A stretch of 64,000 nt of DNA. Source: Terriglobales bacterium. Its GTDB lineage: Bacteria > Acidobacteriota > Terriglobia > Terriglobales > Acidobacteriaceae. How positions within the stretch are numbered: position 1 is the stretch's first letter; each line of letters opens with the position of its first letter. Positions 1 through 64,000 of this stretch are shown one piece after another. Below the pieces are notes generated by a model. That model saw nothing but the letters and a program-made list of their open reading frames with translations, was not told where the DNA came from and searched no databases. The stretch lies in contig DATHMF010000030.1 in assembly GCA_035487355.1 (NCBI GenBank), forward strand, positions 1 through 64,000, in the 5' to 3' direction. The position numbers and the translations under genes are program-made.

Positions 1-140
1 GACATGTAAACACCAAGGGCATGGAGGAAAACAAAGGCCCGTGGCGGGGGGGCCGAACTTTTTCGCCAGGGCCTGTTTTGTCAGTTGTGTGAGGGCCGAT
101 TTCGGATCCTCAGTCTTCGGGTCGTCTGCTTTTGGATCGT

Positions 141-875
141 CTAGTTTGGATTTCGGTTCGAACTTGCGGTTTCCACGGTGACAGTCCTCTGGGTGGGCGC
201 GATCTGCAGGGTCCGCAGAATTGCGTCGAGGCGCAGCATGACCCTGTCAGGATTGACTTCTCGTGCCAGGCCATCCTGGTTGCGGGTCTTCACTCCCATC
301 TCGACTTCGTAGCAGGTGCCGTTGCTGTAGGTCTTATACTGGCGGACCTTCGATGCCTCGACGCCGTCTTCGGTCTCGATGTCGATCCAGTCGAAGCCGA
401 CTCCGTTGACGGTGTCTGTCTCGATCTTGCCGCCTTCGAGCACGTGGAACGTCGCTTCGCATTCGGACTCGCTGGCGATCTCCGGATCGAGGCTGAGGGT
501 GAAGTATCCGCTTTCGAAGTCGGTCCCGTCATAGAAGCCCTTGGGAATGTCGATGCGGGCGAGCGTGATCTGGGAGTCGTGACCGTCGGACTTCGGACGC
601 AGCGAGGCGTTGGCGCTGGATTTGGCGATGGTCTTGGCGTTCACAAACGCATACTGCCATGGGTAGACAAACGAGACTCCGTAGTCGCGGCTCTTGTAGG
701 TGACAGGCTTCGGCACAAGCGGCTTCTCGGCGGATGGCGTCCTGGCGTTGGTCGTGGCCAGCGCGGCCGATGGGGCCCAGGCGACGGCAGCGGCCACGAC
801 GGCGAGCGCGGCCAAGAGAGTAATAAGGTTGACTGTACTGATAGATGGCGTGGTGGATGCATCGGACGGTTTCAT
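141..875 (-). CDS. Secreted protein of unknown function
   Basis: The protein is about 244 residues. The chosen ATG at 875 has a strong AGGAGG five bases upstream, better than the earlier in-frame start at 914. A hydrophobic stretch near the N-terminus ending in ALA-type residues (around residues 17-40) looks like a signal peptide, so the protein is probably exported. The remainder is mixed alpha/beta with no motif that I recognise; two Cys residues could form a disulphide. It reads away from the rhomboid gene on the other strand. The function is unknown; that it is a real gene rests on the ribosome-binding site and signal peptide. Confidence 0.75.
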   Translation of the reverse strand: MKPSDASTTPSISTVNLITLLAALAVVAAAVAWAPSAALATTNARTPSAEKPLVPKPVTYKSRDYGVSFVYPWQYAFVNAKTIAKSSANASLRPKSDGHDSQITLARIDIPKGFYDGTDFESGYFTLSLDPEIASESECEATFHVLEGGKIETDTVNGVGFDWIDIETEDGVEASKVRQYKTYSNGTCYEVEMGVKTRNQDGLAREVNPDRVMLRLDAILRTLQIAPTQRTVTVETASSNRNPN

Positions 876-1002
876 AACGGCCTCCTTGGGGCTGCTCGTG
901 GAGGTGCAAAGCACCAGCCAATCGAGGCCGCGTTGATTCTTCGCGACTTAGAGTTTTCTCGAGCCGGCGGCGAGCGTGGACGCCCTGACACAGTGTCTAA
1001 AA

Positions 1003-1154
1003 AACAGCTACAAGCTCCAAGCTGCAAGCTACAAGGGAAAGCAAATAGTCGCCAGCCGCCAGTTGCCAGAAAGCAGTTTCAAGTTTCAGGTTTCGAGTTT
1101 CGAGGAACTGCAGGGGCTGAATGCTGATTGCTGAGTGCTGAATGCTGAATGCTT
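1003..1154. repeat. Degenerate 7-nt tandem repeat tract
   Basis: This non-coding stretch between the secreted protein and the rhomboid gene is made of 7-base units: AGCTACA, AGCTCCA, AGCTGCA near the left end, then CAGTTGC, CAGTTTC, AGGTTTC, GAGTTTC, and GCTGATT, GCTGAGT, GCTGAAT on the right. The unit length is kept while the sequence drifts. The same style recurs in many other gaps of this window. Confidence 0.7.
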
Positions 1155-1156
1155 TC

Positions 1157-1187
1157 CAAATCCGCGCAAATCCGTGAAATCCGCGGT
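1157..1187. repeat. Short repeat with CCGCGGATTT-like units
   Basis: Three spaced copies of a core reading AATCCGCG or AATCCGTG follow each other at about 9-10 bases. The same core recurs at 1973-2003, 3370-3404 and 6526-6555, always outside genes. Confidence 0.5.
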
Positions 1188-1248
1188 TAGCTTTTGCTCT
1201 TGCCTATTATTTATACTTCCCTCGCCCAGCGAACGGAGGAAAAATTAC

Positions 1249-1917
1249 ATGGGAGGCTTGATCCCGCTTGGCGATGCTTCGCGGCGGCCGGTACGCATGC
1301 CTGTCGTCACCGTGCTGATCATCCTGGTGAACGTGTTTGTTTTTGTGCGCGAGCTGTTGCGTGGCGACGCATTCGTGATGCAGTGGTCTGCGATCCCCGC
1401 GCAAATTGTCTCCGGCCATCACTGGATCACGATTCTGACGGCCATGTTCATGCACGGCAGTTGGTCGCACATCATCGGCAACATGGTCTTTCTGTGGGCT
1501 TTCGGCCCTGAGATCGAAGATGCCATGGGCCGATGGCGCTATCCGGTTTTCTACCTGCTGGGCGGCGTGGTCGCCATGCTTGCCCAGGTTGCCGCCGACC
1601 CCCATTCCACGGTCCCTAACCTGGGCGCCAGCGGCGCGATTGCCGCGGTGATGGGCGCGTTTCTGGTCACGTATCCGCGCGATCAGATTCGCTCGGTTTT
1701 GTTCATCTTCATTTTTGCGCGGATCACCTTTATCCCAGCCGTTCTCTTAATCGGTTTCTGGTTCCTCACCCAGCTCTTCAGCGCCGGCTCGGTGGCCCAT
1801 GTACAGACCGGCGGAGTGGCTTACCTGGCGCACGTAGGCGGTTTTATCTTCGGCGCCGCTACTGCGCGCTGGTTTGAAGACCGGCGGCGGATCGCTTTGC
1901 AGCCGACCGTCGACTGA
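1249..1917 (+). CDS. Rhomboid family intramembrane serine protease
   Basis: The 222-residue multi-span membrane protein has the rhomboid signature. GASG holds the presumed nucleophile Ser128, the late-helix His195 (AHVGGF) completes the catalytic pair, and an HxxxN (His74, Asn78) motif stabilises the oxyanion. About six hydrophobic helices are visible, and the domain is minimal with only a short N-terminal tail. The ATG at 1249 is preceded by CGGAGGA at ideal distance; the longer open frame from 1135 runs back into repeats and is unlikely to be translated. Rhomboids cleave transmembrane segments inside the inner membrane; the substrate here is unknown. Confidence 0.92.
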   Translation: MGGLIPLGDASRRPVRMPVVTVLIILVNVFVFVRELLRGDAFVMQWSAIPAQIVSGHHWITILTAMFMHGSWSHIIGNMVFLWAFGPEIEDAMGRWRYPVFYLLGGVVAMLAQVAADPHSTVPNLGASGAIAAVMGAFLVTYPRDQIRSVLFIFIFARITFIPAVLLIGFWFLTQLFSAGSVAHVQTGGVAYLAHVGGFIFGAATARWFEDRRRIALQPTVD

Positions 1918-1920
1918 GGG

Positions 1921-2003
1921 CAGTTGCCAGCTAGCAGTTGCCAGTTGCCAGTCAAAAAGCAAAGGCTTTTCGCCGCGGATTGACGCGGATCAGCGCGGAT
2001 TTC
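1921..2003. repeat. 7-nt tandem repeat followed by CGCGGAT-type repeat
   Basis: From 1921 to 1953 there are units CAGTTGC, CAGCTAG, CAGTTGC, CAGTTGC, CAGTC. From 1973 to 2003 a CGCGGAT core appears three times at 10-base spacing. The remaining bases up to the palindrome at 2112 show no gene. Confidence 0.6.
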
Positions 2004-2111
2004 AATGACGCCGGGTGCCCACTCGCGCGCCAGCGTGTGTGGGATATGTTTCTCTGCTGCGCCTCCAACGGGCCAGATCGAATGATTCAACCATGACGAA
2101 AAAGGTTCAAA

Positions 2112-2163
2112 TGATACCACTCTGATATCAAAATGTTGATTTTCACCAATTGTGCGTCATCAT
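2112..2163 (+). promoter_or_regulatory. Palindromic operator-like site and conserved leader
   Basis: TGATACCACTCTGATATCA (2112-2130) is a 7-5-7 inverted repeat with one mismatch. It is followed by AAATGTT and, 25 bases on, by GTCATCAT (2156-2163). The paralogous gene on the minus strand near 48.4 kb has a perfect version of the palindrome and the same two downstream blocks at nearly the same spacing. This points to a shared control element, probably bound by a dimeric regulator; the regulator is not known. Confidence 0.6.
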
Positions 2164-2205
2164 GGTCCTCAGGTGTCCCTGGAAGGGATACCGGAAAGGA
2201 TATCT

Positions 2206-3156
2206 ATGAAAATCGCAGAGCTTTTTGGAGTAAAAACCAACCCCGGCCAGCAACCCCGTTGCTGCCACAAACGTAATGACGGAACCGAGTGTAAGGCCAA
2301 TCCTCGCAAGGGCAGTCAATATTGCTTCTTCCACGATCCCGCAGTCGAAGAGAAAAGGGCGGCAGCGCGCCGCGCCGGCGGAGTCATCCGCGGTCGCAAC
2401 GCCCAGGCGAATGCCCAGGCCATTCCCGTGCTGGCGGCCTACCTTCTCGCCAAACCCATGGGCGAATCCTCCGGCGTGCGCGAGTTTTTAAACGAAGCCG
2501 CCAGCCAGTTCTGCCAGGGCAAGATTGACTCCCGCGACGCCAACCTCCTCCGCCATTTCGCCCTCGCTGTGCTCCGCACCCTTGAGTCCGACGCGCGCAC
2601 CGAACGCCAGGCCAACCGCGAAGCCGCTCGCCCTGCCAAAAAACAACGTATTGAAAGCGTAAACTTTGTCGTCAGGGATATTGTCACCGGGGAAGTGTTC
2701 GATCCTCACAAGAACACCACCGAAGCCTCTACCCCGAAACCCTTCTCCCCGCTAGGCCAGTCAGACCCAAAGCCAGACGCAAAGCAAGACCAACCGGATC
2801 AAGGCTGGCAGCGGAGCATCAACCCCGCATCCGATGCTAGCGCCCAAGCTCCGGAACAGATGAAAGTTCAGCCACTGGCAAAAGCCTCGCAAAAGAATAA
2901 ACAAAACGAACCCCCATCGAACGGCCACGATGTCATGAACCCGGCCTCGCCTTCCGCGCAGCCCATCTCATCTCCGCCGCAAGAAAATCAACCCGTATAC
3001 CCTCCGGGCCTGGGGCCTCGTTATCTCGCCGTGGCCACGTCCTGCATGCCCTGGTGGAGAAAACAGGGAATCAATCAAGGCTTCGTGACCGGCACGGTTC
3101 CCCGGACTGCCACCAGGCCAGCCCCGGCCACGCGCTTCAGGGGCACAAGGCGGTAG
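2206..3156 (+). CDS. CCCH zinc-finger-like 'CFFHDP' protein
   Basis: The protein is about 316 residues. The N-terminal module reads C-x9-C-x10-C-x2-H (Cys19, Cys29, Cys40, His43, within YCFFHDP), which fits a small zinc site. An amphipathic region with similarity to the second copy at 47796-48368 follows (KIDSRDANLL compares with REIDLRAAKA). The C-terminal half is Pro/Gln/Ser/Lys-rich and probably disordered. The ATG at 2206 has GGAAAGGA upstream. Its N-terminus and leader match the other copy, so the two form a family under common control. The function is unknown; nucleic-acid binding is a guess from the zinc-finger-like module. Confidence 0.7.
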   Translation: MKIAELFGVKTNPGQQPRCCHKRNDGTECKANPRKGSQYCFFHDPAVEEKRAAARRAGGVIRGRNAQANAQAIPVLAAYLLAKPMGESSGVREFLNEAASQFCQGKIDSRDANLLRHFALAVLRTLESDARTERQANREAARPAKKQRIESVNFVVRDIVTGEVFDPHKNTTEASTPKPFSPLGQSDPKPDAKQDQPDQGWQRSINPASDASAQAPEQMKVQPLAKASQKNKQNEPPSNGHDVMNPASPSAQPISSPPQENQPVYPPGLGPRYLAVATSCMPWWRKQGINQGFVTGTVPRTATRPAPATRFRGTRR

Positions 3157-3688
3157 CAGGCACTAAGAGTTTGGAAAGGCATCCCAGGATGCGGGGCTTA
3201 CTCGGAATAGGGTGAGCGCGGAGCGAGCGCCGATGCAGCGCGAGCGGAGCGCGAGGGCGAAGCAGCCTTGTTTTGGCTGCGAAGCCCTTAGAATAATGCC
3301 CTTAGAGGTCTTTGAAAATTCATGAAGGCAGCGCTCACACGACCGCGCAGATAGCTGCGGGTTTGCTTCGATCCGTGTTGATCCGTCCTCATCCGTGGCG
3401 AAAAGGGTTTGCTTTTCCTTGGAGCTTGGAGCTGCGAACTTGGAACTGCCCCTCAGCTAGTCCCCACCCTGACATCAGTTTCCCCCAGCAAATACGCGAT
3501 GATCAGCGCTGTTTTAGAGCTCTGGGCACTAGCTAGCAAGTCCCCACCCCGCGGCTCCGGGTTCTATAAAAACTGCATGGCGCATCACACTTCAAACTGA
3601 AGCGCACCCAAATCTAAACCAACCTTCTTGGCTGAAGTGCGTCCAATAATAGGGAACTTTGCCGTCTTTTTTCCGTATTCTTCTCTAT
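3157..3688. other. Long intergenic stretch with dispersed repeats
   Basis: No gene is supported in this 532-base gap. It contains one copy of an approximately 81-base dispersed repeat (3210-3291, inverted relative to 51896-51976), a CATCCGTG/GATCCGTG decamer-like tract (3370-3404), and a 7-nt repeat patch with GGAGCTT, GGAGCTG units (3419-3450). The rest shows no recognisable signal. Confidence 0.6.
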
Positions 3689-4936
3689 ATGCGGTTACTG
3701 CTTGATATCTTCCTGCAGACCATACGCACCCTCTGGGCGCATAAGCTACGCTCGTTTCTGACTATGTTTGGCATTGCCTGGGGTGTGGGCTCGCTGCTGT
3801 TGCTGGTCGGGGTGGGCGAAGGGTTTCGTTCCGGCCAGAGGCGTGAGCTGAACAATATTGGCGAGAACATCATGTTCATCTTTCCCGGCCGAGTTCCAGC
3901 CGTCCAGGGAAGCCAGATATCCGCCCGGCCTTACCAGTTGACCTACGATGACTATCTTGCCGTGCGTGACGGGGCCAAGGCAGTGCGCTACGTTTCGCCC
4001 ATCCTCTCGCGCGGGGACATCAGCGCGGTCAGCGACTACACCAGCACCAACGGCGAAGTCTTTGGCATCGTGCCTGAGTACAACAAGATCCGCACCATTA
4101 ACATGGGGCCCGGTCGCTGGATCAATGATGAGGATAACGCCCAGCACCGCCGCGTGACCGTGATTGGCTCCGAGATGGGCAGGAACCTTTTTCCCGGACG
4201 CCCCGCGGTGGGCAACACCATCACGCTCAACAATGTGAGTTTTGAAGTTATCGGAGTGCTGGTAAAGATCGGCAAGGAAGGGAACAGCGGCACCAACCTG
4301 CGCTTCTTTGTGCCGGTGAATACCATGCGCGACCTGTTCCGGGTCAAGGGCGACAACAAATACGACGCCATTTCATTCATCAACTACCAGCCGCTCACCA
4401 CAGATGGGCACGAGCTGGCCAAGCAGCAGGTGCATCAGATCATCGCCCAGCGCCACGCCTTCGACTGGCACGATAAAGACGCCTTCGAGGAGTGGGACAC
4501 CATTGAAAACATGAAGACCGTAGGAAAGATCTTCGATGTGATGGATTTGTTCCTGGGCGGCGTGGGCATGGTAACGCTGGGACTGGGCGCTATCGGCATT
4601 ATCAACATCATGCTGGTTTCGGTGACCGAGCGCACCAAAGAAATTGGACTGCGCAAGGCCCTGGGTGCGACCAACAAGAACGTGCTCACGCAGTTTTTCC
4701 TGGAGGGCGCGTTTCTCACGCTGCTGAGTGGAGGCGCGGGATTGGCGGTTGCCGCCGGGATGATGGCGCTGCTTTCCAATCTTCCCCAGCCTGAGGGTTT
4801 TGATACGCCGCAACTGGTGCCCACGTCGGCGGCGCTGGCCATTGCTTCCCTCGCGCTTGCCGGTATTGTTGCCGGGCTGTATCCGGCGCGGAAGGCCGCT
4901 ATGATGACGCCGGTCGAGGCGTTGAGGAGCGAGTAG
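3689..4936 (+). CDS. MacB/FtsX-like ABC permease, type A (copy 1)
   Basis: The membrane protein is about 415 residues. It has an N-terminal transmembrane helix (RSFLTMFGIAWGVGSLLL), a large periplasmic MacB-PCD-like domain, and three C-terminal helices ending in LYPARKAAMMTPVEALRSE, the classic FtsX-family close. The start was placed at ATG 3689 because the copy-2 paralogue at 6672 begins at the equivalent residue; no clear ribosome-binding site is seen. No ATP-binding subunit is encoded next to it. It is closely similar to the gene at 6672 and more distantly to those at 5269 and 8068, so it is part of a duplicated permease pair. Confidence 0.88.
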   Translation: MRLLLDIFLQTIRTLWAHKLRSFLTMFGIAWGVGSLLLLVGVGEGFRSGQRRELNNIGENIMFIFPGRVPAVQGSQISARPYQLTYDDYLAVRDGAKAVRYVSPILSRGDISAVSDYTSTNGEVFGIVPEYNKIRTINMGPGRWINDEDNAQHRRVTVIGSEMGRNLFPGRPAVGNTITLNNVSFEVIGVLVKIGKEGNSGTNLRFFVPVNTMRDLFRVKGDNKYDAISFINYQPLTTDGHELAKQQVHQIIAQRHAFDWHDKDAFEEWDTIENMKTVGKIFDVMDLFLGGVGMVTLGLGAIGIINIMLVSVTERTKEIGLRKALGATNKNVLTQFFLEGAFLTLLSGGAGLAVAAGMMALLSNLPQPEGFDTPQLVPTSAALAIASLALAGIVAGLYPARKAAMMTPVEALRSE

Positions 4937-5268
4937 GGAAGCGAAGTAGGAAGTGCGAAGGAAGAGAGTTAGAAGATTCTTCAGGGAATGCCTTGAGGCA
5001 GCATGGCTACTGAAATATTTTCGGGGTCCTTCGACTCCGCGCCCATCCGCATGGTTTGGGAAAGGCTCTGGCGGCGCTACGCTCAGGATGACACTTCCTG
5101 AAAAGTAAAAGCTATTGGGGATGCGATCAGGGCGAAAGCTGAAAGTAAAAGCTAAAAGCTAAGAGCCAAAAGCTAAGAGCCAAAAGCTAAGAGCTAAAAC
5201 GACCAAACACAGCTAGAAGCTAGGAGCTAGGAGCTTGAAACTAGCAGCTAGCAGCCAGGAGCTAAAAC
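4937..5268. repeat. Repeat-filled spacer (dispersed palindrome plus 7-nt tract)
   Basis: This 332-base gap has no gene. At 5020-5093 lies a dispersed element of the GGGTCCTTCGACTC ... CTCAGGATGACA kind. From 5131 to 5265 there is a long degenerate 7-nt tract: units AAAGCTA, AGAGCCA, AAAGCTA, AGAGCTA, then AGCTAGA, AGCTAGG, AGCTAGC, AGCCAGG. A nearly identical tract precedes the copy-2 type B gene at 7976-8060, so the spacer was duplicated together with the genes. Confidence 0.7.
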
Positions 5269-6513
5269 ATGACCACCGATTTGCTCGAGCAGGCATACAG
5301 TTCGTTGAAGCATAACCGCCGGCGTTCGGCGCTGACCATGCTGGGCATGGCGTGGGGCATTGCTACCGTGGTGCTGCTGCTCTCCTATGGCGCGGGCTTC
5401 GAGCGTGCCATCATGTATTTCTTCTCCAGCTTCGGCTCCAACATGATCGGCGTTTTTCCCGGACGAACCTCGCTCCAGGCTGGTGGAACCAAAGCCGGAG
5501 CGCAGATCCGTTTCAAGATGGAAGACGTGGATGCTCTCACCGCCGAGGTTCCTCTCATCAAACGCATCTCGCCTTTTGTGGACATAAACAACGCCACGGC
5601 GCAATATGACACGCGCAGCGCCATCATCTCCACCAGTGGCGTCTATCCCAGCTATCAGGACATCCGCAATATGACCGTCTCTGAGGGCAGGCTGCTCAAC
5701 GAACAGGATGAACAACAGCATTCGCTCTCTGCCGTCATGGGTTCGGAGCTGAAAGACAAGCTGTTTTCCGGCAAGCCGGCCATTGGGGAAAGCGTGCGCG
5801 TGAATGGCCTCTCCTTTCAAATCGTCGGTGTCTTGCAGCGCAAGGTCACCGACGGCGATGATAACGACAATAACCGCGTCTTTATCCCTTTCAGCACGAT
5901 GGGCCAGATCAAAGACACGCAATACGTGAACGGAATCTTCATGGAATACGAGGGCCCCAACAACGAGAAGGTGGAAAACGCGGTCCGTCAGAGCATGGCG
6001 GCCCACCATAACTTTGATGCTAAGGACAAGCGCGCCATCTTCGTCTGGAACCTCATGCAAGACGTCCAGGAGTTCCGCATCGTGACCACCGGCATCAAGA
6101 TCCTGCTGGCCTTTATCGGCACGCTCACCCTGGGCATCGGCGGCATTGGTCTGATGAACATCATGCTGGTCTCGGTCACGCAGCGCACGCGCGAGATAGG
6201 CGTCGAAAAAGCGCTGGGTGCGCGCAAACGCCACATCCTCTTTCAATTCCTGGCGGAAGCCATGGCCATCACCGCCGCAGGAGGCATTGCCGGCGTGATT
6301 CTGGCCTACATTGTTTCCTGGTGTGTCGGGTCGCTGACTCTGTTTGGCGCTTTCGTGAAAGATGCCGGTGAAGGGGACATCCATTTAAAAATTGATCCCT
6401 CAATCCTGCTGACGGCCACATTGATTCTGGCCTTCGTGGGATTGGTGAGCGGCATGCTCCCCGCCATCAAAGCGGCGCGCATGGATCCTATTGAGGCTTT
6501 ACGCTACGAGTAG
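5269..6513 (+). CDS. MacB/FtsX-like ABC permease, type B (copy 1)
   Basis: The protein has 414 residues with the same architecture as its neighbour: an N-terminal helix (SALTMLGMAWGIATVVLLL), a periplasmic domain, and a C-terminal FtsX core with GIGLMNIMLVSVTQRTREIG and the ending IKAARMDPIEALRYE. It is much closer to the gene at 8068 than to the type A genes. The A and B types alternate, which suggests that A and B assemble as a heterodimer. No ATPase gene is linked; the closest one, at 25.6 kb, belongs to a separate macA/macB operon. Confidence 0.88.
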   Translation: MTTDLLEQAYSSLKHNRRRSALTMLGMAWGIATVVLLLSYGAGFERAIMYFFSSFGSNMIGVFPGRTSLQAGGTKAGAQIRFKMEDVDALTAEVPLIKRISPFVDINNATAQYDTRSAIISTSGVYPSYQDIRNMTVSEGRLLNEQDEQQHSLSAVMGSELKDKLFSGKPAIGESVRVNGLSFQIVGVLQRKVTDGDDNDNNRVFIPFSTMGQIKDTQYVNGIFMEYEGPNNEKVENAVRQSMAAHHNFDAKDKRAIFVWNLMQDVQEFRIVTTGIKILLAFIGTLTLGIGGIGLMNIMLVSVTQRTREIGVEKALGARKRHILFQFLAEAMAITAAGGIAGVILAYIVSWCVGSLTLFGAFVKDAGEGDIHLKIDPSILLTATLILAFVGLVSGMLPAIKAARMDPIEALRYE

Positions 6514-6525
6514 AGTAAAGGCTTA

Positions 6526-6664
6526 CCGCGGATTACACGGATTTGCGCGGATTTCAAAACTTCATTGTTAGAGCACGTCTACACGTCTAATAGAATGACG
6601 CTTAGGGATGAGCATCAGGTAGTCTTTGTAAGACTGAGGACTGAGGACTAACGACTGAGGACTG
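6526..6664. repeat. CGCGGAT-type repeat and 7-nt GACTGAG repeat
   Basis: From 6526 to 6555 a CGCGGAT/CACGGAT core repeats at 10-base spacing. From 6631 to 6664 the units GACTGAG, GACTGAG, GACTAAC, GACTGAG run up to eight bases before the next start codon. No separate promoter is obvious between the two permease genes. Confidence 0.65.
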
Positions 6665-6671
6665 CTGTTTC

Positions 6672-7919
6672 ATGCAGATGCTGCTCGACATCTTTCTGCA
6701 GACGATGCGCACACTTTGGGCGCATAAGCTGCGCTCGTTCCTGACCATGTTCGGTATTGCCTGGGGAGTGGGATCACTTCTGCTGCTGGTGGGCGTGGGC
6801 GAGGGCTTCCGCTCCGGCCAGCAGAAAAACCTGGCGACCGTCGGCCAGGACATCATCTTCGTTTGGTCCGGCCGCATTCCCGCCGTATCCGGACAGCATC
6901 AGGGCATGCGTCCTTACTTTCTTACTTACAAAGACTACCTCGATGTCAAGAATGAAGCGCAACTGGTGCGCTACGTTGTTCCTATCATCAACCGGGGCGA
7001 CCTGCGGGCGATAAGCGATTTTGCCAGCTCCAGCGGGGCGGTGAGCGGCAGCCTTCCCGATTTCAGCAACATTCGTTTCACCCCGATGGGCGAGGGCCGC
7101 TGGTTGAATGACGACGATGTAGCCGAGCACCGCGCTGTCTGTGTGCTCGGGTTTCAGATGATGCGCAACCTCTTTCCCGGAAGGCCGGCTATCGGCAGCA
7201 CCATTCTGCTGAACGGAATCCGCTTTGAAGTGATCGGAGTGCTTTCCAACATCGGACGGCAAGAGAACAACCAGAACAACATGCGCGTCTATATTCCCTT
7301 CAGCACCATGCGAATGTACTTTCCCATGAAGAGCGAGCAGACGCCTGACGATATTTCGGCGCTCAACTTTCGTCCGGTCAGCCGCGAGCAGCATGCCGCG
7401 GCCATCGAAGAGGTGCACAGGATCATCGGCCGCAACCACGGCTTTGATTATCACAACAAAGATGCGTTCGAAGGCTGGGACACCATACAGAGCGAAGAGC
7501 AGGTCGGCAAGATCTTTACCGCCATGGACGTGTTCCTGGGCGGCGTCGGCATGGTCACGCTCATGCTGGGCGCCATTGGCATCATCAACATCATGCTGGT
7601 CTCGGTGACCGAACGGACGCATGAAATCGGTCTCAGGAAGGCGCTGGGCGCGACCAATCGCAATATCATGTCGCAGTTTTTCCTCGAAGGCGCATTTCTT
7701 ACCACACTCAGTGGAGGCATGGGGATCGGGGCCGCGGCTGCTCTGATGGCGGGGCTGGGAATGTTTGAGCCTCCTAACGGCTTTGATCCGCCACACCTGG
7801 TGCCCATGTCGGCGGCGCTGGCGGTGATTTCGCTTTCTGCTGCGGGGATCGTGGCGGGGTTGTATCCTGCGCGCAAAGCCGCGCTGCTTACTCCGGTGGA
7901 GGCGTTGAGAAGGGAATAG
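6672..7919 (+). CDS. MacB/FtsX-like ABC permease, type A (copy 2)
   Basis: The protein has 415 residues. It shares long identical stretches with the gene at 3689, for example LWAHKLRSFLTMFGIAWGVG and FLGGVGMVTL, and ends LYPARKAALLTPVEALRRE. It has one N-terminal and three C-terminal helices around a periplasmic domain. The start ATG at 6672 lies right behind a 7-nt repeat tract and lacks a good ribosome-binding site. It is the first gene of the second A-B pair and probably arose from tandem duplication of the whole pair. The transported substrate cannot be told from sequence. Confidence 0.88.
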   Translation: MQMLLDIFLQTMRTLWAHKLRSFLTMFGIAWGVGSLLLLVGVGEGFRSGQQKNLATVGQDIIFVWSGRIPAVSGQHQGMRPYFLTYKDYLDVKNEAQLVRYVVPIINRGDLRAISDFASSSGAVSGSLPDFSNIRFTPMGEGRWLNDDDVAEHRAVCVLGFQMMRNLFPGRPAIGSTILLNGIRFEVIGVLSNIGRQENNQNNMRVYIPFSTMRMYFPMKSEQTPDDISALNFRPVSREQHAAAIEEVHRIIGRNHGFDYHNKDAFEGWDTIQSEEQVGKIFTAMDVFLGGVGMVTLMLGAIGIINIMLVSVTERTHEIGLRKALGATNRNIMSQFFLEGAFLTTLSGGMGIGAAAALMAGLGMFEPPNGFDPPHLVPMSAALAVISLSAAGIVAGLYPARKAALLTPVEALRRE

Positions 7920-8060
7920 GAAGTATGAAGTACGAAGGAAGAAGGATGAAGCTAAATTCTTATCGCGAGGGAAGGTAAGAGCTAAGAGCCAAAAGCTAAG
8001 AGCCACAAGCTAAGAGCTATCAAGAACCAAACACAGCTAGAAGCTAGCAGCTAGGAGCCG
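7919..8060. repeat. 7-nt repeat tracts in permease spacer
   Basis: Units GAAGTAT, GAAGTAC, GAAGGAA, GAAGGAT occupy 7919-7952. AAAGCTA, AGAGCCA and AGCTAGA, AGCTAGC, AGCTAGG units occupy 7976-8060. The second part resembles the spacer at 5131-5265 in order and wording, including the shared phrase CCAAACACAGCTAGAAGCTA. Confidence 0.65.
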
Positions 8061-8067
8061 CCTTTAG

Positions 8068-9309
8068 ATGGTCCACGATCTTCTCGGGCAAGCCTATTCC
8101 GCCATGCGTTACAATCGCCGGCGCACCGCGCTCACCATGCTGGGCATGGCCTGGGGCATCGCGACCGTGGTCTTGCTGCTGGCTTATGGCGCCGGATTCG
8201 GGCGCGCTATCCACAACATATTTTCTAATTTTGGTTTGCAGATGATGGGCATCTGGCCGGGGCGCACTTCTCTGCAGGCGGGTGGCGCCAAGGCCGGCAC
8301 GGCAATACGCTTCACTCTGGATGACGTGCAGCACATTCAGGACCTGGTGCCGCTGGTGCGCCATATCAGCCCGGAGGGTTGGATGCAAACCGACGTCGAG
8401 CGTGACAATCGCTCCTTCCAACTCCCCGCCAATGGCTTGACCCCAGACATACAGTACATCCGCGCAATTCAAGTGGAAAGTGGACGGTTTTACGGTCCCG
8501 AGGACGAAATGCAGCACGCCCGCGTGGCCGTGCTGAGCTCCGATGCAAAAACCAAGCTGTTTTCAGGCGAGTTCGCGGTAGGTGAAAACATTCGCATACA
8601 CGGCATCACCTTTCAGGTCATCGGCGTGCTTGCAGCGCACATGCAGGAAGGGGACGACAATATCAACGACATAATCTACATTCCCTTCAACACTATGAGT
8701 GACCTGAAAGACATGCACTACCTCGATGGCATATGGATCGGCTACGAAGGCACCGAATACGAGAAGATTGAAGGCAATATCCGCAGCGTGCTGGCCAGTT
8801 ATCACAACTTCAATCCCAAGGACCCGCGGGCGGTCTTTGTCTGGAACACCATGAAGTCGGTCAACAACTGGCAGATCATCACTGTGGCGCTCGAGGTCTT
8901 TCTGGCCTTTATCGGCACGCTGACGCTGGGCATCGGCGGCATCGGGCTCATGAATATCATGCTGGTCTCGGTGACTCAGCGCACGCGCGAGATCGGCGTG
9001 GAAAAAGCCCTGGGGGCGCGCCGGCGCGATATCCTGTTTCAGTTTCTGGCGGAGGCGCTGGCCATCACCATTGTCGGCGGGCTGCTGGGCATCATCGTGG
9101 CCTACACCATTTCTTTTGCTGTAGGGGCAATTCCTTTGTACAGCGTGATTGCCAAGAATGCCGAGGCGGCGGATATCCACCTGGTCATCTCGCCGGTCAA
9201 TCTGCTGGTTTCAACCTTTATTCTGATGCTCGTGGGGATTGTGAGCGGCATGCTGCCGGCCATCAAAGCGGCGCGTATGGATCCCATTGAGGCATTGCGC
9301 TATGAGTAA
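8068..9309 (+). CDS. MacB/FtsX-like ABC permease, type B (copy 2)
   Basis: The protein has 413 residues and is a close paralogue of the gene at 5269: it shares TALTMLGMAWGIATVVLLL-like and AFIGTLTLGIGGIGLMNIM segments and the same IKAARMDPIEALRYE end. The FtsX core helices and one N-terminal helix are present. It closes the A1-B1-A2-B2 array. Families of this type normally need a LolD/MacB-type ATPase, which must be supplied from elsewhere in the genome. Confidence 0.88.
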   Translation: MVHDLLGQAYSAMRYNRRRTALTMLGMAWGIATVVLLLAYGAGFGRAIHNIFSNFGLQMMGIWPGRTSLQAGGAKAGTAIRFTLDDVQHIQDLVPLVRHISPEGWMQTDVERDNRSFQLPANGLTPDIQYIRAIQVESGRFYGPEDEMQHARVAVLSSDAKTKLFSGEFAVGENIRIHGITFQVIGVLAAHMQEGDDNINDIIYIPFNTMSDLKDMHYLDGIWIGYEGTEYEKIEGNIRSVLASYHNFNPKDPRAVFVWNTMKSVNNWQIITVALEVFLAFIGTLTLGIGGIGLMNIMLVSVTQRTREIGVEKALGARRRDILFQFLAEALAITIVGGLLGIIVAYTISFAVGAIPLYSVIAKNAEAADIHLVISPVNLLVSTFILMLVGIVSGMLPAIKAARMDPIEALRYE

Positions 9310-9384
9310 AGAAAAAGCTAACCACAAAGGACACTAAGGTATTCACGAAGGACACGAAGGTAAATAGGGGGCACTGCTACAGAT

Positions 9385-9409
9385 AAAAAAGGGCGCACTT
9401 GGCGCCCTT
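9385..9409 (-). terminator. Rho-independent terminator of the aldolase gene
   Basis: AAGGGCGC (9389-9396) pairs with GCGCCCTT (9402-9409) around a 5-base loop. Read on the minus strand, the stem is followed by a run of T residues. It sits 26 bases after the aldolase stop codon. Confidence 0.85.
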
Positions 9410-9434
9410 CTTAATTCCGACCTGAGAACTGTAT

Positions 9435-10448
9435 TTACGCTCCAACTAACTCGGCTTCTGAGCGTACGCCATACATCTCGTACCACGGGGTTGCGGCCTT
9501 CAGGCGCTCGTTAACATTTTGAATATTCTTTACGCCCTCTGTGTTCATCCAATCTTCAAAGGCCTTGCGCCCTTGCTTGGCGTAAACCGGGATGCCATCT
9601 TTCCAGGTGGCGCGTCCGCACAGTACTCCGGCGAACTTCACGCCCGACTCGGCTACCAACTCCAAAGACTCGGTGAACTCGGCGTTGCTGACGCCGGCAG
9701 AGAGATAAATGAAGGGCTTGTTGGTGGCCTCGGCCGTGCGGCGGAAAAGATCCTTGGCCTCCTGCTTGGTGTAAGCTTTCTGGCCGCCGAAGGCCTTGGT
9801 GCCTTCGACAAACTTCATGTTGACGGGGATTTCGACCTTCAGCACGTCTACCCCATATCTGTCTTTGGTGAACTCGGCCATGCTTTTGGTCACGATCTCC
9901 GGCTTTTTCTTGGCATATTCCAGGCCTTTTTCATCCACGCCTTCTTCGTATCCCACCAGTTCGAGGAAGTATGGAATGTCGTTGGCGCGGCACTCGTCGC
10001 CAATGCGCTCCGCCCAGGCGTGTTTAACGTTGTTGATCTTGTCGCCATCGGTGGGAGTGTAGTAAAGCAGGATCTTGACGGCATCGGCGCCGGCTTCTTT
10101 CAGCCGCTTAGCCGACCAGTCGCCCAGTAAATCGGGCAAACGGCCGGGCTCGGTCTTGTCGTAGCCTGTCTTTTCATAGGCGAGCAGCAGGCCGGAGTTC
10201 TTGTTGCGGGCCTTGGCAGCCGGCAGCCCCCACTCGGGATCCAGTAAGATGGCGCTGGCATACTGCGTGAGCACCTGGCTCACGACAATCTTGAATTCTT
10301 CCATGTTGGCATCGGTAATCTCCCCGCCCTTTTCCTTGGCCAGGGACTTCTGCAGTGAGCCGCGCTGGTCCATGGCGGCGGCGGCGATGACGCCGCGCTT
10401 ATCGGCGAGATTCTTTAATCCGGCGAGTTTCCCCGGGGTGAGCTTCAT
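9435..10448 (-). CDS. lacD: Tagatose 1,6-bisphosphate aldolase family protein (LacD-like)
   Basis: The protein has 337 residues and is a class I (Schiff-base) aldolase of the LacD/DUF2090-related family. Visible signatures are AAAMDQRGSL near the N-terminus, the lysine-bearing strand GADAVKILLYYTPTD and the sugar-phosphate segment PFIYLSAGVSN. Such enzymes split tagatose 1,6-bisphosphate, and often related ketose bisphosphates, into dihydroxyacetone phosphate and glyceraldehyde 3-phosphate. AGGAGG precedes the ATG, and a strong terminator follows the stop, so it forms its own unit. No lac or tagatose genes are adjacent, so a general glycolytic or gluconeogenic role is possible. Confidence 0.88.
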   Translation of the reverse strand: MKLTPGKLAGLKNLADKRGVIAAAAMDQRGSLQKSLAKEKGGEITDANMEEFKIVVSQVLTQYASAILLDPEWGLPAAKARNKNSGLLLAYEKTGYDKTEPGRLPDLLGDWSAKRLKEAGADAVKILLYYTPTDGDKINNVKHAWAERIGDECRANDIPYFLELVGYEEGVDEKGLEYAKKKPEIVTKSMAEFTKDRYGVDVLKVEIPVNMKFVEGTKAFGGQKAYTKQEAKDLFRRTAEATNKPFIYLSAGVSNAEFTESLELVAESGVKFAGVLCGRATWKDGIPVYAKQGRKAFEDWMNTEGVKNIQNVNERLKAATPWYEMYGVRSEAELVGA

Positions 10449-10592
10449 GACATCCTCCTGTATGTGACAACAAAAAGAATAACTAATTAAAAGAGTAATT
10501 GTAACGCACGCGCACCGGTTCCCGTGCGACCGTCGTCACCAGGCCGTATTCTTAATTTCGGTTTGACAAATTTCGCGCTCCAGCCGAGAGCC

Positions 10593-11096
10593 TTACTTCT
10601 GCGGCGGAGCGGGCGGCTTCCAGGTATTCAGGAATTGGATGATGTCTTCTTCCGACATGCCCCGGGCGCTTTCAAATTCTGCGGTTGCATCAAGCACCTT
10701 ACCTTCCGGCGTCAGGACGGCCAAAGATGGAATGCCTTTTTCCAGGTCAACGTGGTATTTCTTCACCAGATCCAGGTTCTTGTCGAAGCGGCCAACATCC
10801 ACGTGTACCACCTTGAAGTTGGCGTTCAACAGCGGCTCTACCCGCGGCTGATGAAAACCGTAGTCGAGCGCGTAGCAGTCTCCACACCAACTGGCGCCAA
10901 AGACAAGGATCACGCGCTTATGTTCTTTGCCCGCTTCACTCATGGTGTGCGCAATTTCCTGCTGCGCATCGGCGTCTGAGCGGTACAGATTGGGGTCAGG
11001 TCGAAAAGGTATCTTGAGAGGCGTGTTTGCTGTCTGTGCCTGGCAGAAGGTTGCAAGCAGGATCAGCGGAAGAAATAGAGACTTGCGCATTCGCAT
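10593..11096 (-). CDS. Secreted thioredoxin-fold protein
   Basis: The protein has 167 residues. A signal peptide (LFLPLILLATFCQA) is followed by a thioredoxin domain with the redox motif WCGDC (Cys71 and Cys74) and the cis-proline region GIPSLAVLTPEG. It resembles periplasmic thioredoxin-like reductases; CGDC differs from the usual CGPC. The protein probably acts on disulphides in the periplasm. It is a single gene between the aldolase and a plus-strand membrane gene, with no obvious partner. Confidence 0.85.
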   Translation of the reverse strand: MRMRKSLFLPLILLATFCQAQTANTPLKIPFRPDPNLYRSDADAQQEIAHTMSEAGKEHKRVILVFGASWCGDCYALDYGFHQPRVEPLLNANFKVVHVDVGRFDKNLDLVKKYHVDLEKGIPSLAVLTPEGKVLDATAEFESARGMSEEDIIQFLNTWKPPAPPQK

Positions 11097-11267
11097 GTTT
11101 AGACCTCATGCGCATAGTAAACCAAAAGCAGGTCTCGTGGAGATTCAGTAGCGTCCTGCATTTATCGCGAGATGCCTTTGCGCGCCAGCAACGCACGGTG
11201 ATTGCTGGTGTCAGCTTACGTACAGAGAGGGCTGCCACGATATAATCGTGCACTACACGGAGGTGTT

Positions 11268-11615
11268 GTGTTGGGCCGGCTTCGACAGGTGCTGCTGCGC
11301 GACTTTATTGGAGGGTTTGTCATTGCTTGGATGCTGGCCAATGGGCTTGGAAGTCTTATTGGAATCTTTTCCACTCCGCTTGAATTGCTTGCCGCAAGCC
11401 TTTTCAATCACGCTGTCAGAGATACCCTCGGGGCCGTGCCGGAGGGTATGAGAGCAGGCCTTGTCATTTCGGGAGTAGTTCGAGCCAGCCTATTCTTTTT
11501 GGTGGCCTACATCCTGGCGAGTTGGTTGTATGGTCAACCTAAGCCGCAGAAAGATGATACAAAAGGAAAGATAATTGACGGCGCCGGCGAGGGTAACGGA
11601 AGCACCTCACAATAG
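11268..11615 (+). CDS. Small membrane protein of unknown function
   Basis: About 115 residues from the GTG at 11268, four bases after GGAGG; a TTG directly follows as an alternative start. Two or three hydrophobic segments are visible (DFIGGFVIAWMLANGLGSL, the FSTPLELLAASLF region, and SGVVRASLFFLVAYILASWL), and the C-terminus is a polar tail rich in Lys, Gly and Asp. A TATAAT box lies at 11241-11246, fitting transcription close to this start, though no good -35 box is seen. No family is recognised. Confidence 0.6.
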   Translation: MLGRLRQVLLRDFIGGFVIAWMLANGLGSLIGIFSTPLELLAASLFNHAVRDTLGAVPEGMRAGLVISGVVRASLFFLVAYILASWLYGQPKPQKDDTKGKIIDGAGEGNGSTSQ

Positions 11616-11629
11616 CTTCACTGACGCAA

Positions 11630-11680
11630 GAGCAAGCTCCCCAGTACGGCCTGCTGTTTGGTGATCAGCGACTCGATTCC
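11630..11680 (-). pseudogene. Duplicated fragment of the rph 3' end
   Basis: This 51-base stretch matches 12002-12052, inside the end of the RNase PH gene, at 47 of 51 positions. Read on the minus strand it still spells [17 protein letters not shown], against [17 protein letters not shown] in rph. It lies just downstream of the small membrane gene at 11728, which itself directly follows the intact rph. It is a leftover of a duplication or replacement event. Confidence 0.75.
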
Positions 11681-11727
11681 ACGAATTTGTAACCGACAAA
11701 TGATGACGAAGAGCCGGGCTGTTGATA

Positions 11728-11982
11728 TCAGCTTGGTTTGTGGAAGACGGTATAAAGTAAGAAAAGGTTAAGGATGATCCCAAGTAAGCCAAAAACTCGA
11801 AAAAACCAGATTGGTTTTGATCCGAACCCGAAACGCTTGTATCGCTCGCTCTGATTAGCCTTTCTTACTTCTGTCGGGTTGAGAAATATATACAACGACA
11901 TCGCAAATGAGCAGAGAAAAAGGATAAGCATTGCTGCCCTATCGTCGTTATTCATCAAATTGAAAGCCAGACCATTGACCAT
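11728..11982 (-). CDS. Small two-helix membrane protein
   Basis: The product has 84 residues. Two hydrophobic helices (AAMLILFLCSFAMSLYIFL and WFFRVFGLLGIILNLFLLY) flank a basic loop. The start ATG at 11982 lies seven bases after the RNase PH stop, with GGCTGGA in between, so it is probably translated by coupling. A second Met at 11955 is possible. A copy of the rph tail lies just beyond its stop. No family is recognised. Confidence 0.5.
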   Translation of the reverse strand: MVNGLAFNLMNNDDRAAMLILFLCSFAMSLYIFLNPTEVRKANQSERYKRFGFGSKPIWFFRVFGLLGIILNLFLLYTVFHKPS

Positions 11983-11989
11983 TCCAGCC

Positions 11990-12727
11990 TCATTGTCTTA
12001 GGAGCAGGCTCCCCAGCACGGCCTGCTGTTTGGCGATCAGGGACTCGATTCCTTTGCGCGCAAGGTCCATCATCTTTTTGAGCTGTGCGTCATCGAAGGG
12101 ATGTTGTTCGGCTGTGCCCTGGATCTCCACAATCTTTTTGCCGCCGGTCATTACCAGGTTCATATCCACTTCGGCGCGGGAGTCTTCTTCATAGGCAAGA
12201 TCGAGCAGCACTTCACCATCCACAACGCCCACGCTGGTTGCGGCCACGTAGTCGCGGATGGGAGCGGAGGTAAGCGTGCCCGCCTCTACCAGCTTTTGCA
12301 TGGCCAAGCCCAGCGCCACGAATGCGCCGGTGATGCTGGCAGTACGTGTACCGCCATCGGCCTGAATGACGTCGCAGTCAATGAAGATGCTGCGTTCGCC
12401 CAGGCGGGCGAGATCGGTTACGGCGCGCAGCGATCGGCCGATGAGGCGCTGGATCTCGTGCGTCCTGCCGCCGATGCGTCCCTTGGCCGATTCGCGCGGG
12501 GTACGCGTGAGCGTGGAGCGCGGAATCATGGCGTACTCGCTGGTGATCCAGCCCTTGCCGCTGTTGCGCAAAAATGAGGGTACGCTTTCTTCCACGGAGG
12601 CGGTACAGATGACGCGCGTGTTGCCCACCTCAATCAACGCCGAGCCTTCGGCTGTGGTGATGTAGTCCGTAATTATCTTCACCGGACGCATCTGCTCCGG
12701 TGTGCGATTGTCAGATCGATAGATCAT
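11990..12727 (-). CDS. rph: Ribonuclease PH
   Basis: The product is about 245 residues from MIYRSDNR, the usual N-terminus of the family (MRxDxR). It is a phosphorolytic 3'-5' exonuclease that trims tRNA 3' ends. RNase PH signatures are clear: [10 protein letters not shown], the basic patch [20 protein letters not shown], and [17 protein letters not shown] with the phosphate- and metal-binding residues. The longer frame from 12757 would start inside a 7-nt repeat tract and was rejected. It may be cotranscribed with the small membrane gene downstream. Confidence 0.93.
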
Positions 12728-12738
12728 TGGAAGGCGGC

Positions 12739-12928
12739 TCCAAGCTCTCAGCTCCAAGCTGCAAGCGGAGGCAATCTGAGATCATCTCACAGAAAGATAA
12801 AAATCTTAAACGCGGCGAAAATGCGTGGGCAAGATGCCCACACGACAGCCGGCGGGACGCCGGCGCTACTTCAAACTGAACCACTACAGGAAAGCTCTTG
12901 CTTGAAGCTCGGAACTGAGAGCTTGGAG
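12739..12928. repeat. 7-nt repeats and a twin-palindrome dispersed element
   Basis: 7-nt units (CAAGCTC, CAGCTCC, AAGCTGC) occupy 12739-12766 and similar ones lie near 12900-12928. Between them, at 12825-12870, are two palindromes: GTGGGCA-AGA-TGCCCAC (12825-12841) and GCCGGCG-GGA-CGCCGGC (12848-12864), followed by GCTAC. The pair looks like one REP-type unit between murI and rph. Confidence 0.65.
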
Positions 12929-13771
12929 TTAGCTCTTGAGCTGCACGAGTTTCACTTCTTCGATGCGCTGGCCCAGGAAGCGTTCGCCTATGCGCTGGAA
13001 TTTTTCTACCGAGTCAGTAGCGAAGAAAGAGAGTTTGGGCAAAGAATTTTTTGATTGAGCAGGATCGTGGGCTTTGGTTTTTTTGAAGTGCCGTACTACG
13101 GCATCTGCCGTGGATTCGGCTGAGTCTACGATGGCAACCCGCGGCGGAGTGAGGCTACGAAGCAGAGCACTCAGCAAAGGATAGTGTGTGCAGCCCAGCA
13201 AAAGAACATCCGTCTCCGAATCGTCGGCGAACAATTCATTCAGATAAATCTCGGCAACTTGCCGGGTAACGCTGTGCTCGGTCCATCCTTCTTCTACGAG
13301 TGGGACAAAAAGTGGGCAGGCCTTCTCCCGCGCCTCGATGCCACGTTTTTTCAGGGCCCGCTGATAGGCATGACTGGAAACCGTAGCCTCGGTCGCAATG
13401 ACCGCCACTTTACGGCTTTGGCTGACCTCAGATGCACGGGAAGCGCCAGGCTCAACCACTCCGATGACGGGGATGCGGAGCGCATCTTTGATCGGTCCCA
13501 GTGCCAGGGCCGTAGCGGTGTTGCAGGCAACGACCAGCAAATCAGCTCCCCGGCTTTGCAGGAAGCGCGCGCTGGATTTAGCGTACTTGGCCACGGTTTC
13601 TGCGGACTTTGATCCGTAGGGCAAGCGCGCTGTGTCGCCGAAATACTGGTAGTGGGCGTGGGGAAAAAGCCGGATCAGTTCTTTGAGAACAGTAAGTCCA
13701 CCCATGCCAGAATCGAAAACTCCGATGTTGGGCGGATGTTTAGCAGCACGAGATCTAGTGATTTTAGCCAT
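12929..13771 (-). CDS. murI: Glutamate racemase
   Basis: The product has 280 residues and makes D-glutamate for peptidoglycan from L-glutamate in the cytoplasm. The two catalytic cysteines are present in VACNTA (Cys83) and GCTHYPLL (Cys194, with His196), and the N-terminal GVFDSGMGGLTV loop carries the catalytic Asp20/Ser21 region. The length is normal. It lies 14 bases downstream of the GerMN gene and forms the distal end of a cell-wall cluster (DUF1015, amidase, GerMN, murI). Confidence 0.95.
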   Translation of the reverse strand: MAKITRSRAAKHPPNIGVFDSGMGGLTVLKELIRLFPHAHYQYFGDTARLPYGSKSAETVAKYAKSSARFLQSRGADLLVVACNTATALALGPIKDALRIPVIGVVEPGASRASEVSQSRKVAVIATEATVSSHAYQRALKKRGIEAREKACPLFVPLVEEGWTEHSVTRQVAEIYLNELFADDSETDVLLLGCTHYPLLSALLRSLTPPRVAIVDSAESTADAVVRHFKKTKAHDPAQSKNSLPKLSFFATDSVEKFQRIGERFLGQRIEEVKLVQLKS

Positions 13772-13785
13772 GAGGAATTCAGGTT

Positions 13786-14376
13786 TTATTGCAATGCTTG
13801 TACCAACTGGTTCACGACGCTTGCGTCATAGACTGTGATCAGGTCGGCGTGGCCGGCCAGGGTCTCGCGCTCTTGTCCATCTACCAGGATTTTTACTTGC
13901 TTGATCTCGGGGATATTGGCGGAAAGCGTGGCGATCATCGAATCCACGGTCAAAGTTTCTTCCCACACTCCAGAGCGGTGAGTGTCGGCAAAGGTGCTGT
14001 TCAAATCAACGACCGCCAGGTTCTGGTTCACCATGTAAACATCGTTGACGTCTGATCCCGCGCCAATCGGATGCGGCGAGGTTTCCTGCAGGTACTCGGT
14101 CAGCAAGGTTCGCAAAATCGTCCGTGCTCTTGCCGGAGTCTCACTCGGCAGCGCCACCATCGTAGTGCGCTTGCGCAGCACGCCCAGGTCATCATAGGCA
14201 ACATAAAGTGTTACTGGTTCGGCGGCGGCGCTTACCGGTGGGGCCAACAGCGTAGAGTCGGTGCTGTGCCAGGTGCTGGTCTCGGCTCTGTGCTTCAAGC
14301 TCAGCATGTAGAAGCCAACGCTGAAGATTCCGGCCAGCAGCAAGGCGAACGAGATTTGCACATGGCGTGGAATCAT
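13786..14376 (-). CDS. GerMN-domain membrane-anchored protein
   Basis: The product has 196 residues. One N-terminal transmembrane helix (ISFALLLAGIFSVGFYML) anchors a periplasmic GerMN (sporulation/germination-type) domain with the typical VTLYVAYDD strand, the ARTILRTLL helix and LAVVDLNSTFAD. GerMN domains are found in spore formers and in many Gram-negative cell-envelope proteins. The start overlaps the amidase stop by four bases (ATGA), so the two are translationally coupled; a joint role in peptidoglycan handling is inferred. Confidence 0.85.
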   Translation of the reverse strand: MIPRHVQISFALLLAGIFSVGFYMLSLKHRAETSTWHSTDSTLLAPPVSAAAEPVTLYVAYDDLGVLRKRTTMVALPSETPARARTILRTLLTEYLQETSPHPIGAGSDVNDVYMVNQNLAVVDLNSTFADTHRSGVWEETLTVDSMIATLSANIPEIKQVKILVDGQERETLAGHADLITVYDASVVNQLVQALQ

Positions 14377-15863
14377 CGCGGCTGCTCCAGGCTGCTTCGC
14401 ACAGAGACGATAGCGGCGGCCAGCGAGTTGGCAACCATCTGCTGATAGTTGCTGTTGGTCAGGCTTTCTGCGTCACCATTTTGCGGTGCAACTTCAATTG
14501 CGATGGCGGCCCCGGCAATATTGTTCAGCGGTCGCACTGGGGCAGGCATCATCGCGACCGGAAGTTTGGACTGGTTCTTGGTGATTTGATCTATCACCGA
14601 GTAAGCCAGAATTCTACTGTTGTGCACGTACCCTGACTGCGCCGTTTCCCAGGGAAGGAAAGTGCCGGGCGCAGGAGCAGTTTCAGGCAGCATGGAAGTG
14701 TAAACCCGCACTCCGTGCCCCAGGGTACCGGCGTGGATAGCGACATAAACCGCGGCGCGCGACGTGTTGGTCACCGCCGCCCGCTGGTCGAGCGAGATGG
14801 TGGAATCAGAGTCGCGGATCATGAACGTTACCAGGCCACGGTCATTCAGTTCGGCGCGCAGCCGGCGGGCAATGGCCAGGGTTATATCTTTTTCCGCCAA
14901 CTTGTCGCTGAGTGCGGCGCCGCGTTCGGAGCCGCCGTGGCTGGGATCAATCACAATTAAATAACGCGTATGCGGCACACTAGGCTCGCCCAAAATCGCT
15001 GATCCGGAGCTGGCCGCAACAGGTGAGTTAGGATTGCTCTCTGTCGCAGCCGTGCTATTGGCAGCAGGAGTCCCGCTGGCTGTCTGCGTTTCCGCCGGCG
15101 AGGTGGCCGTCGCCAGTTTAGGGGCCGCTGAAAGGACAATCGTTTTGCCCTTATCGCTGAAACTTGCCAGCAGGGGCTCAGAAGCCTCGATCACCATCTC
15201 GCCTCCGTTTTCATTTTCGGAGTAGTGCACAGAGGTAATGAGCGGGTCGTCATACTTCAGGTTTTGTGCCGTCATCGCCAGCGGGTCATGGCTGAAGGAG
15301 AGCCGCAGTTTGCCTCCTTCTGAGGTGATGCGCGGGTTCACGGATGCTGTGAAAGAAAGCGCCAGGGTGCTGGGTGTTCCTTTCTTCAGCTCTGCGGAAA
15401 ATCGCGTGCCTCCGCCGTTGACAAAGAGCCGCCGGGAGATTTCGTGATATTCGGCGTGTCCACCTGTAAAGTGCGGTAATAGTTCCACCAGCGAGGCGAA
15501 GGGCACGAGCCCGTGGTCATTTTCGAGAAGAAATTTGCTTGCGAGCTGTACAGAAGTGTTGCCGACCTTGCCGCTGGTTTGTCCGGACTTAAAATGCGCC
15601 TCTAGGCGGTCGTAGCGGAGCTTGAAATTGTCTCCCTCGATCGTGGCAGAGGTGTGTCCCAGTTGATCGAGGATGTTCTGAAGATCAACATATTCCTTGC
15701 CCTCGCGTTCCTGAAGAAGAACAGAGAAGCTGCTCTGGGGCGTAATGATGGTGAGTTGTTTATCTTCCGCCGGGCGCGCCACCAGGAAACATAAAGAGAC
15801 GGCAACCGCAATTCCGGTGATTCGGAATTGCCGCTGCAACAACACCTCTTTATTCCAGCGCAT
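14373..15863 (-). CDS. N-acetylmuramoyl-L-alanine amidase (AmiC type)
   Basis: The product has 496 residues. An N-terminal hydrophobic segment (residues 15-30) serves for export. An AMIN-like beta region covers roughly residues 150-250, followed by an Ala/Thr/Ser-rich linker and a C-terminal Amidase_3 zinc hydrolase. Zinc ligands are His309 (IDPSHGG), Glu324 and His377 (YVAIHAG), and the catalytic Glu is in IAIEVAPQNG. The enzyme cuts the bond between MurNAc and the stem peptide, normally in cell separation. It overlaps DUF1015 upstream by 14 bases and GerMN downstream by 4. Confidence 0.92.
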   Translation of the reverse strand: MRWNKEVLLQRQFRITGIAVAVSLCFLVARPAEDKQLTIITPQSSFSVLLQEREGKEYVDLQNILDQLGHTSATIEGDNFKLRYDRLEAHFKSGQTSGKVGNTSVQLASKFLLENDHGLVPFASLVELLPHFTGGHAEYHEISRRLFVNGGGTRFSAELKKGTPSTLALSFTASVNPRITSEGGKLRLSFSHDPLAMTAQNLKYDDPLITSVHYSENENGGEMVIEASEPLLASFSDKGKTIVLSAAPKLATATSPAETQTASGTPAANSTAATESNPNSPVAASSGSAILGEPSVPHTRYLIVIDPSHGGSERGAALSDKLAEKDITLAIARRLRAELNDRGLVTFMIRDSDSTISLDQRAAVTNTSRAAVYVAIHAGTLGHGVRVYTSMLPETAPAPGTFLPWETAQSGYVHNSRILAYSVIDQITKNQSKLPVAMMPAPVRPLNNIAGAAIAIEVAPQNGDAESLTNSNYQQMVANSLAAAIVSVRSSLEQPR

Positions 15864-17148
15864 AAATGGTCAGTCCACTTAAGAGTTTAGGATAAAAGTC
15901 CGTGGATTTCTGCGGCATAACGTCTCCGGCGAAAGCCACGTCGCGCATCTGCTCAATACGCACCGGGTTCATGAGGAACGCAATATTTGCACTGCCGGAG
16001 CGCACCAGTTGCAGGGCCTCTGAGGCATCACGAAGATATCGAATGTGCTCCTGATTGCGGATCGATTCCTCGGACATGCCCAGCGCTCCTTCCAGCAACA
16101 ATTTGTGCAGTTGGGTTACATCCAGTTGGCGCTGTTGCTCGGGCAGCCCGGCAAGCGCCTGTTGGGCAGCGGGTAAACTTCGCAGCAGTGAGACTGTGTT
16201 TTTGGCGGCAGCCAGCAGGGCAACGCCGTTTTTCCCTGCGTCTCTTAGTTTCTGCACCAGTTCGCCGTCTGGAAGCTTTGCGTCAAGCTGCTCGATAGAG
16301 AAATATTTTTTTGCTGCCTGGTAAAAGCCCGGTTCGTCAAAAGATGCAAGTCCGGAGACCACGCGGTGTGTCGGCAAAATCAGCAGGCCGGGGCTTGCCA
16401 TGTTGATCAAGGTCATCATGACGTAATCCCAGGGGGCGGGCTGGGCTGCAGGCGCCGCCGCTCTGCGTTCATTCCGGTAATTGAGGGCGGTTTCGTAGCG
16501 GTGATGTCCATCGGCGATGAGAAGTTTCTTGTCGGCCATCACCTGGCGAACGCTCGCGATGATTTCTGGCTCGTTGACTGCCCACAATGAGTGCCGAACT
16601 TCATATTCATCGCGCACGCTGATATCGGCCTCGCGGTTTTGCGCCAGCAACCCTTCGACCTCTGATTTAGGGTCGTTGTACAGCATGAAAATCTGGCCAA
16701 AGTGTGCGCGGGTAGCACGCAGCAAGTTCAGGCGGTCGCTTTTCGGCTTGGAAAGCGTCTGTTCGTGACGATGAACCACGCCCTCGGAGTACTCGCAAAT
16801 CTTGCCCAGGGCAATGAAACCCCTGCGCGTATGAACCGGAGCGCTGTAGCCGGGAGCGGTGAATTCCTGGGTATAGAGATAGATAGAAGGCTTGGCATCC
16901 TGCAACAGGACTTTTTCAGCCTGCCAGGTTTTCAAATATTCGGCGGCACGGGTATAGACGTTTTGCTGTGGGCCGTCTGCGGCAAACTGTTCCCCCAGGA
17001 TGATACGTACCAGGTTATGGGGGCTGGCGGCATAATAGCGCCGCTGCATCTCTGGGGTGATTTTGTCGTAAGGTTGAGTCACCAGATTAGAAATCGGGTA
17101 ACGCACCGCATCGTACCGCAGTGCCTGGAAAGGGAGGATTTCAGCCAT
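15850..17148 (-). CDS. DUF1015 (COG4198) family protein
   Basis: The product has 432 residues and is a cytoplasmic protein of the widely conserved DUF1015 family. Family hallmarks are the opening ILPFQALRYD, QPYDKITPEM, VRIILGE, the R-H-E-Q segment VVHRHEQTLSKPK and the IADGHHRYETAL motif. The molecular function of the family is not established. It is the first gene of the DUF1015-amidase-GerMN-murI cluster, overlapping the amidase. Confidence 0.88.
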   Translation of the reverse strand: MAEILPFQALRYDAVRYPISNLVTQPYDKITPEMQRRYYAASPHNLVRIILGEQFAADGPQQNVYTRAAEYLKTWQAEKVLLQDAKPSIYLYTQEFTAPGYSAPVHTRRGFIALGKICEYSEGVVHRHEQTLSKPKSDRLNLLRATRAHFGQIFMLYNDPKSEVEGLLAQNREADISVRDEYEVRHSLWAVNEPEIIASVRQVMADKKLLIADGHHRYETALNYRNERRAAAPAAQPAPWDYVMMTLINMASPGLLILPTHRVVSGLASFDEPGFYQAAKKYFSIEQLDAKLPDGELVQKLRDAGKNGVALLAAAKNTVSLLRSLPAAQQALAGLPEQQRQLDVTQLHKLLLEGALGMSEESIRNQEHIRYLRDASEALQLVRSGSANIAFLMNPVRIEQMRDVAFAGDVMPQKSTDFYPKLLSGLTIYALE

Positions 17149-17440
17149 GCGAAAGATGATTCTAACATCAACCTGGAATAAGTTCGGGGCGCCGCAGGTT
17201 ATATCTTGTGTGGTTCGTGAAAGTTAGGAGGGCATGCCTGAAGTGCTTACTAACTGAGGTGCCAAAGAAAACCAATTGTTTGCCCGAAACATCTCAGCGA
17301 ACTGGCAGATGTCATGTGCCCTTAGAGCTAACCGGGGCGGTGTACTTTAGTGCAGAGCCTGACTTGCAAGCTGTGATAGTATCTGCAGAAAAGAGGCTCT
17401 GCTACGTCCATACCTCCCTTGGGCGGACGGAGTTTAGACT

Positions 17441-18535
17441 GTGCTTTCGACCATAATACTTCCGAGTGCCAGATCGCGCGGGGGGAGGTTCGTACCAGGT
17501 TTGCAATCCACAAACCGTGTACGTTTCCAATTCTCAGTTCTCCTGTACGTTATTGTTTTGCTTGCGATCGCAATGATTGCTTCTTCCCCTCTTCTGGCCC
17601 AAGGCTCAGACGACCAGGTCCACATCACTCCGCTTCCTAAACCAACTCCTCAGCCGCCGCCTGCGAACAACATTTTAGATCCGACCTTGAAGACGCACAC
17701 CAAGCCTCTCAAGGTTGATGTGAACCTGGTGCTGGTCAGTGTGACCATTACCGATCCCATGAACCGCATTGTCACCGGGCTGGAAAAGGAAAACTTCCGC
17801 ATCTTTGAGGGAGACTCCGAGCAGCAAATCAAGCACTTTGCCAGCGAAGATGCGCCTATTTCCCTGGGCGTGATCTTTGACATGAGCGGCAGCATGAGCG
17901 ACAAAATTGATAAGTCCCGGGAAGCGGTCGTGGAATTTTTTAAGACCGCCAACCCGCAGGATGAATTCTTCATGATTGCCTTCTCCGACCGTCCCGAGCT
18001 GGTCTCAGACTTCACGCGGTCGGTGGAAGACATCCAAAGCAAGCTGGTCTACATAGTTCCCAAGGGCCGGACCGCGCTGCTGGATGCCATCTACCTGGGC
18101 ATGGATAAGATGAAGCAGGCGCAGAACAGCAAGAAAGCGCTTTTGATTATCAGCGATGGTGGCGATAACCGCAGCCGTTACACGGAAGGCGAAATTAAGA
18201 GCATGGTGCGGGAAACCGATGTGCAAATCTATGCCATCGGAATCTTCGATTTCCTGGGACGGACCCCAGAAGAGGCAAGCGGTCCCGCCCTGCTGGGTGA
18301 TATCACGGAAGTGACCGGTGGGCGCACGTATGTGGTTAACAATCCTAATGAGCTGGCAGATACGGCCACAAAAATTGGTATGGAGCTACGCAACCAATAT
18401 GTGCTCGGATACCGTCCAAACAATGACCGGCATGACGGCAAGTGGCGTAAAATTAAGGTGAAACTGGAGCCGCCCAAAGGGCTTCCGCCGCTGCATGTTT
18501 ACGCAAAGACCGGATACTATGCGCCTTCGCAATAA
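17441..18535 (+). CDS. Secreted VWFA-related protein (first of a pair)
   Basis: The product has 364 residues. GTG 17441 has GGAG eight bases upstream; a hydrophobic export segment (VLLYVIVLLAIAMIASSPLL) then follows. The body is a von Willebrand A domain with a MIDAS metal site DMSGSMS, an IISDGGDN motif, and a C-terminal beta region (RNQYVLGYRP). This is the VWFA-related type greatly expanded in Acidobacteria. It probably binds partner proteins outside the inner membrane. The next gene overlaps its end by 17 bases and encodes a paralogue. Confidence 0.85.
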   Translation: MLSTIILPSARSRGGRFVPGLQSTNRVRFQFSVLLYVIVLLAIAMIASSPLLAQGSDDQVHITPLPKPTPQPPPANNILDPTLKTHTKPLKVDVNLVLVSVTITDPMNRIVTGLEKENFRIFEGDSEQQIKHFASEDAPISLGVIFDMSGSMSDKIDKSREAVVEFFKTANPQDEFFMIAFSDRPELVSDFTRSVEDIQSKLVYIVPKGRTALLDAIYLGMDKMKQAQNSKKALLIISDGGDNRSRYTEGEIKSMVRETDVQIYAIGIFDFLGRTPEEASGPALLGDITEVTGGRTYVVNNPNELADTATKIGMELRNQYVLGYRPNNDRHDGKWRKIKVKLEPPKGLPPLHVYAKTGYYAPSQ

Positions 18536-19661
18536 TCTCGTTCTAGCTATCACAATTCTTTCCCTGATGTGTGTTTCTGGCGCCTGGAATCAGGCAGTGG
18601 CCCAGGCTCCTTCGCAACCGCAAGCGGGCGCCGATTCGGAGATCGAGGGCGGCCCCCTCAAACCCGAAGAGCTGGTGGTTCCATCGAATGCGGCCCTGAC
18701 TTCGCTGTCGCCGCCCATTGTCACCGATTCCACTTCACATTCTCCCAACCATCCCATTGATACCACCCAGGGCAAGGGACACGAGGTGCAGCAGCAGGGC
18801 AAAAGCGGCGTCTTTGTCATGCGGGCCGAAGTGGATGAGGTGGTGCTGCACGCTACGGTCGTGGATGATCACCAGCACCTCATCACCACTCTCGATCGCA
18901 ACGCGTTTTCAGTTTTTGAAGATGGCCAACCGAAGCCCATCACGTCTTTTCGCCATGAGGATGTGCCTGTGGCCGTCGGCATTATTGTGGATAACTCCGG
19001 CTCCATGCGCACGAAGCGCGCCGCGGTAACCCAGGCAGCGTTGAATTTCGTCAAAGCCAGCAATCCCGATGACCGGGTATTCATCGTTAATTTTGATACC
19101 GACGCCTGGATTGACCAGGATTTCACCGCCAGCATCCCGAAGATGCGCGAGGCGCTGGATCGCATTGATTCGCGCGGCGGTACCGCGCTTTATGACGCGG
19201 TAACGGCTTCGGCGGACTACATCATCAAGCAGGAAAAAATTGATAAGAAGCTGGATAAAAAAGTTCTGCTCGTAATCACTGATGGCTGGGACAACGCCAG
19301 CCTGCAGTCGCTGGAGCAGGCTGTGCGTCACATCCAGGTTGAAAATGGCCCTACCATCTACACCATCGGCATTCTGGATGAAGATGCGAAAAGAAAGGGC
19401 CGCAGGGCACTGCGCGAACTGGCCGAGCAGACCGGCGGAGTAGCTTATTTCCCCAAGGACCTCGCCGAGGTGGACTCCATGACCCAGGAAGTTGCCCGCG
19501 ACATCCGCAACCAGTACACCATTGGGTTCAAGAAAAACCCTAACGATCCTCCCGGGTATCGCGCAGTCAAGGTAATGGCCCGCGCCGATGGTTACAAAAA
19601 TCTCACCGTCCGCACCCGCAGCGGATATTTTCAGGGTGAAGAAAAAACTGCAAAGAAATGA
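18519..19661 (+). CDS. Secreted VWFA-related protein (second of a pair)
   Basis: The product has 380 residues from MRLRNNLV, giving a clean signal peptide (LAITILSLMCVSGAWNQAVA). It is paralogous to the preceding protein, with a Pro/Ser-rich spacer before the VWFA domain. The MIDAS reads DNSGSMR, followed by VLLVITDGWDN and an RNQYTIGFKK end. It starts 17 bases inside the upstream gene, so the pair forms one transcript. The two may act together, but no known complex can be named. Confidence 0.85.
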   Translation: MRLRNNLVLAITILSLMCVSGAWNQAVAQAPSQPQAGADSEIEGGPLKPEELVVPSNAALTSLSPPIVTDSTSHSPNHPIDTTQGKGHEVQQQGKSGVFVMRAEVDEVVLHATVVDDHQHLITTLDRNAFSVFEDGQPKPITSFRHEDVPVAVGIIVDNSGSMRTKRAAVTQAALNFVKASNPDDRVFIVNFDTDAWIDQDFTASIPKMREALDRIDSRGGTALYDAVTASADYIIKQEKIDKKLDKKVLLVITDGWDNASLQSLEQAVRHIQVENGPTIYTIGILDEDAKRKGRRALRELAEQTGGVAYFPKDLAEVDSMTQEVARDIRNQYTIGFKKNPNDPPGYRAVKVMARADGYKNLTVRTRSGYFQGEEKTAKK

Positions 19662-19746
19662 TGGCCCCCTCCGGCTAGCCCGCAGCGCTTCCGCCTGATA
19701 ATCTGTATTTACGCCCCATGTATTCACGCCACATGAAAGCTATGCC

Positions 19747-20706
19747 ATGAAAACCCTGGAAGCCGCCCATCTTCGGACTAGGATCAGGATCGCCGAAAAC
19801 GTCATCGAGCTGGTTGGCAGCACGCCTATGCTGCGCCTCGCCCGGCTGACTCCGCCCGGCGCTGCCGACGTTTACGCAAAACTGGAGTATATGAACCCGG
19901 GCGGCAGCGTGAAAGACCGCGCCGCCATAGGCATGATCCGACGCGCCGAGCAGCAGGGCCTGCTGCGTCCGGGATACACGATTCTTGAAGCAACCGCCGG
20001 TAACACCGGCATTGGCCTGGCGCTGATCGGCGTGAACAAGGGTTACCGCGTGGTGTTATGTGTTCCTGAGCGCTTTTCCCAGGAAAAAGTCCAGGTCATG
20101 GAAGCGCTGGGCGCCGAGGTGCATCGCACGCCCGACGCCGAAGGGATGCAAGGCGCCATCAGGAAAGCCAAAGAGCTGGCTGCAAATATCCCTAACTCTT
20201 TTATCGCGCTGCAATTTGAAAATCCCGCCAACCCGGATTTCCACTACGAGACCACAGCCCCTGAAATCTTCGAGCAGATGCAGGGCCAGGTGGATGCTCT
20301 GGTGATCGGCGTGGGTACAGGCGGCACTTTTTCCGGAATTGCCCGCTATTTGAAGGAGCGGCTGCCCAACGTTTTGACGGTGGCGGTTGAAACCCAGGGC
20401 TCGGTGCTCGCAGGCGGCCCTCCGGGTGAGCATAAGGTGGAAGGCATTGGCGTGAGCTTTATTCCCAAAACCTTCGACAGCCGCGTGGCCGATGAGATCC
20501 TTATGGTGCGCGATGACGAAGCTTTTGGCATGGTCAAAGAAATGGCGCGCAAATGCGGCGTGCTGGGTGGCTCGAGCGGCGGCGCCAACGTCTTTGCCGC
20601 CGTGCAGGTGGCCAAACGCCTTGGCCCCGGCAAACGTGTGGTCACGGTTGTGGCTGATGGCGCAGAACGGTATTTATCCAAAGGAATTTTTGAGGGCGGA
20701 AAGTAA
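19747..20706 (+). CDS. PLP-dependent cysteine synthase / cystathionine beta-synthase
   Basis: The product has 319 residues. It is a fold-type II PLP enzyme with the PLP lysine in NPGGSVKDRAA, the phosphate-binding loop GVGTGGTFSGIA, and a substrate loop reading EATAGNTGIGL in place of the common EPTSGNTG. It either makes cysteine from O-acetylserine or condenses homocysteine with (O-acetyl)serine to cystathionine. The next gene encodes a cystathionine gamma-lyase/synthase, so the MccA/MccB-like reverse transsulfuration route is the more likely role; the sequence alone does not settle it. Confidence 0.85.
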   Translation: MKTLEAAHLRTRIRIAENVIELVGSTPMLRLARLTPPGAADVYAKLEYMNPGGSVKDRAAIGMIRRAEQQGLLRPGYTILEATAGNTGIGLALIGVNKGYRVVLCVPERFSQEKVQVMEALGAEVHRTPDAEGMQGAIRKAKELAANIPNSFIALQFENPANPDFHYETTAPEIFEQMQGQVDALVIGVGTGGTFSGIARYLKERLPNVLTVAVETQGSVLAGGPPGEHKVEGIGVSFIPKTFDSRVADEILMVRDDEAFGMVKEMARKCGVLGGSSGGANVFAAVQVAKRLGPGKRVVTVVADGAERYLSKGIFEGGK

Positions 20707-20791
20707 GCTGGAAGTCAGAAGTACGAAGTTAGAGGTAAGAAGCGCGATATGCATTTACTTCTAACTTCTTTCTTCTGACTTCGTACTTCCC
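20706..20791. repeat. Inverted 7-nt repeat hairpin between transsulfuration genes
   Basis: The left arm has units GAAGTCA, GAAGTAC, GAAGTTA, GAGGTAA (20708-20742). The right arm (20757-20791) has ACTTCTA, ACTTCTT, TCTTCTG, ACTTCGT, ACTTCCC, which is close to the reverse complement of the left arm. The transcript could fold into a long imperfect hairpin. Confidence 0.6.
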
Positions 20792-20814
20792 AAGAAGTTT
20801 GCTAGACATCTCTT

Positions 20815-21966
20815 ATGAAAAAAGATCTAGGTTTTTCCACGAAGTCAATTCACACAGGCCAGGAGCCGGAGCCGGCCACCGGCGCCGTTGTGGTTCCCAT
20901 CTATGCCACTTCTACTTACGCGCAGGAGGAGATTGGCAAGCACAAAGGCTATGAGTATGCGCGCGTCAGCAATCCCACGCGCACCCGGCTCGAGCAAAAT
21001 CTGGCGGCGCTCGAAGGCGGCAGCTCATCCCACGTTTTTGCCTCGGGTATGGCGGCCATCAATGCCGTCTGCACCATGCTGAAGGCGGGCGACCACGTTA
21101 TTTGCTCGGATAACGTTTATGGCGGGGTGCCTCGTCTCTTTAATGAAGTACTGAGCCACTACGGGCTGGAGTTTGCCTATGTTGATACCTCCAATGTTGG
21201 CGCAGTGGAGCGGGCCATCAAGCGCAATACCAAAATTGCCTATGTGGAAACGCCCACCAATCCCCTGATGACCATCAGCGACATCGCCGCCATCAGCCGG
21301 ATCTGCCATCGGCGCAACGTGGAATTGGTGGTAGATAATACATTTCTTTCGCCGTATTTCCAGCAGCCCATCGCGCTGGGGGCCGACATGGTGGTCCACT
21401 CCACTACAAAATTCCTCAACGGCCACAGCGATGGTCTGGGCGGAGTGGTGATCTGCACCAAGCCAGCACAGGCAGAAAAGCTGGCGTTTATCCAGAAAGC
21501 CGCAGGCGCGATCATGTCACCCTTTGAATGCTGGCTGGTGCTGCGCGGCGTCAAGACTCTAGCTGTGCGTATGGAGCAGCACGACCGCAACGGACGCGCC
21601 GTGGCCGCGTTTCTGGAAAAGCATAAGAAAGTTGAGAAGATCTACTATCCCGGTTTGCCCGATCATCCTCAGCACCAGTTGGCCAAACAGCAGATGAGCG
21701 GCTTCGGCTCCATGATCACCTTTGAGACCGGCTCGCTGAAAAATGCCAACAAGATGTTGCGCAAATTGCGCATCTGCACGCTGGGCGAATCCCTGGGCGG
21801 AGTGGAGACGCTGATCTCGCATCCCGCCACCATGACCCACGCGGCATTAGGCGAAAAAGGCCGCAAAGCCATCGGCATTACCGACGGTATGGTGCGCATC
21901 TCGGTGGGCATTGAAGACGTGGAAGATCTGTTCGAGGATCTGGACCAGGCCCTGGCGGCGATTTAA
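20815..21966 (+). CDS. Cystathionine gamma-lyase / gamma-synthase
   Basis: The product has 383 residues and is a Cys/Met-metabolism PLP enzyme. The PLP lysine lies in VVHSTTKFLNGHSD; the phosphate- and ring-contacting residues are in FASGMAAI and YVETPTNPLM. Family members cleave cystathionine to cysteine (MetC/MccB) or form it from activated homoserine (MetB), and the two are hard to tell apart from sequence. Its neighbour, a cystathionine beta-synthase-like gene, favours cleavage to cysteine. Confidence 0.88.
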   Translation: MKKDLGFSTKSIHTGQEPEPATGAVVVPIYATSTYAQEEIGKHKGYEYARVSNPTRTRLEQNLAALEGGSSSHVFASGMAAINAVCTMLKAGDHVICSDNVYGGVPRLFNEVLSHYGLEFAYVDTSNVGAVERAIKRNTKIAYVETPTNPLMTISDIAAISRICHRRNVELVVDNTFLSPYFQQPIALGADMVVHSTTKFLNGHSDGLGGVVICTKPAQAEKLAFIQKAAGAIMSPFECWLVLRGVKTLAVRMEQHDRNGRAVAAFLEKHKKVEKIYYPGLPDHPQHQLAKQQMSGFGSMITFETGSLKNANKMLRKLRICTLGESLGGVETLISHPATMTHAALGEKGRKAIGITDGMVRISVGIEDVEDLFEDLDQALAAI

Positions 21967-22003
21967 CCAGTCGCTGAGCAACATGCAGCAACAACTGTGA
22001 AAC

Positions 22004-23266
22004 ATGCGCATTACTTCTAGCCATTGCTGGCGCAAGACGTGGTGGTCTCTGCTGCTGATTATGATAAGCGCGGGCCTCTCCGCTTTGCCCAATCACACAC
22101 AGAAATCGCGATCGGGAAATTCCCGCACTCAAGTGATCGGCTACCTTACCGAAAATGGCGTGAAGGCCGGCCGGTACACTGTGAAAGATGCTGTAACCAG
22201 TGGTGCTGCCGGGCTCCTCACCAGGCTTGATTATGCGTTTGGCCGGGTTGAAGGTAATCAATGCCAGATTGGAGACCGGGAAGCGGCGTTGGACCACGCG
22301 TACGGCGCTGCAGAGAGTGTTGATGGCACCGCCGATCCAGTTGGCCCCAACCGGCTTCGCGGCGCCTTCCATCAACTCCAGGAGCTGAAGCGCCGTTATC
22401 CCAGATTGAAGCTGGTCATATCGTTCGGTGGCTGGGGCCAATCCCAGGGTTTTTCCAGCGCCGCTGAGCCCGACCACGTGCGCGAATTTGTGCGCTCCTG
22501 CGTGCACACCTTTGTTGAAGGAAACTTTGCTCCGGGCATTCATGCTCCGGGAATTTTTGATGGCATTGATATTGACTGGGAGTATCCGGTGGAAGGCGGA
22601 GTGACCAAGGGCAGCCCGGAGGACACCAAGAATTTCACCGCCATGGCCGCGGAATTCCGCCGCCAACTCGATGCCATTCGGCCAGGTCTTCTGCTCACTG
22701 CAGCGCTGCCAGCTGAGGCTGAACTCTATAAAAACTTTGAGCTGAAAAAAATCAGCCGCTCCATGAACGATCTCTCCATCATGGCTTACGATCTCCATTG
22801 GAACAGCGAGCCGCTGACCAACCTGCACAGCCCCTTGTTCCACGATCCCGCCGATCCATCAAAAGCTCCAATGGACGACCACTTTGGAGATTATGCCGTT
22901 CGGGGCTTTCTCCAGGCCGGTGTCCCGGCCCGGAAGATCGTGTTGGGCGTTCCTTTTTATGGCAAAGGCTGGAGTGGAGTGAAAGATATCAATCATGGTC
23001 TCTACCAGCCAGCGACTGGCCCTGCACAGGATTGGGGTGGCTACAGAGCGCTGAAGGCCTTGCCGGATGCAGACCGGCAGTACTCTTCAACGGCAGTGAC
23101 CTGCACTCTCTGGAGTGGCGGCAACTTCTGGAGCTACGATTGTCCTGAGGCTTTGCGCGTGAAGATGGATTACGTTCGAAGTCACCACCTGGGCGGAGTG
23201 ATGTTCTGGGAACTGAGCCAGGATACAGACGACGGGGAACTGCTGCGTGCGTTGATCCAGCGCTGA
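22004..23266 (+). CDS. Secreted GH18 glycoside hydrolase (chitinase-like)
   Basis: The product has 420 residues with an N-terminal signal peptide (WWSLLLIMISAGLSALP). The catalytic GH18 motif is complete, DGIDIDWEYP, with acid Glu193, and the SFGGWGQS strand lies before it. The second half has the expected MAYDLHWNSEP, PFYGKGW and GGVMFWELSQD motifs. The family hydrolyses chitin or related beta-1,4-GlcNAc chains. It is a single catalytic domain without a binding module. It lies 37 bases after the transsulfuration gene but is probably independent in function. Confidence 0.9.
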   Translation: MRITSSHCWRKTWWSLLLIMISAGLSALPNHTQKSRSGNSRTQVIGYLTENGVKAGRYTVKDAVTSGAAGLLTRLDYAFGRVEGNQCQIGDREAALDHAYGAAESVDGTADPVGPNRLRGAFHQLQELKRRYPRLKLVISFGGWGQSQGFSSAAEPDHVREFVRSCVHTFVEGNFAPGIHAPGIFDGIDIDWEYPVEGGVTKGSPEDTKNFTAMAAEFRRQLDAIRPGLLLTAALPAEAELYKNFELKKISRSMNDLSIMAYDLHWNSEPLTNLHSPLFHDPADPSKAPMDDHFGDYAVRGFLQAGVPARKIVLGVPFYGKGWSGVKDINHGLYQPATGPAQDWGGYRALKALPDADRQYSSTAVTCTLWSGGNFWSYDCPEALRVKMDYVRSHHLGGVMFWELSQDTDDGELLRALIQR

Positions 23267-23362
23267 AGCGCTAGGCTATGCGTCACCCCTGTCGGGGCTG
23301 TTCCTCTTGCCGTTATGCGAAATTGAGTTCGATCCCAAACTTACGACGACTAGCGGGCTGTT

Positions 23363-24127
23363 CTATCTCATCGTCTCCGAACTGAGGCTTGCATTATGAG
23401 TTTTCAATACGAAGAATGATGAGAATGCCTCGACAATCTTTGCCGGCAACTCGCCAACCGCTTTCCGCGCCAAAAGATCATGGCCCAGACCTTCAGCTTC
23501 CAGCAGCATGGTGCGGGCGGGAATCAGCTTCAGCGCTGACTCGATCTCTATCGTCGAGCCGAACGGATCACGCGAGCCATGCACGAAGAGCGCCGGGACC
23601 CGCATCCTGGAGAAATGGCCGGTACGCATTTCGGTTGGCTTTCGCGGTGGATGGAGAGGGTATGACAGCAGCAGCAACCCAGCCAGCAGTTGCAGACCGT
23701 CAGATTGAGGATTACCAATTTGGGAATCATTGGCAGGAATACCGGCCGATAGCGAGTCGGCAACCAGCATAGTTGCCTGCCTGCCACCGTAGGAGTGGCC
23801 TCCAAGAAAGACATGGCCAGGCACCCGCTGCTTTACCACGTTGACCGCTCGCCGCAGTCCTTCCCGATCACGTTCAGCGTAAGCCGGGAAGGGCGGACCA
23901 TGCGGGCGTGCCTGGCGGAAGGGAAGGTCGCAGCGCAGGACAGTAAACCCGGCTTCGGCGAATGCATCGGCTATTGCTACCAGGAGCTTGGACTGGCAAT
24001 TTGCTCCGGCCCCATGGGTGAGCACCAGCGCGTCGCCGTTTTCGTGAGCGGGTAGATGAAGGAAACCACGAACCGCCGGCTCGGCGGAAAGATCGGCAAA
24101 GGGTTCGACAGAGCGTTGTGAAGCCAC
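23363..24127 (-). CDS. Alpha/beta hydrolase
   Basis: The product is about 254 residues. The motifs are those of a small alpha/beta hydrolase: LTHGAGAN (oxyanion loop), GHSYGGRQ (nucleophile Ser), FVHGSRDPFGS (acid) and GLGHDLL (His). The protein belongs to the broad dienelactone-hydrolase-like group; the substrate is unknown. The longer frame from 24238 reads through a dispersed repeat (24177-24292), so a GTG at 24127 was taken as start, without a clear ribosome-binding site. Confidence 0.75.
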   Translation of the reverse strand: MASQRSVEPFADLSAEPAVRGFLHLPAHENGDALVLTHGAGANCQSKLLVAIADAFAEAGFTVLRCDLPFRQARPHGPPFPAYAERDREGLRRAVNVVKQRVPGHVFLGGHSYGGRQATMLVADSLSAGIPANDSQIGNPQSDGLQLLAGLLLLSYPLHPPRKPTEMRTGHFSRMRVPALFVHGSRDPFGSTIEIESALKLIPARTMLLEAEGLGHDLLARKAVGELPAKIVEAFSSFFVLKTHNASLSSETMR

Positions 24128-24176
24128 AGATAAATTGTATATAGAAATTCGGTTATCACGATCATGCTTGAAATTG

Positions 24177-24292
24177 TCATTCCGACGCGTAGCGGAGGAA
24201 TCCCTTTTGTGCCGAAACCCCATGCTCCCGTTCATCAATCAACAAAGGGCAAAGGGATTCCTCGTCGCGCTGCTCCTCGGAATGACAAGAAG
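24177..24292. repeat. Paired inverted dispersed repeat
   Basis: The left end reads TCATTCCGACGCG ... GGAGGAATCCCTTTTG and the right end AAAGGGATTCCTCG ... CTCGGAATGACA, so the two ends are inverted copies about 115 bases apart. Single copies of the same element lie at 47659-47703 and 53456-53505. All three sites are intergenic. Confidence 0.65.
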
Positions 24293-24339
24293 TCTTAATT
24301 TTTCTGCAGGCTTAAAGTGTGTAGGAACAGATATTTCCT

Positions 24340-25560
24340 TTACTCGTAGCGCAGTGCCTCAATCGGATTCAACCTTGCTGCTTTGCGTGCCGGGTAATAT
24401 CCAAAGAAGATGCCCACGGCAATCGAGAAGATCACTGCGATCAGAATTGCAGTTGTGGAAACGGAAACAGGCCAGCCCAGCACCCGTGGGATCAAGAAGC
24501 TCAGGATCAAACCGCTGAGAATGCCGATGGCTCCTCCCATTGCGCTCAGCACCACTGCTTCGGTCAGGAACTGGCGCTGTACGTCTTCTTCGGTCGCGCC
24601 GATAGCCATTCGGATGCCGATCTCGCGCGTGCGCTCCGTCACAGAGACCAGCATGATATTCATGATGCCAATTCCGCCGACGATCAATGAGACGCTGGCA
24701 ATCGAGGCCAGCAGCAACGTCATCACGGTTGTTTGCTGATCGTAGAGGTCGGCCACGTCAGCCATATTGCGCACGAAAAAGTCGTCATCCTGTCCCGCAC
24801 GGATATGATGCCGGTCGCGCAGTACGCCTTCAATCTGGGTTTGGGCGGCGAAGCTGGCTTCTTTGGACTGGGCCGAGACCATGGCATATTGCAGCCATTC
24901 ATTTCCTGCGATCTTTTTTTGTACCGTGGTGTACGGCATGATGATGATGTCATCCTGATCGCTGCCCATGGCTACCGAAGATCCTTTTACGGAAAGCACG
25001 CCGATAACGTGAAAAGGTAACTGGTTAATGCGGACCGTCTGGCCTATGGGGTCGGTGTCGCCAAACACGTTCTTGCGCACCGTATCGCCAATGATGGCTA
25101 CGTTGTCTGCCGTCTGCACATCATCCTGGGTGAAGTTCGTGCCTTCGGCCAGCGGCCAGACACGAATATCCAGATAGTCGGGTTCGGTGCCGGTAATGCG
25201 CGTATACCAGTTGTCATTGCCGAAGACGATCTGCGCCGAAGCTCCGGTGCCGGCGGCTACTGTGGCCACCGCCGGGCATTCGCGCCGAATAGCCACAACA
25301 TCGTCGTAAAGCAGGGTCTTGGTGTTGCCCCAGCCCAGGCGCACGCCGCCTTTATTCATGGTTCCCGAGCCAACATAAAGAACGTTGGATCCCATGGCCG
25401 CAATTTGCTGCTGCACCTGCTGCTGAGCGCCTTGTCCTAAAGCCACCATGGCAATCACCGCACCGACGCCGATGATGATGCCCAGGCTGGTCAGGCACGA
25501 GCGCATCTTGTTGCGCGCGATTGCCCGTAGTGCGATGCGAATTGTGGCCATCAACTCCAT
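24340..25560 (-). CDS. MacB-type ABC export permease
   Basis: The product has 406 residues. An N-terminal helix (SCLTSLGIIIGVGAVIAMVA), a periplasmic domain and three C-terminal helices with GIGIMNIMLVSVTERTREIG and the end ARKAARLNPIEALRYE mark a MacB/FtsX permease. It follows its ATPase by 15 bases and the MacA-like adaptor further upstream, so this is a complete three-part exporter with the permease and ATPase split into two genes. MacAB systems export macrolides, peptides or toxins through an outer-membrane channel such as TolC; none is encoded here. Confidence 0.92.
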   Translation of the reverse strand: MELMATIRIALRAIARNKMRSCLTSLGIIIGVGAVIAMVALGQGAQQQVQQQIAAMGSNVLYVGSGTMNKGGVRLGWGNTKTLLYDDVVAIRRECPAVATVAAGTGASAQIVFGNDNWYTRITGTEPDYLDIRVWPLAEGTNFTQDDVQTADNVAIIGDTVRKNVFGDTDPIGQTVRINQLPFHVIGVLSVKGSSVAMGSDQDDIIIMPYTTVQKKIAGNEWLQYAMVSAQSKEASFAAQTQIEGVLRDRHHIRAGQDDDFFVRNMADVADLYDQQTTVMTLLLASIASVSLIVGGIGIMNIMLVSVTERTREIGIRMAIGATEEDVQRQFLTEAVVLSAMGGAIGILSGLILSFLIPRVLGWPVSVSTTAILIAVIFSIAVGIFFGYYPARKAARLNPIEALRYE

Positions 25561-25575
25561 AGTGCTACTCCAGAG

Positions 25576-26364
25576 CTAGTCCTCAAGCTGCGGCAGCGTC
25601 CGCAGAACTTCGCTGGCAATCTGCCGGTCCTGAATCGGCTCATCTTTGCGGATCTTTCCGTCGCGGAAGATAAGAGCACGCTTGGCAAACTGCGCAATAT
25701 CGGGTTCGTGGGTCACCAACACAATCGTCAGTCCGCGCTCGTCGTTGAGTTTCTGAAATATTTCCATGACCTCGACCGACGTGCGGCTATCGAGGTTGCC
25801 GGTGGGCTCATCGGCCAGCAGAATGGCCGGCCTGTTTACCAGCGCCCGCGCAATGGCCACGCGCTGTTGCTGTCCACCGGAGAGCTGAGAAGGGAAGTGT
25901 TCAGCGCGGTCGGCCAACCCAACCATCGCCAGGGCCTCTTTGGCCCGCTTCAAGCGTTCTTCTTCCGAGATCCGCGCATAGATTGCGGGAAGCTCAGCGT
26001 TTTCCAGGGCCGTGGTGCGCGACAGCAGATTGAATCCCTGGAAGACGAAGCCGATCTTGCGGTTGCGAATGGCGGCCAACTCGCGTTTGTTCAACAGCGA
26101 GACATCCGTTCCTTCCAGAAAATATTTCCCGGCACTGGGCCCGTCGAGACAGCCGAGGATGTTCATGAACGTGGATTTACCGCTGCCGCTGGCACCCATC
26201 ACAGCCACAAACTCTCCGTGGGCAATTTCAACGCTGATTCCACGCAACGCGTGCACCTTGGTATCACCCAGCTCGTAATACTTGTGCACATCTTCCACAC
26301 GGATCGGGCTGGTGGCCTCTTTTGCTGAGGGCGTAATCGGCGATGTGTCTATCATGGTTGCCAT
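25576..26364 (-). CDS. ABC transporter ATP-binding protein (MacB/LolD type)
   Basis: The product has 262 residues. Walker [11 protein letters not shown]-loop FVFQGFNLL, signature [15 protein letters not shown], Walker [14 protein letters not shown] and H-loop VTHEP are all present. It energises the neighbouring MacB-like permease on the cytoplasmic side. The order is adaptor, ATPase, permease with gaps of 20 and 15 bases. It might also serve the ATPase-less permease array at 3.7-9.3 kb, but that is speculation. Confidence 0.93.
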
Positions 26365-26384
26365 TTTCGTTGCTCTCTCAGGTG

Positions 26385-27824
26385 CTAACGCCCTCCAGGA
26401 CGTGGCGTGCCTCCCAGCGGCGAAGAGGTGCTGCTGCTGGTGCGTTTGGATGAAGACCCTGTGACCAGTTGCGCATTCTCCGGTAAGTCGCCCTGCAACA
26501 CCTGCGCAACCGCCGTAGTGGTATGGTCCGTGATGCCAGTCTGAATTTGGACGGGCTGCAGCGTTTTATCAGGACGCAGCTCCCAAACTACTGCTACGTC
26601 GTTGGCTTGGGATTTCTTTTGCCCTCGCGCCTGACCATTGCCTGCGCCTGCTGCGCCGCCAGCGGAAGCGTTTGCTTGCGCCGCTGTACCGCTGGCGCCG
26701 CCGTTACCGCCAGTGCCTGCACCAGCGCCCGAACTATTGGCATGGCCTCCGCCACTGCGACCACTTTGAATGCCGTACTTTGCATACAGTTTTTGGATTT
26801 CGTCCGCGGTCAGATCCGGCTTATAGCGAAGCGCGCTGTTGGCGACCTTCAGAACGTTGTGCGCTGACGCCACTGGAATGGTCACGTACGCTGTCATTCC
26901 GGGGAAGAGCTTAAGGTCGGGATTATCGAAGTCCACGATGGTGTCATAGGTCACCACGTTCTGCACCGTGGTGGCATTCATGCGGACTTCATCAACGTGT
27001 CCGTCAAATTGATCTTGCGGGAAGGCGTCTACTTTAAACGTCACGCGCTGGCCTGCCTTGATCTGTCCCACGTCAGATTCGTCTGTCTTGGCATAGACCT
27101 GCATCTTGGTCAGGTCTTGGGCAATCACGAATAGCGTTGGCGCCTGCAATGAAGCGGCCACCGTCTGGCCTACATCCACATTGCGGCTCACCACTGTGCC
27201 GTCAATAGGAGAGGTGATGATGGTGTGATTGACATTGGTTTGCGCGACTGCAACCGCGGCTTGCCTCTGCGCCACTTGTGCCTGGGCTTGCCCAATATCT
27301 GAATCGGCCGCGTCCGCCGCCGCCGCGGCGGTATCGGCGCTGGCCTTATCCACTTCAAGCTGCTGCTCGCTGATCACTCCTTGCGCCGCCAGTTGCTTGG
27401 AGCGTTGATATTGGCTTGCCGCCTGCAGCGCCGTTGCGTGGGCCTTAGCGGCATTGGCCTTGGCCGAGACCACCATGGCGCGAGCATTTTGCAGGTCAGC
27501 CTGGGCCTGCAACAGCGTACCCTGATAAATCGAAGGATCAAGCTTGGCGATGACCTGTCCTTTTTTGACCCGCGAGTTGAAATCCGCAAACAACGAGGCG
27601 ATCGTGCCTGAAACCTGCGAACCGACCTGCACGCTGGTTACAGCGTTGATGGTCCCGGTGGCTTCCACCACCTGGCGCAGGTCTCCGCGCTCCACCGGAG
27701 AAGTAAAGTACTGCGTAGTGTCTCCACGGTTGAGCATAAAGGCCGCCAATACCACCACGACCAGGACAACCGCGATTAAGATCAGCCAACGCTTGCCATT
27801 CAGTTTTATGTCAGTCAGTTTCAC
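26385..27824 (-). CDS. MacA-like periplasmic adaptor (membrane fusion protein)
   Basis: The product has 479 residues. It has one N-terminal helix (ILIAVVLVVVVLAAFML), a biotinyl-lipoyl-like half (VEATGTINAV), a long Ala-rich coiled-coil hairpin (roughly residues 120-200), the second lipoyl half (ITSPIDGTVVSRNVD) and beta-barrel domains. An unusual Gly/Ala-rich low-complexity insert lies around residues 355-410, and the tail is Ser/Gly-rich. The adaptor connects the MacB-like permease to an outer-membrane channel. It is the first gene of the operon. Confidence 0.9.
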   Translation of the reverse strand: MKLTDIKLNGKRWLILIAVVLVVVVLAAFMLNRGDTTQYFTSPVERGDLRQVVEATGTINAVTSVQVGSQVSGTIASLFADFNSRVKKGQVIAKLDPSIYQGTLLQAQADLQNARAMVVSAKANAAKAHATALQAASQYQRSKQLAAQGVISEQQLEVDKASADTAAAAADAADSDIGQAQAQVAQRQAAVAVAQTNVNHTIITSPIDGTVVSRNVDVGQTVAASLQAPTLFVIAQDLTKMQVYAKTDESDVGQIKAGQRVTFKVDAFPQDQFDGHVDEVRMNATTVQNVVTYDTIVDFDNPDLKLFPGMTAYVTIPVASAHNVLKVANSALRYKPDLTADEIQKLYAKYGIQSGRSGGGHANSSGAGAGTGGNGGASGTAAQANASAGGAAGAGNGQARGQKKSQANDVAVVWELRPDKTLQPVQIQTGITDHTTTAVAQVLQGDLPENAQLVTGSSSKRTSSSTSSPLGGTPRPGGR

Positions 27825-28010
27825 AGTATTGGTTCCTGCTTAATTAGACACACTTGTATATGGAAATGTCTCCACAAGTATAGCGAGATAACAAAATTTA
27901 ACCGAAGAGAGACGGCAAGCTTTAACACTTCTTTACATTTTCATAAAATATTTTAAAGATATGTATTAGAATAACGATTTGAATCGTATATATTTGTTTA
28001 AATTTGACCT
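27825..28010. promoter_or_regulatory. AT-rich divergent promoter region with a palindrome
   Basis: This gap of 186 bases separates the exporter operon (left) from the molybdate operon (right) and is clearly AT-richer than the rest. ACGATT-TG-AATCGT (27974-27987) is a perfect 6-2-6 palindrome 24 bases before the regulator start and could be its operator. A second, looser inverted repeat, ACTTGT ... ACAAGT, lies near 27851-27877. No promoter boxes can be assigned with confidence. Confidence 0.4.
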
Positions 28011-28415
28011 ATGGCTGAACTTCTTCACGCGCGCGAGGCTGCCCAGATTCTGGGTGTGAGCTACTCTACTCTCAAGCAATGGATCTATCACGGCAAGTTG
28101 CGCAGCGTGCGCACGCCCGGCGGGCACCACCGGATTCCACGCCATGAACTTGATCGCTATCTTCATCGTCGTGGAGAAAAAATCGGCGCCGAGCGCCGGC
28201 GCAGCTTCCGCCGCATCAGCGGACGCAACCAGCTTGTGGGCCGCGTGGTTGAGATCCGCAAAGAAGGCCTGCTCGCCCAAGTGAAGCTTTCGATTGGCGG
28301 GCAGCAGATTACTTCCATCATTACCGCCGATGCCGTCCGTGAAATGGGTCTCGAAGTGGGCCAGACGGCGGCCGCGCTCATTAAATCCACTGAAGTCATG
28401 ATCCTTACGGTGTGA
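28011..28415 (+). CDS. HTH-Mop molybdate-responsive regulator
   Basis: The product has 134 residues. An excisionase/MerR-like HTH domain (residues 1-50: AREAAQILGVSYSTLKQWIY, GGHHRIPR) is followed by a Mop/TOBE domain (about residues 66-134: SGRNQLVGRVVEIRKEG, LIKSTEVMILTV), the fold that binds molybdate or tungstate. It is therefore a compact ModE-like sensor. It is the first gene of the modABC operon, four bases before modA, so it probably controls molybdate uptake and itself. Confidence 0.85.
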   Translation: MAELLHAREAAQILGVSYSTLKQWIYHGKLRSVRTPGGHHRIPRHELDRYLHRRGEKIGAERRRSFRRISGRNQLVGRVVEIRKEGLLAQVKLSIGGQQITSIITADAVREMGLEVGQTAAALIKSTEVMILTV

Positions 28416-28419
28416 ACCC

Positions 28420-29232
28420 ATGTCATTCAAAAAGACCTTGTTTTCTATTGCACTGATCTTTTGCACTGTTGGAGCGGCTTCTGCGCAAGAGCTTCATGTG
28501 GCCGCAGCCGCCGACCTCAACTTTGCTCTGCCGGAGATCGCGAAAGCTTTTGAGGCGCAGACCGGAACCAAGGTGCTCATCTCCTTTGGTTCATCGGGCA
28601 ATTTCTTTGCGCAAATTCAGAGCGGTGCGCCTTTTGACGTTTTTTGCTCCGCGGATATGGGCTATCCACAAAAGCTGGCTGCTGCCGGTCAGGCTTTGCC
28701 GGAGACGCTCCGCCAATATGCTTCTGGACGCCTCGTGCTTTGGGTTCCTAGTGGTTCCAAATTGAACTTCGAACGCGACGGAATCAAGGTGCTGCTTGAT
28801 CCCAGCGTGAAGAAGATTGCCATCGCCAATCCCGAGCATGCGCCTTACGGACGTGCCGCGGTTGCCGCACTACAAAAAGCCAAACTCTACGATCAGGTAA
28901 AAGAGAAGCTTGTGCTGGGCGAAAATGTCTCGCAAACAGCGCAGTTCGTCACGTCTGGCAATGCGGATATCGGTCTGATCTCGCTGTCGCTGGCTCAGGC
29001 GCCAGAGCTGCAAAAACAAGGCCACTTCTGGAAAGTTCCGCCGGAGATCGCCGATAGCCTGCCGCAAGGCGGCATTGTTCTGAAGCAAAGTGCTTCCCCA
29101 CAAGTGGCGGAAAAATTTCTCGATTATCTCTCCTGTCCGGCTGGAGCCAAGATCCTGGCGCAATACGGATTTGACGTAACAGTTTCGGGAAACTCAGATC
29201 CGCAGAAGTGCGGAGAGTTGTCGGGCAAATGA
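28420..29232 (+). CDS. modA: Molybdate ABC transporter, substrate-binding protein
   Basis: The product has 270 residues with a signal peptide ending in ASAQ (residues 1-23). It is a periplasmic binding protein of the ModA family, with VAAAADLNFALPEIAKAFE at the start of the mature protein, the oxyanion-binding SFGSSGN motif, and APYGRAAVAAL later. It binds molybdate or tungstate and delivers it to ModBC. The stop overlaps the modB start (ATGA at 29229). Confidence 0.92.
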   Translation: MSFKKTLFSIALIFCTVGAASAQELHVAAAADLNFALPEIAKAFEAQTGTKVLISFGSSGNFFAQIQSGAPFDVFCSADMGYPQKLAAAGQALPETLRQYASGRLVLWVPSGSKLNFERDGIKVLLDPSVKKIAIANPEHAPYGRAAVAALQKAKLYDQVKEKLVLGENVSQTAQFVTSGNADIGLISLSLAQAPELQKQGHFWKVPPEIADSLPQGGIVLKQSASPQVAEKFLDYLSCPAGAKILAQYGFDVTVSGNSDPQKCGELSGK

Positions 29233-29903
29233 ACTGGCAGGCCATAATTCTGACTTTGCGTTTGGCTGTAACTGTCTCTGCTGTTCTGATCATCATTGGA
29301 CTCCCACTCGGGTACTGGATTGCTTTTTCCCGCTGGCGCTGGAAGTTTCTGATCGAATCTCTGGTTGCCATGCCGCTGGTGCTGCCGCCGACCGTTCTGG
29401 GCTTTTATTTCCTGCTGCTGCTGGGTCGCGGCGGTCTTGTGGGCGCATGGCTGTATCGCATCTTTGGCGTAACCTTGCCCTTCAGCTTTGCCGGCCTGGT
29501 GATAGCTTCGGTGTTATACAGCATGCCCTTTGCGGTGCAGCCGCTGGTTGTGGGCTTTGCCGCCGTGGACCACAAGCTGATTGCCGCGTCTGCTCTGCTG
29601 GGAGCCTCGCGGCTACGGACTTTTCTGCGGGTCATTCTTCCACTCTCCCTGACCCATCTCATTACCGCAGTTGTGCTCAGCTTTGCCCACACTCTGGGAG
29701 AGTTTGGCGTCGTCTTAATGGTGGGCGGCAACATTCCGGGGGTGACTCGCACCATCTCCATCGCCATCTATGACAACGTTCAGGCGTTGAATTACGCGAG
29801 TGCCAACCAGAATGCGCTTTGCCTACTGATCTTCAGCTTCGTGATTTTATCGGTCGTCTATGCGCTCAACCGCCGCGCTTCTTTCTTTGGTACTGCCCCA
29901 TGA
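29229..29903 (+). CDS. modB: Molybdate ABC transporter, permease
   Basis: The product has 224 residues with about five membrane helices. The EAA-type cytoplasmic loop that docks with the ATPase is visible around AASALLGASRLRTFLRVILP, as is the ModB-typical LPPTVLGFYFLLLLGR. The start was placed at ATG 29229, overlapping the modA stop; the longer frame from 29208 would sit inside modA. The stop overlaps the modC start (ATGA). Confidence 0.92.
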   Translation: MNWQAIILTLRLAVTVSAVLIIIGLPLGYWIAFSRWRWKFLIESLVAMPLVLPPTVLGFYFLLLLGRGGLVGAWLYRIFGVTLPFSFAGLVIASVLYSMPFAVQPLVVGFAAVDHKLIAASALLGASRLRTFLRVILPLSLTHLITAVVLSFAHTLGEFGVVLMVGGNIPGVTRTISIAIYDNVQALNYASANQNALCLLIFSFVILSVVYALNRRASFFGTAP

Positions 29904-30664
29904 TTCCCGCCTCGCCACTCGCAACCGAAAAGAAAAAAGCACTTGGCCGACTTGATCTGCGTGTAAAAAAACAATTCATTGCCGCCAAACACGGGACAGT
30001 GGATTTTTCTCTGGATGTCAGCGTTTCAGCAGCGGCAGGCATCACTATCCTGTTCGGCCGTTCCGGATCGGGGAAAAGCACGCTCCTGGATTGCATCTCA
30101 GGTCTGCTGCAACCGGAAGGCGGAAGGGTGGCGCTAAACACGGAGACAGGAGAGACGGTATTTTTCGACTCCGACAAAAGCATAAATGTGAGTCCGGCGC
30201 AGCGCGCAGTCGGATATGTCTTCCAGAACCTTGCCTTATTTCCTCATTTAACCGTCAAAGCCAACGTAGAGTACGGGCTCGCGCACCTTCCGCGTGAGCT
30301 GCGGCAGAAGCGCCGCACGGAAATTCTGCTGCTGTTTCACTGCGGCCAGCTTGCCGACCGCAAGCCTGATGAAATTTCCGGAGGCGAACGCCAGCGCGTC
30401 GCCCTGGCGCGCACTTTGGTCACCGAACCACGCATTCTCCTTCTGGATGAGCCCTTGAGTGCGCTTGATGTTGGCACCAAGCTGAAAATCCTGGAAGATT
30501 TGCAGGCGTGGAACGAAAAACGCCGTATTCCTATCCTGTATGTGACCCATAGCCCGGGGGAAGCAATGAGGCTGGGCGAGAACGTGATTTATCTGGAAAG
30601 TGGCCGCGTCCTGGCCCAGGGCAAAGCAGAAATCATCAGACAGTATGCGGTTGATGAAATTTGA
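29900..30664 (+). CDS. modC: Molybdate ABC transporter, ATP-binding protein
   Basis: The product has 254 residues. Walker A GRSGSGKST, signature ISGGERQRVALARTL, Walker B RILLLDEPLSALD and the switch His in YVTHSPGEA are present. It lacks the C-terminal TOBE/Mop domain of E. coli ModC; here the Mop fold sits in the regulator at 28011. ATG 29900 overlaps the modB stop. It is the last gene of the operon. Confidence 0.92.
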   Translation: MIPASPLATEKKKALGRLDLRVKKQFIAAKHGTVDFSLDVSVSAAAGITILFGRSGSGKSTLLDCISGLLQPEGGRVALNTETGETVFFDSDKSINVSPAQRAVGYVFQNLALFPHLTVKANVEYGLAHLPRELRQKRRTEILLLFHCGQLADRKPDEISGGERQRVALARTLVTEPRILLLDEPLSALDVGTKLKILEDLQAWNEKRRIPILYVTHSPGEAMRLGENVIYLESGRVLAQGKAEIIRQYAVDEI

Positions 30665-30690
30665 AGCTACGGTCTGATCGCAAGCTGAGC

Positions 30691-31743
30691 TTAAAACTTT
30701 CCAACAAAAACCGGTTCAGGGTTTAATTCGAGACCGAAAGTCTCCTGTACGCGCTGCTGGATTTCGTTTTTCAAGACAACAATATCGGCAGCACGGGCGC
30801 CGCCGCGATTGATGATGGCCAGCGCGTGCTTGCTGGAGATCCCAACAGCTCCGTGTTCGAAGCCTTTGCTGAATCCAGCGTGCTCCACCAGCCAGGCAGC
30901 AGAGATTTTCACTCTTCCATCAGCAGCCGGGAATTGGGGCACGCGCTCTCCCTTGGTTGCAGGTTTGTGGCAAATCTCGTCATATTGTTCTTGCGTGACC
31001 ATTGGGTTCTTAAAAAAACTTCCAGCGCTGCGGCAATCCACATCGCCTTCCACCAGCAACATGGCTTTGCTGCGCCGGATTTGGCGTACGGCGTCGCGGG
31101 TCTCATGCAGTGTCGGAGACTTGTCGCCGAAGAATTTTTTCAGGTCAGCGTATTTAATACACGGCTCCGCGCCAAGCGTAAGCGCATATGACACACGCAG
31201 AACAATGTAACGTCCGCGGGCAGAAGAGTTAAAGATACTGGTGCGATAAGCGAATCCGGAATCGCGGTTTTCGATTTCGAGAATTTTACTCTGTTCTAGG
31301 TCAAGAATACGCATGCGAGTAATCGTGTCTGCAACTTCTTGCCCATAGGCTCCTACGTTTTGCACCGGAGTCCCGCCGACCGTGCCAGGAATTCCACTCA
31401 GGCATTCGATTCCTCCACAATTCAAGCTGACGGTATGGGCTACGAAGCTGTCCCAATCCTCGCCTGCGCCCGCTTCGAATATGGCTTTGCCGCCTGTACT
31501 GGATTGAGTAATCCCCCGAACGGCAATTTTTATGACGACCCCATCCCAGCCGGAATCAGAGACCACCAGATTGCTTCCTCCTGCAAGCACGAACAGCGGC
31601 AGGCCGCGTTCGCGAGTGAACGAGACCGCCTCGCGTACATCATCTTCTGTTTCTGCTTTGATAAAGTAACGCGCCGCTCCGCCGACCTGGAAGGTGGTCA
31701 ACGGCGCCAATGGAATGTATTCCTGAATCTTCACGTACGCCAA
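30691..31743 (-). CDS. murB: UDP-N-acetylenolpyruvoylglucosamine reductase
   Basis: The product has 350 residues, the long (type I) form of MurB. FAD-binding parts are visible in TTFQVGGAARYF, VLAGGSNLVVSD and GIPGTVGGTPVQNVGAYGQE, and the proton-donor Ser lies in RSAGSFFKNP. It carries out the NADPH-dependent reduction that completes UDP-MurNAc. It converges on modC, with 26 bases between the stops. Confidence 0.94.
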   Translation of the reverse strand: MAYVKIQEYIPLAPLTTFQVGGAARYFIKAETEDDVREAVSFTRERGLPLFVLAGGSNLVVSDSGWDGVVIKIAVRGITQSSTGGKAIFEAGAGEDWDSFVAHTVSLNCGGIECLSGIPGTVGGTPVQNVGAYGQEVADTITRMRILDLEQSKILEIENRDSGFAYRTSIFNSSARGRYIVLRVSYALTLGAEPCIKYADLKKFFGDKSPTLHETRDAVRQIRRSKAMLLVEGDVDCRSAGSFFKNPMVTQEQYDEICHKPATKGERVPQFPAADGRVKISAAWLVEHAGFSKGFEHGAVGISSKHALAIINRGGARAADIVVLKNEIQQRVQETFGLELNPEPVFVGKF

Positions 31744-31754
31744 GATTATCAGAA

Positions 31755-31783
31755 CAGCTCTTAGCCTTTGGCTCTTAGCTTTT
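31755..31783. repeat. Short 7-nt repeat patch
   Basis: Units AGCTCTT, AGCCTTT, GGCTCTT, AGCTTTT fill the space between murB and the bacilliredoxin gene. Confidence 0.5.
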
Positions 31784-31873
31784 GTGATTGAGCTACCTGC
31801 AACTCTGGATGTCCCATGCTGTCACGCAATCCGCTACAATAATGTCAGACTGATTTTTTTGGAGGATGTGAAA

Positions 31874-32308
31874 ATGCCGATGTATCCCGAACTGATGCTG
31901 ATTCCCATGCGAGAAGAACTGACCCGGGTTGGGGTGAAAGAGCTGCGCTCGGCCGCTGATGTAGATGCCGCACTGAAGGCCGAAGGTACAGCCTTGGTGG
32001 TAGTCAATTCGGTTTGTGGATGCGCCGCCGGCCGCATGCGTCCAGCGGTTCGTATGGCATTACAACATGCCACGCTTCCGGAAAAACTCTACAGCGTCTT
32101 CGCCGGACAGGACGCCGAAGCTACACAGCAAGCCCGCTCCTATTTCACCGGATATCAGCCGTCTTCGCCTTCGATTGCTATCCTGCGCGACGGCAAATTG
32201 ATTTACATGTTGCAGCGCAGCCAGATCGAAAATCGCGAAGCCCAAGCCATTGCCGCCGACCTTACCCACGCTTTCGATCAATTTTGTGTAAAGAGCCCTG
32301 CTAATTGA
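31874..32308 (+). CDS. BrxA/BrxB-family bacilliredoxin (DUF1094)
   Basis: The product has 144 residues. The start ATG 31874 has GGAGG eight bases upstream. The thioredoxin-like fold carries the CGC motif (Cys48, Gly49, Cys50; VNSVCGCAAG) typical of the BrxA/BrxB family, and the opening MYPELMLIPMREEL is also family-typical. In Firmicutes these proteins remove bacillithiol from oxidised thiols; a similar low-molecular-weight thiol role is inferred here. Confidence 0.88.
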   Translation: MPMYPELMLIPMREELTRVGVKELRSAADVDAALKAEGTALVVVNSVCGCAAGRMRPAVRMALQHATLPEKLYSVFAGQDAEATQQARSYFTGYQPSSPSIAILRDGKLIYMLQRSQIENREAQAIAADLTHAFDQFCVKSPAN

Positions 32309-32322
32309 ATCATTGATTCATC

Positions 32323-32352
32323 GGGTCATTGAGTCATTTTTCTCAATGACCC
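32323..32352. terminator. Hairpin between convergent genes
   Basis: GGGTCATTGAG (32323-32333) and CTCAATGACCC (32342-32352) form a perfect 11-bp stem with a T-rich 8-base loop. No clean T-run follows on either side, so it is at best a weak bidirectional terminator. The surrounding TCATTGA-type units (32306-32378) belong to the short-repeat style of this genome. Confidence 0.45.
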
Positions 32353-32374
32353 AATCACTCAATGACCCAATCTC

Positions 32375-33688
32375 TCAATCCACTGGTTTGCGCAGCATAA
32401 ACGCTTTGACCACAATCTGCCGCGGATCGAGCCCTACCGGAACCATCGTGAACAAGATGAAAGACTTCATCGGAGGCCTCACGTTGCCGTCATACCGAAC
32501 CACGGAAACGTCACCTGAACCGGAGTCAACCACAAGAAGATACTGCTGGCTGGGAGTGAGGGCCAGGGCGTCGGGTTTATCTCCTACCGGGACGGTCTGC
32601 AGCAGCTTGCCATCATCAATGCTGTAGATGGAGATCGAATTCCCGTTGAAATTGCTGATGTAAAGCAAGCTATTATCTGCGGTTACGATGGAGCGCACCG
32701 GTCCCGGCCCCAGCAGATGCGTGCTGCTGACTTCATTGTTTCCCGTGAGCACCTCGGAGACGGAGTCAGAGCCAAAGTTACTTACGAAGATTTCTCCGCC
32801 ATCGGGTTTAAGCGCAAGATGCATGGGTGTCTTGCCTACATCGAGCAAAGTAAGCAGCCGGTCGGCGTTTTGATTGAGTGGCTCATCGCTGGTGGCTGCT
32901 TTTTCTTGCTGATCGCCATTTTTTGGTTTCGTTTTGGGCGAAGTCGGTTTGGCTGCCGGAGTTGCCGAAGGTGCGCCCGCCGGCGCAGGGACCTCGCGCT
33001 GCAATTGCACCACGGCAATCTCGTTGGCGGAGCTGCACGAGATGAAGGCTTTGCTCGAGTCGGGAAGAAAGACAATCTCCTCCGGCGCCTGGCACACGGG
33101 AATGGTGGAGCGAACATTCATCGCCGCCGTATCAATCACAGAAACCGTGCTATCGCCGCGATTGGAAGCCACTGCAATTTTGCCGTCCGGCGAAACCCGC
33201 ACCACACCGGGCGAATGTCCTACCGGTATGATGCCCACGGCCTTGCGGTTATCCAGGTCCACGACTGAAACATTGGCTGAGCCTGCGTTGGCGATGTACG
33301 CGCGTTTGCTGTCAGGAGTGAGGTCTACGAAATAAGGAGAGCGATGCAGTCCGATCGTGGCCACCACGGCGTTGCGTTCGGCATCAATGATGCTCAGGTT
33401 GTTCGACTCTGAGTTCACAACATAAATTTCATTTTTCTTAGGATTGGCTACAATGCCCGTGGGACTCTGCCCCACCGGGATGCGTTTCACATTCTTGAAG
33501 GTGAGCAAATCAATCACGCTGACTTCGTTGCTCTTGCCGTCGGTGATGTAGGCATACTCCCGGTACGCGGGCGGATAGTTAGGCAGTGTGTCCGTGCAAC
33601 CGGAAAAAAAGATTGCGAAGAAAAAGAGCAGCACCGTTCCCACAACAAAACGCGCAAATTGGCCAAAGGAAAGATGCTGTGATTTCAT
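32375..33688 (-). CDS. YVTN beta-propeller lipoprotein
   Basis: The product has 437 residues. The N-terminal helix ends in a lipobox FFSGC, so it is probably lipid-anchored after cleavage. The body carries repeated beta-propeller blades of the YVTN type (for example IYVVNSESNNLSIIDAERN, AYIANAGSANVSVVDLDNR). A Pro/Ala/Lys-rich insert (around residues 233-265) breaks the propeller. The ligand is unknown; these proteins usually act in the cell envelope. It lies five bases after the DAHP synthase gene. Confidence 0.85.
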   Translation of the reverse strand: MKSQHLSFGQFARFVVGTVLLFFFAIFFSGCTDTLPNYPPAYREYAYITDGKSNEVSVIDLLTFKNVKRIPVGQSPTGIVANPKKNEIYVVNSESNNLSIIDAERNAVVATIGLHRSPYFVDLTPDSKRAYIANAGSANVSVVDLDNRKAVGIIPVGHSPGVVRVSPDGKIAVASNRGDSTVSVIDTAAMNVRSTIPVCQAPEEIVFLPDSSKAFISCSSANEIAVVQLQREVPAPAGAPSATPAAKPTSPKTKPKNGDQQEKAATSDEPLNQNADRLLTLLDVGKTPMHLALKPDGGEIFVSNFGSDSVSEVLTGNNEVSSTHLLGPGPVRSIVTADNSLLYISNFNGNSISIYSIDDGKLLQTVPVGDKPDALALTPSQQYLLVVDSGSGDVSVVRYDGNVRPPMKSFILFTMVPVGLDPRQIVVKAFMLRKPVD

Positions 33689-33693
33689 CGCGT

Positions 33694-34767
33694 CTAGCGC
33701 GCCGCCGCAGTCTGCGGGCGGGGAGGCTGTGCAGGTTGGCTGGGAACATCACGGTGCAGAATAGCAGCAATCTGACGCAACTCCTTCATGAGCTGCTCGA
33801 ACTGGTCGGGGAAGAGTGACTGCGCGCCGTCCGAGAGAGCATGGTCAGGATCGTTATGAACTTCAACAATCAATCCGTCAGCGCCAACTGCTACCGCGGC
33901 GCGTGAAAGTGGAATCACTTTGTTGCGCTGGCCGGTGCCATGGCTGGGATCAACGATGATGGGGAGATGGCTAAGCTTTTGCACCGCCGGTACGATGCTC
34001 AGGTCGAGTGTATTGCGGGCGTGATCAACAAAGGTGCGCACGCCGCGCTCGCACAAAATCACGTTGTAGTTGCCCTCGCTCATTACGTACTCCGCCGCCA
34101 TCAGCAGCTCTTCCAGAGTGGCCGCCAGGCCGCGCTTGAGCAGCACCGGTTTTTTTGCCCGTCCGGCACGCTTCAGCAGAGAAAAATTCTGCATGTTGCG
34201 CGCCCCAATCTGGATCACATCAGCGTACTCTTCCACCAGTTCTAGACTTTCGTGATCAATGGCTTCGGTAACGATCTTCAGACCATAGCGCTGGCGAATC
34301 TCCGCGAGAATCTTGAGCCCCTCCACTCCCATGCCCTGGAAGGAATATGGTGAGGTGCGTGGCTTATAAGCGCCTCCACGGAAAAAACGCGCGCCCAGGC
34401 GATGCACACATTCAGCCACGGCAAAAGCCTGCTCGCGGCTTTCGATGGAGCATGGCCCGGCAATGATGGCTAAATCGCGCCCGCCAATGGTGTCTTCCGC
34501 GCCATCCGAACCAGGAAAATGTATAACCGTGTTTTCTGGTTTTACATCCCGGCTCACCAGCTTGTAGGGTTTGCTGACGGCAATGACTTCCTGCACGCCG
34601 GGCATCTCATCGAGGCCGATCTCGACCATGCCCTGGTTGCCGGTAATGCCGATGGCGGTGCGCTGCGCTCCCGGGATGCTGTGTGCGCGCAGCCCATGCG
34701 CCTCGATCTTTTCACATACGGCGCGCACCTGCTCTTCGGTGGCTTGCGCCTGCATAACAACTAACAT
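33694..34767 (-). CDS. aroF: 3-deoxy-7-phosphoheptulonate synthase
   Basis: The product has 357 residues and is a class I-beta DAHP synthase, the first step of aromatic amino-acid synthesis. An N-terminal ACT-like regulatory region (residues 1-70) precedes the TIM barrel with [41 protein letters not shown] and [16 protein letters not shown] lies upstream of the start. The enzyme joins PEP and erythrose 4-phosphate, and the N-terminal domain suggests feedback control by an aromatic product. The lipoprotein gene follows in the same transcript. Confidence 0.92.
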
Positions 34768-34925
34768 CGTGTGTCCTTAAAGACCCAGTTTAATTGCGGA
34801 GTTGAGTAAAGGCAAAGCGCCCGCCCCCTCTGCAACATCAGCCCAGAGTGTAAACCCCGAATTTGGGATTTAGGCTCTACAATATTTTCTGAGTATTGAT
34901 TATTGACAATATAAGGACTGACGAC

Positions 34926-35858
34926 TTGTCCCCACCCCGCTCTATCAAAGACGAACAAGACATTCTGAAGCTGCCCGTTCCCAAAAAGCCGCCGAAGCTC
35001 ACTTCGCGGCGGATTGGGATTCATACGTCAACTGCCGGCGGCGTACAACTGGCTGCTGAGCGCGCCTACCGGCTGGGATGCAATACCTTCCAGATCTTTT
35101 CTTCCAGCCCGCGCCAGTGGAAGCCCTATTTGCTGAGCCGCTCGCAGTGCGACGAGATGCGCAGCTTGCGCAAAAAATACGGCATCAAGCCGCTGGTGAT
35201 CCACACCAATTATCTGGTGAACCTGGCGGGCACCAATCCCGAGTTCCACGCCAAATCCATAGAAGCTTTTCGCGCTGAATTAGAGCGTGCTCTTGCACTG
35301 GGCGCCGAGTATCTTGTGCTGCATCCCGGATCGTTTCGCGGCAGCAGCCGGGAAGAGGGCATGGATCGGGTAGCGGCAGCCATTCGCGAATCAGCTAATG
35401 GCCTGGACCTGAAGGCGGGCAACCTGGCCATCCTGATCGAAAACACCGCCGGAGCGGAATATTCTCTGGGGAGCTCGTTCGAGCAGGTTGGAGAATTATT
35501 GGCAAAGCTGCGCGGACTTGTTCCTGTGGGTGTTTGCATTGATACCTGCCATACCCACGTCGCCGGCTATGACATCGTCAGCGAATCCGGCATGCGTGAG
35601 ACGCTGGCACAGCTCGACTCTAGCGTGGGCCTGAAGAATGTCGCCGTCTGGCACTGCAACGACGCCAAAGCCACACGCGGATCGAAGCTCGACCGCCACC
35701 AGCATATCGGCAAAGGCCAGATCGGCCTCGAGCCTTTTCGCCGCCTGCTGAATGATCCGCGCACGGCGCATGCCGCCTTTATTGCGGAGACCCCGATTGA
35801 TGAACCCGGCGACGACGTGCGTAACGTGGAAACGCTAAAGAGCCTGGTGGAGAATTGA
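34926..35858 (+). CDS. nfo: Endonuclease IV (AP endonuclease)
   Basis: The product is about 310 residues and is a TIM-barrel zinc enzyme that cuts DNA at abasic sites. Zinc-ligand motifs typical of Nfo are visible: VIHTNYLVNLA, LVLHPGSFRG, IENTAGAE, CIDTCHTHVAGYD, VWHCNDAK and HQHIGKGQIG. No ATG suits the N-terminus. A TTG at 34926 with AAGGA eight bases upstream was chosen over another TTG at 34896. The body begins at RRIGIHTS. Confidence 0.9.
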   Translation: MSPPRSIKDEQDILKLPVPKKPPKLTSRRIGIHTSTAGGVQLAAERAYRLGCNTFQIFSSSPRQWKPYLLSRSQCDEMRSLRKKYGIKPLVIHTNYLVNLAGTNPEFHAKSIEAFRAELERALALGAEYLVLHPGSFRGSSREEGMDRVAAAIRESANGLDLKAGNLAILIENTAGAEYSLGSSFEQVGELLAKLRGLVPVGVCIDTCHTHVAGYDIVSESGMRETLAQLDSSVGLKNVAVWHCNDAKATRGSKLDRHQHIGKGQIGLEPFRRLLNDPRTAHAAFIAETPIDEPGDDVRNVETLKSLVEN

Positions 35859-35908
35859 GCAAATCATTGAGCAATCAAAAGATTAGAATGCTAAAGAAAT
35901 TTCCCCGT

Positions 35909-35932
35909 AGAGACGTAGCTTGCTACGTCTCT
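35909..35932. repeat. REP-like palindrome, left of the transposase remnant
   Basis: AGAGACGTAGC and GCTACGTCTCT pair around a TT loop. The same 11-bp arms occur on the other side of the transposase remnant at 36435-36459. The pair looks like the REP substrate of the RAYT between them. Confidence 0.75.
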
Positions 35933-35945
35933 GCATGCAGCGCCA

Positions 35946-36429
35946 ATGATTCGCAGTTCTGGCATGACACTTTTCAAACAAAAATACAGAATTGAAAGCA
36001 CGCGCAAGAAAGATTGGGACTACACATCCCGCGGGTGGTATTTCATTACGATTTGTACCAAAAATAGGGTTTGCTGCTTAGGAATGATTAGAAATGGCCA
36101 ATCTGTTTTGAGCCCTTTGGGTAGTTCTGCCAATGATTCTTGGCGCGAAATCCCCAATCATTATTCGAATGTGTTCGTAGATGAATTTGTGGTCATGCCC
36201 AATCACATTCATGGCATTGTTGTGATTGAGGGTGATCACGTTCATTCACCTGACTCTCAATGGATTTCCTAATTTCCAATGGCAGCCGAGATATCACGAT
36301 CGCATTATTCGCTCCAATGCGTCTTTAACAGCCGTACGGGATTATATTCAGAACAATCCGATGAATTGGGAAGAAGACGAGCATTTTGTTCAGGGAAGTG
36401 CGTTTCCCTTACAGAATGATTTAGTCTAA
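35946..36429 (+). pseudogene. Decayed REP-associated tyrosine transposase (RAYT)
   Basis: A Y1-transposase fold is recognisable. The first part (frame of 35946, to 36272) has GWYFITICTKNR and the metal-binding MPNHIHGIVV. The second part, in another frame (to 36429), has WQPRYHDRIIR with the catalytic Tyr and DYIQNNPMNWEEDE. The linker expected between them is short by an estimated 40-50 residues, and the frames do not agree, so the gene has a deletion with a frameshift near 36240-36275 and is inactive. It sits between two identical-arm palindromes. Confidence 0.85.
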
Positions 36430-36434
36430 AAGAG

Positions 36435-36459
36435 AGAGACGTAGCAGAGCTACGTCTCT
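36435..36459. repeat. REP-like palindrome, right of the transposase remnant
   Basis: AGAGACGTAGC and GCTACGTCTCT pair around a 3-base loop, with arms identical to the copy at 35909-35932. It lies 30 bases ahead of the leuS start. Confidence 0.75.
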
Positions 36460-36489
36460 ACGAGAGTGCATTTAAGACTCGATAAGACC

Positions 36490-39009
36490 ATGACCGAACC
36501 GAACGTAACCAATACGACCCAGGAATTGCACTACGATCCGCAGCCGATTGAAGAAAAATGGTCGGCGCGCTGGCAGCAGGACCCGCAACTCTACGCCGCT
36601 GAGCCTTCCAGCTCGCAGCGCAAGAAATACTACGCCCTGGAGATGCTGCCGTACCCCTCGGGCGCGCTGCACATGGGGCACGTGCGCAACTACTCCATCG
36701 GCGACGCGCTCGCCCGCTACATGTGGATGCGGGGCTACAACGTGTTCCATCCCATGGGATGGGACGCTTTTGGCCTTCCGGCGGAAAATGCCGCGATCAA
36801 GAACAATGTTCCTCCGCGGGAGTGGACGCTGCGCAATATCGCCAATATGAAGACGCAGATGAAGCGTCTGGGCTTCGCCTACGACTGGTCCACAGAGGTC
36901 ACCACCTGTCTTCCCGATTACTACCGCTGGAACCAGTGGTTCTTTCTCAAGATGCTGGAGCGGGGGTTGGCCTATCGCAAGAAGAGCAAGGTTAATTGGT
37001 GTCCGCAGTGTGCCACGGTTTTGGCCAACGAGCAGGTTGTGGGCGGATGCTGCTGGCGCCATGAAGATACGCTCGTGGAGCAGCGCGAACTCGAACAATG
37101 GTTCTTGCGAACCACTCGCTACGCACAAGAGTTGTTGAGCAACCTGGACCAGCTTGAGGGCTGGCCGGAAAAAGTGCGGACCATGCAGCGCAACTGGATC
37201 GGGCGCAGCGATGGCGCGAACGTTGATTTCAAAGTCGAAGGCAGTGGCGAGATCATTACGGTTTTCACCACCCGCATTGACACTATCTTCGGCGCGACCT
37301 CGGTACAGCTTGCTCCCGAGCATCCGCTGGCGGCGAAGTTGGTGGCAGAAAATCCTCGCCTCTCCTCAGAAGTACGGGAGCTGATTGCCGAGCAACGCAA
37401 AGCCAGAGAGGCCGGCGACATCGCTGCAATTGAAAAGCACGGCGTGGCCACCGGCAGTTTTGCCGTGAATCCATTCAATGGCGAGAAGCTACCCATCTGG
37501 GTGGCTAACTATGTCCTCATGGATTACGGCACCGGCGCCATCATGTCGGTTCCGGCGCATGATGAGCGCGACTATGACTTCGCAAAAAAATACGGGCTCG
37601 ATATCCCCGTAGTAATCATGCCCCGCCATGAAGATGGATCGCACGTGACCAACGCGGAAGAGCACATACTGCCCTTTACCGCCGACAATAGCCTGCTCAT
37701 CAATTCTGGAGAGTTTAGCGGCCTCTCCAGTCAGGAAGCGCAGGCCAAGATGACGCAGCTTGCCGAGCAGGGCGGCTTTGGCAAAGCTACGGTGACTTAT
37801 CGGCTGAAAGATTGGGGCATTTCACGGCAGCGCTACTGGGGTACGCCCATCCCGGTTCTTTATTGCGATAAGTGCGGCATTGTGCCCGTGCCGGAAAAAG
37901 ACTTGCCGGTCGTGCTTCCCGACAAAGTCGACATCACCTTGCAGGGTGGCTCGCCGCTCTCGCGCGTGCCCGAGTTTGTGAATGTCACGTGTCCCAAGTG
38001 CGGCGGCAAGGCGCGGCGCGAAACCGATACCATGGATACGTTCGTGGATTCGTCATGGTATTTCTACCGCTACACGAATCCGAAGTTGGATGATAAACCG
38101 GTCGATACGGCGACCATTTCCTACTGGTTTCCTATTGACCAGTACATCGGCGGCGTCGAGCACGCGATTTTGCACCTTATTTACTCGCGCTTCTGGACCA
38201 TGGTTATGCGCGACCTGGGGCTGGTAAAAAACTCGGAGCCGGTAGAGAGACTCTTCACTCAGGGGATGGTGATTAAAGAAGGCGCCAAGATGTCTAAGAA
38301 CAAGGGCAATGTGGTTGCGCCCGATGACATGATCGCGAAATACGGCGCCGACGCCACGCGTCTCTACACCCTGTTCGCCGCCCCGCCTGATCGCGACCTC
38401 GATTGGCAGGATACCGGCGTCGAAGGCGTAAGCCGCTTTCTCGGACGCGTCTACCGCTTCGTGATGCGCAACGCGAACGCGCCCGCCGCGCAAAAAAGTG
38501 AAGTGACTCCGGTTTTGCGTTCGGTGCAACGTAAATTGCACCAGACCATCAAACGTATCACCGACGACTTCGATGGCCGCTGGCATTTCAATACTTCCAT
38601 TGCCGCCATCATGGAGTTGGTGAATGAACTTTATGCCGCCGAGAGCGAACTCGCTTCCAGCAACTTGCTCGGAGAGGTACAACGCACCCTGATTTTGTTG
38701 CTTGCTCCTTTCGCGCCTTATCTCGCCCACGAACTCTGGGCGACATTGGGCGAAAAATCGAATCTCTTGCGGCATCCCTGGCCGAAGTATGACGCGGCTT
38801 TGGCGAAAGAGGACGAAATAGAAATTGCCGTGCAGTTGAACGGCAAGGTGCGTATTCGGTTGCTCGTTCCTGCCGATGTCGCCGGAGATGAAATAAAGCA
38901 GCGTGATTTTGTGCTTAACGATGAAAAAGTGCGCGCTCTGCTCGACGGTAAGCAGGTGGTGAAGGTAATCTCCGTTCCCAATAAGCTGGTCAATATTGTT
39001 GTGAAGTAG
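36490..39009 (+). CDS. leuS: Leucyl-tRNA synthetase
   Basis: The product has 839 residues from MTEPNVTN. It charges tRNA-Leu with leucine. The class I motifs HMGH (residues 61-64, in YPSGALHMGH) and KMSKN (in GAKMSKNKGN, a variant of KMSKS) are present, along with an editing (CP1) domain and a zinc-binding insert (CPQC, YCDKCG, CPKCGG). The anticodon-binding C-terminus is normal. The first in-frame Met at 36466 lies in the repeat flank and is less likely. Confidence 0.96.
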   Translation: MTEPNVTNTTQELHYDPQPIEEKWSARWQQDPQLYAAEPSSSQRKKYYALEMLPYPSGALHMGHVRNYSIGDALARYMWMRGYNVFHPMGWDAFGLPAENAAIKNNVPPREWTLRNIANMKTQMKRLGFAYDWSTEVTTCLPDYYRWNQWFFLKMLERGLAYRKKSKVNWCPQCATVLANEQVVGGCCWRHEDTLVEQRELEQWFLRTTRYAQELLSNLDQLEGWPEKVRTMQRNWIGRSDGANVDFKVEGSGEIITVFTTRIDTIFGATSVQLAPEHPLAAKLVAENPRLSSEVRELIAEQRKAREAGDIAAIEKHGVATGSFAVNPFNGEKLPIWVANYVLMDYGTGAIMSVPAHDERDYDFAKKYGLDIPVVIMPRHEDGSHVTNAEEHILPFTADNSLLINSGEFSGLSSQEAQAKMTQLAEQGGFGKATVTYRLKDWGISRQRYWGTPIPVLYCDKCGIVPVPEKDLPVVLPDKVDITLQGGSPLSRVPEFVNVTCPKCGGKARRETDTMDTFVDSSWYFYRYTNPKLDDKPVDTATISYWFPIDQYIGGVEHAILHLIYSRFWTMVMRDLGLVKNSEPVERLFTQGMVIKEGAKMSKNKGNVVAPDDMIAKYGADATRLYTLFAAPPDRDLDWQDTGVEGVSRFLGRVYRFVMRNANAPAAQKSEVTPVLRSVQRKLHQTIKRITDDFDGRWHFNTSIAAIMELVNELYAAESELASSNLLGEVQRTLILLLAPFAPYLAHELWATLGEKSNLLRHPWPKYDAALAKEDEIEIAVQLNGKVRIRLLVPADVAGDEIKQRDFVLNDEKVRALLDGKQVVKVISVPNKLVNIVVK

Positions 39010-39060
39010 CTCCTAGCCACTAGCTGTTTAATCAACGGTACGTAAGGAGGGGACCTCAGT

Positions 39061-39104
39061 GTACGATCCTTACAGTTTTTCGAAGTCAAAAAGGAAGTTC
39101 CGGT
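39061..39104. repeat. 44-base element shared with 48598-48640
   Basis: GTAC, CAGTTTT, CGAAGTCAAAAA and TTCCGGT blocks match the element at 48598-48640 at about 37 of 44 positions. Both copies lie upstream of a plus-strand gene for an unrelated membrane protein, here 17 bases before the start codon. Confidence 0.6.
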
Positions 39105-39119
39105 ACAATCGTCGCAAGC

Positions 39120-39854
39120 ATGAAAAAAGATCTCTCTGAGGTCGACCGGTTGGACGTCGCGGCGCGCTGCTTGGTTACCGAGGCATACATTTCTGGTATG
39201 CGTGTGTGTTTGATCTTCTTCAGCATCTCCATCATTTCTTGGGCCATGGAGGCAAAGGGCTCCTTCTACACAGTGCTGACTTCCCGTGTCCTGGCGATAC
39301 TCTTCGCCCTAATCAGTGCGAGTTTCTGGTTCGCCTGGCGATATAGGGTTTATGCATTGGCAATTCTCCCAGTCGTCTGGATGGCGGGATTCATGTTGAG
39401 GAATGGTTTTCCGCGTTACTGGCTCGTATGGCTGGCGGGTTCGTCGATTACCCTCTTGCTGATTTATCGAACATGGAAGGGCGCTGGCGCACGGGAAACA
39501 GCGCAGTGCGAGGGATGGGAGAAGGAGCATGCGCAGGTTGAGCAGTGGCTGCGTGTGCTGCAGAATCAGGACTTGTCAGCGGATGTACTCGAATTCAATG
39601 GAGGAAGTTTTTGGGTCGGATATCATACATACCGCCTCATGAAAACGGAACGCTGCTGGGTGGTTGCAAAATTCAGGAAGGGCCACCTGCGAAGACCGTT
39701 GGAATACCGAATTCTGGAATTGGACGGCGTCTTCTTCAGCCTGCTGCCAGAAGGAAAACTGAACATTGACATTGGTGGTCGCACTAAGCGGAGGGTCAGC
39801 GCGTCCCCCGAAATGCTGAGCGCGCTGCAGGGCGCAATGCACCTGGTTGGATGA
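39120..39854 (+). CDS. Multi-span membrane protein with soluble C-terminus
   Basis: The product has 244 residues. Four hydrophobic segments lie in the first half (for example VCLIFFSISIISWAM, LAILFALISASFWFAW, LAILPVVWMAGFML, YWLVWLAGSSITLLLI). The C-terminal half is soluble and beta-rich, with charged residues, and is probably cytoplasmic. The start ATG 39120 has no clear ribosome-binding site. No family is recognised. Confidence 0.6.
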   Translation: MKKDLSEVDRLDVAARCLVTEAYISGMRVCLIFFSISIISWAMEAKGSFYTVLTSRVLAILFALISASFWFAWRYRVYALAILPVVWMAGFMLRNGFPRYWLVWLAGSSITLLLIYRTWKGAGARETAQCEGWEKEHAQVEQWLRVLQNQDLSADVLEFNGGSFWVGYHTYRLMKTERCWVVAKFRKGHLRRPLEYRILELDGVFFSLLPEGKLNIDIGGRTKRRVSASPEMLSALQGAMHLVG

Positions 39855-40040
39855 TGCATTCTGGTATCTTCTTCACGATTCTTGCTGGCCGTTCAACCTC
39901 GAATTGAAGGCGTTATCCTCCTGAAAGACGGTGGATCGAATTCATATCCTCAACGAGGTCACCTTCCGCCAATTTCTTTTTACATGATTAAAGCGGATTT
40001 AAAAACATTAAGGGATCAGTTATACGTTGGCCTAATAGCT

Positions 40041-40075
40041 CTCGAACAGCTAGAAGCCAGCAGCTAGGAGCTTGC
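40041..40075. repeat. 7-nt repeat patch
   Basis: Units AGCTAGA, AGCCAGC, AGCTAGG, AGCTTGC run up to the start of the next gene. The 225-base gap from 39855 shows no other supported feature. Confidence 0.5.
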
Positions 40076-40079
40076 ACTC

Positions 40080-41126
40080 ATGATTCAAGTTGGGCTCATT
40101 GGTTTTGGTTTGGCCGGCCGGGTGTTTCATGCTCCCGTAATTTCTGCTGTCCCCGGCCTGAAGCTGGCGGCCATTCTGCAGCGCAGCCGGGGAGATGCGG
40201 CCGCGCTGTATCCGGAGGCGCGGGTGGTGTCAACACTGGAAGAGCTGCTCGGGATCGAGGAAATCAGGCTTGTGGTCATCGCCACGTCGAACGCCTCGCA
40301 TTTCGATCTGGCGCGGCGGTGTTTACTCGCGGGGCGGGACGTGGTCGTGGATAAGCCGTTCGCCACCAACTGGCAAGAGGCCAATGAGTTGGTGCGGCTT
40401 GCGCAAGAACACGGACGCCTGCTTACCGTTTTCCAGAATGCGCGCTGGCATGGAGATTTTCAGACGGTGAGAAAGCTGGTAGGCGCCGGCACTTTGGGGC
40501 GGCTGGTGTTCTATGAAGCACACTATGAGCGTTATCGTCCGCAGCTTCGTCCCGGGGCATGGCGCGAGCGAGCCGAGCCGGGCAGCGGCGTGCTCTTCGA
40601 TCTGGGCCCGCACCTGATCGATCAGGCGCTGCTGCTCTTTGGAACACCGGAGGCGCTTTCCGCCGACGTTCGCATCGAGCGGGACGGAGCGGCGGTTGAC
40701 GATGCTTTCGACGTTGCTCTGCATTACAAATCCCTGCGAGTCGCGTTGCGTGCGACCATGCTGGCCTGCGGGCCCGATTTACGTTTTGCTCTTCACGGCA
40801 CGCATGGTTCTTACGTCAAATTTGGACACGACCTGCAGGAAGAGGCGCTCAAACGCGGCGAAATTCCCCGCGACGATACCTGGGGAGGAGAACCCAAAGA
40901 GAAGTGGGGCTCCGTCTACACGGAAAAGGACGGTAACGTTGTGGCCAAGCCGCTGCCCACTGAGCGGGGCGACTATCGCCGCTACTACGAAAATGTTCGC
41001 GATGCCATCCTGGGCCGCGCCGCCATCGACGTGACCAGCCAGCAGGCGCTCAATGTCATGCGCGCACTGGAGCTGGCGCAGGAGAGCAGCCGAAAACGCT
41101 GTACCGTTCCCTGGCGCAGTGAGTAA
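40080..41126 (+). CDS. Gfo/Idh/MocA-family oxidoreductase
   Basis: The product has 348 residues. The N-terminal Rossmann fold has GLIGFGLAGRVFHAP (dinucleotide loop), and the catalytic lysine lies in VVDKPFATNWQEA. The C-terminal domain has the FDLGPHLIDQAL strand of the family. It resembles the YdgJ/IolW-like inositol or sugar dehydrogenase group; the substrate cannot be assigned from sequence. Confidence 0.88.
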   Translation: MIQVGLIGFGLAGRVFHAPVISAVPGLKLAAILQRSRGDAAALYPEARVVSTLEELLGIEEIRLVVIATSNASHFDLARRCLLAGRDVVVDKPFATNWQEANELVRLAQEHGRLLTVFQNARWHGDFQTVRKLVGAGTLGRLVFYEAHYERYRPQLRPGAWRERAEPGSGVLFDLGPHLIDQALLLFGTPEALSADVRIERDGAAVDDAFDVALHYKSLRVALRATMLACGPDLRFALHGTHGSYVKFGHDLQEEALKRGEIPRDDTWGGEPKEKWGSVYTEKDGNVVAKPLPTERGDYRRYYENVRDAILGRAAIDVTSQQALNVMRALELAQESSRKRCTVPWRSE

Positions 41127-41226
41127 CAGCTAACCTGTCCCCAATCATTCCGCGCTTTTCGCAGTGAGTCCTATTCCTGGTTGCCGCCCTCCCGTGCCAC
41201 ACTTTGCTGGTATCCTAACCGGGCGT

Positions 41227-42111
41227 ATGAACAACGAAACTCCATCGCGTGCCGGCTGGCGGCTGGCGCGTGAGAATCCAAAACTTGTTCTCGTAGAAGT
41301 CATCTGGCGTTGGAGCTTCGGGCTTGCAGCGCTGTTATTGCTGCTGCAGGCAATCGCCAGCATACTCCATCGCGTAACCATTTCCGATGCCGACTGGGCG
41401 GCGCTTCACAATCTCGATCTTCACGAAACTCCCAACGCCGTTGCCAAGATCCTGTATCTATCCTGGAAAGTTTTCTGCCTCGTGCTCGCGGTGTTGCTCC
41501 CGGCAATGGCGGTTCTCTGGATAGCCGCCGCTACCTGGGGACGCGCGGCAACCCTGAAGATTTTGCAGAAGCGCAGCAATACGACCGCTGTAGCCGGGCT
41601 GACACTGCTGCGCGTCTTACTTTTTCTGTTTACGATGATTGTCGCGGTACTTACCGTCGTGGGCGCGGATATGCTTGCAACCCGCCCTCCCTACAATCCG
41701 GAAGAGCCCGATTTGCTTCTGTATCTTGCGATTGTGCTCATCGCTTTGCCGCTGATCATCATCGTATGGTCAATCTTGAATTGGGTGCTCTCGCTGGCGC
41801 CGCTCTTTGCCGTGCAGGAACAAAAGGGAACCTTTGCCTCGCTAGCCGCCACCTTTCGCAGCTTGCGTGCAAACGCAAGGGCCTATTGGTCTATCAGTGG
41901 GGTTTATGGAACGGCCCGTGGGGCTGCGCTTCTCGCCGTAATTGTGCTCGGCGTGTTTCTCGGGATACTTGGCAACAACACGATCATTCTCGCACTGCTC
42001 ATAGCACTTATGCTGGCCTACTTTGTTCTGGCTGATTTTCTTTATGTCGCGCGCCTGGCAGCCTATCTCAAGATTATTGAACAGAACTCCAGCCCCGTTG
42101 CAAAGCCATAG
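41227..42111 (+). CDS. Multi-span membrane protein of unknown function
   Basis: The product is about 294 residues from MNNETPSR. Five to six hydrophobic helices are visible, among them GLAALLLLLQAIASIL, VFCLVLAVLLPAMAVLWI, LLFLFTMIVAVLTVV and AALLAVIVLGVFLGILG. No motif is recognised. The frame from 41164 is open but has no better start. The next gene is on the other strand. Confidence 0.6.
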   Translation: MNNETPSRAGWRLARENPKLVLVEVIWRWSFGLAALLLLLQAIASILHRVTISDADWAALHNLDLHETPNAVAKILYLSWKVFCLVLAVLLPAMAVLWIAAATWGRAATLKILQKRSNTTAVAGLTLLRVLLFLFTMIVAVLTVVGADMLATRPPYNPEEPDLLLYLAIVLIALPLIIIVWSILNWVLSLAPLFAVQEQKGTFASLAATFRSLRANARAYWSISGVYGTARGAALLAVIVLGVFLGILGNNTIILALLIALMLAYFVLADFLYVARLAAYLKIIEQNSSPVAKP

Positions 42112-42258
42112 TTGATACTGCGCAGCCAATACAGTGTAGTGCAGCAAAAGAGGCGTCGCCCTTCCACACGCGTTACAGAGCATGGCCGCACCTCGCTTGC
42201 GTGTATATGTTAGTGCAATGCCGCGCATTGCTTTGGTTGGCTTGCCTTCAAGCTTTCG

Positions 42259-43542
42259 TCACTGCGGCCTGGCGGGCGCCGCGCCGCCTGCGCACGTTCG
42301 GGCGCGCTCCAGCAGCAGAGCGCGCTCGCGCGCATTGCGTGTAAGAGACGCCGCGCGCTCGAACTCGGCGCGGGCCTCGTCGAGGCGTCCGAGCTTTCTC
42401 AGCAGATCGCCGCGAACGCTGGGCAATAGATGATAGCTGCGAAGCGACGGGTCGGAGGTCAGCTCGTTCACCAGCTCAAGACCGGCTGCCGGACCGCGTG
42501 CCATCGCGACCGCCACCGCACGGTTCAACTCCACGATCGGGGAAGGTGTGATTTCGGCGAGTTCAGCGTAGAGCGCCACGATGCGCTCCCAGTCCGTCTC
42601 CTCCGAGGTATGCGCTCGCGCGTGACAGGCGGCGATCTCAGCTTGCAGCAGGTATGGGCCATGCGCACGGCCGAGCTTGCCGGCGCGTTCGAGCGCGGCG
42701 AGGCCACGGTGGATCAGGAGATGATCCCAACGAGCGCGGTTCTGATCCAGCAGCAGGATAGGCTCGCCCGAGGGGCCTACCCGAGCTCTTGAACGCGATG
42801 TCTGAATCTCCATCAGTGCGACCAACCCATGCACCTCCGGCTCATTGGGGGCGAGTTCGGCCAGAATGCGCCCGAGTCTAAGCGCATCTTCGCACAGCGC
42901 GGGCCGCATCCAGTCATCACCGGCGGTTGCCGAGTAACCTTCGTTGAAGATAAGGTAGATCACCTCGAGCACCGAGGACAAACGGGCGCCAAGCTCTGCT
43001 CCGCGGGGCACCTCGAAAGGCACGCCTGCATCGGCCAGGGTCCGCTTGGCCCGGACAATCCGCTGGGCCACGGTCGGTTCCGGCACAAGAAATGCGCGGG
43101 CGATTTCATCGGTGGTGAGACCCCCGAGCAAACGTAGTGTGAGTGCAGTGCGCGCCTCGGAGGAGAGCACAGGATGGCAGGCGACGAAGACGAGGCGCAG
43201 CAGGTCGTCGCCGATGGGATCGTCAATCGCGGCATTGAGATCTGGCACAGACATCTCCCTGGCCTCATACTCGTAACCGAGGTCCTGGTGCTTGCGCTCG
43301 AGCCGCTGGTTTCGGCGGAGATGGTCAATGGCACGGTGCTTGGCGGCAGCCATAAGCCAGGCGCCCGGATTATCCGGAATGCCCGACTGCGGCCATTTTT
43401 CGAGCGCCACAACCAGAGCGTCCTGGGCGAGGTCCTCGGCAACACCGATGTCGCGTACGATCCGTGCCAGACCGGCGATGAGCTTGGGCGATTCGATTCT
43501 CCAGACCGCGTCAATTGCGCCATGGGTATCGGTAGTCGTCAT
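42259..43542 (-). CDS. ECF42-type RNA polymerase sigma factor with C-terminal extension
   Basis: The product has 427 residues. The sigma-2 region covers about residues 10-80 (AEDLAQDALVVALEKWP) and sigma-4 about residues 115-165 (LLGGLTTDEIARAFLVPEPT). The long C-terminus is a DUF6596/TPR-like region typical of ECF42 factors, which lack a classical anti-sigma factor and use this extension as the control domain. The two genes upstream encode DGPF proteins, the usual ECF42 partners. GC in this block looks higher than around it, a possible sign of transfer. Confidence 0.88.
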   Translation of the reverse strand: MTTTDTHGAIDAVWRIESPKLIAGLARIVRDIGVAEDLAQDALVVALEKWPQSGIPDNPGAWLMAAAKHRAIDHLRRNQRLERKHQDLGYEYEAREMSVPDLNAAIDDPIGDDLLRLVFVACHPVLSSEARTALTLRLLGGLTTDEIARAFLVPEPTVAQRIVRAKRTLADAGVPFEVPRGAELGARLSSVLEVIYLIFNEGYSATAGDDWMRPALCEDALRLGRILAELAPNEPEVHGLVALMEIQTSRSRARVGPSGEPILLLDQNRARWDHLLIHRGLAALERAGKLGRAHGPYLLQAEIAACHARAHTSEETDWERIVALYAELAEITPSPIVELNRAVAVAMARGPAAGLELVNELTSDPSLRSYHLLPSVRGDLLRKLGRLDEARAEFERAASLTRNARERALLLERARTCAGGAAPARPQ

Positions 43543-43637
43543 GACTACCGATCACACCATGTTCAATGCTTCAGCGCAAGGCCGTGACACTCTGTGCCAT
43601 GGTTCCAGGACCTGAGAAGCGCTTCAGCCAGGCGCTC

Positions 43638-44012
43638 CTATCCCTTGGGAGCGAAGTCTTCCGGCCCGCACATCTGACGAACCTCAGTCTCGCCCTCCCA
43701 ACCCGGCCAGTGTTTCTTGTGAAGTTCCATGAAGCGGACCGCCGATTCGACCGCCTCTTCCTTCGATTTCAACTCAAACTGCGCATAGCCACCGATAACC
43801 TCCTTGGCCTCGGTGAAAGGCCCATCGGTTACGGTCACCTGCCCTCCGGAGACCCGGACGCGAGCCCCCAGCGCACTTGGCCCGAGCCCCCCGCTTCCGA
43901 GCATCCCGCCGGTTTTGGCTTCCTCTTCGGCGGCCTTCGCAATAGCATCCATCAGCGACTTGGGAGGGGGCCCCTGCTTCTCGGAGTGCTTGACTATCAT
44001 CATGAATTTCAT
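43638..44012 (-). CDS. YciI-like DGPF-domain protein (copy 1)
   Basis: The product has 124 residues. The start ATG 44012 follows AAGGAG. The YCII/DGPF-domain motif VTDGPFTEAKEVIGGY is clear, and the N-terminus KFMMIVKHSEK is family-like. It is one of two tandem paralogues that accompany the ECF42 sigma factor gene 95 bases downstream. The molecular role of DGPF proteins in ECF42 circuits is not established. An ECF42-type promoter candidate lies at 44088-44116. Confidence 0.85.
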   Translation of the reverse strand: MKFMMIVKHSEKQGPPPKSLMDAIAKAAEEEAKTGGMLGSGGLGPSALGARVRVSGGQVTVTDGPFTEAKEVIGGYAQFELKSKEEAVESAVRFMELHKKHWPGWEGETEVRQMCGPEDFAPKG

Positions 44013-44087
44013 CGTTTTATAGCTCCTTATGTTTTTTGGGTTGGCCAGGATTCCGGCCGGCTTGGCCGTAAATCCTGCTCTATTGAT

Positions 44088-44116
44088 ACGTCGAACAACG
44101 AACGGCAAAATCGACA
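44088..44116 (-). promoter_or_regulatory. Candidate ECF42 promoter of DGPF copy 1
   Basis: Read on the minus strand the site is TGTCGA, 17 bases, CGACGT. The DGPF copy-2 gene has the same blocks and the same spacing at 44641-44669. TGTCGA and a CG-containing -10 box agree with the promoter pattern reported for ECF42 sigma factors, as I recall it. The distance from the -10 box to the start codon is about 75 bases. Confidence 0.6.
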
Positions 44117-44135
44117 CGACAGATCCGCTCTATGC

Positions 44136-44561
44136 CTATTTTTTTGCGGATGCCTGCTTGCGCAGGCGCGCCTCCTTCTCCCTCAGCTCGGGAGTGAGTT
44201 CGGGGCCGAAGTCCTCGGGCGAAAACACCCGGCGAATTTCGACTTCGGTCTCGTCGGGGTGAGGATTGGGGCAGCGCTTGAGCCACTCGACCGCCTCTTC
44301 CATTGACCTGACTTGCCATAGCCAGAAGCCGGCGATCAGCTCCTTCGACTCGATGAACGGTCCGTCAATCACGGTGCGCTTGGCTCCCGAGAACCTGACA
44401 CGCTTGCCCTTCGAACTCGGGTGCAGCCCCTCGGCCGCAAGCATGATGCCGGCCTTCACCAGCTCTTCATTGTATTTCCCCATTGCCGTAAGCAGCTCAG
44501 TGCTCGGCATAACCCCCGCCTCTGAGTCTTTGCTGGCTTTGACTAGTACTATGACTTTCAT
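44136..44561 (-). CDS. YciI-like DGPF-domain protein (copy 2)
   Basis: The product has 141 residues. It carries the DGPF motif (TVIDGPFIESKELIAGFW) and the family opening KVIVLVKAS. It is paralogous to the gene at 43638, from which it is separated by the leader of that gene. Both copies have matching leaders and promoter-like sites, so the duplication included the upstream region. The C-terminal tail is Lys/Arg/Glu-rich. Confidence 0.85.
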   Translation of the reverse strand: MKVIVLVKASKDSEAGVMPSTELLTAMGKYNEELVKAGIMLAAEGLHPSSKGKRVRFSGAKRTVIDGPFIESKELIAGFWLWQVRSMEEAVEWLKRCPNPHPDETEVEIRRVFSPEDFGPELTPELREKEARLRKQASAKK

Positions 44562-44640
44562 CGTCTTTTCTCCTATGTATTTTTTGGCTTGAGCTGGGCT
44601 TCCGACGGGTTCTGACCGGCTGAATCCTCGCTCTATTTAG

Positions 44641-44669
44641 ACGTCGAACGGGAAAAGCCGAGATCGACA
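44641..44669 (-). promoter_or_regulatory. Candidate ECF42 promoter of DGPF copy 2
   Basis: On the minus strand the site is TGTCGA, 17 bases, CGACGT, identical in both hexamers and in spacing to the site at 44088-44116. It lies about 80 bases from the start codon at 44561. The intervening leader also contains shared AATAGAGC and AGGATT blocks. Confidence 0.6.
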
Positions 44670-44794
44670 GGTCCAGTATCTTAATTTCGAGAAGTATTTG
44701 TTGAAGGGCCGTCAGGCTTTAGATAAAGCACATCCACAGTTTCACTTACCTGCCCACATTCATTCATGATCTTGGCCGCACGTACTGGGCAACC

Positions 44795-45064
44795 TCAAGC
44801 ACCGAATCTCTCCGCGGCGCGAGCCTTCGCTCTTGCCGCTTCTTCTTCCCGATTCTTGGGTGGTGCGTTGGTTTCGAGCGAACGGAGAAGACGAGTCGAA
44901 ACGTCGGCTACTTCATCGACTGCTGCCAGGAACGCGGCTTCGTTGGCCTTGGAGGGTTTGTTAAAGCCGCTGATTTTTCTCACGAACTGGAGTGCAGCAG
45001 CTCGGGTTTCTTCCGGAGTTACGGGCGGATCGAAGTTGAAGAGGGTTTTGATATTCCTGCACAT
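44795..45064 (-). CDS. DUF2277-family protein
   Basis: The product has 89 residues. The family opening MCRNIKTLFNFDPPVTPEE is intact, followed by AALQFVRKISGFNKPSKANE and an Ala/Arg/Glu-rich end. The length is typical for DUF2277. The function is unknown. The start was placed at MCRNIK (45064) rather than at the upstream Met at 45079. It is a lone gene between the DGPF genes and guaA. Confidence 0.85.
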   Translation of the reverse strand: MCRNIKTLFNFDPPVTPEETRAAALQFVRKISGFNKPSKANEAAFLAAVDEVADVSTRLLRSLETNAPPKNREEEAARAKARAAERFGA

Positions 45065-45285
45065 TGGCTGTGACCTCAAGTTATCAGAACGCTAAGCCGC
45101 GCGAAAAGACGTTAGCCGGCTTCCGCGCAAACTTTATCTTAACAATCCTGTGACGTTCTTTGCATCACGGGCAGCCGCCTCTTCGGGGGTTGCCGGCCTT
45201 GGTCGTGCAGCCGGCATACCCGAGACGGCCATTTGCGAAATCAAGAAATGCTTTCCCTCTGTATTTGGACTGATAAAATCAAACC

Positions 45286-46845
45286 ATGCAGACTCAAGCT
45301 CCCGCCCAGTGCATCGTCATCCTCGATTTTGGCGCGCAATATTCGCAGCTTATCGCGCGGCGTGTGCGCGAACAGAATGTGTTTTCAATCGTACTGCCCT
45401 GCACGGCGACACTGGAAGAAATTAATCGCTACGCGCCGGCGGGCATCATTCTGAGCGGCGGGCCAAGCTCGGTCTATGACAAAGATGCTCCTCCGGCGGA
45501 TGAGCGCGTTCTGTCGCTTGGCGTCCCCGTGCTTGGCATCTGCTACGGATTGCAGTTCATCGCCCATAAGCTGGGCGGCAAAGTGAGTCCCGCCGAAAAG
45601 CGGGAGTACGGATACGCCGAGGTTGAGCTGCTGAACGGCTCACCACTCTTTAAGAACCTGCCGCGCTCATCGCAGGTATGGATGTCTCACGGCGACGAGG
45701 CCCTTGATCTGCCTCCCGGCTTCAAGCGCACCGCCCAGACTTCAAATGCGCTGGCTGCCATGGAAGACCAGCAGAAAAAGATTTTCGCAGTACAGTTCCA
45801 CCCCGAAGTGCACCACACCAAAATAGGAACTGAGCTGTTGCGCAACTTTGTCTTTGAAATCTGCCATGTCGAACCCAACTGGACTGGACAAAAATTCATC
45901 GATGAGACCGTGGCTTCGATTCGTGAAACCGTGGGCACGGGCAGGGCCATTTGCGCTCTGAGCGGTGGCGTGGATTCTGCCGTCGCGGCTGTCCTGGTCC
46001 ACCGCGCCATCGCAGACCGCCTGACCTGCGTCTTCGTGAACAACGGTGTGCTGCGCAAAAACGAATTTCAGAAGGTTCAGCAAAATCTGCACGATCGTCT
46101 GGGACTGAACCTGGTGGCGGTAGACGCCTCACAACGGTTTCTTTCCAAGCTTGCCGGTGTGACCGACCCGGAAAAGAAACGCAAGATCATCGGCAATGAA
46201 TTTATCGCTGTTTTTGACGACGAAGCCCAACGCATCGAGCAGGTTATCGGCAAAGTGGATTGGCTGGTGCAGGGCACGTTATATCCCGATGTCATCGAAT
46301 CGCGCCCGGTGCGCGGTTTCTCGCAAACCATCAAATCGCACCACAACGTTGGCGGCTTGCCCGAAAAGATGAAGCTGAAGCTCATCGAACCGCTCAAAGA
46401 CCTTTTCAAAGATGAGGTCCGGCGCATCGGCCGCGACCTGGGCATGCCGGAAGAAATCTTGCAACGCCAGCCCTTTCCTGGTCCGGGACTGGCTGTGCGT
46501 ATTCTGGGCGAAGTGACAGCCGACCGCGTGGCACTATTGCAAGAGGCCGACGACATCGTCGTCAGCGAAATCAAGAAAGCCGGACTCTATAACAAGATAT
46601 GGCAATCGTTCGCGGTGCTGCTGCCGGTGATGTCAGTAGGCGTGATGGGCGACATGCGCACCTATGCCTACACCTGCGCCGTCCGCGCTGTGCACTCGGA
46701 AGACGGCATGACAGCCGACGTCGTGGACCTGCCGCATGACGTCCTTACCCGCATCTCCACCCGCATCGTGAATGAAGTCAAAGGCATCAATCGTGTGGTC
46801 TACGACATTACCTCCAAACCACCCGGCACCATTGAGTGGGAATAG
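45286..46845 (+). CDS. guaA: GMP synthase (glutamine-hydrolysing)
   Basis: The product has 519 residues and converts XMP to GMP. The N-terminal class I amidotransferase domain has the nucleophile Cys86 in GICYGLQ and the partner histidine in FHPEVHHT. The ATP pyrophosphatase domain has the P-loop [10 protein letters not shown], and the dimerisation end shows [10 protein letters not shown]. The length is normal. It has the standard domain order and no close partner gene. Confidence 0.96.
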
Positions 46846-46909
46846 GGAATTACGATTTGTGAAGTACGATTTACGATTTTTGTCCGTCCAGCTTTCTTGT
46901 CATCTGGGA

Positions 46910-47404
46910 ATGAATAAAAGAACAGAGATTGCTGACCTGCGCCTGCGAGTTGCAGCCAACGTGGACTCAGAAGCAGTTGCCCGCCTGGTCAACGATGCCT
47001 TTCGCCTCGAACGACTTATCTTTACCACTGAAGATCGCACCAACCCTGAAGAAGTGCGGAGCATGATGAGTAACGGAGAATTTCTACTCGTCGAAGACGG
47101 CGCGGCACTTGTGGGTTGTGTGTACCTGGAGCCCCGCGGTGAACGCTGCTACCTGGGATTGCTGTCCGTAGAACCTGTCCGGCGGCGCTCCGGGTTAGGC
47201 ACCTGGCTCATGACGATTGCGGAAGATCACTGCCGCGCAGCCGGAGCCCGTGGCGTTGATATTCAGATCGTGAATCTGCGGAAAGAACTGCCAGATTACT
47301 ACCATCGCCTGGGATACGTGGAGACCGGAACCGCCCCATTCCCAGCTCATGTAAAAATCAGCCAGCCTTGCCACTTCATCAAGATGTCAAAAGAATTATC
47401 TTAA
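46910..47404 (+). CDS. GNAT family N-acetyltransferase
   Basis: The product has 164 residues from MNKRTEIADL. The GNAT core is seen with LGLLSVEPVRRRSGLGTWLM (acetyl-CoA-binding R-R-x-G-x-G region), AGARGVDIQIVN and LPDYYHRLGYVETG. The substrate is unknown. The longer frame from 46772 overlaps guaA and a repeat-like spacer and was rejected. Confidence 0.82.
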   Translation: MNKRTEIADLRLRVAANVDSEAVARLVNDAFRLERLIFTTEDRTNPEEVRSMMSNGEFLLVEDGAALVGCVYLEPRGERCYLGLLSVEPVRRRSGLGTWLMTIAEDHCRAAGARGVDIQIVNLRKELPDYYHRLGYVETGTAPFPAHVKISQPCHFIKMSKELS

Positions 47405-47795
47405 GCCCTAAATTAAGAACGTAATCTGTTGTCGTTGAATCTTGTCCCCCCTCCCCCCTTGCTTGCTAAGGGGCGCATCGTAAGTTGTTTTGATTCAATG
47501 ACAGGTAGAAGGTCGAAGCGTGGCAGTAGATGAATGTATTGATGTCGCAGTGTTAACGCATCACTTCGTCTATGACTACACTATACCCATGGGCGGAAAT
47601 GCTCACCTGAATGCCAAATGAACGCTGTAAGCGGCCGCGATTCGAGCATTAAAGATTTTTGGCACAAAAGGGATTCCTCCACTCCATGTCGGAATGACAA
47701 GAGCGGGCTTTTTTCGTGGTTTCTGAAGCTTCGTCTTTACAACTTCCGAAGCTTCGGCCTGCAAGATTTCTTTGGAACTGCTTTTTTCAGTCTGT
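47405..47795. other. Intergenic stretch with one dispersed repeat
   Basis: No gene is supported over these 391 bases. One copy of the AAAGGGATTCCTC ... GGAATGACA element lies at 47659-47703. C- and T-rich sequence occurs near 47443-47465. No promoter or terminator is clear. Confidence 0.5.
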
Positions 47796-48368
47796 TTACT
47801 TACCTTCTTTCTCTTGGTTGGCCCGGAATGGAGGGCTCACGGTGATGGCGCCCGGGACCGTGTCTTCCGAATTGAAACTTGAGGTCATATCGGTGCCGTT
47901 CAGGTGGAAGTGCGGTGTTTTGCCGAGATGACCGGCAACGCCGGAGAGCAGTTGCTCTTGTTGAGCGGCTTCTTTCAGGGAGCGGAGCAGGAGGTTGGCC
48001 ATATTGGCGATGGCTTTGGCGGCGCGGAGGTCTATCTCTCTACAGCGGAAGAGGTTGACGGTCTCGGCCAGCAGTTTGGCCACGTCGGAGGGAGTTTCCA
48101 GGGGAATGGCGGAGAGACCGGGAGGCATGGTGGCTGTGTCAGCCTCACGGCTGCGGGCTTCGCCGCCTTCTTGGCGGGCTTCTTTCCGTACTTCTTTCCG
48201 CACTTCTTTCTGCACTTCCTTCTGCACTTGGGCTCGTTTGTTTTTCTGGCCGGGGTCGTGGAAGAAGCAGTAGGATTTGCCGGTTTGGACCTCGGCGTGG
48301 CAGCGGGCGCCGATTTTACTGATGTGCTGGCAGCGTGGTTTTTTGGTGGAAATTTCCGGATGAGTCAT
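47796..48368 (-). CDS. CCCH zinc-finger-like 'CFFHDP' protein, second copy
   Basis: The product is about 190 residues and is paralogous to the gene at 2206. The module C-x9-C-x10-C-x2-H (PRCQHISKIGARC ... YCFFHDP) is intact. A Lys/Glu-rich repeat stretch of KEVQ/KEVR units, encoded by 12-base DNA repeats at 48187-48234, then follows, and then the helical region shared with the first copy. AAGGAG lies nine bases before ATG 48368; an ATG at 48374 is also possible. The function is unknown. Confidence 0.72.
   Translation of the reverse strand: MTHPEISTKKPRCQHISKIGARCHAEVQTGKSYCFFHDPGQKNKRAQVQKEVQKEVRKEVRKEARQEGGEARSREADTATMPPGLSAIPLETPSDVAKLLAETVNLFRCREIDLRAAKAIANMANLLLRSLKEAAQQEQLLSGVAGHLGKTPHFHLNGTDMTSSFNSEDTVPGAITVSPPFRANQEKEGK
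48187..48234 (-). repeat. 12-base tandem repeats inside the CFFHDP gene
   Basis: Four units (CGTACTTCTTTC, CGCACTTCTTTC, TGCACTTCCTTC, TGCACTTGGGCT) lie end to end. They encode the KEV(Q/R) run, so copy-number change would alter the charged segment in steps of four residues. Confidence 0.7.
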
Positions 48369-48404
48369 ATTCATGGTCTCCTTAATTTGTTTGACACATG
48401 AAAT

Positions 48405-48457
48405 ATGATGACCCAAGTCAGGGCGGAATGAACATTTATGATACCATTACGGTATCA
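48405..48457 (-). promoter_or_regulatory. Palindromic operator-like site and leader of the CFFHDP gene
   Basis: On the minus strand, TGATACCGTAATGGTATCA (7-5-7, 48439-48457) is a perfect inverted repeat. It is followed by AAATGTT and, after 26 bases, by GTCATCAT (48405-48412). The arrangement matches the leader at 2112-2163 of the paralogous gene. The conserved spacing suggests one regulator controls both genes. Confidence 0.65.
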
Positions 48458-48459
48458 TT

Positions 48460-48723
48460 ATGGCACTAGAACAATTCCACAATTGGTGTATCCCGGCAAG
48501 CACCGGGGCTGAAGCCCAGTTGTTTTCGAATCTCAACGCCGGCCTGAAGGCCGGCTCTTCCACGGCAGGGGTACAGCAATTGTGGAAGCGCTATCGTGTA
48601 CAATCTCTGCAGTTTTCGAAGTCAAAAAAGAAATTCCGGTTTGCACCTTCGTGGCCAGTACTTGCAGGAAGAGATTGTAGCTTGCTGAAGTAGATTTTAA
48701 GACAAGCTGTGGAGGAAGGACAC
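48460..48723. other. Spacer with dispersed REP-like palindromes and the 44-base element
   Basis: The stretch GGGGCTGAAGCCC ... GCCGGCCTGAAGGCCGGC with TCTTCCACGGCAG (48503-48568) is the same sort of element as at 53332-53400. The 44-base element shared with 39061-39104 lies at 48598-48640. No separate gene is supported. Confidence 0.55.
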
Positions 48724-49383
48724 ATGCTCAAATGGGGTGCCGTGATCACGGTCTTCTACGCGCTGATCGTCGTGTTTCTTTTGGCGCCGCTGGCAGTAGT
48801 TCTCCCTTCTCTCCCTTCTGATACTGTAGGTCATATTAACTTCCCATATCTCTACAAACAATGGGCGGTGTGGATTCCAATTGCGATCGCCCTGATCAGT
48901 CAGGCGCTGCTCCTCTTTTTGTCCGTGGATACGTCCTGGCGACGGCTCAAGCCCCGGGCTCATATTCTCGTTTCCTGCTTGCTTACTGCCACATTGCTGG
49001 CTCTGTTAACGGGGGCTGCCATCCTCTGTTTATTATTTGGAGTTTCCAAGGACTACTTGGTGAATGCGATCGGCGCCTTGGGTTGCTGGGCCGGCATTTG
49101 GGTAGCATGGATAATTGTGTTTTATTTGTATGGCCGGAATTCCAGTGCGCTGATAACGCGGGCAATCTCGTGGTTGCTCAAAGGCAGCGTCCTGGAACTT
49201 CTGATAGCAGTACCCGCTCATGTCATTGTGCGCCGCAGACATGATTGTTCAGCGCCGGTGGTAACCAGCTTCGGCATAATCACCGGACTTGCGATCATGT
49301 TGATGTCATTTGGCCCCAGCGTACTCCTGCTTTACAAAAAGCGCCTGGACGAGTACGCGACCCGCAGATCAGTAGCCAAGTAG
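48724..49383 (+). CDS. Multi-span membrane protein of unknown function
   Basis: The product has 219 residues from MLKWGAVI. GGAGGAAGG lies just upstream. About six hydrophobic helices are visible, including AVITVFYALIVVFLLAPLA, IPIAIALISQALLLFL, CLLTATLLALLTGAAILCLL and SFGIITGLAIMLMSFGPSVLLL. It is downstream of the 44-base element also found at 39061. No family is recognised. Confidence 0.65.
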   Translation: MLKWGAVITVFYALIVVFLLAPLAVVLPSLPSDTVGHINFPYLYKQWAVWIPIAIALISQALLLFLSVDTSWRRLKPRAHILVSCLLTATLLALLTGAAILCLLFGVSKDYLVNAIGALGCWAGIWVAWIIVFYLYGRNSSALITRAISWLLKGSVLELLIAVPAHVIVRRRHDCSAPVVTSFGIITGLAIMLMSFGPSVLLLYKKRLDEYATRRSVAK

Positions 49384-49508
49384 GACTATCTGACAAAACT
49401 GCAGATGAACCTGTAAGCGCGGAGCCGCAGCTTTGCCTTTGAGACCGCGCAGGTAATACAGCTTTAAACCAGTCTTAGTAAATCCCGCCTAACAGCTAAA
49501 GACTGTTC

Positions 49509-51704
49509 TTATTGTCCGCTGCTGCCCTTGCTGTCGCGCTGGTAGGGAGCCGCCAGGTATTTGCGCGCTTCATCAAGAGCGCCCTGAAAATTGTCGTTGG
49601 TTTCGAGCGCCCGCCGGTATTCATTGACAGCCCGGTTGCGCTGGCCGGTGGTATCGAAGATTTTCCCTAACTGTATGCTGCTCCAGACCTCGGTCCATCG
49701 GGGTTCGCCATCGCCCTCACGGGCAGCGCGGTACTCATTGGCTGCGGCCTGGTAGTTACGCTGCTGAAAGAAGACCTCGGCAATGCGATAGTGGGCCAGG
49801 GAGCTGTTTTTGTTGATCTCCAGCGCCCTTTGCAACTCGGTCAATGCCTGCGCCAGGTCGCCCTGCTGCACGAGTTGCTCGCCCTTCATAATGGCGACCC
49901 GCAGCTTGAGGTCACCCGAACTCTTGAGCACACGATTGTCGGGGTCGATGGTGATCTTGCGCGGCATGCCGAAGGTTTCAATGGTGTAAGGAGACTCGGT
50001 GCCCACGACCTCAATGCGCTTATCTTCGGGCTTGCCGTCGGTATCAATCTTGAGCTTGACCGGCATGCGGAACAAGTCGAGGTCCTGGCTGATCTGGCCG
50101 CTCACACGGAAGCCTTTCGGGATGCGGTAAACCGTGTACTTGTTCTTGAATTCGGGGGCGCCGGTCGAATCCAGCCATTCCGCGAAGAACCACTCCAGGC
50201 GGTCACCGAAATGTTGTTCTGCAATCTGCCGGAAATCATTGCTGTTGGCCGCTTTTCCGGCAAACTGCATGGCGAACTGGCGCATGGTATTGTCGAAAGG
50301 TTCGTCTCCCATGACCCAGCGCAGCATCTCGAACATCATGGCGCCCTTGTCGCTGGAGAGAGACTGCGCCTCCGGCGAAAATGGCGGCAACTTGCCTACA
50401 CTAGCCAGAGGGATATTGTCATAGGCAAGCGCGCCCACTTCCATGTCTTTCACTGCTTCCTCGTAACCAGCTTCACCGGCGGCGGACTCAATATAACGCG
50501 CCTCGGCATAGCGCGCGGCGCCGTCGCGCAGCCAGCCGTCCTCTGTTGAGGATGGACTTACGCTTGCGCCCCACCACTGGTGCGCTATGGTATTGGCCAA
50601 AAGGCGGTAGTCAACTTTAGCGTTTACCGCGCGGCTGGCGATGGCCGCGACCTCCGGGGCCCAGGCGTAGGGAACCGTGTCATCCGGTAACTCCACAATG
50701 TTCAGAGTTGAAGACGGAGCCGGCCCATACATGGAAGAGAAATAAGAAAACTCTTTACCAGCAGTTTCGGCATACGAGGTGGCGAATCCGGCGTGGTTAG
50801 TAGGGAAGAAGACATGGATGTTCGCCCCATTTAACTGACTGGCGGTCTCCTGAAATTTCCCGATGATAAGCGTGCCAGGAAAGCTGGGTTTCTGCCAGGC
50901 GAAGCTGAAAGTTGTACTGCCGGTGGGAGCCACTGAGTGCGTAGTCACCGGCGGCGCAGTCTTGGCAGCGGTACTGGTCGTCCTGCGAGTTCTGGTGGTG
51001 CTTCGCCTGGTAGTTGCGACATTCGGGGTAGCCGGAGTTTCCGCAGCGCGGCGGCGCAGAATAGGCGCGGTTCCTTCGTTGGAAGAGTCATTCGCAGTGT
51101 TTTCCGGCGCGGCAGCGGGTTGTTCTATGGTCATCGTTATGGGAGTTGACGGTGTAGTTCGTCCACTGCCCACGATGGTGTATCCCGCAGGGACCGCGAC
51201 GTTAATCTTGGCGGTAAAGCGGTTAATGCCATATCCATTTACCGGAAACCATCGGCCTGCGTACAACAGGTAGCTTGTGTCTTCGCCGATGTAGGCCAGC
51301 TTCAGCCCTTCCACCGGGCTATCATCGGCCGAGCCGAGTGCGCCATCGTAGTCGAAGGTCAGGGTTGTGCTGTCATCTTTGGCCAGGGTCTTAGGCAGAG
51401 TGAGGCGTACGGAGTTGTCCTGGCTGATGCGTTCAAACTGTATCTTCTCTCCAGAAGCGCCGGTTACATGGTTGACCCGCAAGGCATTGTGCAGTTCAAA
51501 GACAGCGCTGTTGATATCATCCAGCGCCGTGAACTTGACCTGCGCCGTAGCGTGCAGATGATGCGACCGGGGTGTAACCGCCGCGTTGATGACGTAGTCA
51601 TCCACCCGCAGGCGTGGTCTTTCGGCGGCAAATACCGTCGCGATGAGAACAAGGACGAGCAGAAATACAACACTGCGTCCCAAGGGCCGTAGCTTGAGCT
51701 GCAT
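49509..51704 (-). CDS. M1-peptidase-like protein lacking catalytic residues, with TPR tail
   Basis: The product has 731 residues. It has a signal peptide (SVVFLLVLVLIATVFAAE), an M1-like N-terminal beta domain, a Thr/Arg/Ala-rich insert at about 197-262, a gluzincin-like catalytic region, and TPR-like repeats from about 600. The zinc site should read HExxH followed by a Glu ligand. Here the sequence is LANTIAHQWWG: His becomes Asn371, Glu becomes Thr372, and the later ligand is Asp394 (LRDGAARYAE). Only His375 is kept. It is probably an inactive, secreted binding protein. Confidence 0.85.
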   Translation of the reverse strand: MQLKLRPLGRSVVFLLVLVLIATVFAAERPRLRVDDYVINAAVTPRSHHLHATAQVKFTALDDINSAVFELHNALRVNHVTGASGEKIQFERISQDNSVRLTLPKTLAKDDSTTLTFDYDGALGSADDSPVEGLKLAYIGEDTSYLLYAGRWFPVNGYGINRFTAKINVAVPAGYTIVGSGRTTPSTPITMTIEQPAAAPENTANDSSNEGTAPILRRRAAETPATPNVATTRRSTTRTRRTTSTAAKTAPPVTTHSVAPTGSTTFSFAWQKPSFPGTLIIGKFQETASQLNGANIHVFFPTNHAGFATSYAETAGKEFSYFSSMYGPAPSSTLNIVELPDDTVPYAWAPEVAAIASRAVNAKVDYRLLANTIAHQWWGASVSPSSTEDGWLRDGAARYAEARYIESAAGEAGYEEAVKDMEVGALAYDNIPLASVGKLPPFSPEAQSLSSDKGAMMFEMLRWVMGDEPFDNTMRQFAMQFAGKAANSNDFRQIAEQHFGDRLEWFFAEWLDSTGAPEFKNKYTVYRIPKGFRVSGQISQDLDLFRMPVKLKIDTDGKPEDKRIEVVGTESPYTIETFGMPRKITIDPDNRVLKSSGDLKLRVAIMKGEQLVQQGDLAQALTELQRALEINKNSSLAHYRIAEVFFQQRNYQAAANEYRAAREGDGEPRWTEVWSSIQLGKIFDTTGQRNRAVNEYRRALETNDNFQGALDEARKYLAAPYQRDSKGSSGQ

Positions 51705-52031
51705 ATCAGGAACTCTCCAGAAGGTGCTCTACGTATGATGAAAATTTTACACGAAAAGATGTTTAGAGCTTGTCTTTACCTTGTCAAATTGTATCTCTCA
51801 ACAGCGCTGATTTTGAAAAAGTTAACACCCTTGGCAATAAAGAACAGGATGAGCAGCCTAAAAACCCTTGGTCCCTCCACTTCGCCGCTTTTTATCTAAG
51901 GGCTTCGCAGCCAACAGAAGGCTGCTACGCCCTCGCGTCCGGCTCGCGCGCGACAGCGCTCGCCATCCGCTCACCCGCGCGGCTTCGGTCGGGATGACAA
52001 AAGCCGGAGTAGGAGTTTTATGAAACATGCT
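51705..52031. other. Intergenic stretch with dispersed repeat
   Basis: No gene is supported over these 327 bases. 51896-51976 is a copy of the approximately 81-base element found inverted at 3210-3291, starting CTAAGGGCTTCGCAGCC. The rest shows no clear signal. Confidence 0.55.
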
Positions 52032-53207
52032 CTAAACGCTTCTCATGATTGCATCGGCAGCGCATTCTATGGCTGGCCGCTGCCCTTCATGGCGCAATTC
52101 AGTCTGGACTTCGGCCAATCCTGCCAGCATCTGCTCGCGGGGCTCGCCATCGGAAATGATCTGCTTGAGATGTTTCACCACATTTTCAGGCGTGAAGTCG
52201 TTTTGCAGCAGCTCAGGAATGATCTGGCGGCCTGCAATCAGGTTGGGCATGGCTACATAAGGGACTTTCACCAGCCGCTTGGCCGCAAAAAATGTAAGTG
52301 GCGACAGCCGGTATACAGTGACAAAAGGCGTTCCCATCAAGGCAGCCTCGACGGTTGCCGTCCCGCTGGTGACGGCTGCGGCGCGTGAGTGCAACAACGC
52401 AGCAGCCGCATTTTTTACAGGAATCATGGAGGTGAGCACATCAGGTTTGCCGGCTGCCAGCTCAGTTTGCGCCATCATGTTTCTAAACCACCCCGTATCC
52501 AGATTTGAAGCGACGGGGAACAGGAATTGATAGCTTGCGTTTTCAGCCTGTAAAAGTGCGGCTGCTTGCATCATCGCCGACAAATTGGCTTTCACCTCTT
52601 TGCGGCGGCTGCCGGGAAGCAGGGCAATCCACGTGCGCGATGCATCGAGCCCGTTTTGCTGGGCATAAGCCTCGCGCGAGATGTCCGGCTTGGGCATGTC
52701 GGCGAGCGGATGTCCTACGTACTCCACATCCACGCCGTATTTGCGGTAGAAGTCCTCTTCAAAAGGGAAGATGCATAGAACTTTTTTGACCCAGCGCTGA
52801 ATGCGTTCCACCCGGTACTCACGCCAGGCCCAGAGCTGTGGGGCTACAAAATAGATCACGGGGATGCCGCGCGCGTGCATCTCGCGGGCCACGCGAAAGT
52901 TGAAGGCCGGGGAATCAATCACAATGGCAACGTTCGGTTTTTGCGGGGCCTGGTCCACAGCATGCAGCAGCTTGCGGAACTCCGCGTAGATTTTGGGCAG
53001 GTGGCCGAGGATCTCGGTCATGCCCACGACGGCAAGGTGCCGGGAGTCAACGATGATCTCGCAGCCGGCGGCGCGCATGCACTCGCCGCCTACGCCCAGA
53101 AACTCAAGGGGCTCATCTTCGGTGCGGGCGCGTCGGCGCAGGGCCACGGTAAGCTGGGCCCCGTATAAATCGCTGGATGCTTCTCCTGCCGAGATGAGGA
53201 ACTTCAT
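52032..53207 (-). CDS. lpxB: Lipid-A-disaccharide synthase
   Basis: The product has 391 residues and joins UDP-2,3-diacylglucosamine to lipid X in lipid A synthesis at the inner membrane. LpxB signatures are visible: ISAGEASSDLYGAQL at the start, APQLWAWREYRVERI, FPFEEDFYRKYGVDVEYVGHP, LLPGSRRKEV and SGTATVEAALMGTPFV. Its presence shows that the host is Gram-negative with lipid A. The MsbA-like exporter upstream fits the same lipid pathway. Confidence 0.95.
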   Translation of the reverse strand: MKFLISAGEASSDLYGAQLTVALRRRARTEDEPLEFLGVGGECMRAAGCEIIVDSRHLAVVGMTEILGHLPKIYAEFRKLLHAVDQAPQKPNVAIVIDSPAFNFRVAREMHARGIPVIYFVAPQLWAWREYRVERIQRWVKKVLCIFPFEEDFYRKYGVDVEYVGHPLADMPKPDISREAYAQQNGLDASRTWIALLPGSRRKEVKANLSAMMQAAALLQAENASYQFLFPVASNLDTGWFRNMMAQTELAAGKPDVLTSMIPVKNAAAALLHSRAAAVTSGTATVEAALMGTPFVTVYRLSPLTFFAAKRLVKVPYVAMPNLIAGRQIIPELLQNDFTPENVVKHLKQIISDGEPREQMLAGLAEVQTELRHEGQRPAIECAADAIMRSV

Positions 53208-53587
53208 GGTGTTAGAAACTTAAGAATCATCAAGATTTTAAGATTGAATAGTTATTTAAAAACAATCTTATAAAAAATAAAATTTCAGGAGCTGTCGCGT
53301 AAGTAAGCTTTGATTACATTACCGCTTGGTTCCCAGGGGCTAAAGCCCGATTTTTTGTGATCCTTAACGCACAGCTAAAGCCGTGCTCTTCCACGGTAGT
53401 ACAAACATCATTGTGGCCCCGATCAGTCCCGCACCCTGACAAACACGGTAGCAGAGAGTTTCGGCACAAAAGGGATTCCTCCACTGCGTGTTCGGAATGA
53501 CAAGAAAGCCGACTCTTTCCGCAAGCTCTGAAAGCCGTGCTCTTCCACGGTGATCCACCCTGACACACGGGCAAGGTTTAAAAAGGT
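53208..53587. repeat. Repeat-rich spacer between lpxB and the ABC exporter
   Basis: GGGGCTAAAGCCC and TCTTCCACGGT elements (53332-53400, repeated near 53531-53553) and a GGGATTCCTC ... GGAATGACA element (53456-53505) fill most of this 380-base gap. The sequence from 53208 to 53290 is AT-rich and holds no gene. Confidence 0.6.
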
Positions 53588-55537
53588 TTAATCGTCTGCC
53601 CCGACCAGTTTTTCTGTGCCATTTGCTGCGGCCGACAAGGAGATTTCCTGGTCTTTATATTGCAACTGATAGAGCTTCCAATAGATTCCGCGGCGGGCCA
53701 ACAGTTGCTGGTGGTTTCCGATCTCGCGCACGCGGCCCTTGTGCATAACAATGATCTTATCGGCGCGCTGGATGGTCGAAAGCCGGTGGGCCACGACGAC
53801 CGAGGTGCGTCCCTGGGTGCCGATCATGCGGTTGAGGGCGTCGCGCACGTGGAATTCGGTTTCGGTATCAACGCTGGAGGTGGCTTCATCCAGGATCAAC
53901 ACGCGGGGGTTATGGGCCAGTGCGCGGGCAAAGGAGATAAGTTGCTTTTGTCCGGTGGAAAGTGTGGTGCCACGCTCGTGGACGGGCTCCTGGAAGCCGC
54001 CGGGCAGCTTGCGGATAAAATCGGCCACGTTGACCTGTTCGGCGGCCTGCTCCACGGCTTCGGATTCGATCCAGTCGCTGCCCAGCCGGATATTCTGCTC
54101 AATGGTCCCGGTGAAGAGAAACGGATCCTGTAATACCATGCCAAAGTTGCGGCGCAATTCGTCCAGGTCCATCTCGCGGACGTCCACGCCATCTATGCGG
54201 ACGGCGCCGCGCTGCACATCGTAAAAGCGCAGCAACAGGGACAGGATAGTGGTCTTGCCTGCGCCGGTGTGGCCCACAATAGCGATGGTTTCGCCGGGTT
54301 CGATGGTAAAGGAGACGTCGCACAGCACCCAGTCGGGCTCGCCGGCCTTGGATTCGTGGGCGCGCGCCACTTCAACGGGCGCGCCATCCTCGGCTTCCTT
54401 CAGCGGTACGTTTCTGTAAGCGAACCAGACGTGATCGAACTCGATGCGTCCGGGGCCCAGAGGCTTTTGAGGAGAAGGTGGCGTGACGATTGCCGAGGGA
54501 GTATCGAGCAGCTTGAAGATGCGCTCGCTGGAGGCCATGGCGCCTTGCAGGATATTGTATTTTTCGCTGAGATCCATGATCGGGCGGAAGAAGCGCAGGG
54601 CGTATTGCATGAATGCCGTCAGGATGCCGATGGTGACCGCCCCGCGCAGCACTTGGCTGCCGCCGAACCAGATGATGGCAGCGATGGCAAGCGACGACAG
54701 CACTTCCACCACGGGGTAGTAGACGGAGTAGGCCATGATGGCGTCTTTGAAGGCATCCATATGGGAGGCATTGATATCTTCAAAGCGCTTGTAGGCGCGC
54801 TTTTCGCGGTTGAATAACTGCAACACCATGATGCCGCTGACGTGCTCCTGCATGAAAGCATTGATGCGAGCGATGGCGGTGCGAATGCGGCGGTAAGATT
54901 CGCGCACCGAGCGGCGGAACAGCGTGGTGACAATCAGGATCAGGGGCAGGACTGCGAGAGTGATCAGCGCCAGCCACCACTTCATGGTCAGCATGACGGC
55001 GACGATGCCAACCAGCACAAAAACATCTTCAATGATCGAGACCACGCCGGCGGTGAACATTTCGTTCAATGCGTCCACGTCGGTGGTGACACGGGTCACC
55101 AGACGGCCGACCGGATTCTTATCGAAAAATCCAACGTGCATGCCCTGGAGGTGACGGAAGATCTGGCTGCGCAGATCAAACATGACCTTTTGGCCGGTCC
55201 ATTGCATGTAATAGGTTTGGGCAAATTCGAGGAAGAACCCGAAGCAGAGCAGAAAGACGTAAATCGCGCCAATCTGGGCAATGCCCACGAGCGGTTGCGG
55301 ACTCAACCAGCGCTCAAGGCCAAACAAATTGTGCGCGCCTGGCTTGGGGGCCAGATATTTATCAACGGCAACCATGGTCAGGTAAGGGCCCAGGATGTCG
55401 GCTGCGGCTTTGAGCACAATGGAAACCAGGGCAATCGCTACCTGCCACTTGTAGGGACGCAAGTAGGTGAGCAGCCGCTTCATCAGCCGGCTGTCATACG
55501 CTTTGCCCAGTGCTTCTTCTTCGTGGATATTGGCCAT
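53588..55537 (-). CDS. ABC exporter (permease-ATPase fusion, MsbA/MdlB-like)
   Basis: The product has 649 residues. Six transmembrane helices (roughly residues 25-330) are followed by a nucleotide-binding domain with Walker A GHTGAGKTT, signature LSTGQKQLISFARAL, Walker B RVLILDEATSSVD and the H-loop in VAHRLSTI. The STGQK variant is common in exporters that pair as heterodimers (MdlB/YheH-like). The start was placed at MANIHEEE (55537). Next to lpxB, lipid A or phospholipid flipping is a plausible task. Confidence 0.9.
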   Translation of the reverse strand: MANIHEEEALGKAYDSRLMKRLLTYLRPYKWQVAIALVSIVLKAAADILGPYLTMVAVDKYLAPKPGAHNLFGLERWLSPQPLVGIAQIGAIYVFLLCFGFFLEFAQTYYMQWTGQKVMFDLRSQIFRHLQGMHVGFFDKNPVGRLVTRVTTDVDALNEMFTAGVVSIIEDVFVLVGIVAVMLTMKWWLALITLAVLPLILIVTTLFRRSVRESYRRIRTAIARINAFMQEHVSGIMVLQLFNREKRAYKRFEDINASHMDAFKDAIMAYSVYYPVVEVLSSLAIAAIIWFGGSQVLRGAVTIGILTAFMQYALRFFRPIMDLSEKYNILQGAMASSERIFKLLDTPSAIVTPPSPQKPLGPGRIEFDHVWFAYRNVPLKEAEDGAPVEVARAHESKAGEPDWVLCDVSFTIEPGETIAIVGHTGAGKTTILSLLLRFYDVQRGAVRIDGVDVREMDLDELRRNFGMVLQDPFLFTGTIEQNIRLGSDWIESEAVEQAAEQVNVADFIRKLPGGFQEPVHERGTTLSTGQKQLISFARALAHNPRVLILDEATSSVDTETEFHVRDALNRMIGTQGRTSVVVAHRLSTIQRADKIIVMHKGRVREIGNHQQLLARRGIYWKLYQLQYKDQEISLSAAANGTEKLVGADD

Positions 55538-55670
55538 GCGACCTGTGAATATTGTATAGACGTTCTGGACGTAATGGTGGATGCAAAAGAAAGACGCAGT
55601 CGGAAAGAAGCACTCAGCCGCGAGAGCCAAAGCTTGACCGCAGAGAGTGGGGAAGAACGCAAAGGGGCGT

Positions 55671-57353
55671 CTAGGGCGCGGTGCGTTTTGCGAAGTATCT
55701 TACGGGGCGCGCCCCTCTTACAAGCGTGACCTCTGCGACGAGAGTGTAATTGTCTTGAATAAATTTCTTCAACTCCTCGTCGGATTCGTATCCATCGTCC
55801 TTGGTCCAATCCCACATGAACGCATTTGGCGTAGCAGAGTCAATAAACAGATCAGGCATGGAGCTGCGCAAGTCTGCGAGGAAGCGGCTACGGAAATAGG
55901 GCTGCAAGGGGCCTTTGGTAATCACAAGAGCTGCCACCGCATCGCGAGTTGCCGGCGGAATTCCGGTGAGCACATAAACGCCGGGGGTCCATCCCCATAT
56001 CGCCAAGCTCTTCACGGAACGGGTTTTTTGTATGACGCCGACCATATCGGCAAGCCTTTCATTGGTCTTCAGCCGCGGATTGCTTGCATAGAACGACTGG
56101 GAGGAGCGAGCCTGGTACGCGCTGAAAACTGCAAGCCCCCCCAACACAATAATCGAGAACAGCATTGTGTACAGTCGTCGGGAGCGGGACTGTTCTCCGG
56201 CAGGCCAATCTGTATTGGGGGAGGCTAACGTCACAGCAAGGCAGGTTACGGGAAAAATGAGGAACTGTGTATGATGATCAAATATTTTTGCCGGCCTGCA
56301 CACGGCAAAGAGCGCGGCACCCGTATAGGCAAGTATGCCCGCGAATATCCAGCGATGCGCTGCCGTTGGCAACCATGGTGCCTGGCTTCTGAGGACACTC
56401 AACAAAAACAGGACGAAAGCGAATCCGAAAATGTTCAGAAGCTGCTGGGCGTGGGGTTGCGCGAAGAAATAAACGCAATGATCTATCAATTGTTTTACGG
56501 TGAGTGGGCCCGCCCAGAAAAGGTTCTCAAGTATGTAGGAATTCCAGAAATCCCTCAACGATCCGCATGCGATCAGTACAGCAAGCATGATCACAGTCGG
56601 GAGAAGGGCCCCACTGCAGAGCACGATCGTTTGCAGCGTCCGCTGCCGCAGGCTCAGGGAGCGGCTGCCGAGAAACAAGGTTGCGGTAAAAATCACGAGA
56701 CCGAGTACGGCAGCGATCGGCGCCGCCTGTATTTTGAACCACGGAGCCATGCCCAGCACAAGACCGCCCAAAAAAAGAAGAAGCTGCTGGTGCGATTCAC
56801 TGCGTGAGGGAAAATCCTGGGACCACACCAGGAAGCTATAAAACCCCAGAATCAACATCAGTGCTGGGAAAAGTTCACTCGAATAGTGCAGAAAGTCCGG
56901 ACTGACCGTGTCGCCATAAAAAAGGACCATCGAGATCGCTCCCAGAAGCGCGGTTATCTTGGAACCAATCCGGAGAAAAACGAGATAGGACAACAGCACC
57001 TGCACACTGACCAGCACAGCCGCAAGCACGTGCGCCATGAGGTAACTCGGCTTGAACCCCATCCCCAGCAGGATGGATATCGGATAGGAATTCAGAGGTC
57101 CGCTGGACGTCGGATCTATACCTTTCCATGGACGCGGATCCTGAAGAAACTTCATGCCCTGGCTCAGCCATTGGCTTTCATCAACGTTCAATTCATATGG
57201 AAGGACGATGCTCGGCAATCGCATCAAGACGAGACACCCGAGTAATACTGCCGATACGATCACCGGGGACAGAAACGCAAAGCTGGAGGGATGCTGCAAT
57301 AGCATTGCGCTGGAGTGTTCAGCCTGGCTGCTCGCAGTGGCGTGCATTGGCAT
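55671..57353 (-). CDS. GT-C-like multi-span membrane protein
   Basis: The product has 560 residues with roughly a dozen hydrophobic segments. The first external loop carries NVDESQW, resembling the acidic motif of GT-C glycosyltransferases (PMT/ArnT/GT39 group), which use lipid-linked sugars. The C-terminal part is soluble (about residues 445-560). It could be a mannosyl- or sugar-transferase acting in the periplasm; this remains an inference from the loop motif and topology. It ends about 120 bases upstream of the exporter start. Confidence 0.65.
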   Translation of the reverse strand: MPMHATASSQAEHSSAMLLQHPSSFAFLSPVIVSAVLLGCLVLMRLPSIVLPYELNVDESQWLSQGMKFLQDPRPWKGIDPTSSGPLNSYPISILLGMGFKPSYLMAHVLAAVLVSVQVLLSYLVFLRIGSKITALLGAISMVLFYGDTVSPDFLHYSSELFPALMLILGFYSFLVWSQDFPSRSESHQQLLLFLGGLVLGMAPWFKIQAAPIAAVLGLVIFTATLFLGSRSLSLRQRTLQTIVLCSGALLPTVIMLAVLIACGSLRDFWNSYILENLFWAGPLTVKQLIDHCVYFFAQPHAQQLLNIFGFAFVLFLLSVLRSQAPWLPTAAHRWIFAGILAYTGAALFAVCRPAKIFDHHTQFLIFPVTCLAVTLASPNTDWPAGEQSRSRRLYTMLFSIIVLGGLAVFSAYQARSSQSFYASNPRLKTNERLADMVGVIQKTRSVKSLAIWGWTPGVYVLTGIPPATRDAVAALVITKGPLQPYFRSRFLADLRSSMPDLFIDSATPNAFMWDWTKDDGYESDEELKKFIQDNYTLVAEVTLVRGARPVRYFAKRTAP

Positions 57354-57503
57354 AGTGTATCGGCTACCGAGTTACCTCGTCACTTGGTCCCACGTCTCAT
57401 GAGTGCTGAAGAGTAAGAACCTGTACAAGAGATTTTTCCGCTGGAGATGGTCGACCTGCGGGGTTCTGACAGGATGCAGCAGGGCATCAGTTGTAGGCCG
57501 GTG

Positions 57504-58016
57504 CTAGTTGGTAAATGGGCGTTGGAAGCTGGCATCAATGCCGGTGACGACGACTTTTCCGTTTTCCCGGCCGATGGTGGCTCTTTCGTAATCCTGCATA
57601 GTTCCCGTAGATCCGTAGTCTCCCTCGGCAGCCAGATACGTAGTTACGGTCTGGATGGCAGTATAGGTAATCACGGCGGAGTTTCCGTCAGGCGCAATGG
57701 TGATATGGAGGTTGGTGCGCTGAATTTTGTTCTCGCGCAGCCTGGGGAAGACGCGCTTAAGATTTGTCCGATAGTGCTCACGGTTCATGGAAACCATCTG
57801 TAGCCCGGTGGAGCTGTCCATAACCACTTTGAGCAAGGCATCTTTGCCGATGTTTTCGCAGACCGCGTCTGGATCTTTGCTATGTTGGGCCTTGCTGTCA
57901 CTTTCCAAGAGATTGAGGACATCTTGCTTGGTGATAGCTTGTGCCACGGCGTGCGTGGCCGCGAGCACAGAGGCAACCATGAGAACAAATGCGCAGACAA
58001 GCTTTCGGGTGTACAT
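57504..58016 (-). CDS. Small secreted protein, possibly NTF2-like
   Basis: The product has 170 residues from MYTRKLVC, with a signal peptide (CAFVLMVASVLAATHAVAQ). The mature part (residues 27-170) has helices then long beta strands (NLHITIAPDGNSAVITYTAIQTV), a pattern seen in NTF2/SnoaL-like folds, but no motif is decisive. It starts 72 bases after the E2-like gene and is the last gene of the ubiquitin-like operon if cotranscribed; its link to the pathway is unproven. Confidence 0.6.
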   Translation of the reverse strand: MYTRKLVCAFVLMVASVLAATHAVAQAITKQDVLNLLESDSKAQHSKDPDAVCENIGKDALLKVVMDSSTGLQMVSMNREHYRTNLKRVFPRLRENKIQRTNLHITIAPDGNSAVITYTAIQTVTTYLAAEGDYGSTGTMQDYERATIGRENGKVVVTGIDASFQRPFTN

Positions 58017-58088
58017 ATTATTTCTTTTCAAGATCAGCCGTACATAACAGAAGCACTCAGCAGTCAGACGCCGCAAAGACGGCTTATG

Positions 58089-58691
58089 TTAACTGATTAC
58101 AATCTTTTCCGACCAAGGATCTTCCGTCCCTTGTTCCGGGGCTCCTCGCTCTGGCGTCTCCTGTTCTGGAACTGTTGGAGCCTGCGGAGCCGCCGAGCCG
58201 GCAACATCCGATTCCTGAATGTCACCAAGGGAGGGGGCAATACTCCGGCTATCCACGGGCAACAGGTGCGGGTTTTGGGCGGCCCACTTTGCGGCCAACC
58301 CATTCAAGGGACTTTTGGTGTTGTATTCCTGATAGGCAATCATTCGTCCGATACGAATGATGAGATCATCGAGTCCCTCGGATGCGGCCCAGAAGTCGCC
58401 GATACAAACAGTGGCGTCATCGAAGTTAGGATGAAAGACCGGCGTCAACATCCTGCATTGAGGCGCGCGCCTGGGATAGCCAAGAGAAAGATTCACTTCC
58501 AGCACGTGAGTATCGCGCTCCAGGATATCTCCGGTCGGCGAGACGTACAGACCGCGTATCTTGTAGGTGAAACGATACACTTCCGGAGGAAGCCCGGCCG
58601 TGCCGGTGATCTGGATCAGCGGCCAGCCCTTCAACATCCGCTGCAGTAACTGGTAGTCCTGCGCGAGGCGACGGATACGAGGAGCGGTCAT
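58089..58691 (-). CDS. E2 (ubiquitin-conjugating)-like protein
   Basis: The product has 200 residues. The core matches the UBC fold: a YP..AP strand (GYPRRAPQCRMLTPVFHPNF), the HPN motif (87-89) that stabilises the oxyanion, and a cysteine seven residues on (Cys96, TVCIG) where E2 enzymes carry the ubiquitin thioester. A downstream helix follows (GLDDLIIRIGRMIAYQ). The C-terminal 50 residues are Pro/Glu/Ser-rich and probably disordered. It lies in one operon with Ubl, E1, JAMM and RING-type genes, so a conjugating role is strongly suggested. Confidence 0.88.
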   Translation of the reverse strand: MTAPRIRRLAQDYQLLQRMLKGWPLIQITGTAGLPPEVYRFTYKIRGLYVSPTGDILERDTHVLEVNLSLGYPRRAPQCRMLTPVFHPNFDDATVCIGDFWAASEGLDDLIIRIGRMIAYQEYNTKSPLNGLAAKWAAQNPHLLPVDSRSIAPSLGDIQESDVAGSAAPQAPTVPEQETPERGAPEQGTEDPWSEKIVIS

Positions 58692-58727
58692 AGAGCAATA
58701 GTCATCCCAAGAAGCCGTGGCGAAAAT

Positions 58728-59387
58728 TTATGGCACACCTGTTTTCTTCCATTTTGCGATGGAATTGACATGGTATTGCAAATAGACCGTGCTGAAGAAA
58801 AAGGTCATGACACCGCTCAAATGCAAGCCCATATTTTCTGTGGAGGTGTAATACTCCTCCATGGCGGCCTTGATCTTGAAGATGCCGATAAGATAAGCAA
58901 TCGCTCCGCCGATAATGAGTATGCCGCCAATCAACGGTCCGGAGTCGGAGTGCGCATTCAGTACCATGGCGAATACTCCAGCAATAAATCCTGCAGGATA
59001 CATGGCCACGAGTATCAGGATGTTATTGTCGCCGCTGAGCTTGCGCGCCCAGTTCGCCAGTATAAATGTCCAAGCCATGTTGAAGAGGATGAAGGGAGAA
59101 AAGAGGCGCGACAGAATGCCCATTAGCAAGACAACACCCCAATGGAGATTCGGGGGTAGCTCGACTGTCGCGACCGGTGCGAAAGCCGGCGCGGCGGCAG
59201 CGCCGGACGCGGCCGACACGGGGACTGCGATATTACCCACGACTTGAGAAACCAATCCCCAATCACTCATGCCTTCGCTTTTTGCCAGGTCGCCTGGCGA
59301 GATCTTTCCCGATTGCACCTGCTGCTGTAAATCCGCAAGCGAGAAGGGACCCAGTTGTTCGGTACCACGTTTCACAAAATAGTCCAT
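58728..59387 (-). CDS. GYF_2-domain membrane protein
   Basis: The product has 219 residues. The N-terminal 50 residues (DYFVKRGTEQLGPFSLADL ... SWDW-like position GMSDWGLV) match the GYF_2/DUF4339 domain, which binds proline-rich peptides in the cytoplasm. Five or so hydrophobic segments follow. The GYF_2 domain could recruit partners such as the Pro-rich E2 tail or the RING protein. It starts 14 bases after the RING-TM2 gene and ends 36 bases before the E2 gene. Confidence 0.78.
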   Translation of the reverse strand: MDYFVKRGTEQLGPFSLADLQQQVQSGKISPGDLAKSEGMSDWGLVSQVVGNIAVPVSAASGAAAAPAFAPVATVELPPNLHWGVVLLMGILSRLFSPFILFNMAWTFILANWARKLSGDNNILILVAMYPAGFIAGVFAMVLNAHSDSGPLIGGILIIGGAIAYLIGIFKIKAAMEEYYTSTENMGLHLSGVMTFFFSTVYLQYHVNSIAKWKKTGVP

Positions 59388-59401
59388 AGAAAAACGCGCT
59401 C

Positions 59402-59953
59402 CTACGATTGGAATTGAACTCCCTTGCTGTCATGATTGACAATACAGATTTCAATGACCGCCCACAGCCAGGCCATTGGACTACCATAGCCAAGAGTTAC
59501 AACGGAAAGGCACAACTGTCCAATGGCCTTGCCGTAGTATCCGGCATAAAAATTGTGTCCGCCCAACGCCCCCAGAAAAACCCCCAGCAGAATGAACGTC
59601 ATCTTGTTCTTGGCAACGGGTGGCGAAGTGGGGAAGATAGCAGTGCCCACAACGGGAGCGCCATTCGCATTGCTCGACTGGGGCTGGGTCGCAGCCGCGG
59701 GCGCATACCCGGCAAAGGTGGGCACAGAGCCTGACCGAATAGTTCCGGCGACCGGAACAGACACTAATTCCGGGGCAGACACCGCAACCTTGGGCTCTTC
59801 TGCCGGTGCGCAGCGGCAACCGAAGAGCGTGCAGCCGCCATTTTCTGCATAGCAGTCTTTATGGTGCGGTGTTCCACACCCCTCGCAGAACAGGTCCTCT
59901 CCAGAGGCGGAATCAACAGATGTGCGGCAATAAGGACACACAGCACCAGTCAT
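59402..59953 (-). CDS. Prokaryotic RING-type zinc-finger protein with TM2 domain
   Basis: The product has 183 residues. The N-terminal 48 residues contain an ordered Cys/His array: Cys6, Cys9, Cys23, Cys26, His30/His31, Cys34, Cys41, Cys46, Cys48 (CPYC, CEGCGTPHHKDC), the pattern of the prokaryotic RING finger family. An Ala/Pro-rich linker then leads to a TM2 domain (LGVFLGALGGHNFYAGYYGK) with two helices, anchoring the RING in the membrane. RING fingers of E3 ligases bind E2; this is the best E3 candidate of the operon. It overlaps the FHA gene by four bases. Confidence 0.85.
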   Translation of the reverse strand: MTGAVCPYCRTSVDSASGEDLFCEGCGTPHHKDCYAENGGCTLFGCRCAPAEEPKVAVSAPELVSVPVAGTIRSGSVPTFAGYAPAAATQPQSSNANGAPVVGTAIFPTSPPVAKNKMTFILLGVFLGALGGHNFYAGYYGKAIGQLCLSVVTLGYGSPMAWLWAVIEICIVNHDSKGVQFQS

Positions 59954-61017
59954 GAGCGCTGTTTCTCCTTGTAACGGAAGGAATATCGGCCAATCTGCAC
60001 CAGGTCTCCATCCTGCAGAACGCGTGAGGCTATAGGTTGTCCTGCGACATAAACATTTCCCAGGGCCCGCATTTGTACACGGGCCCCAGTAATTTCAACA
60101 ACCGCGTGCTGGGGAAGAATGGTTTGGTCTTTGAACAAGTAGACATCAGATTGCTGCTGGCTGCCGATAACGGTAGAAGACTTGTACAAAATGAATTGCT
60201 TTCCTGCCAGCGGACCGGCGGTTACATAAAGCCAACGGTCCTTGAGGGCGCTCTCAACCATGCCCATCGCGATACCGGTCGTCATGCCAAAAAGGGCAAA
60301 ACCAACTACTCTGCTGGCAGCTCCGCCGCCAGTCACAAACGAGATTGGATCGAAGATGATGCCGCCCAGTCCCGCACCGATGATTCCACCGAGTATTCCG
60401 AACTTGGCCTTCTTTGGCGATTGGCCGACAATGCCATAAATGATTCCACCCGCCACGCCGAATATCATCCAGGCGATGCCACGGGAAATCCACCACGCTG
60501 GATTGCGAGGGGATTGAATGCCGGCCGCGAAGCTCATTTGAAGGGCGATGTTGTAGATAATGTTGGCTATGAAACTGAAAATGAAGCCAAGCATCACACC
60601 CAGTGGTAACGCCAAGGCGCCGCGAAACAACGCCTTGCGCAGCGACCGTTCTACAATGCTTTCGGCGATGGCGAACCCTAAACACATGAAGGTCAGCATC
60701 AAGGGCACCATCCACAGATTACCCCAGCGGCGCCCTTCGCCGCCGTCTATGAAGAACGGCTCACAAATCCCCCAACCGACAATCGCGCCAAGAAGACCGG
60801 CCACACCAAGATAGAACCAACCTTGCAGCAGGATGGAGCCACGTGTTTCTGACGCGGTAGCAGGGTCATCAACTGCAGCACTGATGCTGCCGTAGGTCTT
60901 TCCTCCCACATCGGCTGGTTTGGACGGCGCAACCGGAGCAGCAGTTTCCGGCAGGGTGACAGCCGCAAGGTCCTCGAAGGTAATCTTGATGCCTTCTTTA
61001 TTGTCTTTGCTGGCCAT
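59950..61017 (-). CDS. Multi-span membrane protein with C-terminal FHA-like domain
   Basis: The product has 355 residues. After a polar N-terminus (1-60) come about six or seven hydrophobic helices (63-255), then an FHA-like domain (about 265-350). The FHA fold shows as LYKSSTVIGSQQQSDVYLF and LPQHAVVEITG, but residues used for phosphothreonine binding, the GR and SxxH motifs, are replaced by GS and LPQH, so phosphopeptide binding is doubtful. It overlaps the JAMM gene by 20 bases and the RING gene by 4. Confidence 0.82.
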   Translation of the reverse strand: MASKDNKEGIKITFEDLAAVTLPETAAPVAPSKPADVGGKTYGSISAAVDDPATASETRGSILLQGWFYLGVAGLLGAIVGWGICEPFFIDGGEGRRWGNLWMVPLMLTFMCLGFAIAESIVERSLRKALFRGALALPLGVMLGFIFSFIANIIYNIALQMSFAAGIQSPRNPAWWISRGIAWMIFGVAGGIIYGIVGQSPKKAKFGILGGIIGAGLGGIIFDPISFVTGGGAASRVVGFALFGMTTGIAMGMVESALKDRWLYVTAGPLAGKQFILYKSSTVIGSQQQSDVYLFKDQTILPQHAVVEITGARVQMRALGNVYVAGQPIASRVLQDGDLVQIGRYSFRYKEKQRS

Positions 61018-61864
61018 CTTTCTCCTTCTTCTCCTTGCCGGCGGAATCTGTGGAAGTCTTGCCGGCGGGTTGAGCAGTATCGTGCGTCAAATTCTGACCA
61101 TTCTGGTCACTTGTCTTTTCCTGGCCTTCGGGTATGGCCTGAATGATACGCCCAGTCTGAGGATCAACCGGCACCGGCATTACCACGACACGTGGGAAGA
61201 CCACCCAGGCCACAACCAGACCGCAAGCAAAGATCACCAAGTACCAAAGAATCGCAGTAGTCCAGCGCAACCAGGCAGGCTCTGGATTGGATTCGGGCCG
61301 GGGTGAGTCATCGCGTCCCACCACGTGATCATCACCCAGATCAAAGCCCATCGGTTCAGGTTTGCCGGTTTCCCCTGCGCATTCCCCGCCCTTTGAGTCG
61401 GCGACAGCCAGTTGCGATAGCCGCTCAAGCGAACCACCGACCCAGCCGAAGCAGCCTTCCTCATCACTCTGGGGGTCATACACCCAGGCCACCTGTTGCG
61501 GTGACGAGAAGAAATTCTTATGGATAAAAGTATCGTGATCGGAGAGAAAAACGCCGAATCCAGGATGCGAGTGATACCACCCAAGGATTCGTTCGTCAGG
61601 ATATTCTTTGTCCTTAACGTTGTAAATGTGCTCCCATGTATCCTGGGTAAAAGTAACGTGCGTGCCCCCTTGCGCCGCATTCACGCCGGGGATGGAGGCT
61701 TCGACCTTCAGTTTGCCTTCGTGCTCACGCCCGATCAGGACTCCGCACACTTCGCTTTTGCTCTGCGAGCGTGCGTGCTGGCGTATGCGACGCAGAACCT
61801 CGCTATTGATAATAAGCGCCGGGCCTTCCCCCTTCATTTTCGACTTACGCGTCACGTTTTCCAC
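60998..61864 (-). CDS. JAMM/MPN (Mov34) metalloprotease with membrane anchor
   Basis: The product has 288 residues. The JAMM zinc site is complete: Glu38 (SEVCGVLIG), His98 and His100 (YHSHPGFG), Ser108 and Asp111 (LSDHD). Such enzymes release ubiquitin-like proteins from conjugates or trim their C-termini. A single transmembrane helix lies at about 201-223 (WTTAILWYLVIFACGLVVAW), with a Lys/Gln/Glu-rich tail after it. The start is GTG 61864, 13 bases inside the E1 gene; ATG 61837 is an alternative. It overlaps the next gene by 20 bases. Confidence 0.9.
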   Translation of the reverse strand: MENVTRKSKMKGEGPALIINSEVLRRIRQHARSQSKSEVCGVLIGREHEGKLKVEASIPGVNAAQGGTHVTFTQDTWEHIYNVKDKEYPDERILGWYHSHPGFGVFLSDHDTFIHKNFFSSPQQVAWVYDPQSDEEGCFGWVGGSLERLSQLAVADSKGGECAGETGKPEPMGFDLGDDHVVGRDDSPRPESNPEPAWLRWTTAILWYLVIFACGLVVAWVVFPRVVVMPVPVDPQTGRIIQAIPEGQEKTSDQNGQNLTHDTAQPAGKTSTDSAGKEKKEKDGQQRQ

Positions 61865-63060
61865 CTTTGCGCGGCTGTCGAAGCAAACACATCCGGTTCG
61901 TCGCCTGAGATAAAGTACGCGATTTCCTGGTCCTCGGCCCGGGCAATGAATGCATCAAACAGAGGCAATCCCAAAGCATTGAGCTTGCGCTGGGCGAGTT
62001 CGGGTTCGCCGCCATAGTTGTGCATCGTGGTTACGACCCGCATGTGACCGTCACGCGGGCAGAGACCCTGCTCATAGCGGACGCTTCCTACCGGGGCAAA
62101 TAACTCCTGCTCCTGGTGGCAGCTTGGGCACGATAGCCTGTGGACAACGTCACGGCTGAACTCCAGAACCACTTCATCCCGGCCAAGGTCATGCCGCGCG
62201 CGCTCCAGCAGTTGAAGCAAGGTCATCTCTCCTGAACGTTGCGGCAGCCGCACTATGTTCTCGAATGTGTCGTGGCTCATGCAATCAGGGTTCTCGGTGT
62301 ATTCGACGACGTAGGAGGTATGATTCAAACCCTCAAAAATGTATCCCCGGCCCGCCAGGGTGGGAAGTCCGTGAATGAGTTTCACCGCCTCTTGTACCTG
62401 AACCGCCGCAATAATTGAAGAAATGGTCGGAGTGGTTGGCACCTTTCCCGCGGTCTCTTCCTCGCGGGCCAGCAGATTACAGGACATACGGCGCTCCAGC
62501 TGTGCCCAATCCGTCTCGCCCAGCGTGCATTCATAGCAGGGCGGAGAGCCCGGAACAAATACCCGCGCAACTCCATTAATTCCCTCGATGGCGCCATCCA
62601 CCCAGGGGCGTTTCATTTTCCAGGCGGCGCGATTGATCCAGAGCCGCGCTTCACGATTGTCGAGGCCGGCGATGATCAGGTCGCTCCAATGAAATAGTCC
62701 CAAACCGCAGTCATACAAAATATTTGCAACCAGGGGCTGCACCATGGCTTCAGGAGACAATGCCTTAACTGCTTCCGCTGCGACTTCCGCTTTGAACTGG
62801 CCGACGTCTTCGGTGCGGTAAAGCACTGCACGTGAAAGGTTCGACTCCTCTATGCGATCAAGATCTACGACCACGATCTGCTTGAACCCCAACAACGCCA
62901 GGTTCTTAAGTACCTCGTTGCCCAAAGCGCCGGCGCCAACTACCAGGACACGCGTTTCCCGTATCTTCTCTTCGTTCCACCACGGAATGAGCCGCAACCG
63001 GCTGAAGCGGTCTTCCCGCATGTCCGATGGCGCTACCGTAATCTGTGGAGGAACGCTCAT
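61852..63060 (-). CDS. E1/ThiF-family ubiquitin-like activating enzyme
   Basis: The product has 402 residues. It has the Rossmann nucleotide loop VVGAGALGNEV (41-50), the acidic residues of VVDLDRIEESNLSR and a K in GQFK, all used in adenylating a Ubl C-terminus. CYEC (175-178) and CPSC (311-314) look like the usual two-part zinc site. Cys194 (RRMSCNLL) is a candidate thioester cysteine. The C-terminal 90 residues are not recognised. It overlaps the Ubl gene by 4 bases and the JAMM gene by 13, so it is tightly coupled. Confidence 0.9.
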   Translation of the reverse strand: MSVPPQITVAPSDMREDRFSRLRLIPWWNEEKIRETRVLVVGAGALGNEVLKNLALLGFKQIVVVDLDRIEESNLSRAVLYRTEDVGQFKAEVAAEAVKALSPEAMVQPLVANILYDCGLGLFHWSDLIIAGLDNREARLWINRAAWKMKRPWVDGAIEGINGVARVFVPGSPPCYECTLGETDWAQLERRMSCNLLAREEETAGKVPTTPTISSIIAAVQVQEAVKLIHGLPTLAGRGYIFEGLNHTSYVVEYTENPDCMSHDTFENIVRLPQRSGEMTLLQLLERARHDLGRDEVVLEFSRDVVHRLSCPSCHQEQELFAPVGSVRYEQGLCPRDGHMRVVTTMHNYGGEPELAQRKLNALGLPLFDAFIARAEDQEIAYFISGDEPDVFASTAAQRWKT

Positions 63061-63332
63061 TGACCACCTGCAGTGATCTCCGGCTGAAGGCGAAGAATAT
63101 CACCATCGGCAACTGCGGCCTCGGCAAGGGTTTGGGTATCCTGAATCTGGCGTCCTGAGTTCTTGTGGTGGAACTTGTAGCTCAGGGGAGCACCATCCGG
63201 GCCATTACTGGGAAGGCGGAGCTTCTGCACCAGCACGGCAATGATCTTGTTGCATGGAGCGTCGTCGGGAAGCTCAACCGGAACACGTTTGTTCTCAGTC
63301 GAGTCATAGACGGTGACGTTTATGGTGGGCAT
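63057..63332 (-). CDS. Ubiquitin-like beta-grasp protein ending in GGQ
   Basis: The product has 91 residues. The pattern is a small beta-grasp fold of the YukD/EsaB-like type: an opening beta hairpin (INVTVYDSTENKRVPVELP), a helix (NKIIAVLVQKLRL), and strands with YKFHHKNSGRQI and LRLQPE. The last three residues are Gly89, Gly90 and Gln91. A Gly-Gly with one extra residue would suit conjugation after removal of Gln by the JAMM enzyme next door. It overlaps the E1 gene by four bases. Confidence 0.85.
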   Translation of the reverse strand: MPTINVTVYDSTENKRVPVELPDDAPCNKIIAVLVQKLRLPSNGPDGAPLSYKFHHKNSGRQIQDTQTLAEAAVADGDILRLQPEITAGGQ

Positions 63333-63355
63333 CTTTAGATTTATCCTGCTCTCTC

Positions 63356-64000
63356 TTATCGAGCTGTAGGTTGAGATTTCCCGCCCGAAATGTTACCTCG
63401 GGAATTGATGCTTGCAAATTCCGCAAGCCGTTGACGCCCGTTGCCCGTGAACTCCCAATCAGAGTCACTCAGCAAAGTGTCAGCACGCACGGCAAAGTTC
63501 AGATTTTCTGCATTGGGATCAACATTCCGGTCCATCTTGAACACCACGATCCCGAGCAGGTTCCCCTTATTGTCAAAAACTGGCCCGCCGCTATTGCCTG
63601 GACTGATGGGCGCCGAAATCTGGAACAGAGAACCCTGGTCCACGCGGGAAACCATTCCATTGCTGATGGTGAACTTAAGTCCCTCAGGATGGCCAATTAC
63701 AAAGACATCTTCACCGTCAGTCGCTGAGGCAATGGGTTGGACGAAATCGGAGTGTCCTGACTCACGCGGCACCCACAACAGGGCCAGGTCTAAATGCTTG
63801 TGGTGCGCTACCACATCGGCTCCCGCCCACGCGCCTGAGGCCATGGCCACCAGTGCGCGGGAATTGGCTCGGCCGCTCCAATTGAGGCCATCAACAACAT
63901 GACGGGCCGTGGCAAATAAATATCCCTCGGAGTTTGCGCGCAGAAGGATGCCTGCGCCCAGTTCTCCCGACATTGTCTCCTGATGGCTGAACCACAGCCG
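63356..64000 (-). CDS. Trypsin-like serine protease, 5' part beyond the window
   Basis: The visible part is open from the window edge (64000); an in-frame ATG lies at 63973. Numbered from that ATG, the catalytic triad is His25 (ATARHVVDG), Asp62 (LDLALLWVP) and Ser128 (PGNSGGPVF), a chymotrypsin/HtrA-like domain. No PDZ domain follows. It ends 23 bases upstream of the Ubl gene and is the first visible gene of the operon; the reading frame extends past the edge, so an N-terminal anchor or signal may be missing here. Confidence 0.85.
   Translation of the reverse strand, partial: RLWFSHQETMSGELGAGILLRANSEGYLFATARHVVDGLNWSGRANSRALVAMASGAWAGADVVAHHKHLDLALLWVPRESGHSDFVQPIASATDGEDVFVIGHPEGLKFTISNGMVSRVDQGSLFQISAPISPGNSGGPVFDNKGNLLGIVVFKMDRNVDPNAENLNFAVRADTLLSDSDWEFTGNGRQRLAEFASINSRGNISGGKSQPTAR

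Follow-up and report, generated by a model that had tools for sequence, protein, structure and literature searches.

An operon of eight minus-strand genes (TRY, UBL, E1, JAMM, FHA, RING, GYF and E2) was identified in a Terriglobales bacterium. As inferred from sequence alone, the genes of this compact and membrane-anchored operon together supply a ubiquitin-like tagging pathway from the first step to the last, with a candidate ligase of the RING type; conjugation, E3 activity and the biological role are untested.

Gene content and layout of the operon

A preliminary description of the window, which is the whole stretch of 64,000 nucleotides analysed here, had claimed a nine-gene Ubl-E1-E2-JAMM-RING operon with FHA, GYF_2 and trypsin partners. 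All nine open reading frames were found between positions 57504 and 64000, and the claimed gene set held with respect to domains, catalytic residues, gene order, fusions, the end of the Ubl and predicted structure. The number of genes held only in part. At 97 related loci no relative was found of the small secreted protein that the 57504 gene encodes, which rules out a nine-gene operon including it, and we place this protein outside the conserved unit of eight. The described spacing, with most genes overlapping by 4-20 bases or lying less than 40 bases apart, was confirmed: UBL/E1 and FHA/RING overlap by 4 bases, E1/JAMM by 13 and JAMM/FHA by 20, while the remaining neighbours are separated by gaps of 14 to 36 bases and a gap of 72 bases precedes the secreted-protein gene. 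A scan for consensus promoters and terminators at the junction of E2 and the secreted-protein gene revealed no informative site.

Pfam searches confirmed domains in all eight conserved genes (Table 1), and the catalytic residues of JAMM, E1, E2 and trypsin as well as the C4HC3 zinc residues are all intact. The number of proteins with membrane segments, previously given as four, is corrected to five among the conserved proteins, namely TRY, JAMM, FHA and GYF by hydropathy and RING by its TM2 match. When the proposed folds were checked with profiles and structures, the Ubl resembled ubiquitin, E2 resembled RAD6/UBE2A and E1 resembled eukaryotic E1s; GYF_2 and JAMM were assigned by Pfam.

Table 1. 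Positions of the operon genes and of selected sites in the window
Feature	Description	Position	Strand	Evidence
TRY	Trypsin-like protease, membrane-anchored	63356..64000 (C-terminal part in window)	-	Trypsin_2 E=3e-24 (Pfam)
UBL	YukD-type ubiquitin-like protein, 91 aa, end PEITAG-GQ	63057..63332	-	YukD E=9e-15 (Pfam)
UBL Gly89 codon	Predicted mature C-terminal glycine	63066..63068	-	Shared end of relatives
E1	ThiF-type adenylating enzyme, 402 aa	61852..63060	-	ThiF E=1e-53 (Pfam)
E1 Cys194 codon	Predicted catalytic cysteine	62479..62481	-	Invariant in 37 E1s
JAMM	Isopeptidase with C-terminal membrane segment	60998..61864	-	JAB E=1e-14 (Pfam)
FHA	Polytopic membrane protein, FHA domain C-terminal	59950..61017	-	FHA E=2.5e-6 (Pfam); hydropathy
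RING	C4HC3 binuclear zinc domain N-terminal, TM2 membrane domain C-terminal; candidate E3	59402..59953	-	Prok-RING_1 E=1.3e-7, TM2 E=2e-10 (Pfam)
RING zinc domain	C6-x2-C9...C23-x2-C26-x4-H31-x2-C34-x6-C41-x4-C46	59816..59938	-	Ligand pattern
GYF	GYF_2 domain N-terminal, about three membrane segments	58728..59387	-	GYF_2 E=5e-12 (Pfam); hydropathy
E2	UBC-fold conjugating enzyme, HPN motif and Cys96	58089..58691	-	UQ_con E=1.6e-8 (Pfam)
E2 Cys96 codon	Predicted catalytic cysteine	58404..58406	-	49/49 relatives

Conservation and distribution

Gene order was checked in relatives and proved to be conserved. The six core genes are grouped on a single strand at 48 loci, which represent about ten phyla of bacteria, and 44 of these loci have the same order. 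The order of all eight genes is seen again in other genera and that of the core genes in other phyla, so that chance does not account for the arrangement. The distribution is patchy, with a strong Ubl match in 3 of 297 acidobacterial, about 10 of 294 planctomycete and 4 of 241 verrucomicrobial genomes. The E1 tree tracks phylum (9 label changes versus a minimum of 8). Searches at the sensitivity used gave no Ubl for plasmids, viral contigs or phages, and no E2 was obtained from phages either. The flanks of about 30 loci contained isolated defence genes only; as a base rate is lacking, a defence-island context is not excluded.

Ubl and the predicted conjugation enzymes

UBL is the slowest-evolving and most conserved component, with a mean pairwise identity of 68%, compared to 53% for E1 and E2, 37% for JAMM and 31% for RING. 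All 32 relatives matched YukD and 14 matched ubiquitin, and the UBL profile matched ubiquitin structures. PEI(T/I)AG is present in all 54 located Ubls, of which 28 stop directly afterwards and 26 add 1-19 unconserved residues. We therefore predict that Gly89 is the mature C-terminal glycine; the GQ that follows it is a putative propeptide. The common end has a single conserved Gly (ITAG) and no di-glycine. The pattern of a stop or a variable tail is that of ubiquitin precursors.

E1 contains one ThiF domain, and its S193-C194 is invariant. In its structure model (pLDDT 90) the loop 194-206, which holds Cys194, is disordered. Foldseek returned UBA3 as the best match, VIA-align aligned the model to SAE2 and UBA1 as far as residues 384-387, and overall the alignments to the activating enzymes for NEDD8, SUMO and ubiquitin extend to residue ~387. 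These whole-model alignments, for which the C-terminal domain was not folded or searched alone, reach the end of the eukaryotic E1 chains. On this basis only, E1 apparently includes an E2-binding C-terminal (UFD-like) domain. E1 also resembles ThiF/MoeB.

The E2 profile matched the structures of UBE2B, UBE2A and RAD6 (best E=2e-16), and both HPN and C96 were found in 49 of 49 relatives. Since HPN was itself an element of one search pattern, its frequency among the relatives is partly built in; the E2 of the window shows HPN directly. The catalytic cysteines named beforehand, E1 Cys194 and E2 Cys96, are thus conserved in relatives. The Prok-E2_B family was rejected as the family of this E2, as it had no match in the source genome.

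JAMM residues E38, H98, H100, S108 and D111 are present in 49/49 relatives, and hydropathy places the membrane segment at about residues 199-234. JAMM is likely a deconjugase and probably also the enzyme that matures the Ubl, although both activities are inferred. Its true start is possibly a few codons downstream.

The RING/TM2 zinc protein

All eight zinc ligands of RING are invariant among 37 relatives. Each of the 37 matched Prok-RING_1, and PHD Pfam matches were obtained for 12. Fold searches with this domain gave weak results, with PHD fingers ranked first by Foldseek and RINGs first by VIA-align (Z ~4). The spacing of the zinc ligands is PHD-like. The window protein has Arg as the basic linchpin that follows the last cysteine, though this feature is not conserved (R/K in 6/37 relatives). 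Such a linchpin is not universal among RING E3s, and its absence from most relatives is not decisive. A hydrophobic residue lies between the first and the second ligand in 36/37 relatives. Such a residue is also seen in E2-binding RINGs. On the side of E2, alignment by hand puts Arg or Lys opposite UBE2D Phe62. With the linchpin unconserved and a basic residue at this position, a standard RING-E2 contact is not shown.

Of the seven acidobacterial genomes in which RING was strongly matched, six carry E2 as well (p=4e-8). In nine other genomes the RING matches are confined to the operon, apart from a position ~4 kb from a second Ubl gene in one of them (G396). In addition, RING is fused to trypsin at 8 loci, to FHA at 8 and to a GYF-type membrane domain at 2, which ties the accessory proteins to RING. 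That the zinc domain acts as an E3 remains unproven, and its ligase activity is inferred.

Accessory proteins

The full TRY gene extends beyond the window edge to contig base 64462 (L001:1357-2463, 368 aa). According to hydropathy, TRY has two hydrophobic segments, both in the part missing from the window, followed by the protease domain. H188, D225 and S291 are kept in 32-33 of 34 relatives. The RING-trypsin fusions show two or three segments before or around the protease and, once, also one inside the protease region. The side of the membrane on which TRY lies is unresolved, as the window protein has two segments and the fusions have two or three. GYF was found at 24 of the 48 full-core loci. 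In FHA, alignment column counts show Ser in 43/49 sequences at the site where a canonical FHA domain has its phosphothreonine-binding Arg, which makes a role as a classical phosphothreonine reader doubtful.

Proposed mechanism

The gene set and order, the intact catalytic and zinc residues, the common glycine end and the RING fusions are observed directly in the sequence. The likely reading is that the operon is a self-contained, reversible Ubl conjugation system at the cytoplasmic membrane, in which JAMM matures the Ubl and the RING protein serves as E3. The purpose, the function of RING as an E3 and all biochemical steps are inferred, as is the earlier claim that the Ubl is conjugated to targets. 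JAMM, or possibly the trypsin-like protease, would trim the Ubl to ...PEITAG; E1 would adenylate Gly89 and then carry the Ubl as a thioester on Cys194, and its UFD-like C-terminal region would pass it to E2 Cys96. The membrane-bound C4HC3 RING protein would then, as E3, direct the Ubl to membrane-proximal proteins, from which JAMM would take it off again. The FHA, GYF_2 and trypsin-like proteins may assemble at the membrane into a complex for recruiting, sensing or cutting targets. The purpose is plausibly envelope stress or membrane-protein quality control. Against this reading stands that no adduct, substrate or phenotype is known.

A bolder version, which we advance only tentatively, sees a widespread bacterial membrane-anchored RING ligase-protease system. 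Here the RING E3 would attach the Ubl at the membrane, and the linked trypsin-like protease, fused to RING in some phyla, would cut or sense tagged proteins without a proteasome; the Ubl is conserved across phyla far above its enzymes.

Alternative explanations

It is possible that conjugation proceeds via E1, E2 and JAMM, but with the zinc protein as a membrane adaptor of the PHD/C1-like type instead of an E3; E2 would then transfer the Ubl directly, for example to the membrane proteins of the operon. This is supported by the PHD-like C4HC3 spacing, the PHD Pfam matches in a third of the members (12/37), the PHD fingers leading the Foldseek list and the unconserved linchpin. Moreover, CBASS conjugates without a RING (PMC10097602). 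Bil, too, conjugates without a RING. On the other hand, Prok-RING_1 is matched throughout (37/37), RINGs lead the VIA-align list, the hydrophobic residue between the first two ligands is nearly invariant (36/37), RING and E2 strongly co-occur and RING is placed in the operon.

That the operon serves anti-phage defence in the manner of Bil or CBASS type II is unlikely. Characterised bacterial Ubl operons are mostly defence systems, E1 and JAMM weakly match the E1-E2, BilD and JAB models of PADLOC, and the distribution across acidobacterial, planctomycete and verrucomicrobial genomes is patchy. However, the cassette has no cyclase or recognised killing effector, each cassette has four or five membrane proteins, and E1 branches by phylum, which is not the behaviour of defence genes that move freely. 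The absence, at the sensitivity used, of hits for Ubl in phages, plasmids and viral contigs and for E2 in phages, and the merely isolated defence genes in the flanks of about 30 loci, also argue against it.

A sulfur-carrier or T7SS-like accessory system, in which the Ubl would act like ThiS/MoaD or YukD as a carrier or assembly factor without being conjugated, would fit the YukD Pfam family and the ThiF/MoeB resemblance of E1, but is very unlikely given the active-looking UBC E2 and JAMM, the precursor-type Ubl tails, the E1 match, which continues into the C-terminal portion of the eukaryotic enzymes, and the lack of FtsK/WXG100 or sulfur genes among the cassette genes.

Comparison with known systems

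Bil and CBASS, previously named as precedents, hold only in part, as they are not the closest relatives of this operon. The closest precedents are instead the Caldiarchaeum operon and a group of RING/YukD operons from bacteria. The latter, of the composition RING/E1/E2/JAB/YukD-Ubl, were reportedly predicted in 2011 by Burroughs, Iyer and Aravind (10.1039/c1mb05061c) and are cited in PMC4197634 and PMC5654768; related operons are reported to have been noted in Acidobacteria, Planctomycetes and Actinobacteria. They share with this operon the components, the C4HC3 Prok-RING_1 and the YukD-like Ubl. The present operon fits this kind in having a YukD-type Ubl, E1, E2 and JAMM together, a C4HC3 Prok-RING_1 and an E2 with Cys and HPN. 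The RING partner, described before as going beyond the minimal set, is present but not new in itself, since such operons were predicted earlier. In the literature searched we found no experimental test of any predicted bacterial RING/YukD operon.

For the archaeal operon of Caldiarchaeum subterraneum, E1/E2/RING-dependent ubiquitylation has been reconstituted in vitro, and its Rpn11 matures the ubiquitin precursor (PMC5654768, PMC6043591). This operon is homologous to ours and by analogy supports the reading as a conjugation system. Both have a Ub(l) precursor with a C-terminal extension cut by JAMM (predicted here), an E1, an E2 and a small RING protein. In contrast, Caldiarchaeum has a RING-H2 (C3H2C3) and a di-glycine end, and no FHA, GYF or trypsin partners have been described there, whereas here we find C4HC3 and a single Gly.

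Bil operons (BilABCD) likewise combine Ubl, E1, E2 and JAMM in a single bacterial operon, with JAMM exposing the C-terminal glycine. However, Bil is antiviral and has no RING, BilA has two Ubl domains and the Ubl here only one, and BilD has an inactive and an active adenylation domain, while E1 here has a single one. The Bil E2 carries a CEHH motif (PMC11354881). CBASS type II Cap2/Cap3 and Bub operons (PMC13373217) also use E1/E2/JAMM-type chemistry in bacteria, but Cap2 is a fused E1-E2 that modifies the CD-NTase, whereas here E1 and E2 are separate and the cassette lacks a cyclase. YukD/EsaB of the WXG100 (ESX) secretion system belongs to the same Ubl Pfam family but functions without E1/E2, and Bacillus YukD itself is not conjugated (PMC1779556). 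No FtsK-type ATPase or WXG100 genes were found among the cassette genes, the rest of the genome being outside the scope.

If functional, the operon would mean that bacteria own a full E1-E2-RING-JAMM cascade with substrate-directing parts, unlike a mobile antiviral system, and a counterpart of the Caldiarchaeum operon. The RING-trypsin fusion would then point to Ubl-linked proteolysis without a proteasome. The operon would also test RING-dependent Ubl ligation outside archaea and eukaryotes. Such experiments are feasible now, as the operon is carried by named hosts: the type strain Edaphobacter aggregans DSM 19364 and the complete chromosomes of Acidobacteriaceae bacterium ZG23-2 and Planctomycetes bacterium syqfu.

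Operon layout and gene content

The contig (129,956 bases) belongs to a 5.4-Mb genome that is 96.6% complete, and in the E1 tree the window E1 groups with Acidobacteriota. Eight nearly gapless minus-strand genes encode a trypsin-like protease, a YukD-type ubiquitin-like protein (Ubl), E1, JAMM, an FHA-domain membrane protein, a RING/TM2 protein, a GYF_2 protein and E2. All eight were identified by Pfam. The preliminary description had proposed a nine-gene conjugation operon; eight of these genes held, whereas the ninth failed and was excluded as an operon member, with relatives at 0/97 related loci. Its product is a small protein with a signal-peptide-like start, encoded directly downstream of E2 and without a Pfam match.

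Coordinates of the features and loci
Feature	Location	Strand	Remark
Trypsin-like protease gene	window, 63356 to 64462 (beyond window edge)	minus	full ORF on contig
Small protein gene after E2	window, 57504-58016		excluded from operon
DUF2752 gene	L145:10789-11376		13 other loci also
Side-by-side Ubl copies	L101:5102-5707		two copies
Related acidobacterial locus	L027 (G219), 5617-10885
Separate Ubl loci, planctomycete chromosome (G396, genome of L148)	C1:6180203 and C1:6779231		own RING each
RING-trypsin fusions	L113, L129, L137, L138, L139, L143, L144, L145

Conservation across bacteria

The window shares all eight genes, in identical order, with three further genomes of its family (L022-L024); together these cover four genera. 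An E2 alignment, run once against 84,980 species of bacteria and archaea, yielded 354 E2 relatives, the best 80 of which were combined with the earlier loci. Ubl, E1, JAMM, FHA, RING and E2 genes occur together at 48 loci, on a single strand in 48/48 and in the order UBL-E1-JAMM-FHA-RING-E2 in 44/48; 33 of them also carry the trypsin and 24 the GYF protein. According to the records, the hosts are Acidobacteriota, Verrucomicrobiota, Planctomycetota, Kiritimatiellota, Lentisphaerota, Armatimonadota (Zipacnadia), Sumerlaeota, Rifleibacteriota, one proteobacterial bin and others. Most are metagenome bins; the exceptions include two complete chromosomes (ZG23-2 and syqfu) as well as a named strain, Edaphobacter aggregans DSM 19364.

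As loci were picked by E2 similarity, conservation of the E2 pattern residues follows in part from the selection itself, whereas the genes next to E2 provide independent evidence. Pairwise distances of the components are correlated (rho 0.65-0.84), as would be expected if they travel together, although shared ancestry alone would also produce the correlation. The Ubl is the slowest-changing component by mean pairwise identity (68%, compared to 53 for E1 and E2, 44 for GYF, 39 for FHA, 37 for JAMM and trypsin and 31 for RING).

A DUF2752 membrane protein, not present in the window, adjoins E2 in Acidobacteriota and Planctomycetota, its gene often flanked by those for GYF and E2 or immediately following E2. 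Two Zipacnadia loci (L110 and L141) hold several JAMM-like proteins per operon in a different gene order.

Enzyme residues and the Ubl C-terminus

E1 has one adenylation module, with an invariant Ser193-Cys194 at the margin of a loop disordered in the model. UBA3 was the top Foldseek match of the model, and MoeB/ThiF were the top VIA-align matches for the adenylation domain. VIA-align alignments with SAE2, UBA3, UBA1, UBA6 and UBA7 extended up to residues 384-387 and included the C-terminal end of those chains. These whole-model alignments are compatible with a UFD-like C-terminal domain. The E2 profile matches 269 distinct PDB sequences in total, UBE2A/RAD6 among them; HPN, Cys96 and a following Ser-Pro are conserved. 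JAMM residues E38, H98, H100, S108 and D111 are present in 49/49 relatives, and the trypsin catalytic triad is kept in 32-33/34.

YukD was matched by 32/32 aligned Ubls, 14 of which also matched the ubiquitin family. All Ubls located (54/54) contain PEI(T/I)AG; 28 stop straight after its glycine and 26 carry 1 to 19 extra residues of unconserved sequence. Such tails are known from ubiquitin-type precursors, for example CsUb (PMC6043591, PMC5654768). We therefore infer, from sequence alone, that Gly89 is the mature end, which would require removal of Gly-Gln from the window protein.

In the pair of adjacent Ubl copies, the first lacks a PEIxAG tail at its end. At the related acidobacterial locus, a 236-aa Ubl with apparently two Ubl domains ends in SGGRP; encoded next to it are a JAMM, a long E1 and an E2 that bears zinc ribbons.

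Relation to known systems

For each of Bil, type II CBASS, the Caldiarchaeum operon and ESX YukD, the operon lacks a tested defining feature. Its features agree with those of the RING/YukD operons that were predicted in bacteria in 2011. Uncharacterised operons of this kind were reported in Actinobacteria, Planctomycetes and Acidobacteria in a 2014 review (PMC4197634), and complete bacterial operons are mentioned in PMC5654768; the window operon is therefore a further example of an already predicted kind. In the literature searched, which did not include the 2011 paper, we found no description of a constant set of trypsin, FHA and GYF partners, of RING-trypsin or FHA-RING fusions, or of the PEITAG maturation site.

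Proposed mechanism and role

In the most likely account, which is inferred and not proven, JAMM would mature the Ubl, E1 and then E2 would pass it on, RING would direct its attachment at the membrane and JAMM would take it off again. The trypsin may act in Ubl processing, in degradation of tagged proteins or in envelope sensing; the membrane side of the protease is unsettled.

The E1 tree tracks phylum (9 label changes, minimum 8). In the collections searched, the genes were absent from mobile elements (Ubl from phages, plasmids and viral contigs, E2 from phages), and the cassette holds no recognised killing effector. For these reasons we favour a stress or quality-control role over defence, with function unproven. 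Distribution across genomes is nevertheless patchy.

The zinc-domain protein and its fusions

The eight C4HC3 ligands of the RING protein are invariant, and 37/37 members match Prok-RING_1; C4HC3 is the prokaryotic RING layout according to a review (PMC11354881). The ligand spacing is also compatible with PHD fingers, and fold searches (Foldseek, VIA-align) do not discriminate between the two. A dedicated E3 role, with ligase activity inferred, is supported by three observations. The usual E2-contact position is hydrophobic in 36/37 members; over 396 acidobacterial genomes, E2 occurs in 6/7 strong-RING genomes (p=4e-8); and in nine other genomes 14/14 RING matches lie within the operon or, in the planctomycete G396, ~4 kb from a second Ubl gene. 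Against it, the linchpin residue is unconserved among relatives and the E2 loop residue matched by hand alignment to UBE2D Phe62 is basic, and a standard RING-E2 contact has not been shown.

In eight loci, mainly of Planctomycetota and Riflebacteria, the zinc domain is N-terminal on the trypsin-like protease, before the membrane segments. It is fused to an FHA domain in eight planctomycete-type loci and to the GYF-type membrane protein in two Spartobacteria loci. Pfam confirmed two RING-trypsin fusions and one FHA protein; the others rest on motif and operon profiles. Because these partners are fused to the zinc domain in relatives, we infer that the accessory proteins are tied to RING more firmly than by gene adjacency.

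A 6.8-Mb bin of another acidobacterial family (G026, family f23) holds 18 C4HC3 zinc-domain matches, around 16 of them intact, on many contigs (L039, L061-L068, L153-L174, with L026 and L151), whereas other genomes searched have 1-3. Some are fused to ankyrin repeats or TPR and, by eye, to a GntR-type HTH or DCC-like domain. This gene content has the appearance of an E3-style expansion with a single E2. Ubl, E2 and JAMM form a dispersed trio in this bin, which also has a matching E1.
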